The notes beneath the pieces were generated by a model. It made no database searches, was not told where the DNA came from, and worked only from the letters and a program-made list of their open reading frames with translations. A program made the position numbers and the translations under genes. DNA of 30,819 nt from a virus: positions 1 through 30,819 of the IMG/VR virus record IMGVR_UViG_3300032085_001675. One strand, written 5' to 3'. Shown here piece after piece: positions 1 through 30,819 of the stretch (the first letter of the stretch is position 1; every line of letters begins with the position of its first letter).

Positions 1-162
1 GCCCTCGACCTGCCCACCGACACCGCCCCGGTGGCCATCGTGGACCGCGCCCGGCAGCTCGCCGAGCGGCGCCGCGAGGAACTCCGCGGCATCGCCCGCG
101 CGATGAACGCCGAGGCCGAGGCGGGCGGCGAGCCGCACCTGTCCGACTGGCTCCGCCGGTGA
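1..162 (+). CDS. 3' end of an unidentified protein
   Basis: Frame 1 is open from the window edge to a TGA at 160-162, giving 53 residues. The visible tail is charged and rich in Ala, Arg and Glu, with an Arg/Glu stretch (AERRREELRG) that would form a helix, and ends SDWLRR. No domain can be recognised from this fragment. The stop overlaps the GTG start of the next gene (GTGA), so it is translationally coupled to the three genes that follow and belongs to the same rightward operon. The start lies outside the window. Confidence 0.7.
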   Translation, partial: ALDLPTDTAPVAIVDRARQLAERRREELRGIARAMNAEAEAGGEPHLSDWLRR

Positions 163-395
163 CCGGCTCCACCCGGCAGGAGCGCGCGGCAGCCGGAGCC
201 GCCCGCATCGACCGCGCGCTCCTCGCCGCCCGCCGCTGCCCGTGCGACCCGACCCGCGGGATGTCCTGCCGCTACTGCGACGGCACCGACGCCGAGGACC
301 GCGAGACCCGCGCCGACGCCCGGGCTCGAGCACGGCAGGACGAACGGGACGAGGCGGAGATGCTGCGAGACGCACGCGCGGAGGTGGCCCGATGA
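159..395 (+). CDS. small Cys-rich protein (possible zinc-binding)
   Basis: A 78-residue protein starting with GTG at 159, overlapping the previous stop by 4 bp. Near residues 28-40 it has a C-x-C-x7-C-x2-C arrangement (CPCDPTRGMSCRYC), which could bind one zinc ion. The second half is a highly charged Arg/Asp/Glu helix. Its TGA overlaps the ATG of the next gene (ATGA at 392-395). Small treble-clef-like proteins of this kind are common in early regions of actinobacteriophages, usually without known function. The coupling to two HTH-type genes suggests a nucleic-acid-related role, but this is inference. Confidence 0.65.
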   Translation: MTGSTRQERAAAGAARIDRALLAARRCPCDPTRGMSCRYCDGTDAEDRETRADARARARQDERDEAEMLRDARAEVAR

Positions 396-805
396 CTGAC
401 CCGCTGTTCGGCGAAGGTGCCCGGTACGGCCTCGACGACCTGAACCGGCACCACACCGGGGACCACGACACCTCCATCGAGGGAGCGCGGGCGGTCAACA
501 GCCGCGCCACGTCCCAGCGTGCCGTGCTCCTGCAGGAGTTCGCCGCCGCCGGGCCGCCGGGGCTCACGGACGAAGAGGCCGCGCTCGCCGCGGGCCTCAC
601 CGGCTCCTGCTACTGGAAGCGGTGCGGCGAGCTCCGCCGCCGTGGCCTGATCGAGTTCACCGACGAGAGCCGTGTCGGTGACGCCGGGGTCCGCCGGAAG
701 GTCTCCCGGGTCGCTACCGCCGTCTGCCCGCCCGCCGCCCCGGCGACCCGCATCCCCGACCTGGACGGGGACGAGGCCGAGATGCTCCGCGAAGCCCACC
801 GATGA
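392..805 (+). CDS. small winged-helix-like protein
   Basis: A 137-residue protein. The ATG at 392 is chosen because it overlaps the upstream stop as ATGA; a longer reading in the same frame would swallow the upstream gene. The middle (about residues 45-110) reads like a winged helix: RAVLLQEFAA, then GLTDEEAALAAGL, then YWKRCGELRRRGLIEF, a pattern of helix, recognition helix and wing used in phage regulators. The N-terminus is polar and rich in Asp and His. The stop overlaps the next start (802-805). A DNA-binding role is likely from the fold pattern; the target is unknown. Confidence 0.65.
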   Translation: MTDPLFGEGARYGLDDLNRHHTGDHDTSIEGARAVNSRATSQRAVLLQEFAAAGPPGLTDEEAALAAGLTGSCYWKRCGELRRRGLIEFTDESRVGDAGVRRKVSRVATAVCPPAAPATRIPDLDGDEAEMLREAHR

Positions 806-1632
806 CCGTGGCTTGCGCGATCTGCACCGCGCACGCCCGCCCGGACCGGTGGGCGTGCACGGCGTGCCAGGTCCGCCTCGACACCCTGCTCGCCGACATC
901 GGGGGCCTGCACGCCCGGCTCGACGCCGCACCCCGCGGAGGCGCCACCGCCTCCCGCGGGGCCCCCGGGTTCCGCTCCTCCCCGGCCGCGTCCCTCGACG
1001 TGGTCCTGCTGACCGACCCGCGTACCCGGATGTCGCCGGAGGACCGCTGGGCGGCAGCGACGATCAACGTGCTGTCCGGCTGGGGCTGCCACGGCTCCAC
1101 CGTGGCCGCGCTGGTGCACGAGCTGCGGCAGCACCTCGACCGGCTCACCGGCTACGGCTGGGTGGACGAGCTGCATCGCGCCCTCGTCGACCACCACCGG
1201 GAGCTGCAGCGAGTGCACGGGGAGCTGGCGCCCTCGGTGTCCATCGGCCCGTGCCCGGTCTACGTGATCACCGAGGAGGACGACGACGCCTCCGAGGACG
1301 AGGTCGGCCGGGTGTGCCGGGGCCGCATCCGCGCGGAGGCCTGGGGCACCGTCGCGACCTGCAGCCGGTGCGGGTGCGTGTGGCGCGGCCGGGAGCAGTG
1401 GCACCGCCTCGGCGACACCCTCGGCCCGGCCGAGATGGACGCCGCGGAGCTGGCCCGCTACTTCGGCCACGACACCGCCTCCACGGTGCGGACGTGGGCC
1501 TCGCGGGACCGCTGGCCCCGCCGCCGCCGCAACGGCCGCACGCTCTACCGCCTGGATGCTGCCCTGCAGACCTGGGCGCGCCTGCACCCCGCGGAGGCCG
1601 CCGCCGCCCAGGCAGAGGTCGGCACCGGGTGA
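802..1632 (+). CDS. zinc-finger and HTH protein, phage early region
   Basis: A 276-residue protein, ATG at 802 overlapping the previous stop. The N-terminus has two CxxC pairs (C5-C8 and C19-C22: CAIC and CTAC), a rubredoxin-like or zinc-ribbon arrangement. A third Cys cluster (CSRCGC) lies near residue 190. The C-terminus (about 211-262) has a MerR/HTH-like segment (AAELARYFGH, STVRTWASRDRWP, LYRLDAALQTW), which usually tells a regulator or DNA-binding accessory protein. The region between is rich in helix-forming residues. It is the last gene of the coupled operon; the terminator at 1832-1866 follows. Function is inferred only from the motifs. Confidence 0.7.
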   Translation: MTVACAICTAHARPDRWACTACQVRLDTLLADIGGLHARLDAAPRGGATASRGAPGFRSSPAASLDVVLLTDPRTRMSPEDRWAAATINVLSGWGCHGSTVAALVHELRQHLDRLTGYGWVDELHRALVDHHRELQRVHGELAPSVSIGPCPVYVITEEDDDASEDEVGRVCRGRIRAEAWGTVATCSRCGCVWRGREQWHRLGDTLGPAEMDAAELARYFGHDTASTVRTWASRDRWPRRRRNGRTLYRLDAALQTWARLHPAEAAAAQAEVGTG

Positions 1633-1831
1633 CGGCGGGGGGACGGCCGGGGACGGTTGTCCACAGGCGGGGACGCGCGGGTAGCGCCGGTGACCTCCTG
1701 AGACGTACGGTTTCCTTGAATGGCCGTCCTGCGCTTCCTGACGGGTGGCGGAGGGCGCCGCAGGCCCCGCCCGGCCGGGAGACATGAACCCGCCCCGGGT
1801 TCCCCCGGGGCCTGCACCACCTCAGAACGCC
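1633..1831. other. non-coding gap with a small hairpin
   Basis: About 200 bases follow the stop of the rightward operon without a credible gene; short open frames here have Arg/Pro-rich shadow-like composition. A hairpin at 1793-1810 (CCCCGGG, loop TTCC, CCCGGGG) precedes the stronger terminator at 1832-1866. The stretch around 1690-1730 is slightly less GC-rich than its surroundings, but I see no defined promoter or attachment site in it. Confidence 0.5.
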
Positions 1832-1866
1832 GCCGCCCCCGCCCGGATCATCCGGACGGGGGCGGC
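1832..1866. terminator. strong hairpin between convergent genes
   Basis: A stem of 16 bp with a single C-A mismatch and a 3-nt loop: GCCGCCCCCG pairs with CGGGGGCGGC and the inner CCGGA with TCCGG. It lies between the rightward gene ending at 1632 and the leftward gene ending at 1879, so it can serve both strands. There is no T-tract, which is normal in very GC-rich actinobacterial genomes. Confidence 0.75.
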
Positions 1867-1878
1867 TGGCATCCCGGG

Positions 1879-2178
1879 TCAGGCAGGCACGTCCTCCCCG
1901 GGCACGTTCCGCACCGTCGCGTAGTCACTGTTCGGCGCCAGGCGGATCACCAGGACCCGCTCGTCACCGGACTCGTCGACGTAGCGCAGGAGCCCGGTCT
2001 CGGCCGTGAGGTCCTGCACCCGGTCGATCGCCTGCAGGAGCGCGTCCAGGCGGGCGGCCTCGTGGCCGTCCTCCCCGGCCGGGATGATCACCCGCTCCAC
2101 GTCCTCCTCGGACGGGCCGGTGATCAGCAGGAGGGTCGCGTCGAACTCGGCGTCGGCCTGCGGCAGCTTCGTGGTCAT
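1879..2178 (-). CDS. small acidic phage protein, unknown function
   Basis: A 99-residue protein starting MTTKLPQADAEF. The ATG at 2178 is preferred over an in-frame upstream start because it sits directly behind the shared Shine-Dalgarno (GAAGGAG, then CCCCG, then ATG) used by the whole leftward block, and because a longer form would run back into the promoter. The sequence is acidic, with alternating beta-like stretches (ATLLLITG, RVIIPAGE, RVLVIRLA), and ends in NVPGEDVPA. No family recognised. It is the last gene of the leftward block, driven by promoter copy 1 (2216-2244) and followed by the hairpin at 1832-1866. Confidence 0.7.
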   Translation of the reverse strand: MTTKLPQADAEFDATLLLITGPSEEDVERVIIPAGEDGHEAARLDALLQAIDRVQDLTAETGLLRYVDESGDERVLVIRLAPNSDYATVRNVPGEDVPA

Positions 2179-2215
2179 CGGGGCTCCTTCGTGCGGGTCG
2201 GTGGCTGACACCACG

Positions 2216-2244
2216 ACCTTCGCTCGACCCCGCCACGACGTCAA
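2216..2244 (-). promoter_or_regulatory. repeated promoter module, copy 1
   Basis: On the minus strand: -35 TTGACG (2244-2239), a 17-bp spacer, -10 GAAGGT (2221-2216), then the leader element TGTCAGCCACC and the Shine-Dalgarno of the gene starting at 2178. The -35 shares four bases with the perfect hairpin at 2241-2276, so terminator and promoter are fused. Five further copies share the same -35 and exact spacing. Confidence 0.75.
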
Positions 2245-2276
2245 GCGGCCCCGGACGCCTGTCCGGGGCCGCTTGA
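2241..2276 (-). terminator. perfect 16-bp hairpin abutting promoter copy 1
   Basis: Inverted repeat with arms 2241-2256 (TCAAGCGGCCCCGGAC) and 2261-2276, no mismatch, loop GCCT. It follows the stop of the leftward gene at 2288 and its left end overlaps the -35 of the next promoter. A rho-independent terminator without a T-tract is the simplest reading; a regulator-binding palindrome is possible. Confidence 0.75.
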
Positions 2277-2287
2277 TGGAGCTGGTG

Positions 2288-2527
2288 TCAGACCGTCGCC
2301 TCCGGGGCCGGAGCCACCACCGCCGCCACGCACTCGCCGAGGTCAGTGAGCACGAGCGCGCCGGTCACGCTGCGCTCCACGAGGCCCTTGCGGATCATCG
2401 CGTCCCGGGTCGGACGGGAGGAGCGCGGCGCGGCCCCCTGCGTCTCGACGGCGACGAGGATGGCCTCCTGCGCCGGGGACAAGTCGCGGCAGGCGTTGCG
2501 GATCTCGCGGGCGCTGGGCTTGGACAT
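2288..2527 (-). CDS. small winged-helix-like protein (paralogue of 3436-3759)
   Basis: A 79-residue protein, MSKPSAREIRNACRDLSPAQ at the start. The ATG at 2527 follows the block's Shine-Dalgarno (CAGGAGCCCCG). It reads as one compact winged helix: DLSPAQEAILVAVETQG, RPTRDAMIRKGLVERS, then a hairpin TGALVLTDLGECVAAV. The same order (LSPAQE, a recognition-like helix, LTETGERVAAV) occurs in the protein at 3436-3759, so the two look paralogous. A hairpin (2566-2597) separates it from the gene at 2606-2767, and no promoter of the repeated type lies in that gap. It is therefore probably expressed by readthrough from promoter copy 2. Probable small DNA-binding regulator; target unknown. Confidence 0.7.
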   Translation of the reverse strand: MSKPSAREIRNACRDLSPAQEAILVAVETQGAAPRSSRPTRDAMIRKGLVERSVTGALVLTDLGECVAAVVAPAPEATV

Positions 2528-2565
2528 CGGGGCTCCTGTCGTGAGGTGGGGGTGGCGGGCCGGGG

Positions 2566-2597
2566 CCCGGGGGCGGGAGTGTGGTCCCGCCCCCGGG
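2566..2597 (-). terminator. intercistronic hairpin (terminator or attenuator)
   Basis: Perfect 12-bp stem (CCCGGGGGCGGG, 2566-2577, with 2586-2597) and an 8-nt loop. It lies between the leftward genes 2606-2767 and 2288-2527. The gap contains no promoter copy, so the hairpin may only partly stop transcription or may act in RNA processing. Confidence 0.6.
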
Positions 2598-2605
2598 GCT
2601 ACCGG

Positions 2606-2767
2606 TCAGAGACCGAGGCGCGTGGTGTGCTGGTAGGCCCAGACGAGGTCCTGCACCTGGTCGTCGTGCGGGTGCCCGCCGTCCGCGAGGGCCTTCGTGA
2701 TCATCTCGTCCAGCTCCACCGCGGTGTGCTTGGCGGCCAGGTCCTCGCGGGTGGTGGTGTTCTGCAT
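2606..2767 (-). CDS. 53-residue phage protein, unknown function
   Basis: Start ATG at 2767, directly behind the block's Shine-Dalgarno (CGAAGGAGCCCCCG), stop TGA at 2606-2608. The N-terminus MQNTTTREDL resembles the MQNTTTAPAA start of the protein at 3436-3759, suggesting duplication of the leader and start region. The rest is a charged helical stretch (AVELDEMITKALADGG) followed by DDQVQDLVWAYQHTTRLGL. No family recognised. It is driven by promoter copy 2 (2807-2835). The start, conserved leader and codon use make it a credible gene despite its size. Confidence 0.65.
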   Translation of the reverse strand: MQNTTTREDLAAKHTAVELDEMITKALADGGHPHDDQVQDLVWAYQHTTRLGL

Positions 2768-2806
2768 CGGGGGCTCCTTCGTGGTGCTCGGTGGCTGACA
2801 GGAACG

Positions 2807-2835
2807 ACCATGTCTCGCCTGGCCACGGTCGTCAA
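2807..2835 (-). promoter_or_regulatory. repeated promoter module, copy 2
   Basis: Minus strand: -35 TTGACG (2835-2830), 17-bp spacer, -10 CATGGT (2812-2807), then TGTCAGCCACC and the Shine-Dalgarno for the gene starting at 2767. The spacer and -10 are almost identical to copy 3 (GTGGCCAGGCGAGACATGGT in both), pointing to recent duplication. Confidence 0.75.
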
Positions 2836-2847
2836 GCGAGAGCGGAC

Positions 2848-2876
2848 GGGCCGCCCGGCCGGGTGCCGGGCGGCCC
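2848..2876 (-). terminator. hairpin after the gene 2883-3137
   Basis: Perfect 12-bp stem, GGGCCGCCCGGC (2848-2859) with GCCGGGCGGCCC (2865-2876), loop CGGGT. It begins a few bases past the stop of the leftward gene at 2883 and lies just upstream of promoter copy 2, the same terminator-promoter order as at 2241-2276. Confidence 0.7.
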
Positions 2877-2882
2877 CGCGGC

Positions 2883-3137
2883 TCACTCCGCGGCGTGCGC
2901 GAGGAACACGGAGCCCTGCAGTGCGATCCAGGCCGGGTCCATGCCCGCGTCGTCCTGCTCGTTGATCCAGGCGATGGCGTCCTTCCACCGGGCGGTGCGG
3001 CCCAGGGCCGGGCCCTCGGTCTGCACCCGGTAGATGATGTTGCAGGCCCGCGCGGTGCCCAGCTCCCCGTTCACGTCCGCGGTGAGGCTGCGGACGAAGT
3101 CGCTGCGGCGCTGGGCGGGGGTGGTGGTCACGTTCAT
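2883..3137 (-). CDS. 84-residue phage protein, unknown function
   Basis: Starts MNVTTTPAQRRSDFVRSLTA at ATG 3137, behind the block's Shine-Dalgarno (CGAAGGAGCCCCCG). The protein is mostly helical, with a Trp-containing centre (RTARWKDAIAWINEQDD) and ends ALQGSVFLAHAAE. No signal peptide or membrane segment. It has its own promoter (copy 3, 3174-3202) and a following hairpin (2848-2876), so it forms a complete promoter-gene-terminator unit. Its start overlaps by 4 bp the stop of the open frame 3134-3358. No known family recognised. Confidence 0.7.
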   Translation of the reverse strand: MNVTTTPAQRRSDFVRSLTADVNGELGTARACNIIYRVQTEGPALGRTARWKDAIAWINEQDDAGMDPAWIALQGSVFLAHAAE

Positions 3138-3358
3138 CGGGGGCTCCTTCGTGGTGCGGTGGATGATGGCTCGACCATGTCTCGCCTGGCCACGACCGTC
3201 AAGCGCTGCTGGACGGGCGGCCGGTGCAGCCTGTGGCGCCCGGCCGGACGGCCGTAGAGCGCGGCGGCCCCGGAGGCGAGGACCTGCACCCCGGAGGCCA
3301 CCTCCGCCGCGGTGCGGGCGACGACGGCGAGGACGAGGGCGACGAGCAGTAGCTCCAT
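3134..3358 (-). CDS. small membrane protein reading into the next promoter
   Basis: ATG at 3358 follows the shared Shine-Dalgarno (CGAAGGAGCCCACATC). The 74-residue product begins MELLLVALVLAVVARTAAEV, a hydrophobic segment that could be one membrane helix, followed by VQVLASGAAALYGRPAG. The C-terminal half is Arg/Pro-rich and is encoded by promoter copy 3 and its leader. The frame ends in a TGA that overlaps the next gene's ATG (3134-3137). Either the original stop was lost, or the coding region genuinely overlaps the promoter. No promoter copy precedes it, only the hairpin 3398-3429, so readthrough from copy 4 is likely. The N-terminal part is well supported; the exact C-terminus is not. 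Confidence 0.5.
   Translation of the reverse strand: MELLLVALVLAVVARTAAEVASGVQVLASGAAALYGRPAGRHRLHRPPVQQRLTVVARRDMVEPSSTAPRRSPR
3174..3202 (-). promoter_or_regulatory. repeated promoter module, copy 3
   Basis: Minus strand: -35 TTGACG (3202-3197), 17-bp spacer, -10 CATGGT (3179-3174). The leader differs from the other copies: the TGTCAGCCAC element is replaced by GCCATCATCCACC. It drives the gene starting at 3137 and lies inside the open frame 3134-3358. Confidence 0.7.
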
Positions 3359-3397
3359 GATGTGGGCTCCTTCGGGTGCGTGTGTGGACGCACGGGC

Positions 3398-3429
3398 GGC
3401 CCGCCCCCCAGCTCCCCGGGGGGCGGGCC
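3398..3429 (-). terminator. intercistronic hairpin (terminator or attenuator)
   Basis: Perfect 12-bp stem, GGCCCGCCCCCC (3398-3409) with GGGGGGCGGGCC (3418-3429), 8-nt loop. It lies between the leftward genes 3436-3759 and 3134-3358, again without a promoter copy in the gap, matching the arrangement at 2566-2597. Confidence 0.6.
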
Positions 3430-3435
3430 CGGGGC

Positions 3436-3759
3436 TCACTCCCCGGCCCGGACCTGCAGCTCGGCGACCTTGTCCTGCAGCGCGGCGTTCAGCGTCCGGC
3501 CGGAGCGCTCCGCGCGGCGAAGGCTCCGCAGGAGCACGCGGGCCTCGGCGACCGCGGCGACGCGCTCCCCGGTCTCGGTGAGCCCGTTCCGGTCCGCGAG
3601 GCGGCGCATCGAGAGCGCCTGCCGGGTACCGGCGTGCACGCGGTGCCAGGACCGGCCGCCGTCCTCCTGCAGCGCGAGGAGGTCCTTCTCCTGCGCGGGA
3701 GACAGGCGCTTCGCGGTGTGCACGTCGGCGGCGGCGGGGGCGGTGGTGGTGTTCTGCAT
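3436..3759 (-). CDS. winged-helix-like protein with C-terminal helix
   Basis: A 107-residue protein, ATG at 3759 behind the block's Shine-Dalgarno. The N-terminus MQNTTTAPAA resembles that of the gene at 2606-2767. The centre (RLSPAQEKDLLALQEDGG, TRQALSMRRLADRNG, LTETGERVAAV) follows the same winged-helix order as the protein at 2288-2527. A C-terminal extension (about residues 70-107) is rich in Arg, Leu and Glu with heptad-like spacing (LLRSLRRAERSGRTLNAAL, then QDKVAELQV) and may dimerise. Driven by promoter copy 4 (3801-3829). Probable small transcription regulator; target unknown. Confidence 0.7.
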   Translation of the reverse strand: MQNTTTAPAAADVHTAKRLSPAQEKDLLALQEDGGRSWHRVHAGTRQALSMRRLADRNGLTETGERVAAVAEARVLLRSLRRAERSGRTLNAALQDKVAELQVRAGE

Positions 3760-3800
3760 CGGGGGGCTCCTTCGTGGGTGTGTGGTGGCTGACAGGAACG

Positions 3801-3829
3801 AGCTTCGCTCGGGCCGCGGACCCCGTCAA
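3801..3829 (-). promoter_or_regulatory. repeated promoter module, copy 4
   Basis: Minus strand: -35 TTGACG (3829-3824), 17-bp spacer, -10 GAAGCT (3806-3801), leader TGTCAGCCAC, then the Shine-Dalgarno for the gene starting at 3759. A 6-bp hairpin (CCGGAC, loop GGGC, GTCCGG, 3836-3851) lies just upstream, overlapping the end of the preceding gene. Confidence 0.75.
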
Positions 3830-3832
3830 GCG

Positions 3833-4051
3833 TTACCGGACGGGCGTCCGGGCGGGCCTGTCGTCCCGGAGGCTGCCGACGAGGACCCGCACGGAGGCGA
3901 CGACCATGAACACCCCGGCGACGCCCAGCGGGCCGGAGGCTCCGGCGAGGACCGCGGCTCCGGTCATCACGACCGCGTAGAGCGTGAGCAGGACCGCAGC
4001 GACCGCGCCGTAGCGGCGCGCACGGGGCAGCGGCAGCGGCGGGGCGCTCAC
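3833..4051 (-). CDS. small membrane protein with two predicted helices
   Basis: A 72-residue product. The GTG at 4051 is chosen because it overlaps the upstream gene's stop (GTGA at 4051-4048), so the two genes are translationally coupled; a much longer reading in this frame would shadow the upstream gene. Residues 14-36 (YGAVAAVLLTLYAVVMTGAA) and 40-58 (GPLGVAGVFMVVASVRVLV) are hydrophobic and separated by a short Gly/Ala turn, giving a helical hairpin in the membrane. Ends are basic (PRARR at the start, RDDRPARTPVR at the end). Small membrane proteins in early phage regions are sometimes involved in exclusion or holin control, but nothing here shows which. Confidence 0.6.
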   Translation of the reverse strand: MSAPPLPLPRARRYGAVAAVLLTLYAVVMTGAAVLAGASGPLGVAGVFMVVASVRVLVGSLRDDRPARTPVR

Positions 4052-4266
4052 TGGTTCCACCGGAACTGCGCCGGGGTGTCGGCGCCGACGCGGGCGGAGC
4101 CGAGCCACTCGCCCTTCGGCCCGGTGGCGGACACGGTCAGCGCGCGCTCGTCGCCCTCGTACTGCCGGACCGCCCGCTCCGCGGCGGGCAGGCTCGGGAC
4201 CTGCATCTCGAAGGCGTGGGAGGCGGCATCGCCGGGGACGGTGTAGACGAACCGGAGAGTGATCAT
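4048..4266 (-). CDS. 72-residue phage protein, unknown function
   Basis: Starts MITLRFVYTVPGDAASHAFE at ATG 4266, behind GTCAGGAGCCCCCG. The pattern (beta strand, VPSLPAAERAVRQYEGDE helix, ALTVSATGPKGEWLGSARV) suggests a small alpha/beta fold. No cysteines and no membrane segment. It is the first gene after promoter copy 5 (4307-4335) and is coupled to the membrane protein at 3833-4051. No family recognised. Confidence 0.65.
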   Translation of the reverse strand: MITLRFVYTVPGDAASHAFEMQVPSLPAAERAVRQYEGDERALTVSATGPKGEWLGSARVGADTPAQFRWNQ

Positions 4267-4306
4267 CGGGGGCTCCTGACCGGGTGGGCGGTGGCTGACA
4301 CCAGCA

Positions 4307-4335
4307 ACGTTCGCTCGTACCGGACGCCTCGTCAA
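4307..4335 (-). promoter_or_regulatory. repeated promoter module, copy 5
   Basis: Minus strand: -35 TTGACG (4335-4330), 17-bp spacer ending in GTACGAGC, -10 GAACGT (4312-4307), leader TGTCAGCCACC, then the Shine-Dalgarno of the gene starting at 4266. It transcribes 4048-4266 and the coupled membrane gene. Confidence 0.75.
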
Positions 4336-4384
4336 GCTCCACCGGATGATGACTTCCGGGGCCTGCGAACCCCCGGAACGGCAG

Positions 4385-4416
4385 CGGCCCCGCCCCCGGG
4401 AGACGGGGCGGGGCCG
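4385..4416 (-). terminator. hairpin after the DUF932-type gene
   Basis: Perfect 12-bp stem, CGGCCCCGCCCC (4385-4396) with GGGGCGGGGCCG (4405-4416), 8-nt loop. It starts 16 bases past the stop of the leftward gene ending at 4433 and precedes promoter copy 5. Confidence 0.7.
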
Positions 4417-4432
4417 GTACTGCCGGAGCGGG

Positions 4433-5452
4433 TCAGACCGCCAGGGCTGCGAACGCGGACCGCTTGGCCTCCTGCACCGCGTGCCGCTCGATCGCCCGGA
4501 ACGCACGGGCGTCGGCGGCAGCGTCACCGTCGGAGCCCTGCACCGGGATCACGTGGTCGAAGTACTCCACGATGGCCTGGTACCCGGCCCACCGGGTGCC
4601 CTTGATCCGCTCCTGCGTCGGCGCGGTCAGGAGCCCGCGGATGGTGTCCATCTTCTCGATGTGGCGCCGCTTGACCGCCTCCGCCGCGTCCTTCTCCGGC
4701 GCGCCGAAGACCTTCGTGAGCGCGGCGTCGAACTTCTTGTCGGTCAGCGTCTCCTGGATCATCTTCTCCGCCTCGGCCTGGAACGCCTCCTGGTAGCCGA
4801 AGGTCAGGTCGAGGGCCTGCCGAACCTGCTCGATGTTCCGCTTCGCGTTCACCGTGTGCCGCACGGTGAAGATCTGCTTCGCGGAGCGCACCGCAGCGGC
4901 CTGGGTGTTCGCGCACACCACCCGCACGGGCGTGATCATGACCTGGAACCCGGTGCTGCCGTCGTGGCTGTTGCGGGCGGCCAGGTACATGTCGACCTGG
5001 TCCTCCCCGCCGACGAGCATGTGGTTCGGCAGCTTCATCGTGACGAACACCTGCCGCCCGCCCTTCAGGCTCCCGGCGGTCTCGAAGTGGGCTCCGCCCT
5101 CGTCGACCAGGGTGTTCAGGAACTCGGCGTGCTCCTCGTTCTGCACCGGCGTGTAGAGCGAGCCGACGACCCCGAGGACCTCCGGCTCGCCCGTCTTCGG
5201 GTGCGTACGCACGGAGGCGAAGGACCCGGGCACGTCCAGGACGGTCTCCCGCGCGGTCTCGCCCTCCCCGACGGTGACGGAGGTCGTCAGCGGCTCCTTG
5301 CGGACGTCCCAGCCTCCGAGCTGCGCGTGGGTCATGGCCTCCTCGGCGGTGAACTCCTGCGGGAGCACGGTGCCCAGGCGGTGCCAGGCGTGCTGGCGGG
5401 CGGAGACGAACGCCGCGGTGCCGTCGGTGTGGGTCTCGATCTCGTGTGCCAT
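4433..5452 (-). CDS. DUF932-type phage/plasmid protein
   Basis: A 339-residue protein starting MAHEIETHTDGTAAFVSARQ at ATG 5452, behind CGAAGGAGCCCCCGA. Recognisable family features are the N-terminal AWHRLGTVL, the LGGWDVRKEPL segment, the central MYLAARNSHDGSTGFQV and VRVVCANTQAAA, and the helical FTVRHTVNAKRNIEQVRQAL. These fit the DUF932 (phage/plasmid-related) family, whose members occur on phages and plasmids and have no settled biochemical role. Length is normal for the family. It is driven leftward by promoter copy 6 and lies head-to-head with the ParB/methyltransferase gene, sharing a 112-bp intergenic region. An in-frame extension upstream of 5452 is rejected because it would cover the promoter. 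Confidence 0.85.
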   Translation of the reverse strand: MAHEIETHTDGTAAFVSARQHAWHRLGTVLPQEFTAEEAMTHAQLGGWDVRKEPLTTSVTVGEGETARETVLDVPGSFASVRTHPKTGEPEVLGVVGSLYTPVQNEEHAEFLNTLVDEGGAHFETAGSLKGGRQVFVTMKLPNHMLVGGEDQVDMYLAARNSHDGSTGFQVMITPVRVVCANTQAAAVRSAKQIFTVRHTVNAKRNIEQVRQALDLTFGYQEAFQAEAEKMIQETLTDKKFDAALTKVFGAPEKDAAEAVKRRHIEKMDTIRGLLTAPTQERIKGTRWAGYQAIVEYFDHVIPVQGSDGDAAADARAFRAIERHAVQEAKRSAFAALAV

Positions 5453-5509
5453 TCGGGGGCTCCTTCGGGTGATCCGCCCTGGTGGGCGGGGGGATTGCTG
5501 ACACCAGCG

Positions 5510-5538
5510 AACGTAAGGCCACGCCGGACGACCGTCAA
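5510..5538 (-). promoter_or_regulatory. repeated promoter module, copy 6
   Basis: Minus strand: -35 TTGACG (5538-5533), 17-bp spacer, -10 TACGTT (5515-5510), the best -10 of the set, then GTGTCAGC and the Shine-Dalgarno of the gene at 5452. The spacer differs from the other copies. It lies in the divergent gap upstream of the rightward gene at 5565, whose own promoter I could not identify. Confidence 0.75.
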
Positions 5539-5564
5539 CCTCCACCGGACAGGAGTTCGTACCC

Positions 5565-7886
5565 GTGATCCACGACCTGACGACGGAGCGCGTGCCCGTA
5601 GCCGAGCTGCGCACGTTCCACCGGAACCCGCGCCAGGGCGACGTGGCCGCCATCGCGACGAGCCTGCGGGTCAACGGGCAGTACCGGCCCATCGTGGTCA
5701 ACCGCGGCACGCACACCGGCCGCGCGCAGGAGGTCCTCGCCGGGAACCACACCCTGATGGGTGCCCGGGACCTCGGCTGGGACGACATCGCCGTGTCCTA
5801 CGTCGACGTGGACGACGACCAGGCGTCCCGCATCGTCGCCGCGGACAACCGCACCGCGGACCTCGGCGGCTACGACGACCGGCTCCTCGCCGAGCTCCTC
5901 GGGGACCTCGACGATCTCGACGGCACCGGCTACGACGCCGGGGACCTCGACGAGATCCTCGCCCGCCTGCAGGACGACCCCGATGGCGAGCCCGGCGGCG
6001 ACGGAGACGACGACGATGACGATGACGAGCAGGACCGGCCGTCGCTCGCGGACCGCTTCCTCGTCCCGCCGTTCGACGTCCTGGATGCCCGGCAGGGCTG
6101 GTGGCGGCAGCGCAAGCGCGCCTGGCTGTCGCTCGGTATCCGCTCCGAGGAGGGGCGGGACGCGCTCTACACCGACGGGGAGCGCACCGGCGACGGCCTG
6201 ATCTTCGGGTCCGCGTCGGGGGCGGACCCGGACTTCTACCGCAAGAAGTCCGCCGTGGAGGCCGCGCTCGGCCGCACCTTCGGCGCCGGGGAGTTCGAGA
6301 CCAGCGAGCACTACGTGCCGCCGTCCTCGGCCGCCGTGCAGACCGGCACGTCCGTGTTCGACCCGGTGCTGTGCGAGCTGGTCTACCGCTGGTTCTCCCC
6401 GCAGGGCGGCACCGTCCTCGACCCCTTCGCCGGGGGCTCCGTGCGCGGCCTGGTCGCCGCGATGCTCGGGCGGGACTACCGCGGCAACGACCTCTCCGAG
6501 ATCCAGGTCGCGGCGAACGCCCAGCAGGCCGAGGTGTTCGCCTCCCGCGACCTCATCGACCCGCAGCGGGTCACCTGGACCCAGGGCGACTCCCGGGAGT
6601 GGGCCCTCGGGCTCGAGCCCGCCTCCGTGGACCTCCTGTTCTCCTGCCCGCCGTACCTGTGGCTGGAGCGCTACGACAAGGACAACGCGGACGACCTGTC
6701 GAACATGAGCGCGGAGGACTTCGAGCACGCCTACACCGACGTGCTCGCCCGCTCCGCGGCAGCGCTCCGCGAGGACCGCTACGCCGTCCTCGTCGTCGGC
6801 GACGTGCGCGACTCCAAGGGCCGCCTGCACGACTTCCGGGGGATGACGATCCGAGCCGCGCACGCCGCCGGACTCACCCTCCACAACGGCGCCGTCCTGA
6901 TCACCCCCGTCGGCAGCCTCGCGATGCGCGGCGGCAGGCAGTTCGAGGCCTCCCGCGTGATGGGCCGGAGCCACCAGGACGTGCTGGTGTTCGTCAAGGG
7001 CGACCGGCGGAAGGCCGCCGACGCCTGCGGCGACGTGACCACCGCGCTCCCGGACGATCTCGCGGCAGCGTTCGAGGACGCGCCCACCGTGGACGGAGAC
7101 GGAGACCTCACCCCCGAGGTCCCGCCGGACTACACCCCCGAGGTGACGCCGGTGGAGACCCACGCCGGGGTGCTCGTGAAGCGTGACGACGCCTGGTCCG
7201 TCGGCGGAGCGTCCGGGGCGAAGGCCCGCACCATGTACCGGCTCGCGTCCGAGCGCGGCTCCCCGGGCATCATCACGGCCGGGGCCCGCCGGTCCCCGCA
7301 GATCGAGCGGGCCGCGCTCACCGCCCAGGCCCTCGGCATCCAGTGCCGGGTGCACGTACCCGCGGGGGCCGACACCGACGAGACCCGCACGTGCGAGCGC
7401 GCCGGGGCGGAGGTCGTCCGCCACCAGGCCGGGCGCCTGTCCGTGCTCAAGGCCCGGTACCGCACCGACGCCGAGCAGCACCCGAAGTGGCTCGCCGTCC
7501 CCTTCGGGATGGCGATGCAGGAGTACCGGGGCGACGTAGCGGCGCAGGCCGAGCACCTGCCCGCCATCGAGGGCCGCCTCGTCGTCCCCTGCGGCTCCGG
7601 CACGACCCTCGTCGGCATCCTGCAGGGCCTCGGCCCGGAGCACGCCGACACCGAGATCCTCGCCGTCCAGATCGGGCACGACCCCACCGGCACCCTCGAC
7701 GAGCTCGCCGACGGCTGGCGGGACCGCGTCACCCTCGTCGAAGCCCCGGAGGCGTTCGACGACGACGCCCCCCGCACCAGGCTCGGCGACCTCCGGCTCG
7801 ACCCCATGTACGAGGCGAAGTGCCTGCCCCACCTCCACGAGGGAGACCTCCTCTGGTGCGTCGGCAGGCGCACCAGCGCCACCTGA
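5565..7886 (+). CDS. ParB-like / DNA methyltransferase / PLP-enzyme fusion
   Basis: 773 residues; GTG at 5565 behind CAGGAG (5550-5555). Residues 1-100 are a ParB/Srx-like domain (VPVAELRTFHRNPR, GNHTLMGARDLG). An Asp-rich linker (about 140-162) follows. Residues 165-500 are a DNA methyltransferase: motif I D286-PFAGGS binds S-adenosylmethionine, and motif IV is S360-CPPY, with Cys where amino-methyltransferases have D, N or S. Residues 530-773 look like a compact fold-type-II PLP enzyme of the ACC deaminase/D-cysteine desulfhydrase type: KRDDAWSVGGASGAK with probable Schiff-base K553, phosphate loop G677-SGTT, and LDPMYEAK at 745-752. The domain calls are seen in sequence; a role in DNA modification or hypermodification is inference. 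It lies between the early block and terminase. I do not see partner kinases or nucleotide enzymes in the window. Confidence 0.85.
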   Translation: MIHDLTTERVPVAELRTFHRNPRQGDVAAIATSLRVNGQYRPIVVNRGTHTGRAQEVLAGNHTLMGARDLGWDDIAVSYVDVDDDQASRIVAADNRTADLGGYDDRLLAELLGDLDDLDGTGYDAGDLDEILARLQDDPDGEPGGDGDDDDDDDEQDRPSLADRFLVPPFDVLDARQGWWRQRKRAWLSLGIRSEEGRDALYTDGERTGDGLIFGSASGADPDFYRKKSAVEAALGRTFGAGEFETSEHYVPPSSAAVQTGTSVFDPVLCELVYRWFSPQGGTVLDPFAGGSVRGLVAAMLGRDYRGNDLSEIQVAANAQQAEVFASRDLIDPQRVTWTQGDSREWALGLEPASVDLLFSCPPYLWLERYDKDNADDLSNMSAEDFEHAYTDVLARSAAALREDRYAVLVVGDVRDSKGRLHDFRGMTIRAAHAAGLTLHNGAVLITPVGSLAMRGGRQFEASRVMGRSHQDVLVFVKGDRRKAADACGDVTTALPDDLAAAFEDAPTVDGDGDLTPEVPPDYTPEVTPVETHAGVLVKRDDAWSVGGASGAKARTMYRLASERGSPGIITAGARRSPQIERAALTAQALGIQCRVHVPAGADTDETRTCERAGAEVVRHQAGRLSVLKARYRTDAEQHPKWLAVPFGMAMQEYRGDVAAQAEHLPAIEGRLVVPCGSGTTLVGILQGLGPEHADTEILAVQIGHDPTGTLDELADGWRDRVTLVEAPEAFDDDAPRTRLGDLRLDPMYEAKCLPHLHEGDLLWCVGRRTSAT

Positions 7887-7945
7887 CCCGCCCGGAGCGG
7901 GAACACGCCGCACCGCCCCGGAGGCACGCGGCACGGAGGTGAACA

Positions 7946-8551
7946 GTGGCCGCACGGCCCACACCACGCACCAAGCGCGGACAGGCCGACACACCGGCCA
8001 CCACCAGCCGAAAGACCACCAAGGCGAAGCCCACCCCGACGGAGGGGGGCGCACGTTCGGGCCCGGGCACGCGCGAGGCTCCGCGGAAGGTCACCGAGTC
8101 GGAGCGCAGGCGGATGCGGGCCCGCGCCGCGGACGGGGCCTCCGTGCGGGACATCGCGCAGGAGTTCGGGCGGTCGACGGCGACGGTGTCCGGGGTGTGC
8201 TCGGACCTCATGGCCGACCGCCGGGAGCGCACCGCGGCAGCGTCGGAGACCCGGTCGGTGGAGGCCGCGGAGAAGCGGCAGAAGCTCCTCGACCGCCTCC
8301 TGGACGCGTCCGGCGGTGCGCTGGCGCGGTGGGCGCGCGTCGGGCACGACGATCACCAGGGCGCGGCGCAGGAGGCCCGCTCACTGTCAGCCGTGATCTC
8401 GGCCTACTCCCGGCTCGATGACCGGCACGCCCGCGCGCAGGGCTCCGGCGGGCAGGCCGAGGTCGATGTGTTCCTGCAGCACCTCGCCGGGGGCGCGGTC
8501 GCGCCGGAGTACCTGCCCGACGAGGGCGACGACGACGGGGTGCCGGAGTGA
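7946..8551 (+). CDS. terS: terminase small subunit
   Basis: 201 residues, GTG at 7946 after GGAGGTGAACA. The N-terminal 45 residues are basic and Thr/Pro-rich, probably disordered. Residues 50-80 form a helix-turn-helix (ESERRRMRARAADGASVRDI, then AQEFGRSTATVSGVCSDL), the DNA-recognition part expected of a small terminase. The rest is helical and ends acidic (DEGDDDGVPE). Its stop overlaps the start of the large terminase (GTGA, 8548-8551). In the family this subunit recognises the packaging site and loads the large subunit. The identity rests mostly on position and HTH. Confidence 0.75.
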   Translation: MAARPTPRTKRGQADTPATTSRKTTKAKPTPTEGGARSGPGTREAPRKVTESERRRMRARAADGASVRDIAQEFGRSTATVSGVCSDLMADRRERTAAASETRSVEAAEKRQKLLDRLLDASGGALARWARVGHDDHQGAAQEARSLSAVISAYSRLDDRHARAQGSGGQAEVDVFLQHLAGGAVAPEYLPDEGDDDGVPE

Positions 8552-9861
8552 TCAAGAAGCTCGCGGGGAAGCAGGCCGCGTCGGTCGCGTACGCCTGCGC
8601 CCGCATCAACCTCTGGGAGGGCTCGGTCCGGTCCTCCAAGACCGTGTCGTCGCTTGTGGCCTGGCTGCAGTTCGTGCGCCAGGCCCCGCGCGGGGACCTC
8701 CTGATGGCGGGGCGCAGCGAGCGCACGCTGCGCCGGAACGTGATCAACCCGCTGGTGGACTGGCTCGGCGAGGCCCGCTGCCGCTACGTCGCCGGAACCG
8801 GCGAGCTATGGCTCCTCGGACGGCGGGTGTACGTCGCCGGAGCCAACGACGAATCCAGCCAGGAGCGCATCCGCGGGCTCACCCTGGTGGGCGCCTACGT
8901 CGACGAGGCCAGCACGGTGCCGGAGTCGTTCTGGACGATGCTGGTGTCCCGCCTGTCGGTGGAGGGCGCCCGCCTGTTCGGGACGACGAACCCGGACGCC
9001 CCCGCGCACTGGCTGAAGAAGCGGTGGCTCGACCGGGCGTCTCTGCACCTGCCCGGGGACGGCCCGGCACGGCTCCGGCCCTGCACCGCGTGCGGCCGGA
9101 AGGCCTGCCCCGTCGGGGACCACGACGACGACGAGCGCCTGGACCTGCACCGCTACAGCTTCCGCCTGCACGACAACCCGCACCTGCCCCGCTCCTACGT
9201 GCGCGCCGTGTCCCGCGAGTACGTCGGCCTCTGGTACCGGCGCTTCATCCTCGGGGAGTGGGTCGTCGCCGAGGGCGCGGTCTACGACATGTTCGACCCC
9301 GCCCGCCACGTCGTCTCCGCGCTGCCGGAGGGGGAGTGGATCGCGCAGGACCTCGGCACCGGCGTCGACTACGGCACCCGGAACCCGTTCGCCGCGGTCC
9401 GGCTCACCCTCACCAACAAGGGGCGGCTCTACGTGCCGGGGGAGTGGGGGCACGACCCCGCCTCGGCGCGGCGCCAGCTCACCGACGCGGACTACTCCCG
9501 CGAGCTACGCCGCTGGCTGGGGAAGCGCCCGCCCGGCTGGGTGTGCGTCGACCCGTCCGCCGCGTCGTTCAAGCTGCAGCTCTACCGCGACGGCGTCCCG
9601 TCGATCACCGACGCGGACAACGCCGTCGTGGACGGCATCCGCACCGTCGCGTCCCTGCTGGGCACCGACCGGCTCGTCCTGCACTCCTCGGCCGCCGGGC
9701 TCCTCGACGAGCTACCCGGCTACTCCTGGGACGACAAGGCAGCCGGGCGTGGGGAGGACCGGCCCGTGAAGGTCGCCGACCACTTCTGCGACGCGCTGCG
9801 CTACGCCGTCGCGACCACCGAACCCCTGTGGCTGCCACACCTGGTGCCAGCCGCGGCGTGA
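8548..9861 (+). CDS. terL: terminase large subunit (packaging ATPase/nuclease)
   Basis: 437 residues, normal for PBSX/Terminase_3-type enzymes. N-terminal ATPase: Walker A G25-SVRSSKT and Walker B YVDEAS with D119-E120, followed by GTTNPDAPAHWL, the usual coupling motif region. The C-terminal half is the RNase H-like nuclease: GVDYGTRNPFAAV with D274, then VCVDPSAASFK and a late SWDDK/VKVADHFCDALRYA segment with the closing acidic residues. It pumps DNA into the prohead and cuts it. A Cys-rich insert (CTACGRKACPVGDHDDDE, around 173-190) between the two domains may bind zinc. GTG start overlaps the terS stop. Confidence 0.93.
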   Translation: MIKKLAGKQAASVAYACARINLWEGSVRSSKTVSSLVAWLQFVRQAPRGDLLMAGRSERTLRRNVINPLVDWLGEARCRYVAGTGELWLLGRRVYVAGANDESSQERIRGLTLVGAYVDEASTVPESFWTMLVSRLSVEGARLFGTTNPDAPAHWLKKRWLDRASLHLPGDGPARLRPCTACGRKACPVGDHDDDERLDLHRYSFRLHDNPHLPRSYVRAVSREYVGLWYRRFILGEWVVAEGAVYDMFDPARHVVSALPEGEWIAQDLGTGVDYGTRNPFAAVRLTLTNKGRLYVPGEWGHDPASARRQLTDADYSRELRRWLGKRPPGWVCVDPSAASFKLQLYRDGVPSITDADNAVVDGIRTVASLLGTDRLVLHSSAAGLLDELPGYSWDDKAAGRGEDRPVKVADHFCDALRYAVATTEPLWLPHLVPAAA

Positions 9862-9886
9862 CCTGCACCCAACCGACAGGAGCACC

Positions 9887-10486
9887 ATGCGTAAGTCCCT
9901 GATGACCCTGCCCGCGACCGCCGCCGCCCTCGCGCTGGCAGCACCGGCAGGCATCGCCTCCGCGCAGGAGGACGAGCAGGAGCAGGGCCTCGGCCAGTCC
10001 GCGAGCGCGCTCTGCGGCGTCGCCGAGCTGACCCTGACCAACGACACCGACGGCGACTACACCTGGCACGCCCGCATCGGCGCGAACTCCGGGGACGGCG
10101 ACATCGCCACGGAGGACTTCACCGTCCCGGCCGGGGAGACCATCACCGTGCCCGTGCGGCTGGACGAGGACTCCTACGGCGGCAGCGCCTTCGTGTCGTT
10201 CGGGACCGTCGAGGGGCCGGAGCGCGATCTCTACCTCGGCTTCGAGGCGATCGCGGTCGACACGGACTGCCAGCCCCCGCAGGAGGACGGCAGCGACGAC
10301 GCCGGGCAGGACGACGGCGACCAGGGCGACGGCGGGCAGGACAACGGCTCCGGCGGCGAGGGCGGCTCCGGTGACGGCGGCCAGGACGACGCCGACAACG
10401 GCGGCGACGGCACCGACCCGGACGCGGTCCGCCCCGGCGGTAGCTACCCCGTCGGCGGCGTCGAGACCGGTGGCGGCCCCGCCTGA
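9887..10486 (+). CDS. secreted protein, candidate sortase substrate
   Basis: 199 residues, ATG at 9887 behind ACAGGAG. The N-terminus MRKSLMTLPATAAALALAAP is a signal peptide with a probable cut after A24-S-A26. Residues 27-125 are a Cys-containing beta-rich domain (AELTLTNDTDGDYTWHARIG, VPAGETITVPVRL). Residues 128-175 are a Gly/Asp/Gln-rich spacer of the kind that lifts domains off the cell wall. The end, YPVGGVETGGGPA, resembles C-terminal motifs of actinobacterial proteins encoded next to class F sortases, but no hydrophobic tail or basic anchor follows. Its stop overlaps the start of the sortase gene. It interrupts the terminase-portal order and looks like cargo. The substrate role is inferred from the pairing. 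Confidence 0.75.
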   Translation: MRKSLMTLPATAAALALAAPAGIASAQEDEQEQGLGQSASALCGVAELTLTNDTDGDYTWHARIGANSGDGDIATEDFTVPAGETITVPVRLDEDSYGGSAFVSFGTVEGPERDLYLGFEAIAVDTDCQPPQEDGSDDAGQDDGDQGDGGQDNGSGGEGGSGDGGQDDADNGGDGTDPDAVRPGGSYPVGGVETGGGPA

Positions 10487-11061
10487 TGATCCGCCGCATC
10501 GCGTGCCTGCTCGCGCTCCTGCTCGCCCTCACGGCGTGCGGGAGCGCGAGCGGTGCCGCACGACAGGATCCCCAGCCCGCGACGCCCGACACGGCGTCCG
10601 CGGCCCCGACCGCGGTGACGATCCCCGCGATCGGCGCACACTCCGACCTCGTCCCGACCGGGATCAACCCGGACGGCACCGTGGAGGTCCCCCCGGACAC
10701 CGAGCCGATGCAGGCGTCCTGGCTGGACCGCTGGCCCCGCCCGGGTGACGCCCCCGGCCCGGCCGTGATCCTCGGCCACGTCGACGGACAGATCGACGGG
10801 CAGCGCGGCCAGCCCGGGATCTTCCACCGCCTGCACGAGCTGCAGGAGGGCGACCGCATCACCGTCGCCCGGGACCGGGCACCGCCCGCCGCCTTCACCG
10901 TCACCGCCGTCGAGCGCGTCTCCAAGGCCGCGTTCCCCGCCGAGCGGGTCTACGACCCCACCGGCGGCGCCGAGCTACGGCTGATCACGTGCGGCGGGGT
11001 GTTCGACCAGGGCGCGGGCTCCTACACCGACAACGTGATCGTCTACGCCGAGCAGGAGTGA
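10486..11061 (+). CDS. class F-type sortase, lipoprotein
   Basis: 191 residues. A short signal peptide ends in a lipobox (L15-T-A-C18), so it is probably lipid-anchored outside the membrane. Sortase hallmarks: AVTIPAIGAHSDLVPTGIN near the start of the fold, catalytic H98 in ILGHVDG, FHRLHELQEGDRI, and catalytic C169 in LITCGG followed by FDQGAGSYTDNVIVYA. This order and the TCGG site fit class F sortases, which cut sorting signals and attach proteins to the wall. The basic residue expected after the Cys (usually Arg in the sortase triad) is not evident: I see no Arg or Lys between C169 and the end. ATG overlaps the stop of the secreted protein, so the two are made together. Confidence 0.85.
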   Translation: MIRRIACLLALLLALTACGSASGAARQDPQPATPDTASAAPTAVTIPAIGAHSDLVPTGINPDGTVEVPPDTEPMQASWLDRWPRPGDAPGPAVILGHVDGQIDGQRGQPGIFHRLHELQEGDRITVARDRAPPAAFTVTAVERVSKAAFPAERVYDPTGGAELRLITCGGVFDQGAGSYTDNVIVYAEQE

Positions 11062-11065
11062 ACCG

Positions 11066-12718
11066 ATGCCGCTGCCCCCCGAGAACGCACCGTGGCCGCC
11101 GCGGGCACACGCGAAGGCCTACCGCGACTTCGACGTGTGGGACGCCTGGTACTCCGGTGACCTCGACCGGCTCTACGACGTCTACGCCCCCGGGCGCGGG
11201 CAGCGCCCGGACGACCGGCGCACCGACCGGCCGGTGTACGACACCCGGGCGCAGCGCTCCGACGGTGTCATCGGCCAGCTCTCCCGCTGGTTCCTCGGGG
11301 CCCCGCCCCGCGCCGGGGAGCGCGTCACGAAGCTCCACATCCCGGCCGCCGCGGACCTCGCGACGACGTGGTCCGACCTGCTGTTCGCGCAGGCCCCCAC
11401 CGTCACCTCGGAGGACCCGGACACCGCGGACCGTCTCGACGAGCTGTTCGACGAGGACGTGTGGGTGCAGCTCCACGAGGCCGCCGCGGTGCAGGGCGCC
11501 CTCGGCGGGGTGTTCGTCACGGTCGGCTTCGACCGGCGCGCGGACGCGACCCGCCCCCTGCTGTTCGTCAACCACCCGGACCATGCGATCCCGCGGTTCG
11601 CGGGGCGGCGGCTCGCGGAGGTCACCTTCCACACGGAGCTGCGCCACGAGGACGGGAAGATCCTCCGGCACCTGGAGCACCACGAGGCGGGCCGGGTGCA
11701 GCACGCGCTCTACCTCGGCACCTCCGAGCACCTCGGCCGGGTCGTGCCGATCACGGAAGCTCCCGAGCTGGAGTACCTGATCGAGGACCTCGACCCGGAG
11801 GACGGGCAGAGCATCCCGACGGGGCTCCCGCGCATCGACACGGTCTACGTGAAGTTCCGGCCGACGAAGCGGTGGCGCCGCGATGCCGCGCTGCGCCGCA
11901 TGGGCGCCTCGCTGTTCGACGGCGTGGAGGGCGCGATGGACGCCCTCGACGAGACCTACAGCTCCTGGATGCGTGACATCCGGCTCGCGAAGGCCCGCCT
12001 CCTGGTGCCCGCCTCCTACCTGGACAACCACGGCCCGGGGCAGGGCGCGTCGTTCGACCAGGACCGGGAGATCTTCACGACGGTCAACAGTCTGTCCAAG
12101 GAGGCCATGACGATCACACCGTCGCAGTTCGCGATCCGCTTCGCCGAGCACCAGGGCACCGCGCAGGAAATCCGGGAGGAGATCGTCACCGGCGCCGGGT
12201 TCTCCGCGCAGACCTTCGGCCTGAAGGGCGAGTCGGCGGCGATGACCGCGGCGGAGTCCTGGGCGCGGGAACGCAAGACCCACTACACCCGCGGCGGCGG
12301 CATCCGGCACTGGACCCTCGGTATCCGGGACCTCGCCGAGCTGATGTTGCTGGTGGACCGGGAGGAGTTCGGCGGGACCGCGCCGGTCGAGGAGGCCCGC
12401 GTGGAGTTCCCGCCCCTGGTGGCTGACCAGCCGAAGGACCGGGCGGAGACCGGTCTCGCGCTGCGCAACGCGAAGGCCGCCTCCACCTACTCGCTGGTGA
12501 AGATCCAGCACCCGGAGTGGGAGGAAGACCAGGTGCGCCGCGAGGTCCTGATGATCGAGCGGATGGAGGCCGCGGAGCTGGACTCCATGCTCGACGACCC
12601 GCTCGACGAGATCGACGCAGCGCTGGCGGCGATGACGAACCGGCAGACCGTCCCCCCGGGCATGGAGGACGACGACGAGGAGGGGGACGTCCCGCCGCCC
12701 CCGCCTCCGGGCCGGTGA
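11066..12718 (+). CDS. portal protein
   Basis: 550 residues, ATG at 11066 after AGGAG. It fits the SPP1 gp6-like portal family in length, position and pattern: an N-terminal RDFDVWDAWYSGDLDRLYDV, a SRWFLGAPP segment, a long acidic-helical core with the LLVPASYLDNHG stretch, the helix ITPSQFAIRFAEHQGTAQEI and FSAQTFGLKGESAAMTAAES, then a C-terminal helical region ending in an Asp/Glu-rich and Pro-rich tail. Twelve copies form the ring through which DNA enters and to which the tail attaches. It lies between the sortase cargo and the minor capsid gene. Confidence 0.92.
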   Translation: MPLPPENAPWPPRAHAKAYRDFDVWDAWYSGDLDRLYDVYAPGRGQRPDDRRTDRPVYDTRAQRSDGVIGQLSRWFLGAPPRAGERVTKLHIPAAADLATTWSDLLFAQAPTVTSEDPDTADRLDELFDEDVWVQLHEAAAVQGALGGVFVTVGFDRRADATRPLLFVNHPDHAIPRFAGRRLAEVTFHTELRHEDGKILRHLEHHEAGRVQHALYLGTSEHLGRVVPITEAPELEYLIEDLDPEDGQSIPTGLPRIDTVYVKFRPTKRWRRDAALRRMGASLFDGVEGAMDALDETYSSWMRDIRLAKARLLVPASYLDNHGPGQGASFDQDREIFTTVNSLSKEAMTITPSQFAIRFAEHQGTAQEIREEIVTGAGFSAQTFGLKGESAAMTAAESWARERKTHYTRGGGIRHWTLGIRDLAELMLLVDREEFGGTAPVEEARVEFPPLVADQPKDRAETGLALRNAKAASTYSLVKIQHPEWEEDQVRREVLMIERMEAAELDSMLDDPLDEIDAALAAMTNRQTVPPGMEDDDEEGDVPPPPPPGR

Positions 12719-12721
12719 CCC

Positions 12722-13813
12722 GTGGCGAGCCCCGATAGGGCCGCCCGGGAGGTCGGGCGCCTCTACGCCTCCGTCGAGCGCGAGCTACTCGTGCGGATGG
12801 CGTCCCGCCTCGGGCAGGGCCTCGACCGGGAGGACTGGGCGGAGCGCAAGCGCTCGGAGATCAACGCGGTGCGGCGGGACGCGGACCGGATCATTGGCGC
12901 GCTCAACCGGTCCTCCGCGCTGCAGGACGCCGTCACCGGGGCCGGGGAAACCGGGTCCCGCACCGCGGCGTCCCAGCTCCGGGAGCTGGGCGTACGCGCC
13001 ACCTCCGGCCGCCTCGACGTCGCCGCGATCGAGCGGCTCGCCGACGAGCTCGCCGGGACCGTCCGCCCCGCACACCTCGCGATCTCCCGGACGATCGAGG
13101 ACACCTACCGGCGCGTGATCTCCTCCGCCTCCTCCTCGCTGATCTCCGGGGTGGGGAACCGCCGCGACGCCGCCCAGCGGGCGCTGTGGGACTTCGCCGA
13201 CGCCGGTATCCGCGGCTTCACCGACCGCGCCGGGCGGCGCTGGGACCTCGCCTCCTACGCGGAGATGGCGACCCGCTCCGCGTCGGCCCGCGCCGCAGTG
13301 GAGGGGCACCGGGCGCGGCTGCAGGACTCCGGCATCGACCTGGTGCAGGTCTCCGCGGAGCCGCAGTCGTGCGACCTGTGCGCGCCGTGGGAGGGCGCGG
13401 TCCTGACCCTCGACGGGTCCGGCACCGGCGGCGGCACCGTCGACATGGAGCACGCCACCCGGGACGGAGAGACCGTGTCCGTACCGGTGGACGGCTCCCT
13501 CGACGAGGCCCGCGACGCCGGGCTGTTCCACCCGAACTGCACGCACGCCACCGCGGCGCACCTGCCCGGGGTGTCCCGCCCCCCGCAGCCCTTCCCGAAC
13601 CGGGAGCAGGGCGCCGCGGACCGGGACCGCCTCCGCGCACTGGAACGCCGCACACGCCGCTGGAAACAGCGGGAGGCCGCCGCCCTCGACGAGGCCGGGC
13701 GGGAACGGGCCCGGCAGGGCGTACGGGACGCCCAGGGCGACATCCGGTCCCACGTGGCCGGGACGACGGCGAAGCGGCGCCGGGAGCGGGAGCAGATCAC
13801 CCGCGCCCGTTAG
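12722..13813 (+). CDS. minor capsid protein (Phage_min_cap2/MuF-like)
   Basis: 363 residues, GTG at 12722, three bases after the portal stop. Long helices fill residues 1-215. Then come the family's signatures: QVSAEPQSCDLCAPWEG with a CxxC pair, and GLFHPNCTHATAAHLPG with H and C, probably a metal site. The C-terminus is a basic coiled-coil-like helix (RRTRRWKQREAAALDEAGRE). These proteins are injected or head-associated and sit near the portal. The gene's TAG overlaps by 4 bp the stop of the leftward lipoprotein gene. Confidence 0.85.
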   Translation: MASPDRAAREVGRLYASVERELLVRMASRLGQGLDREDWAERKRSEINAVRRDADRIIGALNRSSALQDAVTGAGETGSRTAASQLRELGVRATSGRLDVAAIERLADELAGTVRPAHLAISRTIEDTYRRVISSASSSLISGVGNRRDAAQRALWDFADAGIRGFTDRAGRRWDLASYAEMATRSASARAAVEGHRARLQDSGIDLVQVSAEPQSCDLCAPWEGAVLTLDGSGTGGGTVDMEHATRDGETVSVPVDGSLDEARDAGLFHPNCTHATAAHLPGVSRPPQPFPNREQGAADRDRLRALERRTRRWKQREAAALDEAGRERARQGVRDAQGDIRSHVAGTTAKRRREREQITRAR

Positions 13814-14169
13814 CCCGCCTGCGCGTCGAGGTCGGCGCACACCTGGGAGAACTCGTCGAGCGCCCGCGCCCACTGTGCGGACGGCGCGTCCCCGGCGGCG
13901 ACGAGCGCGGCGGACGCGCCTGCCATGCCGTCCGCGTCACTGTCCCCACCTTGGGTGGCCGCCTCCACGAACGAGGTGCGCTGCGCCGGGGGGAGCGCGA
14001 CGGCGATCCCGGCTCCGCCGGTGTCCTGCACCGCGACGCCGACCTCGCGGCACGCCTCGTAGCCGGGCTCGTCGTTCGCGGTGCCCTCCCAGGGCGCCGA
14101 TGAACACCCGGCCGCGGTGAGCGCTATGGCGGCGGCTGCGACTGCTGTCCGAATCGTCCGGTGCGACAT
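13810..14169 (-). CDS. small lipoprotein on the opposite strand
   Basis: 119 residues, from ATG 14169. The N-terminus MSHRTIRTAVAAAAIALTAA followed by GC is a lipoprotein signal; C22 would be lipidated. The mature part is acidic, with two further Cys (ACREVGV and QVCADLD) that could pair, and FVEAATQGG-DSDADGMAGAS in the middle. It is inserted against the direction of the structural genes, overlapping the minor capsid stop. A candidate promoter (14201-14229) lies upstream. Reverse-strand lipoprotein genes in late operons are typical cargo; several known examples block superinfection, but that role here is a guess. No family recognised. An upstream in-frame extension lacks the signal logic and is rejected. 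Confidence 0.72.
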   Translation of the reverse strand: MSHRTIRTAVAAAAIALTAAGCSSAPWEGTANDEPGYEACREVGVAVQDTGGAGIAVALPPAQRTSFVEAATQGGDSDADGMAGASAALVAAGDAPSAQWARALDEFSQVCADLDAQAG

Positions 14170-14200
14170 GACGCCGGACCGTACACCGGCGCCGGACACC

Positions 14201-14229
14201 CGATCCCCTCGCCCAGGAGGCGAGGTCAA
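14201..14229 (-). promoter_or_regulatory. candidate promoter of the reverse lipoprotein
   Basis: Minus strand: TTGACC (14229-14224), 17-bp spacer, GGATCG (14206-14201), about 32 bp upstream of the ATG. A 7-bp hairpin (CCTCGCC, loop CAGGA reading through to GGCGAGG, near 14208-14225) fills the spacer and could be an operator. The -10 is weak, so this is tentative. Confidence 0.4.
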
Positions 14230-14273
14230 CACCGCGTGGCCCCGGAGGCTGCGCAGACCAGGGAGACACACTG

Positions 14274-15002
14274 ATGGGCAAGAACAGCCTGAACGCCCGC
14301 CTGCTGGCCATGATGGACGCGGCGGGTGTCCGGTTTGTAGAGTCCGGAGACGACGGTGGTGGTGGCAGCGGCTCGGACCGCGGCGACGACACCGGCGGGC
14401 AGGACGGCGCCGAAGGCGGCGGTGAGGGCGGCTCGGACCGCGACGACACCGACGACGACGGCGACGAGGGTGACGACGAGGTCGAGTTCGACGCTCTCCC
14501 GAAGCGCACCCAGCGCGAGATCAAGAAGCTGCGCCGCGAGGGGCAGCGGAAGGCGGACGAGGCCCGCACGGCGCGCCAGGAGCGCGACGCGGCCCGCGAC
14601 ACCGCCCAGAAGATCTCCAAGCTCGTCAACGGCGAGTCCGACGACGACGCGGACCCGGACAAGTTGACGGACAAGGTCACGAAGCTGACCGACGAGAACC
14701 GCACCCTGCGCGTAGAGCGCGCCGCGGAGCGGGCCATCCGGAAGCACAACGGAGACGTAGACGCCGTCCTCGACTCCCGGTCCTTCGCCGACCGGCTGTC
14801 CAAGCTCGACCCGGCCGACGACGGTTTCGGCGACGCCCTGGACGGGCTCGCGAAGGAAACCGTGGAGTCGGCGGACCGCTACAAGGCCGCCACCCCGAAG
14901 CGCGGGGGCTCCGGCTCCGGTGAGCACGGGGGCCGCAAGACCGACGAGCGGCCGAAGTCCCTCCGTGACGCCTACGGCGCGCGGAACAAGCGCAACCGAT
15001 AG
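14274..15002 (+). CDS. scaffolding protein
   Basis: 242 residues, ATG at 14274 behind GGGAG. The first 20 residues are helical, then comes a long low-complexity Asp/Gly/Glu region (about 22-70), then a charged coiled coil (PKRTQREIKKLRREGQRKAD and on to about 155), and a basic C-terminus rich in Lys and Arg (SLRDAYGARNKRNR). An acidic front, coiled-coil body and basic tail just ahead of the capsid gene are the normal signs of a scaffold, which guides prohead assembly and is then removed. Confidence 0.85.
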   Translation: MGKNSLNARLLAMMDAAGVRFVESGDDGGGGSGSDRGDDTGGQDGAEGGGEGGSDRDDTDDDGDEGDDEVEFDALPKRTQREIKKLRREGQRKADEARTARQERDAARDTAQKISKLVNGESDDDADPDKLTDKVTKLTDENRTLRVERAAERAIRKHNGDVDAVLDSRSFADRLSKLDPADDGFGDALDGLAKETVESADRYKAATPKRGGSGSGEHGGRKTDERPKSLRDAYGARNKRNR

Positions 15003-15012
15003 GAGGGGTCCA

Positions 15013-15192
15013 GTGCAGATCATCCACGAGTGGCGGGTCTACGACTCGCGCACCGGCGAAGCCTCTGTATCGAACGTCATCTTTTCCAACTTCGAGGACG
15101 CGCTGGCGCGCTGCGCCGAGCTGAACGAGTCCTCCGCGACCTACCGAGTCGAACCGTCTCTCCGGGCTGTTCTCGACTCGGACGACAACTAA
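15013..15192 (+). CDS. 59-residue protein between scaffold and capsid
   Basis: GTG at 15013 follows a strong AGGAGGGG (15001-15008), and the frame ends 10 bp before the capsid start. The product (VQIIHEWRVYDSRTGEASVS at the start) is a mix of beta strands and one helix (FEDALARCAELNESS), ending acidic. A longer in-frame start upstream would overlap the scaffold and has no ribosome site. No family recognised; a small head-assembly or decoration role is possible from position only. Confidence 0.65.
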   Translation: MQIIHEWRVYDSRTGEASVSNVIFSNFEDALARCAELNESSATYRVEPSLRAVLDSDDN

Positions 15193-15202
15193 GGAGCCGA
15201 TC

Positions 15203-16252
15203 ATGGCGATCACTCTCGCCGAGGCGCAGACCAACACCCAGGACGACATCGACTTCGCGATCATCGACGAGCTGCGCCGGTACTCGTGGCTGCTCGACCA
15301 GGTCACCTGGGATGACGTCGTGAACCCCTCCGGCGGCGGCGCGACGCTGACCTACGGCTACACCCGGCTGATCGCACCGCGTGGTGCCTCGTGGCGCCCG
15401 TACAACGAGAACTACACCGCGGACGCGGCGACCCGGCAGCGCTTCACTGTGGACCTGTCGCCGCTGGGCGGCACCTACCAGCTGGACCGGGTGCTCGCGC
15501 ACCTCGGGCCGCGCGCCACCGACGAGATGGCGTTCCAGGTGTCCGAGCTGCTGACCGGCGTCCGGATGAAGTTCTCCGAGGAGATCATCCGCGGCGACGT
15601 GTCCAACAACCCGGACATGGACGCCGAGGACTCCGGCGCGGGCTCCGCGGGCTTCGACGGCCTCGACGTGTCGCTCGCCGGGACCGTCACCGAGCTGGGC
15701 GCCGACGAGACCCCCGGCGAGGGCGATGCGTCCGGCTCGGACTGGACCGCCGTCAACTCGGACCAGGACGCCTTCGACGCGATCGAGCGCCTGGAGGAGA
15801 TGCTGTCGCTGCTCAACGGGCAGCCGGGCGCGATCATGACCAACCGTCACGGCATGATCAAGCTGTCCTCGATCGGCCGCCGGGCCGGGTACCTCACGGA
15901 GTCCGAGGACGCGATGGGCCGCCGGATCACCACGTTCGCGGGCATCCCGATCGTGGACCTGGGCGACACCAACGACTCCGCGGGCAGCGCCGAGCCGATC
16001 ATCCCGACCGAGGGCCGGACCATCGGTGACGACACCGAGGAGACCTCCGGCGTCACCGACATCTACGCGGTGCGGTTCGGGATGAACGCCTTCCACGGCG
16101 TCTCGGTCGCCGGTCCGCTCGTCCGGCAGTGGGAGCCGGACTGGGACACCTCCGGCGCGGTCAAGACCGGTGAGGTCGAGATGGGACCGGTCGCGATGGT
16201 CCTGAAGAACACCCGCACCGCGGGCGTCCTGCGGAACGTCAAGGTCCGCTGA
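15203..16252 (+). CDS. major capsid protein (HK97 fold expected)
   Basis: 349 residues, ATG at 15203 behind AAGGAGCCGATC. It begins MAITLAEAQTNTQDDIDFAI and has the pattern expected of an HK97-fold capsid: N-terminal helical arm, a beta-rich E-loop region (GGATLTYGYTRLIAPRGASW), a long spine helix near DEMAFQVSELLTGVRMKFSE, and the P-domain/A-domain segment with ITTFAGIPIVDLGDTNDSA. The last part (VEMGPVAMVLKNTRTAGVLR) is typical of closing strands. It forms the head shell. Identity rests on position after the scaffold and this layout. Confidence 0.9.
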   Translation: MAITLAEAQTNTQDDIDFAIIDELRRYSWLLDQVTWDDVVNPSGGGATLTYGYTRLIAPRGASWRPYNENYTADAATRQRFTVDLSPLGGTYQLDRVLAHLGPRATDEMAFQVSELLTGVRMKFSEEIIRGDVSNNPDMDAEDSGAGSAGFDGLDVSLAGTVTELGADETPGEGDASGSDWTAVNSDQDAFDAIERLEEMLSLLNGQPGAIMTNRHGMIKLSSIGRRAGYLTESEDAMGRRITTFAGIPIVDLGDTNDSAGSAEPIIPTEGRTIGDDTEETSGVTDIYAVRFGMNAFHGVSVAGPLVRQWEPDWDTSGAVKTGEVEMGPVAMVLKNTRTAGVLRNVKVR

Positions 16253-16524
16253 TGGCGCGCGTGTCCGCGGCCCGCCCGATCTCGCGGCGGGTCGCGGGCG
16301 TGCTGTTCCGCGACGGGGAGGCCGAGACCGAGGACCCCGGGGCGCTGGCGTACTTCCGCCGCCGCCCCGGCTACACGGTCGAGGCCGCCGCCCCGCCGAA
16401 GAAGCGGCGCGCCCGGAAGCCGAAGCAGGAGCAGGCAGCGCAGGACCCGGCCCCGGATACGTCCGACGAGGGCTCGGACGGGCTCGACGAGTTCCTGCCG
16501 GATCACGAGGAGGCGGAGGCATGA
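16252..16524 (+). CDS. small head-region protein, Lys-rich with acidic tail
   Basis: 90 residues; ATG at 16252 overlaps the capsid stop (TGATG). The N-terminus (RPISRRVAGVLFRDGEAETE and FRRRPGYTVE) looks like a short folded strand-helix unit. The middle is PKKRRARKPKQEQ and the end is acidic (DEGSDGLDEFLPDHEEAEA). Small proteins of this mix follow the capsid gene in many actinophages with no known role. It overlaps the next start (16521). Confidence 0.65.
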   Translation: MARVSAARPISRRVAGVLFRDGEAETEDPGALAYFRRRPGYTVEAAAPPKKRRARKPKQEQAAQDPAPDTSDEGSDGLDEFLPDHEEAEA

Positions 16525-16784
16525 CCGTCTACCGGAACAAGGCCGGGCAGCGCGTGCGCCCGGTGCCGGGCTCGAAGGAGCACCGGCGCCTGAAGGCGTC
16601 GAAGGGCTGGACGGAGGACCGGAACACGGACCCGCCGAAGACGGAGTCGACCTCCTCCGGCAGCGCGGAGGCGCCGAAGCAGGAGCAGGTCGAGAAGGGA
16701 CCGGAGAAGCCCGCGGAGGGTGAGCGCCGGACCGCGACGGCCCGGGGCACCGCGAAGATCCGGACGGGGGGTGGCTCGAAGTGA
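16521..16784 (+). CDS. small basic Lys/Glu-rich protein
   Basis: 87 residues; ATG at 16521 overlaps the previous stop (ATGA). It begins MTVYRNKAGQRVRPVPGSKE and is dominated by Lys, Glu, Thr, Ser and Pro (TESTSSGSAEAPKQEQVEKG), with no membrane segment or cysteine. It looks disordered after about residue 35. Its stop overlaps the next GTG. Function unknown; it lies in the head-completion gene set. Confidence 0.6.
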   Translation: MTVYRNKAGQRVRPVPGSKEHRRLKASKGWTEDRNTDPPKTESTSSGSAEAPKQEQVEKGPEKPAEGERRTATARGTAKIRTGGGSK

Positions 16785-17155
16785 GCTACAACGAGCGGGG
16801 CCTGAACGCTGCCGTGGACGGGGTGACCGGGCTCGGCGAGTACCTGGCGCCGTGCACCGGCGACCCGGGTACGGACGGGTCGAACATCGACGAGGACGTC
16901 ACTCCGCTCGCCGCGAACTGGGCGGGTGCGTCCGACGGCTCCGCGGACTCGGAGCAGGTGGGCTGGGACATCCCGGAGGCGGACCTCGGTACGTCCCGGG
17001 ACTACTCCCACTTCGCAGTGATCACCGAGCCGGACGGCGAGGGCGCCTACGACTACGTGTGCGGAGGCGAGCTGGACCAGACGGAGTCGTTCTCCGACAA
17101 CGGCGGCACGCTCAACTTCACCGGCACGATCACGGCGGAGGACGCCCCCGCCTGA
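16781..17155 (+). CDS. small structural protein, possible head or tail component
   Basis: 124 residues, GTG at 16781 overlapping the previous stop. The sequence is acidic and beta-rich: VDGVTGLGEYLAPCTGDPGT, then WAGASDGSADSEQVGWDIPE, HFAVITEPDGEGAYDYVCGG, and ending GGTLNFTGTITAEDAPA. This resembles the small all-beta proteins placed after the capsid in actinophages, sometimes labelled head decoration or tail-fibre-like. Two cysteines are present. It ends just before the hairpin at 17164-17198, so it closes the first late transcript segment. Confidence 0.6.
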   Translation: MSYNERGLNAAVDGVTGLGEYLAPCTGDPGTDGSNIDEDVTPLAANWAGASDGSADSEQVGWDIPEADLGTSRDYSHFAVITEPDGEGAYDYVCGGELDQTESFSDNGGTLNFTGTITAEDAPA

Positions 17156-17163
17156 CCGTCTGT

Positions 17164-17198
17164 CCGCCCGCTCCGCTGCTCCCCGGCGGAGCGGGCGG
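17164..17198 (+). terminator. terminator after the head genes
   Basis: Perfect 13-bp stem CCGCCCGCTCCGC (17164-17176) with 17186-17198, 9-nt loop, followed by GCCCACTTTATC, which gives a short T-rich tail. It ends the head cluster and isolates the gene at 17231. Confidence 0.75.
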
Positions 17199-17230
17199 GC
17201 CCACTTTATCCCCCGATTGGACGTCTCTAA

Positions 17231-17554
17231 ATGGCTGCGGAGGCCGTCTATTTCATGGTGTATCCGGGGCTCCCCGGTCAAGCGCCGGAGGAGGAATTTG
17301 GGTTCTCGATCAGCGGCGAGGCGAAAGACTTCGTCGTAGAGCACCTGAACGCGGTCATCGCGGACTCTGGCCGTGAACGTGACCGTCGCCCGGAGCAGGA
17401 CCCGCGCTCGGACCTCGACCTGACGGTCGAAGGCGCGCTGGCCTTGGCGGACCTGGATAGCTCCGCACGCGGTGACGTTCTGACTTATGTCAACGCGGTC
17501 AGAAACCAGTCGGCGAATAATGTGGCAGTCGAGATTTGGCCGACCGAATACTGA
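17231..17554 (+). CDS. orphan small protein, less GC-rich than neighbours
   Basis: 107 residues from ATG 17231 (MAAEAVYFMVYPGLPGQAPE). No Shine-Dalgarno is evident; the bases just before are GTCTCTAAATGG, so it may be poorly translated or leaderless. The body is acidic (GEAKDFVVEHLNAVIADSGR, then RSDLDLTVEGALALADLDSS), ending VRNQSANNVAVEIWPTEY. Codon use is less GC-biased than in the flanking genes, and it is framed by the terminator at 17164-17198 and a hairpin at 17555-17571. This suggests a cargo gene acquired separately. No family recognised. Confidence 0.6.
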   Translation: MAAEAVYFMVYPGLPGQAPEEEFGFSISGEAKDFVVEHLNAVIADSGRERDRRPEQDPRSDLDLTVEGALALADLDSSARGDVLTYVNAVRNQSANNVAVEIWPTEY

Positions 17555-17571
17555 GCCTCGTAATCCGAGGC
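17555..17571 (+). terminator. short hairpin after the orphan gene
   Basis: Stem GCCTCG with CGAGGC, loop TAATC, directly after the stop at 17552-17554, followed by GCCTAAATAC. Six base pairs only, so the terminator reading is weak. Confidence 0.4.
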
Positions 17572-17592
17572 GCCTAAATACGGGGGGCCGCC

Positions 17593-20500
17593 GTGGCTAC
17601 ACAGACCTTCTACCTGTCCAGCGAGCCCGCCGACACGGACCCGAGCATCACCGGCTGGTGGGACGACGCCGACTCCACCGGAGTATCGGCGCTGCGGTTC
17701 GCACCGGCAGGCGACAACACGGGCCACACCGCGACAGCCTCGGCGGGCGGCAACGATGTCCTCCTGCACCGCTGGGTCTCCCCCGAGATCACGACTGCGG
17801 GCACGCTCGAAGCATCCGGCGTCGTCGCCGACCTGATCTCCGCGATCCGCTCCGATGCGGGCGGCACGGAGACCTCGTGGGGCATCCGGGTCATCGACTC
17901 GGACGGCGACGACCGCGGCACGTTCCTGGCCGCGACCTCCGGGGGCAGTGAGTGGGAGCAGTCCCTCACCGGGAAGGCCGAGGACACCCCGGACTTCGTC
18001 GCCTCCTCGGTCGACGTGGAACCCGGCGACCGCGTGGTCATCGAGTACGGGTTCCGGCCGACGGACTCGGGCACCGAGGGGGAGGTGCGCACGGGCGGCA
18101 CCGGCGGCACCGACCTCGCCGACGGTGACACCGGCTCCGACGCGACGACCCGGCCGGGCAGCGTCACCTTCACCGGGGCGGACAGCTCCGACCTGTGGGA
18201 CGGCGCTACTGACCCCGACCCGGGCGAGCCCGCGGACCTCATGGTCATCGCGACCACGAGCGCAGGGTCCGACACCGAGACGACGATCGAGGTGGACACC
18301 CCGTCGGGGCTGCAGGACGGGGACGTCCTGCTCGGCGTGCACTTCTACACCTACAACGCCACGCAGGACCACGGCCCCGCCTCCGGGTTCACCGAGGACT
18401 ACTTCGACGACAGCATCTCGGGCAGCGACGACACCTCCCCGGTCCTGGTGATCTACAGCCGCGAGGTCACCGACGCCGGGAGCGAGCCGGGCTCCTACAC
18501 GTTCGACGCCGCCAGCGACGGCAACAACGTGATCTTCCTCGTTGCGGTGCGCGGAGCGGACGCCTCCGACCTGTACGCGGACGGCCTGGAGGCGGAGGGC
18601 ACCCCGAACGCCACCGGGCACGAGCTACCGGCCCGGACACTGTCCGAGGACGGCAGCCTCTACCTCGGGTTCTTCGGATCGCAGGCATACACCGAGGACG
18701 CCGACACGAACTGGGCCGCCCCGCCCGAGATGGACGAGGCCGGGCAGTTCTCGGAGATCTTCAATAACGGGCTCGTCGCCTACGAGGTGCGGGGCTCCGG
18801 CGAGGTCGGGGCCCGGGAGGCGACGGTCTCGTCCTCCGAGTCCGCGGGCAAGGTCGGGTCCCTCGCGCTGCGGGCCGGGACCGGCAGCGGGGAACCCCCG
18901 CCGGACACCGCCGCGGAGCGCTACGGCTGGGGCGAGCCGCTGCCCGCCTCCGACGAGTTCGACTACACCGGGCCGCCGGACCCCGCCAAGTGGGGCGTCT
19001 ACGACGGCGAGGGGCACGACGGCAACGGCGTCCGCGACCCGGACCAGGTCACCGTCGCCGACGGGTACCTCCGCATCGAGGGCACGGAGGACGGGGCCTC
19101 CGGCGGGCTCGCGGCCTCCTTCAACCAGCAGTACGGGCGGTGGGAGTGCCGCGCTCGCTTCGAGTCCCTCGCCTCCGGCGGGGAGTCCTACCACCCGGTG
19201 CTGATCGTCTGGCCCGAGTCGGAGGAGTGGCCCGAGGACGGCGAGTACGATTGGCTGGAGATCGAGGACGTCGATACCGACCAGATCCAGGCGTACCTGC
19301 ACTATCCGCACCCGCCCGGCCCGATCGAGCAGGAGTACGTCACCGGCCCGGACGGCATCGACTTCACGGAGTGGCACAACTTCGCGTTCGAGTGGGTCGA
19401 GGGCAGCCTGCGGGGCTTCCTCGACGGCGAGGAGTGGTTCTCCCTCGACGGGTCGATGACCTCGTCGAACGGGCGGCGGCTGGACTCCATGCCGTCCGGG
19501 CACCTCACGATCCAGCTCGACAACTTCACCGGCTCGTCGGGGCTGCAGCCTGCGACGTTCGATGTGGAGTGGGCGCGGGTCTACAGCACCGACGACTCGT
19601 CGGAGGTCCGGTCCGCCTCCGGCGCGGCCCCCGCCGAGCTCGGCGCCACCGGCACCGGCAGCAAGGCGGCGGATACCGCGGGCGCGGCCTCCGCCGTCCT
19701 GGGCGCCTCCGGCACCGCGTCGCGTACTGCGACCGCGTCCGGCACGGCCCGGATGCGGCTCGCCGCGGAGGGCTCCGGCCGCGCGGAGCGCACCGGCACC
19801 GGTACCGCTCCGGCCGCGCTCACGGCCGCGGGCGCCGGGGGCAAGACCGCGGACACCGCCGGGGACGCCGCGGTCCGGCTCGGCACCTCGGGTACCGCGA
19901 CCGGAGTGCCGATCAACGCCCGCGCGGGTACGGCGGCGGCTGCCCTGGACGCCTCCGGGTCCGGACGGAAGGTCGCGTCCGCGTCCGGCACCGCCCGGAT
20001 GGGCCTGGCCGGGTCCGGCACCGGCGTGAAGGACGCGGCGGGCACCGGCACCGTCCCGGCGCTGGCGCTGGGGGAGGCCGCGGACTCCGACCGCACGGCG
20101 GACGGCACCGGGCAGGCCCCGCCCGCCCGCCTCGCCACGGCGGGAAGCACGGACGGGCGCACCGCGGACCGGGTGTCCGGCACCGTCCCCGCCTACCTGT
20201 CCGCGGACGGCACGGGGACGCGGGAGACGGACACTCACGGCGCCCTGAGCGCGCTCCTGCGGGCCGCGGGCATCAGTGCGGGCCTCCGGGCCGCGGAGGG
20301 CTCGGCCGGGCCGCTGGCACTCACCGCGGCCGGTACCGGCACCCGCACCGCGACCGCGTCCGGCACCGCCCGGATGCGGCTCACCGCGGCCGGGATCGCG
20401 TCCGGCTCCGGCGGGGTCGCGATCCGCTACGGCACCGCGGACCCGCTCGGCCTCGCTGCCACCGGCACGGGCCGGAAGGTCGCGACGACGACGGGCCGGG

Positions 20501-20661
20501 TCTCCGGGCTCGCCCTCGCCGCCGGTGCGGCCCCGCTCCGGCCCGGCCGGGGGTCGGTCACCTCCGGGGCCCGCAGTCCGGTCTCGGTCTCCGCCGGGGA
20601 CCGGCCGGTCTCGATCACCGAGCGCGGCTCGGGCCTACGGGTCCGGGCTGCCAACGCATGA
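17593..20661 (+). CDS. large structural protein with GH16-like glycan hydrolase domain
   Basis: 1022 residues, GTG at 17593. Residues 1-205 and 215-430 are two beta-rich, acidic regions, probably sandwich domains. Residues about 455-670 form a GH16-like jelly roll: FDYTGPPDPAKWGVYD, FNQQYGRWECRARFESL, the active-site pattern E551-YDWLE556 (ExDxxE, nucleophile, helper and acid/base all present), FTEWHNFAFEWVEGSLRGFL. Known GH16 enzymes cut beta-glucans and related polysaccharides. Residues 674-1022 are an Ala/Gly-rich degenerate repeat. It lies between capsid and connector genes, not with the tail-tip genes, so a head fibre or a displaced receptor-binding/depolymerase protein is possible. The catalytic pattern is seen; the substrate is unknown. 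Confidence 0.82.
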   Translation: MATQTFYLSSEPADTDPSITGWWDDADSTGVSALRFAPAGDNTGHTATASAGGNDVLLHRWVSPEITTAGTLEASGVVADLISAIRSDAGGTETSWGIRVIDSDGDDRGTFLAATSGGSEWEQSLTGKAEDTPDFVASSVDVEPGDRVVIEYGFRPTDSGTEGEVRTGGTGGTDLADGDTGSDATTRPGSVTFTGADSSDLWDGATDPDPGEPADLMVIATTSAGSDTETTIEVDTPSGLQDGDVLLGVHFYTYNATQDHGPASGFTEDYFDDSISGSDDTSPVLVIYSREVTDAGSEPGSYTFDAASDGNNVIFLVAVRGADASDLYADGLEAEGTPNATGHELPARTLSEDGSLYLGFFGSQAYTEDADTNWAAPPEMDEAGQFSEIFNNGLVAYEVRGSGEVGAREATVSSSESAGKVGSLALRAGTGSGEPPPDTAAERYGWGEPLPASDEFDYTGPPDPAKWGVYDGEGHDGNGVRDPDQVTVADGYLRIEGTEDGASGGLAASFNQQYGRWECRARFESLASGGESYHPVLIVWPESEEWPEDGEYDWLEIEDVDTDQIQAYLHYPHPPGPIEQEYVTGPDGIDFTEWHNFAFEWVEGSLRGFLDGEEWFSLDGSMTSSNGRRLDSMPSGHLTIQLDNFTGSSGLQPATFDVEWARVYSTDDSSEVRSASGAAPAELGATGTGSKAADTAGAASAVLGASGTASRTATASGTARMRLAAEGSGRAERTGTGTAPAALTAAGAGGKTADTAGDAAVRLGTSGTATGVPINARAGTAAAALDASGSGRKVASASGTARMGLAGSGTGVKDAAGTGTVPALALGEAADSDRTADGTGQAPPARLATAGSTDGRTADRVSGTVPAYLSADGTGTRETDTHGALSALLRAAGISAGLRAAEGSAGPLALTAAGTGTRTATASGTARMRLTAAGIASGSGGVAIRYGTADPLGLAATGTGRKVATTTGRVSGLALAAGAAPLRPGRGSVTSGARSPVSVSAGDRPVSITERGSGLRVRAANA
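19612..20640 (+). repeat. about 16 imperfect repeats of about 20 codons
   Basis: The C-terminus of the GH16-like protein is built of 18-23-residue units with the pattern SGTAxxxLxAxGxGxxxxxx. Closest copies: SGTARMRLAAEGSG (from about 19738) and SGTARMRLTAAGIAS (from about 20358), with SGTARMGLAGSGTG between them; the DNA of the first two is nearly identical. The regular spacing of Gly, Ala and Leu suggests a beta-helix or fibre-like stalk. Copy number may vary through slippage or recombination. Confidence 0.7.
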
Positions 20662-20673
20662 GAGGGGGCGCCG

Positions 20674-21354
20674 ATGCGCACCGTGTGGGACGAGGGCGCC
20701 ACGGCCGACCTCCGGGTCGAGATCGACGGCGCCGGGCAGAACACCCAGGTCGAGGTCGTGCTGCACGACCCGGACGGGGCGGAGACCAGCCCGCAGGCCA
20801 GCCCGAACACCGACCGGGACGAGTGGACGGTCATGCCGGTCCTCGACGCCCCGGGCGTCTGGTGGCTCGTCGCGGAGGTCACCGGGGCCGGGGCTGGGGT
20901 GAAGCGCTACCGGCTGCGGGTCCGCCCCTCCGGTCCGGTGGAGCCCACCGGCAGGGTGTACGCCACGTCGGGGGACCTCGCCCGCTACCTGCAGGATGCC
21001 CCGCCGGTCGACGCCGACCGCGTGCTGGCCCGCGCCTCGGAGCTGGTCGAGGATCTCGCGGTCGCCGCGGTCTACGCCGTGGACGATGAGGGCTACCCGA
21101 CGCACGAGGGCACCCGGGCAGCACTGCGGGACGCGACGGTCGCGCAGGCCGCGTTCATGGCCGCCGGGCGCGGCTCGGAGTACGGCACCGGCGGGGACTA
21201 CAACCAGGTGTCCATCGGGTCGGTGTCGCTGGCCGGACGCGGGGAGGCCACCACCGGCCCGGTCTCCGCTGACGGCATCCCGATCGCGCCCGGCGCCCTC
21301 GGGGCGCTGCGCCGCTACGCCCTCGCCCCCGGGCACCCGTGGGTGAACGGCTGA
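20674..21354 (+). CDS. head-tail connector with N-terminal beta domain
   Basis: 226 residues, ATG at 20674 after GAGAGGGGG. Residues 1-92 form a beta-sandwich-like domain (TADLRVEIDGAGQNTQVEVV to GVKRYRLRVRPSG). Residues 95-226 match head-completion adaptors of the HK97 gp6 type: YATSGDLARYLQDAPPVDAD, RVLARASELVEDLAVAAVY, then ATVAQAAFMAAGRGSEYG. Such adaptors bind under the portal as a ring. The extra N-terminal domain is not usual and may decorate the neck. Overlaps the next start (TGATG). Confidence 0.75.
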   Translation: MRTVWDEGATADLRVEIDGAGQNTQVEVVLHDPDGAETSPQASPNTDRDEWTVMPVLDAPGVWWLVAEVTGAGAGVKRYRLRVRPSGPVEPTGRVYATSGDLARYLQDAPPVDADRVLARASELVEDLAVAAVYAVDDEGYPTHEGTRAALRDATVAQAAFMAAGRGSEYGTGGDYNQVSIGSVSLAGRGEATTGPVSADGIPIAPGALGALRRYALAPGHPWVNG

Positions 21355-21668
21355 TGGGCGCGATCCCCGGCTACCTCCTCGGACACACGGTCGGCCTGCG
21401 TCGCTTCACCGGGCACGGCTCGACCGGCCCGACGCACGGCGCCCGCGAGGAGCACCCGGCGTTCGTGGACGCGCACACGCGCAACGTGCGCGCGCGCGAC
21501 GGCGAGCAGCGGGTCTCGTCGACCACGGTCTACCTGCCCATCGACACCGAGGCGGGCCTGCGGGACCTCCTCGACCACGACGGCCGCGAGCTGCGCGTCA
21601 TCGACGTGAAGGTCCGTGACGGCGGCGGGCTCCCGACCCCCGACCACGTCGAGATCATCTGCGAGTAG
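21354..21668 (+). CDS. head-tail stopper/connector protein
   Basis: 104 residues from ATG 21354 (MGAIPGYLLGHTVGLRRFTG), chosen for its TGATG overlap with the previous stop; an in-frame GTG at 21339 would add five residues. Beta-rich with VSSTTVYLPIDTEAGLRDLL and ELRVIDVKVRDGGG, like SPP1 gp16/HK97-type stoppers that close the head after packaging. Identity depends mainly on order between adaptor and tail-completion genes. Confidence 0.7.
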   Translation: MGAIPGYLLGHTVGLRRFTGHGSTGPTHGAREEHPAFVDAHTRNVRARDGEQRVSSTTVYLPIDTEAGLRDLLDHDGRELRVIDVKVRDGGGLPTPDHVEIICE

Positions 21669-21679
21669 GAGGTCCTGCG

Positions 21680-22027
21680 ATGGCGCAGAGCGTCAGCGTC
21701 GAATGGAACGGGGACCGGGCACGGGCCGCCGGGCAGGAGGGATGCGCGACGGGCAGCCTGCACGCCGCCGAGTACCTCCTGTCGGTGTCCCAGCCGCTGG
21801 TCCCGCACGAGGAGGGCACGCTCGAACGGTCCGGGCGGGCGACCGCCGACGGGGACGGGAGCGCCGCGGTCTCCTACGACACCGAGTACGCGGTCCGCCA
21901 GCACGAGGAGCTCGGCTGGCAGCACCCGCTCAAGGGCCAGGCCAAGTACCTGGAGGAGCCCTTCCTCGCGGAGCAGACCACGATGCAGGAACTCATCGCG
22001 GCGGCGATCCGCCGGGTCCTGTCGTGA
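21680..22027 (+). CDS. neck/tail-completion protein (HK97 gp10-like)
   Basis: 115 residues, ATG at 21680 behind AGGAGGTCC. The pattern SLHAAEYLLSVSQPLVPHEE, GTLERSGRATADG, AAVSYDTEYAVRQHEELGWQ and GQAKYLEEPFL is typical of minor capsid/HK97 gp10-like tail-completion proteins: a helix, a stretch containing VPHEEGTL, then a strand with SYDTEYAVRQHE. It helps join tail and head. Its stop overlaps the next GTG. Confidence 0.8.
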   Translation: MAQSVSVEWNGDRARAAGQEGCATGSLHAAEYLLSVSQPLVPHEEGTLERSGRATADGDGSAAVSYDTEYAVRQHEELGWQHPLKGQAKYLEEPFLAEQTTMQELIAAAIRRVLS

Positions 22028-22473
22028 CCTGGTTGGACGGCCTCGCGGAGCACCTGCCGTCGCTCCCGGGGGCCGGGGAGCTGGTGTGGCGGGACCCGGA
22101 CACCGGGGGCGGCTATGCGGAGTCCGAGTGGGGTGTGGTCACCGGCCCGGTGCCGGACCATCCGCCGCGCGTGGTCGGGGTGACCGGCTACGGCGGCACG
22201 GACTCTGACTCCCGGCTGCCGTATGACGAGCCGTCCGTCCAGCTCCGGGTGCGGGGCACCGCCGACGAGCGGGTGTCCCGGCGGCTGGCCCAGGCGCTCT
22301 ACGACGCCCTGCACGGGGCCGGGCCGCTCGTGCTGCCGGACGGCACGCGGGTGCAGCTCGTCCGCGGGCGGCAGGGCGGACCACTGACCCTCGGCCTGGA
22401 CCCCGGAGGCAGGCACGAGCACACCGTCAACCTGGCGGTGGAGATCAACAAGTCGACGGAGCACCGTCCGTAA
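22024..22473 (+). CDS. tail terminator (minor capsid type)
   Basis: 149 residues, GTG at 22024 overlapping the preceding stop (GTGA). VTWLDGLAEHLPSLPGAGEL opens a helix-strand start, followed by PSVQLRVRGTADERVSRRLA, QALYDALHGAGPLVLPDGT and TVNLAVEINKSTEHRP. This arrangement (helix, strand, short helix, closing strand) fits tail terminator proteins that cap the tube and join it to the neck. A longer reading of this frame upstream is a shadow of the tail-completion gene. Confidence 0.75.
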   Translation: MTWLDGLAEHLPSLPGAGELVWRDPDTGGGYAESEWGVVTGPVPDHPPRVVGVTGYGGTDSDSRLPYDEPSVQLRVRGTADERVSRRLAQALYDALHGAGPLVLPDGTRVQLVRGRQGGPLTLGLDPGGRHEHTVNLAVEINKSTEHRP

Positions 22474-22482
22474 GGAGGCACG

Positions 22483-22938
22483 ATGCCTGGCACGAAGCTC
22501 AACGCCCGGGACCTGATCGTCGAGGTCGAGGACCCGGACACCGAGGACGACTGGACCGAGATCGACGGGATCAACTCCGCCACGGTCAACAAGGCCGAGA
22601 ACGAGGAGATCACCGACACCACGACGTTCGCGTCCGACGGGGACTACGAGCACGAGATCATGCAGCGCGGCCGGTCCCTGGCCCTGGTCGGCTTCTACTA
22701 CGACGACGAGGGGGACCGGGACCCCGGCCAGCTCCTCGTCGAGCAGATGGCCGACCGGAAGGCGTCCGAGTCCCTCGGGCGGGTCCGGATGCGCTACCCC
22801 TCATGGGAGGACTGGGTCATCTGGACGGCCACGTTCTCCGAGGGTGAGCAGGGCGGCGGCAACAACGACAAGACCTCGTTCAACGCGACGATCCGCCGGT
22901 CCGGCCCGTCCGACTCCGAGCCGGTCGAGCCCGCGTGA
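22483..22938 (+). CDS. major tail tube protein
   Basis: 151 residues, ATG at 22483 behind AAGGAGG. MPGTKLNARDLIVEVEDPDT, WTEIDGINSATVNKAENEEI, TDTTTFASDGDYEHEIMQRG and RSLALVGFYYDDEGDRDPGQ are the features of TP901-1-like tube proteins, including the long loop with TTTFASDG. The C-terminus (SFNATIRRSGPSDSEP) is also typical. It stacks in hexamers around the tape measure. Confidence 0.88.
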   Translation: MPGTKLNARDLIVEVEDPDTEDDWTEIDGINSATVNKAENEEITDTTTFASDGDYEHEIMQRGRSLALVGFYYDDEGDRDPGQLLVEQMADRKASESLGRVRMRYPSWEDWVIWTATFSEGEQGGGNNDKTSFNATIRRSGPSDSEPVEPA

Positions 22939-23552
22939 GCGGGGGGCAGACCGGGGGGCCTGCCGCCTCGCAAGAGGAGATCGCGGACCTGGAGGCGCGG
23001 CTCGCCGAGCTACGCTCCCAGCCCTCCGCGGCGGAGCAGGCCCGCCAGGACAAGCGGGACAGGTACGCGCGGCAGCGTGAGCAGGCCGAGGCCGCGGAGA
23101 CCGCGGACTTCGACGCCTACCGGGCGTTGCAGGCACCGACGACGCTCGGGGTGAAGATCCGGGGCCGGGTGTTTCACCTGCCGAAGCAGGCGCCGCTGTC
23201 GTTCACGCTGGAGACCGAGCGGCAGAAGTCCGGCTCCGGCCGGATGACGACCGAGGATCTCCGGCGGATGGTGACGATGCTGTTCGGGCCGCAGGCCCTG
23301 GACCACATCGTCGAGTCCGGCTACGACCACGACGACCTCGGCATCCTGATCATGTACGCGTCGGCGAACCTCGGGTCACCCGTGGAGCGGGTCTCCTTCG
23401 CGGAGGCCGAGCGCTTCTACCGGGAGAACGAGGAGCGGCTGCGCTCGGGAAAAGCCCCGGCCGGGCCGCGGCCCGGGGAGGCGCCGAACCGGGCGGCACG
23501 GAGGCGCGGGAAGCGGAAGCGTGGCGGTCAGTCATCCGCCACTGGACGCTGA
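22935..23552 (+). CDS. tail assembly chaperone, short form (gpG-like)
   Basis: 205 residues, GTG at 22935 overlapping the previous stop. Residues 1-65 are a charged coiled coil. Then follow the chaperone core with LGVKIRGRVFHLPKQAPLSF, DLRRMVTMLFGPQALDHIVE and DDLGILIMYASANLG, and a basic, Gly/Arg-rich end. It is the unshifted product of the G/GT pair placed between tube and tape-measure genes, as in lambda. The frameshift site is at 23447-23453, so the 0-frame end after that point is the alternative tail. Confidence 0.85.
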   Translation: MSGGQTGGPAASQEEIADLEARLAELRSQPSAAEQARQDKRDRYARQREQAEAAETADFDAYRALQAPTTLGVKIRGRVFHLPKQAPLSFTLETERQKSGSGRMTTEDLRRMVTMLFGPQALDHIVESGYDHDDLGILIMYASANLGSPVERVSFAEAERFYRENEERLRSGKAPAGPRPGEAPNRAARRRGKRKRGGQSSATGR

Positions 23553-23737
23553 TCATCGCGGACTTCCGTCGGGAGTACCGGATCACCCGGGACGAGCTGT
23601 GGCAGCTCGGAACGCAGGACTTCGTGTGGCTCCTCGTGGGCCTGTCGGACCGCGCCCGGTTCCGCCGCGTCGCCTCCGAGGAGCCACAGGAGTTGAGTGA
23701 GGCCGCTGCCCGGCGCGCGCTGGGGGGCGGCGAATAA
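22935..23737 (+). CDS. tail assembly chaperone, -1 frameshift product (gpGT-like)
   Basis: Ribosomes slipping back one base at G GGA AAA (23447-23453) leave the first frame after K173 and continue in the -1 frame, which is open from 23453 to the TAA at 23735-23737. The product is about 267 residues: 173 shared and 94 new. The new part ends in a domain seen in real G-T extensions: SVIRHWTLIIADFRREYRIT, DELWQLGTQDFVWLLVGLSD. A hairpin (CCGGGC, loop CGCG, GCCCGG, 23461-23476) begins seven bases after the slip site, the usual stimulating distance. The join runs 22935-23453 then 23453-23737. Confidence 0.85.
23447..23476 (+). promoter_or_regulatory. programmed -1 frameshift signal
   Basis: Slippery heptamer G GGA AAA (23447-23453) with its codons in phase with the upstream gene, 7-nt spacer, then a 6-bp GC hairpin (23461-23476). 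The -1 frame behind it is open for 94 codons. This is the standard arrangement for phage tail assembly chaperones. Confidence 0.85.
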
Positions 23738-23753
23738 GGGAGAGGTGGCGCCG

Positions 23754-25586
23754 GTGGAGATCGGCACGCTTGTCGCGTTCCTGAAGGCGGACAGCTCGGA
23801 GTTCGACTCCACGCTGGACTCCGCGGGCGCGAAGATGTCCAGCACCGGCGATCAGGTCGGCTCGTCGTCCGGGTCGATGGCCGACAAGGTCGACCGGAAC
23901 TTCGGGAAGATCACCACCGCGGGGGTGGCGGCCGGGGGAGCCCTCGAAGGGTTCGCCCGGTCCCAGGCCCCGCTCACCGAGGGCCTCGGGCGTGTCGCGC
24001 AGTCGACCGGCATCGCCCAGGACGAGCTGCGCGGGCTCGCGAAGGAGACCTCCAACGTCACCTTCCCCCTCGACGAGGCCATCGGCCTCATGGAGATGGG
24101 CGCCCAGCAGGGTCTCGAATCGGCGGACGCGCTGCAGCAGTACGCCACGTTCTGGGACACCGTCGGTGACGCGACGGGGGAGAACTCCCAGCAGCTCGCG
24201 AAGGCCGGGGTCGGCCTGCGCGCCGTCGGGGTCGCCGCCGGGGACGAGCAGGAGGCCCTCGCCGCCTTCGGCTACGTCACCGAGTCGACCTCCGGCAACG
24301 TCAACGACCTCCTGAAGTTCCTGGAGCGCACCGGGCCCCAGCTCCAGGAGATGGGCATGGACGTTAACGACTCCGCGGCCATGCTCGGCGTGCTGGAGAA
24401 CGAGTTCGGCATGACCGGCCGCACGGCCCGCTCGGAGTTCCGGAAGGCGGTCAACGACTCCGACGGCGACATGAACAAGATGCTCGACACCCTCGGGGTC
24501 TCGCAGGAGCAGCTCGCCACCTACCGCGGGGAGGTCGAGTCGAGCGGGGGCGCGATCCAGGGGCTCGCCGACAACCACGCGGAGTCCTACACCTGGATCG
24601 AGAAGCTCAAGCACGGTGTCGACGAGGCGCTGTTCTCCCTCGGCGGCTACGGCGACGCCGCCGCCGCCCTCGCGCTCCCGCTGATGGCGCTGGGCCCGAT
24701 CTCCAAGGCGGTCGTGACCGCGTTCCGGCTGATGGGCAACGGAGCGCTGGTCAACGGCGCGAAGATGGCCGCCGGGTGGATCATGGCGATGGGCCCGATC
24801 GGCTGGGTGATCGCCGCCGTCGTCGGCCTGGTCGCCTTGATCATCGCGAACTGGGACACCGTCAAGTCCTGGACGATCGCGGCCTGGGACGCCGTGTCCG
24901 GCGCGGTAGCGGACGGTATCGACTGGGCGGCGCAGAAGGTCGATCAGGGCGTCGCCCTGGCCCGCGGAGCGCTGATGTGGTTCCAGGCGCTGCCCGGGCT
25001 CGCGCTCGCCTGGTTCGGCGGGCTCGCCGCCGCCGCCGGAGCGAAGATCAACGAGGCTGTCGGGTTCGTCGGTTCACTGCCCGGCCGGGCGCTGTCCGCG
25101 CTCGGGAACCTCGGCGGCTTCCTCGTCGGCGCCGGGCACAGCCTGATCATGGGCTTCTGGAACGGCATCCGGAACGCCTTCGCGTGGGTGAAGGGGCAGG
25201 TCTCCAATCTGCTCGGCAGCCTGCGGAACCTCCTGCCGTTCTCCCCTGCGAAGGAGGGGCCGTTCTCCGGGGCGGGCTACACCGACCGCTCCGGTAAGGC
25301 GCTCATGCAGGACTTCGCCAAGGGCATCACCTCCGAGGAGGGCCACGTCGTCGGCGCCCTCGAATCGACCCTTGGTGCAGGCCAGAAGCGACTGCGCGGC
25401 GCGAAGATCGGCGGCCGGGTCCGGGGCGGGGACGGTGCGGACGCCGAGGCGATGTACGCCGCGGTGCGGGACGCCCTCGACGGCTCCCGGATGTCGATCG
25501 ACGGTCGGGGCACCGCCCGGCTGGTCAACCGCCGGAACCGCTCGGACCGCCGCCGCGGCGGCGGCCTCGCCCCGGCGATGCGATGA
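23754..25586 (+). CDS. tape measure protein
   Basis: 610 residues from GTG 23754 (VEIGTLVAFLKADSSEFDST); earlier in-frame GTGs at 23697 and 23745 are possible, but 23754 has the better spacing from GGGAGAGG. The first 300 residues are helical and contain the phage tape-measure pattern (LTEGLGRVAQSTGIAQDELR, LMEMGAQQGLESADALQQYA, VGLRAVGVAAGDEQEALAAF). A hydrophobic stretch (about 308-375: ALALPLMALGPISKAV, WIMAMGPIGWVIAAVVGLVA) could enter the membrane during injection. The C-terminus has the LLPFSPAKEGPFSGAGYTDR motif common in these proteins. At about 1.5 A per residue the tail would be near 90 nm. Confidence 0.92.
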   Translation: MEIGTLVAFLKADSSEFDSTLDSAGAKMSSTGDQVGSSSGSMADKVDRNFGKITTAGVAAGGALEGFARSQAPLTEGLGRVAQSTGIAQDELRGLAKETSNVTFPLDEAIGLMEMGAQQGLESADALQQYATFWDTVGDATGENSQQLAKAGVGLRAVGVAAGDEQEALAAFGYVTESTSGNVNDLLKFLERTGPQLQEMGMDVNDSAAMLGVLENEFGMTGRTARSEFRKAVNDSDGDMNKMLDTLGVSQEQLATYRGEVESSGGAIQGLADNHAESYTWIEKLKHGVDEALFSLGGYGDAAAALALPLMALGPISKAVVTAFRLMGNGALVNGAKMAAGWIMAMGPIGWVIAAVVGLVALIIANWDTVKSWTIAAWDAVSGAVADGIDWAAQKVDQGVALARGALMWFQALPGLALAWFGGLAAAAGAKINEAVGFVGSLPGRALSALGNLGGFLVGAGHSLIMGFWNGIRNAFAWVKGQVSNLLGSLRNLLPFSPAKEGPFSGAGYTDRSGKALMQDFAKGITSEEGHVVGALESTLGAGQKRLRGAKIGGRVRGGDGADAEAMYAAVRDALDGSRMSIDGRGTARLVNRRNRSDRRRGGGLAPAMR

Positions 25587-25601
25587 TCAAGGAGGCCCCC
25601 C

Positions 25602-26465
25602 GTGGGCAGCGCTGACCCGTTCCTGCTCGGCACCGCCGGGCGCATGATCCCCATGCCGTCGCCGGTCGCGGACGGGTTCGACGCCCCGTACGGGCGCACG
25701 TCCGCGGAGCACCGGTCGCTGACCGGGGCGACGACGATCGACGCGCTCGGGGTGCACCGCGAGTGGGCCTTCGAGTTCGCCTACCGGCACCGCGGGGAGT
25801 CCGCCCGGCTCATCGCCCGCTGGACCTCCCCGATCACCTCGGCCCCGCTCCGGCTGATCGACCCGATCACGCCGAACCGGCTCTCGCTCGACGCCGCCTC
25901 CTGCGGGGGCACGTCCGGCACCGCGGACGCCGCGGAGGCCGACACGGGCCAGGTCCGGAGGGTCCTGCGCGGCGACGAGATGCCCGACGAGGTCGCCGGG
26001 CTCCTCGACGGCATCTACCGCTGGGAGTTCGGCTCCGGGGCTGGTGAGCTTCTGCTCGACCCCGCCGACCGGGTCCCGATCATCGAGGGGGAGGACCTCG
26101 AGTTCCGGGTGTGGGCGCGCGGTAACACTGCCGTGCGCCCGTTCACCCGCTACTACCTCGACAGCGGCTCGGACATCGACAACACCGGCTCGGAGACCGA
26201 GCTGGACCCGGACGACTGGACCGTGCTGACGAGCACCGGGCAGGTCGTGGAGGGCGAGATCCTGGCCGCCCCCGGGGTCAAGTCCGAGTCCGGCGGCTCG
26301 GACCGGTGGGTGGAGCTGGCCGCCCCGCTGGTGACGCTCGACCCGGACGACGACGGGGAGTGGACCCCCGGCGGCGGCGGCCCCGTCGTCGTGCTCGTCG
26401 GCTTCGAGCACGGCTACCAGCGGTTCGGACGCCGCGAGATGACCCTGACCGTGCGGGAGGCGTGA
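25602..26465 (+). CDS. minor tail protein (distal tail-like)
   Basis: 287 residues, GTG at 25602 behind AAGGAGG. It is all-beta in character: TTIDALGVHREWAFEFAYRH, ARLIARWTSPITSAPLRLID, EGEDLEFRVWARGNTAVRPF and PVVVLVGFEHGYQRFGRREM. Position directly after the tape measure and this layout fit the distal tail (Dit-like) protein that forms the hub at the end of the tube in Gram-positive siphoviruses. Its stop overlaps the next start. Confidence 0.65.
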   Translation: MGSADPFLLGTAGRMIPMPSPVADGFDAPYGRTSAEHRSLTGATTIDALGVHREWAFEFAYRHRGESARLIARWTSPITSAPLRLIDPITPNRLSLDAASCGGTSGTADAAEADTGQVRRVLRGDEMPDEVAGLLDGIYRWEFGSGAGELLLDPADRVPIIEGEDLEFRVWARGNTAVRPFTRYYLDSGSDIDNTGSETELDPDDWTVLTSTGQVVEGEILAAPGVKSESGGSDRWVELAAPLVTLDPDDDGEWTPGGGGPVVVLVGFEHGYQRFGRREMTLTVREA

Positions 26466-29296
26466 TGATCGAACCGGACGGCAGCGAGGAGCGGGAGGCG
26501 TTCGAGGCTGCGGTCACGTCCCGCCTGCGCCGCCCCCTGGTGCGCCTGCGCGCGGACTGGGGCCGCGACGGCGACTACGCACACCCGGTCTCGGACCTGT
26601 CCGACTGGGTGGAGGAGATCGAGGTCGAGCGGTCCCGCACCTCGGAGCTTCCCGCCGAGGTCGGTCTGATCGACGGCTACACCTCGGCGGAGGCGACGGC
26701 GACGCTGAAGGGCCGGGACCGCGACGGCCGCCACGCGGTCGACGAGCTGTCCCCGTGGAACGAGGCGGCCGAGCTGTACGGCACGCCGATGGTCACGGCG
26801 GACCTGCAGGTCGACTTGGGCCTCGCCACCGCGGCAGGCCCGGTCCTGCTCCGGCAGTTCACCGGCCCGATCCGGTCGGTGACCGCGGACTACCAGAAGC
26901 GCACCGTCGAGGTTTCCGCGCTGGACCCGGCGGAGAACCTGCGGGCGATCGTGACGCTCCCGGCCGGGTCGATGACGCGGGCGACGTACGAGCTGCAGCG
27001 GCGCCGCTACCCGTGGACGACGAACTCCCAGTGGGCGCTGGACTACGTCCTGCGCCGCAACGGGGTCTACGCCTCCCCGCCGCCACCGTCCACCGGCGAG
27101 GTGATCTTCGCGGCGACCCTGCATGGCTCCCACGTCGCCGAGACTGCCGCGCAGACCTTCGCGCCGCGGTCCGGGCGGCTCCTGCCGTCCTACTCCGGCT
27201 CGTACTACCGGGTGGAGCACGAGGACGGCGGGGCGCACCCGCACGGGATGCTCGCCCCCATGGGGGTCTACGACCCCGACCGGTCCCCGTCCTGTCAGTA
27301 CATCTCGATGGGCCAGCTCTACCTGTCCGGGCAGGGCTCCGGGTTCGGGGTCTCGATCCTCGCGGTCCTCGGCGAGACCTCCGAGGACCTCGGCGGCAAC
27401 GCCGACGAGCGGATCATGCTCGTGCTGCCGCAGGACGACGGCGACACCTACTGGTGGGAGCTTCGGGCCCGCGCGGACGGCGGTATCGCGCTCCTGCTCA
27501 TCGCGGGCGGCTCCACGGAGCGCACCTGGTCGCTCGACGGGCAGACGCTCGGGGAGCGGGGCTGGCAGCACGCTTCATGGCACGTGGAGTTCACCGCCTC
27601 CAACCAGTGCACGGTGCGCCTGCAGGTCCGCGACCAGATCTACACCTGGGGCGACCAGTCGGTGACGCCGATGCCGCTGACCGGGCTTCGGGCGGCGACG
27701 CGGGTGAGCCTGTACCAGCCGATCCCGTTGACCAACGCCTACGTGTGGCTCGCGGCCGAGCCCCCGTCCGGCGGGGCCTGGCCGAACGCCGACCACGAGT
27801 CGGAGGCCGACCTCGACGTGGGCCTGAACGAGCTGACCTCGCTACCGGAGGTGCAGGCCGCGGAGTCCTGGACGCTCCTGCAGGAGATCACCGCGGCCGA
27901 GTACGGCCTGTTCGGCTTCGACGAGGACGGGCGCCCGTACTTCGTGTCCCGCGAGACCCTCGCCGACACCACGGGCGACCCGGTGCGCGAGCTACGGACC
28001 ACGGCGTCGATCAAGGAGCTGGCCTCCGAGGTCAACGCGGACACGATCCGCAACAGCATCGTGTGGCGGGCGCAGCCTGCCTGGCTGGACTCCAACCTCG
28101 ACACCGTGGTCCAGGCCGAGGAGCAGCGGGAGTTCCAGGTCATCCCCGGAGTGACGGTCTTCGAGATCCCGCTGGACTCCAACGTCGTCCTCGGCGATGG
28201 CGTCAACACGGTGCCGCACTGGGACGCGGAGTTCTGGGACGAGAACGAGTCCGACATCATCCACGGCTTCGCCGCGCAGCGCAACGCCGGAGGCGCCGAC
28301 GTGGACGCCTACGCCGACCCGCCGCTGATGGAGCTGTACTGGGAGCGCACCGGCCCCCAGGTCGGCCGCCTCACCGTGATCAACAACGCGAACGAGCGCG
28401 TGAACCTGGCGTGCGCGGAGAACGACGAGCCCGCGCTGAAGCTCGGCGGGCAGGTGATCAAGCCCGGGGTGGAGACCGTCGGCGAGGTCGCCCGCCCGGG
28501 CAGCATCGCGATCCACGGCCAGCGCGGCTTCGAGATGGACGAGTCCCCGTGGCGGCAGTTGATCCCACCGCAGACCCGCGTCGCCGGATCGCTCATCGCG
28601 ACGCTGGCCAACGCCGTCCCGGTCATCGAGGACGTCCCCGTCGTCGGCGATCCCCGCCTGGAGATCGGCGACCCGGTGCGGATCACCGACCGGGACCAGC
28701 TCACCGTGCGCGCGACGGTGGCGCGCACCAACCACGGCGCGTCGCGCAGCGACGGCCTGTACTCCACGGTCTCGGTCCGGCCGCTCGCCCCTCCCGGCTT
28801 CGGGATCTTGGACGACGACCGGCGCGGCCTGCTGGACGACACGATGATCCTCGCCCCCCGAACTGTTAGGAGGTGTGCGGTGGCTGAACGGATGCCGCGC
28901 TTCGACCCGCTCACCGTGCTCGGCGCGGACGACGTGAACGCCCTGTCCGCGGGCATCGAGGCCAACATCGGCGCCGAAGTCGGCGACGGCATCGGCGAGG
29001 TCACGGTGCCGGAGGACGCGAAGATCCTCGCGAAGGTGTTCTACGCGGACCGGCCGTCGAACAACGCCGGGTACGTCGACATCGAGTGGCCGGGAGACAA
29101 CTTCGACGGGGTGCTCGCCTGCATCCCCCAGCTCTACGGGGCCGGAGTGCTCGGCCGGGAGCTGCAGGTCAACTCGGCCGGGGCCTCCGGGGCGTCGCTC
29201 CGGCTGTTCAACCCCGCCGACGGCGGCTCCTGGGACGCCGACCGGTCGTCGGTGACCTTCACCTGCCTGGTGATCGGCTGGCGGGAGTTCGAGTGA
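26465..29296 (+). CDS. large minor tail protein, two parts in one frame
   Basis: 943 residues from ATG 26465 (overlaps the previous TGA; a GTG at 26462 is also in frame). Residues 1-200 (VRLRADWGRDGDYAHPVSDL, LLRQFTGPIRSVTADYQKRT) are the beta-rich start of a tail-tip protein. Residues about 210-440 (EVIFAATLHGSHVAETAAQT, YISMGQLYLSGQGSGFGVSI, ASWHVEFTASNQCTVRLQVR) look like a concanavalin/LamG-type binding insertion. Residues 440-800 (AESWTLLQEITAAEYGLFGF, EVNADTIRNSIVWR) return to the tail-hub pattern. Residues about 806-943 are a separate-looking short protein with its own in-frame start at 28880 (see that entry). No stop separates them. Confidence 0.8.
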   Translation: MIEPDGSEEREAFEAAVTSRLRRPLVRLRADWGRDGDYAHPVSDLSDWVEEIEVERSRTSELPAEVGLIDGYTSAEATATLKGRDRDGRHAVDELSPWNEAAELYGTPMVTADLQVDLGLATAAGPVLLRQFTGPIRSVTADYQKRTVEVSALDPAENLRAIVTLPAGSMTRATYELQRRRYPWTTNSQWALDYVLRRNGVYASPPPPSTGEVIFAATLHGSHVAETAAQTFAPRSGRLLPSYSGSYYRVEHEDGGAHPHGMLAPMGVYDPDRSPSCQYISMGQLYLSGQGSGFGVSILAVLGETSEDLGGNADERIMLVLPQDDGDTYWWELRARADGGIALLLIAGGSTERTWSLDGQTLGERGWQHASWHVEFTASNQCTVRLQVRDQIYTWGDQSVTPMPLTGLRAATRVSLYQPIPLTNAYVWLAAEPPSGGAWPNADHESEADLDVGLNELTSLPEVQAAESWTLLQEITAAEYGLFGFDEDGRPYFVSRETLADTTGDPVRELRTTASIKELASEVNADTIRNSIVWRAQPAWLDSNLDTVVQAEEQREFQVIPGVTVFEIPLDSNVVLGDGVNTVPHWDAEFWDENESDIIHGFAAQRNAGGADVDAYADPPLMELYWERTGPQVGRLTVINNANERVNLACAENDEPALKLGGQVIKPGVETVGEVARPGSIAIHGQRGFEMDESPWRQLIPPQTRVAGSLIATLANAVPVIEDVPVVGDPRLEIGDPVRITDRDQLTVRATVARTNHGASRSDGLYSTVSVRPLAPPGFGILDDDRRGLLDDTMILAPRTVRRCAVAERMPRFDPLTVLGADDVNALSAGIEANIGAEVGDGIGEVTVPEDAKILAKVFYADRPSNNAGYVDIEWPGDNFDGVLACIPQLYGAGVLGRELQVNSAGASGASLRLFNPADGGSWDADRSSVTFTCLVIGWREFE
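28880..29296 (+). CDS. possible nested minor tail protein, internal in-frame start
   Basis: A perfect AGGAGG (28868-28873) lies six bases before an in-frame GTG at 28880, inside the large tail gene. The product would have 138 residues, VAERMPRFDPLTVLGADDVN at the start, then GEVTVPEDAKILAKVFYADR and DRSSVTFTCLVIGWREFE. Its start looks like that of a normal small minor tail protein. Either it is made separately as well as part of the fusion, or two ancestral genes were merged by loss of a stop. A TAG is present out of frame at 28867-28869. Confidence 0.6.
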   Translation: MAERMPRFDPLTVLGADDVNALSAGIEANIGAEVGDGIGEVTVPEDAKILAKVFYADRPSNNAGYVDIEWPGDNFDGVLACIPQLYGAGVLGRELQVNSAGASGASLRLFNPADGGSWDADRSSVTFTCLVIGWREFE

Positions 29297-29670
29297 TCGG
29301 CGACATCAAGGACCTGTCCGAGCTGCTCGGGCTCGGCGCCGGTGCGGTCGTGCTCCTGCTCGCCGCCGCCGCCGGGATCTTCCTCTGGCGCTGGGGCGGG
29401 CCCCGCCTGCGCCGCCTCGGACACCTCGTCGATGACCTCGCCGGGGAACCGGAGCGCCCGGGTGTGGCCCGCCGCCCCGGGGTGATGGAGCGCCTGCAGG
29501 AGATGGAGCAGCGCACCGGGGAGCTGGTGCGCAACTCCGGATCGTCGATGAAGGACTCCCTCGACCGCATGGAGACCCGCTCCGCCCGGCACGACGCCCG
29601 CATGGAGGCCCTCGACAGGCGCCTGCACCGCATCGAGACCCGGCTCTGCCCGGGAGAAGGGGGACACTGA
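29293..29670 (+). CDS. membrane/coiled-coil protein of the lysis region
   Basis: 125 residues, GTG at 29293 overlapping the previous stop. Residues about 10-30 (LGAGAVVLLLAAAAGIFLWR) form one membrane helix. The rest is a charged coiled coil with long heptad-like helices (MERLQEMEQRTGELVR, MKDSLDRMETRSARHDARME, ALDRRLHRIETRL). Similar single-helix coiled-coil proteins (DUF2746-like) lie between tail and lysis genes in actinophages, where holin-accessory or structural roles have been suggested. A longer upstream reading is a shadow of the tail gene. Confidence 0.7.
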   Translation: MIGDIKDLSELLGLGAGAVVLLLAAAAGIFLWRWGGPRLRRLGHLVDDLAGEPERPGVARRPGVMERLQEMEQRTGELVRNSGSSMKDSLDRMETRSARHDARMEALDRRLHRIETRLCPGEGGH

Positions 29671-29671
29671 C

Positions 29672-30436
29672 GTGGAGATCATCAGCAGGCCGCTGTGGGG
29701 GGCCCGGCACCCGCGCGGGTTCGGCCCCGCTCCGCTGCCCGCCCGCGAGCTGTACCTGCACCACTCCGTCACGATCGCGCCGGACCTCGTCCCGCCCTTC
29801 GACGACGACGACGCTGCCGTCCGGGTCCTGGAGGACATCGGGCAGGGCCGCTTCCGCGGAGGGATCTCGTACACCTTCGCCGTCACCCCGGTCGGGCGGG
29901 TCTACGAGGGGCACGGCATCGACCGGGAGGGTGCGCACACCGGGGGCCGCAACAGCGTCGCCCGCGCGATCTGCCTGGTCGGCGACTACGAGGCGGACCG
30001 GCCGCCGGAGTCGATGTTGGACGCCGTCGCCGAGCTCGTCGCGCACGGGCACGCGCAGGGCTGGTGGCCGGGCCAGCTCACGGGCGGGCACCGGGACGCC
30101 CCGGGCGCCTCGACGGCCTGCCCCGGGGTGCACGCCTACAACGCCATCGGCGAGATCAACCGCCGGGCGCAGGAGATCACGACGAACGGAGGACCCATGA
30201 GCTGGGACGGACCCCCCATCCCCGACTGGTACCGAGAGGGCCTGCCGCCGCTGCCGAACCCGGCCGTCGCGCTGGGCTGGGCGACCGCGCACGCCGCGCA
30301 CGCCCGGGACCGTGCGATCGAGGCGCGCACCCACTCGATCGAGGCCCGCGAGGAGGCCCGGGAGGCGAACCGCCGGATCGGGCAGGTCCTCGACCGCCTC
30401 GATGTCATCGCCGAGATCCTGGAGAGGAAGTCCTGA
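29672..30436 (+). CDS. endolysin, N-acetylmuramoyl-L-alanine amidase
   Basis: 254 residues, GTG at 29672, after GGGAGAAGGGGG. Residues about 1-165 are an Amidase_2 domain with zinc ligands H30 (YLHHS), H140 (GGHRD) and C150 (TACPG), and the conserved FRGGISYTFAVTPVGRVYEG segment. It cuts the amide bond between muramic acid and the stem peptide. Residues 176-254 form a linker and a coiled coil (ARDRAIEARTHSIEAREEAR) rather than a known wall-binding domain. A second start with its own ribosome site lies at 30197 (next entry). It overlaps the holin gene's start (TGATG). Confidence 0.9.
   Translation: MEIISRPLWGARHPRGFGPAPLPARELYLHHSVTIAPDLVPPFDDDDAAVRVLEDIGQGRFRGGISYTFAVTPVGRVYEGHGIDREGAHTGGRNSVARAICLVGDYEADRPPESMLDAVAELVAHGHAQGWWPGQLTGGHRDAPGASTACPGVHAYNAIGEINRRAQEITTNGGPMSWDGPPIPDWYREGLPPLPNPAVALGWATAHAAHARDRAIEARTHSIEAREEAREANRRIGQVLDRLDVIAEILERKS
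30197..30436 (+). CDS. possible short endolysin product, internal in-frame start
   Basis: GGAGG at 30188-30192 is followed, after four bases, by an in-frame ATG at 30197 inside the endolysin. The product would be 79 residues: MSWDGPPIPDWYREGLPPLP, then a coiled coil (HSIEAREEAREANRRIGQVL) and end DVIAEILERKS. Phage endolysins are known that combine full-length and C-terminal chains made from internal starts, for example Lys170 of an enterococcal phage. The alternative is a merged gene pair whose stop was lost. The spacing is a little short, so translation from it is plausible, not certain. Confidence 0.55.
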   Translation: MSWDGPPIPDWYREGLPPLPNPAVALGWATAHAAHARDRAIEARTHSIEAREEAREANRRIGQVLDRLDVIAEILERKS

Positions 30437-30741
30437 TGAGTGACTACCTGGTGTCCGTGCTCCGCACGGCGGTGCCCGCGCTGTGGGGCTCCGCCGTCGC
30501 CTGGCTGGCCGGGGTGAACCTCCTGCCCGCCGATCTGATCGAGCAGGCGGAGGGCTTCGCCGTCGTCCTCGTCGCGGTCGTGGTCGCGCTGTACTACGCC
30601 GCGGTGCGGGCGGCCGAGCCGCACCTGCCGGGCTGGCTCGCCGCCGTGCTGATCGGCTCCGGGAAGGGCGGGCCGCAGTACCAGGCCGCCGGAGCCTCCC
30701 CGGGCCGGGACTCCGCCCCGGAGACCTACCCGGCCGACTGA
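30436..30741 (+). CDS. holin
   Basis: 101 residues, ATG at 30436 overlapping the endolysin stop; the start (MSDYLVSVLRTAVPALWGSA) carries the first hydrophobic segment (about 8-28) and FAVVLVAVVVALYYAAVRAA the second (about 40-60). A short hydrophobic piece (GWLAAVLIGSGKG) and a hydrophilic tail (APETYPAD) follow. Two membrane helices next to an endolysin are the normal holin picture; it would form the lesion that releases the amidase. Two hairpins follow directly. Confidence 0.8.
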   Translation: MSDYLVSVLRTAVPALWGSAVAWLAGVNLLPADLIEQAEGFAVVLVAVVVALYYAAVRAAEPHLPGWLAAVLIGSGKGGPQYQAAGASPGRDSAPETYPAD

Positions 30742-30768
30742 CGCCCCCGGTGCTGCCGCCCGGGGGCG
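30742..30768 (+). terminator. terminator after the lysis genes, first hairpin
   Basis: Perfect 9-bp stem CGCCCCCGG (30742-30750) with CCGGGGGCG (30760-30768), 9-nt loop, starting directly after the holin TGA. Confidence 0.75.
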
Positions 30769-30779
30769 CGTGTCCCCCG

Positions 30780-30797
30780 ACCGGCCTCCGGGCCGGT
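30780..30797 (+). terminator. second hairpin after the lysis genes
   Basis: Perfect 7-bp stem ACCGGCC (30780-30786) with GGCCGGT (30791-30797), loop TCCG. It backs up the first hairpin; the window ends shortly after. Confidence 0.55.
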
Positions 30798-30819
30798 GCG
30801 CGCCACTGCGGCGGCAACG

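Follow-up and report, generated by a model that had tools for sequence, protein, structure and literature searches.

A phage protein joining ParB-like, methyltransferase and PLP-enzyme domains, and its possible role in DNA base hypermodification

What is a PLP enzyme doing in the same polypeptide as a phage DNA methyltransferase? The question is raised by a gene in a 30,819-nucleotide viral DNA fragment (IMG/VR record IMGVR_UViG_3300032085_001675), which is hereafter called, as a whole, the window. The gene (5565..7886, plus strand; GTG start) encodes a protein of 773 amino acids. An initial annotation described this protein as a fusion of ParB-like, DNA methyltransferase and PLP-enzyme domains that might build a larger base modification. 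Mapping of the open reading frame and its domains confirmed that the fusion and its three domains are real and located all the motifs named for the PLP enzyme (KRDD, 539-542; SGAK, 550-553; GSGTT, 677-681; LDPMYEAK, 745-752).

Domains of the fusion protein

The ParB-like domain (residues 4-159; 5574..6041, plus strand) is weakly recognized by Pfam alone (E=0.005), but PHROG ParB families match it with E-values down to 2.5e-57 (PHROG 723), and the family HMM with 3e-70. Within this domain, GNHT (60-63) replaces the canonical Box II arginine pair that is needed for NTP binding. A role as an SbnI/SerK-like serine kinase feeding the PLP enzyme was considered and dropped, given that ParB-methyltransferases lacking the PLP-enzyme domain are common and that Box II is degenerate here.

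The methyltransferase spans residues 160-489, all on the plus strand, and comprises an N-terminal part (160-259, PPFDVLDARQGWW..RKRAWLSLGI; 6042..6341; family HMM E=7e-54; PHROG 498 and 12517), a motif I region (261-328; 6345..6548; family HMM E=3e-37) and a motif IV region (341-489; 6585..7031; family HMM E=1e-66). The former region contains DPFAGGSVRG (6420-6449; DPFAGG at 286-291), so that motif I reads GGSVRG, and the latter contains CPPY (361-364; 6645-6656), with C instead of D/N/S in (D/N/S)PP(Y/F). The DPFAGGSVRG sequence is almost invariant in 104 methyltransferase relatives, and the motif IV C is present in 103 of these. On the window protein, the N6_N4_Mtase profile (PF01555) scores 23.1 bits against a cut-off of 26.7, which the homologues in phages Pam4 and ZS04 pass; NCBIfam yields weak matches only, to adenine methyltransferases, and the nearest solved relative is 2zie, a putative modification methylase. 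The CPPY form of motif IV hints at an enzyme acting on an exocyclic amine.

The C-terminal domain (524-772; 7134..7880, plus strand) is recognized as PALP, a fold type II PLP enzyme, by Pfam (PF00291; E=4.2e-12; 46.5 bits against a gathering cut-off of 35). The AlphaFold2 model of this domain, built from an alignment with 31 homologues, has pLDDT 95.7 and pTM 0.92; its best PDB match is Salmonella D-cysteine desulfhydrase (Foldseek E=1.6e-13; VIA Z ~24), with Z of 24.2 and 2.9 A over 248 residues for 4d9c and Z of 22-24 for ACC deaminases, and O-phosphoserine sulfhydrylase and CysM are also among the fold matches. The resemblance to PLP enzymes by Pfam, PHROG and Foldseek/VIA is confirmed to be far beyond chance, and both the model and the Z-scores agree with the assignment, made in the initial annotation, to the ACC deaminase/D-cysteine desulfhydrase kind of fold type II enzymes. 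Scores against the curated families of these two enzymes are far below the cut-offs (23.5 bits against 289.4 for the D-cysteine desulfhydrase family TIGR01275; 20.8 against 550 for the ACC deaminase family PRK14045). A model of a full-length insertion-type protein has pLDDT 68; apart from PALP and some of the methyltransferase, its quality is poor.

The predicted Schiff-base lysine, K553 (7221..7223, plus strand), on whose conservation the initial annotation had made its reading depend, is present in 31 of 31 aligned PALP domains of the subfamily to which the window protein belongs (subfamily A), and an equivalent lysine is kept in the more divergent subfamily B. Its profile alignment to known PLP lysines, including the PLP-lysine region of D-cysteine desulfhydrase, and the fold match suggest that K553 faces the PLP pocket. 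In the putative PLP phosphate loop, GSG (677-679; 7593..7601, plus strand), G677 and S678 are invariant in the 31 homologues and G679 is found in at least 90% of them. Tyr749-Glu750-x-Lys752 (Y749-E750 at 7809..7814, plus strand) is, like K553 and the GSG loop, conserved in nearly all relatives, and the window YEAK aligns with YTGK of D-cysteine desulfhydrase (DCyD), making the tyrosine equivalent to DCyD Tyr287 and Tyr294 of ACC deaminase (ACCD), and the glutamate to ACCD Glu295. In the solved enzymes, DCyD Tyr287 acts as the base for alpha-proton removal, whereas ACCD Glu295 sits at the pyridine nitrogen (PMC3344862); the Tyr-Glu pair of the window PALP therefore appears ACC deaminase-like, and a carboxylate in this position strengthens PLP as an electron sink. 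Thus, PALP shares the fold, Lys, Ser and Tyr with both enzymes, and the Glu with ACCD, but is about 80 residues shorter (~255 against ~330 aa) and has Pro at ACCD/DCyD Asn79, within the SPQ signature (577-579; 7293..7301, plus strand) common to the Ackermannviridae PALPs. The short length and the loss of Asn79 could be taken to indicate a catalytically silent structural or dimerisation domain, which we consider highly improbable because the Lys, GSG and Tyr-Glu/Asp-x-Lys are conserved across both divergent subfamilies.

Around the fusion, the window fragment encodes only structural, terminase, lysis and unknown proteins. A DUF932 gene (4433-5788, minus strand) is divergent from the fusion and has homologues at two related loci (L038 and L040), and one window ORF encodes a Sortase domain (PF04203, E=2e-20). 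The large terminase (8548-9861) is ~50% identical to those of Streptomyces phages, such as Austintatious, which suggests an actinobacterial host.

Linkage of PALP with the methyltransferase in phages and prophages

Scanning IMG/VR with a three-sequence PALP alignment yielded 54 loci, 40 of which (L009-L048) are close and form subfamily A. At 29 of the 40, PALP and methyltransferase parts belong to one ORF, mostly with PALP inserted in the methyltransferase; the C-terminal, window-like arrangement is found in L016 and L019, an N-terminal PALP in L034 and a split arrangement in L031 and L037. Most of the remaining subfamily A loci have a DNA methyltransferase gene beside or near PALP, including four non-redundant loci in which a separate PALP gene adjoins the methyltransferase (L011, L033, L039 and L045); L043 has a different N6/N4-type methyltransferase nearby, and none was seen in the available flanks of L032, L044 and L046. 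A group of 14 marine loci carries a more distant PALP, with a weakly N6_N4-like methyltransferase within a few kb where the flank suffices. In the cultured Pseudanabaena phage Pam4 and Erythrobacter phages ZS04 and R6L, PALP is inserted between methyltransferase motifs I and IV. The search for the same fusion in other phages, suggested by the initial annotation, thus revealed at least five architectures (motif I/IV insertion, C-terminal, N-terminal, split halves and separate gene) as well as a coupled gene pair. Because the pairing recurs in so many architectures, the methyltransferase itself appears to be the partner that matters.

A reciprocal scan with the methyltransferase returned at least 569 relatives, and PALP is present at 25 of the best 80 loci among these. 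At 23 of the best 80, it is a separate, divergent protein of ~234 aa with the Lys kept, encoded beside the methyltransferase (subfamily B), and at 2 more it is inserted. The Erythrobacter phage fusions carry a subfamily B PALP, and Microcystis phage Mae-JY30 is a cultured example of the subfamily; the Mae-JY30 PALP gene (L144 6099-6824) is annotated as 'DNA modification methylase' in the public record. Searching bacterial genomes with a subfamily B PALP alone produced 29 loci, mainly from Rhodobacterales and Rhizobiales, whereas an earlier scan of bacterial-genome contigs with another PALP alignment gave no match. The methyltransferase gene lies directly upstream of PALP and overlaps it at 21 of the 29 loci (by 4 nt in 17), and in one case the two form a single ORF, the remainder being short or degenerate matches. 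As these loci were chosen by PALP and not by the methyltransferase, the linkage is not a query artefact. The fusion is, then, not a one-off: dozens of phages and alphaproteobacterial prophages carry the pair.

Such linkage bears on the explanation that the methyltransferase performs ordinary m4C or m6A methylation while PALP catalyses an unrelated reaction on small molecules (desulfhydration, deamination or beta-replacement) that aids infection or acts as a source of sulfur or amino acids. The closest solved relatives of PALP, D-cysteine desulfhydrase and ACC deaminase, are compatible with this explanation, as is a gene annotated as PAPS-reductase-like near PALP in Erythrobacter phages. However, that PALP is inserted within the methyltransferase, and that the two are coupled in dozens of phages, argues for a shared substrate, and we regard an unrelated reaction as unlikely. 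Sulfur chemistry involving PAPS reductase was rejected because this gene lies near the Erythrobacter genes only and no PAPS-reductase cluster recurs around PALP in the neighbour clustering.

The same clustering detected no common accessory modification gene around PALP beyond a Cys-rich CxxCxxxCC protein in a minority of loci. This protein (PF03692-like, E=2e-4 for L052) adjoins stand-alone PALP genes (L032 4833-5429, L052 6896-7444 and L060 6911-7444); in L038 and L040 it forms part of the fusion, lying between PALP and motif IV. It is a possible third tailoring component. Radical SAM genes, one of them with a B12-binding domain, are found near some phage PALPs (L044 4499-5656, L048 3138-4862 and L060 7957-8979). 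In L016, an in-frame stop (682-684) splits the ParB/N-terminal part from the methyltransferase-PALP part. Some PALP-less methyltransferases are followed by a coupled gene of ~208 aa (VTREIICADALPWM...; L097 2073-2699 and L129 1026-1649), possibly another add-on enzyme.

A tree of 104 methyltransferase domains requires at least 26 changes in PALP presence, although the exact count is soft because quick-tree supports are modest and flanks are truncated at some loci; the well-supported branches alone force about five changes for the PALP-less group. Near-identical methyltransferases occur with and without PALP (L096 compared with L090 and L107). No alignment column was found that separates the PALP-containing from the PALP-less methyltransferases, and neither CPPY nor DPFAGGSVRG varies between the two sets, which is what an optional tailoring step by PALP would predict. 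The methyltransferase therefore probably transfers the same group with or without PALP, and PALP adds an extra step. The repeated gain and loss looks like that of an arms-race add-on.

Kinship to hypermodification enzymes and the proposed route

The window PALP matches phrog_3650 (E=3e-36), the PLP enzyme of Ackermannviridae, and phrog_7093 (E=2.9e-14), which is SN1_023, the PLP gene of the M6/SN1-type thymidine cassette; the reverse HMM search of PALP against Ackermannviridae proteins gave E-values of ~1e-28 to 1e-30. The nearest phage relatives are therefore PLP enzymes of hypermodified-thymidine phages, in line with the phage base-modification pathways to which the initial annotation pointed. 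Lee et al. reportedly describe amino acids installed on 5-hmdU being trimmed by PLP-dependent decarboxylases, and the Ackermannviridae and M6 PLP enzymes are on this basis presumed to be decarboxylases. The PLP enzymes known from phage DNA hypermodification all act, to our knowledge, downstream of 5-hydroxymethyl-dU. The DNA of Ackermannviridae carries 5-(2-aminoethoxy)methyl-dU (5-NeOmdU) (PMC11721090), and the SN1 thymidine-hypermodification cassette has been described (PMC9476957).

By noting that the window contains neither a kinase nor a hydroxylase, the initial annotation implied that such a partner is required. The window is a 30.8-kb fragment, and partner genes may lie outside it, so the absence of the hydroxymethylase, kinase and aGPT was tested on relatives, with the PF00303 thymidylate-synthase-family profile and the SN1 aGPT-Pplase1 and kinase as queries. 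Each query matched both positive controls, phages SN1 and Cygsa01, whereas a thymidylate-synthase-type hydroxymethylase, aGPT-Pplase1 and the kinase were found in none of the 18 methyltransferase-PALP phages; four of these are cultured phages with complete genomes. When 31 mostly non-structural proteins of Pam4 were scanned with Pfam, no other base-modification enzyme came to light. The version in which PALP acts on a base derived from a 5-hydroxymethyl-pyrimidine, with the genes for the hydroxymethylase and kinase located elsewhere in the phage, would match the surroundings in which SN1 and Cygsa01 carry their PALPs, but in the face of these results it is very unlikely. Thus, the enzyme class and the base-modification role originally proposed are supported, whereas a separate hydroxymethylase or kinase is seemingly unneeded.

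The base-modification role is well supported, and it is very likely that a base is the substrate; it is also fairly probable that PALP acts on an amino acid, either one carried on DNA or SAM. PLP enzymes need an amino group, normally that of an alpha-amino acid, and the SAM enzyme is the only constant partner of PALP. For these reasons, and on the precedent of microcin C, we tentatively propose that the fusion is a self-contained DNA-base hypermodification enzyme that puts a 3-amino-3-carboxypropyl (acp) group on a base, after which PALP decarboxylates it to an aminopropyl base. Judging by its family, the ParB-like domain would bind or load on DNA; the methyltransferase-fold domain, with SAM, would then put a group, most likely acp, on the base, leaving an amino acid tethered to it. 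Through K553, PALP would form a PLP aldimine with the amino acid thus held on the base, the most likely outcome being its decarboxylation. The product would be a positively charged 3-aminopropyl base that could block nucleases, with a terminal primary amine like those of the M6 aminoethyl and ViI aminoethoxymethyl thymidines, reached by a different route. The specific chemistry, acp and then aminopropyl, is put forward with rather less than even confidence. Known fold type II enzymes of the closest solved families catalyse elimination or ring opening, not decarboxylation. The methyltransferase family often occurs without PALP, and plain methylation would suffice there.

SAM is itself an amino acid, and methyltransferase-fold enzymes can move its 3-amino-3-carboxypropyl arm (PMC10491745). 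In microcin C, acp is transferred by MccD, which has the methyltransferase fold, and is converted to aminopropyl when the MccE PLP domain removes its carboxyl group, although these steps may also run the other way round (PMC10491745). Applied to the phage protein, the reverse order would have PALP decarboxylate SAM to dcSAM, which the fusion would channel to the methyltransferase-fold domain for transfer of the aminopropyl group, with the same product. A change of donor should, however, alter residues of the SAM site, yet no methyltransferase column segregates with PALP, and the SN1 and Ackermannviridae relatives of PALP have no such methyltransferase adjoining; we accordingly find this order improbable. 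Because the methyltransferase motifs are unchanged, transfer first and tailoring second is the order that we favour.

Beta-replacement by PALP is another conceivable reaction: capture of an aminoacrylate by the base amine would attach an amino-acid unit to the base itself, with methylation as a second mark. Fold type II enzymes do perform beta-replacement with amines or thiols, and the matches to O-phosphoserine sulfhydrylase and CysM fit such a reaction. The pathways of the nearest phage relatives, however, include an aGPT-Pplase that is annotated as the amino-acid installer, a role reportedly described by Lee et al., which makes beta-replacement on the base quite improbable.

Significance and comparison with known systems

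Neither ParB-methyltransferase fusions nor hypermodification PLP enzymes are new in themselves. A literature search confined to open-licence papers found no report of a PLP-methyltransferase combination. The abstract of Iyer et al. 2013 is said to mention base modifications from 'modified SAM derivatives', and a related methylase-PLP pairing may have been foreseen there. In the present observations, phages with no detectable 5-hmdU pathway have relatives of hypermodification PLP enzymes built into a SAM-dependent DNA methyltransferase or coupled to it, and the recurrence of this pairing across unrelated phages suggests that they possess a short, so far unrecognised way of armouring their DNA chemically. 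There is a realistic chance of a new DNA base and pathway. Conceivably, although we stop short of calling it probable, one protein or two genes suffice for phages to aminopropylate (or amino-carboxypropylate) DNA bases straight from SAM, with no hydroxymethylated precursor, giving an unrecognised base by a new route convergent with the aminoethyl, aminoethoxymethyl and putrescinyl thymidines. If true, this would extend the range of DNA modification chemistries, and it cautions that many genes now listed as plain 'DNA methylase' may do more than methylate. The carriers include cultured phages (Pam4, ZS04, R6L and Mae-JY30) and prophages of cultured Rhodobacter, Paracoccus, Sinorhizobium and their relatives; the nucleoside masses that the proposal predicts are specific, and the DNA in question is already within reach of purification.

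Among known systems, fusions of a ParB-CTPase fold with an N6_N4 methyltransferase, reported by a 2025 survey to be enriched in phages (PMC12704722), match the N-terminal two thirds of the window protein; a PLP domain has no occurrence in the text of that survey. The Ackermannviridae PLP enzyme (phrog_3650; LIMEstone1 ORF172, 'putative threonine ammonia lyase') has the SPQ, GYNxxI-type, YE[A/G]K and FW/LW-VG motifs in common with the window PALP. Unlike the window protein, it is a stand-alone enzyme of ~390 aa without the ParB-methyltransferase fusion, and its phages, unlike the 18 methyltransferase-PALP phages searched, have thymidylate-synthase-type and kinase genes. SN1_023 (phrog_7093) is likewise a homologous PALP, closest to subfamily B (3e-55 for Mae-JY30), and works with a hydroxymethylase, a kinase, aGPT-Pplases and a radical SAM enzyme.

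Two further systems resemble the proposed route in logic. In the CmoX/CmoA/CmoY pathway of carboxymethylcytosine, which relies on a C5-MTase family, Cx-SAM and an ATP ligase, with no PLP enzyme reported, tailoring follows once a methyltransferase-type enzyme has attached a handle derived from SAM, and ParB genes are often nearby (PMC12783734). The substrate of microcin C maturation is a peptide-nucleotide and not DNA, and the likeness is one of domain types; there, as proposed here for the phage fusion, a methyltransferase-fold SAM enzyme (MccD) and a PLP decarboxylase domain (MccE-N) act sequentially on one substrate (PMC10491745).
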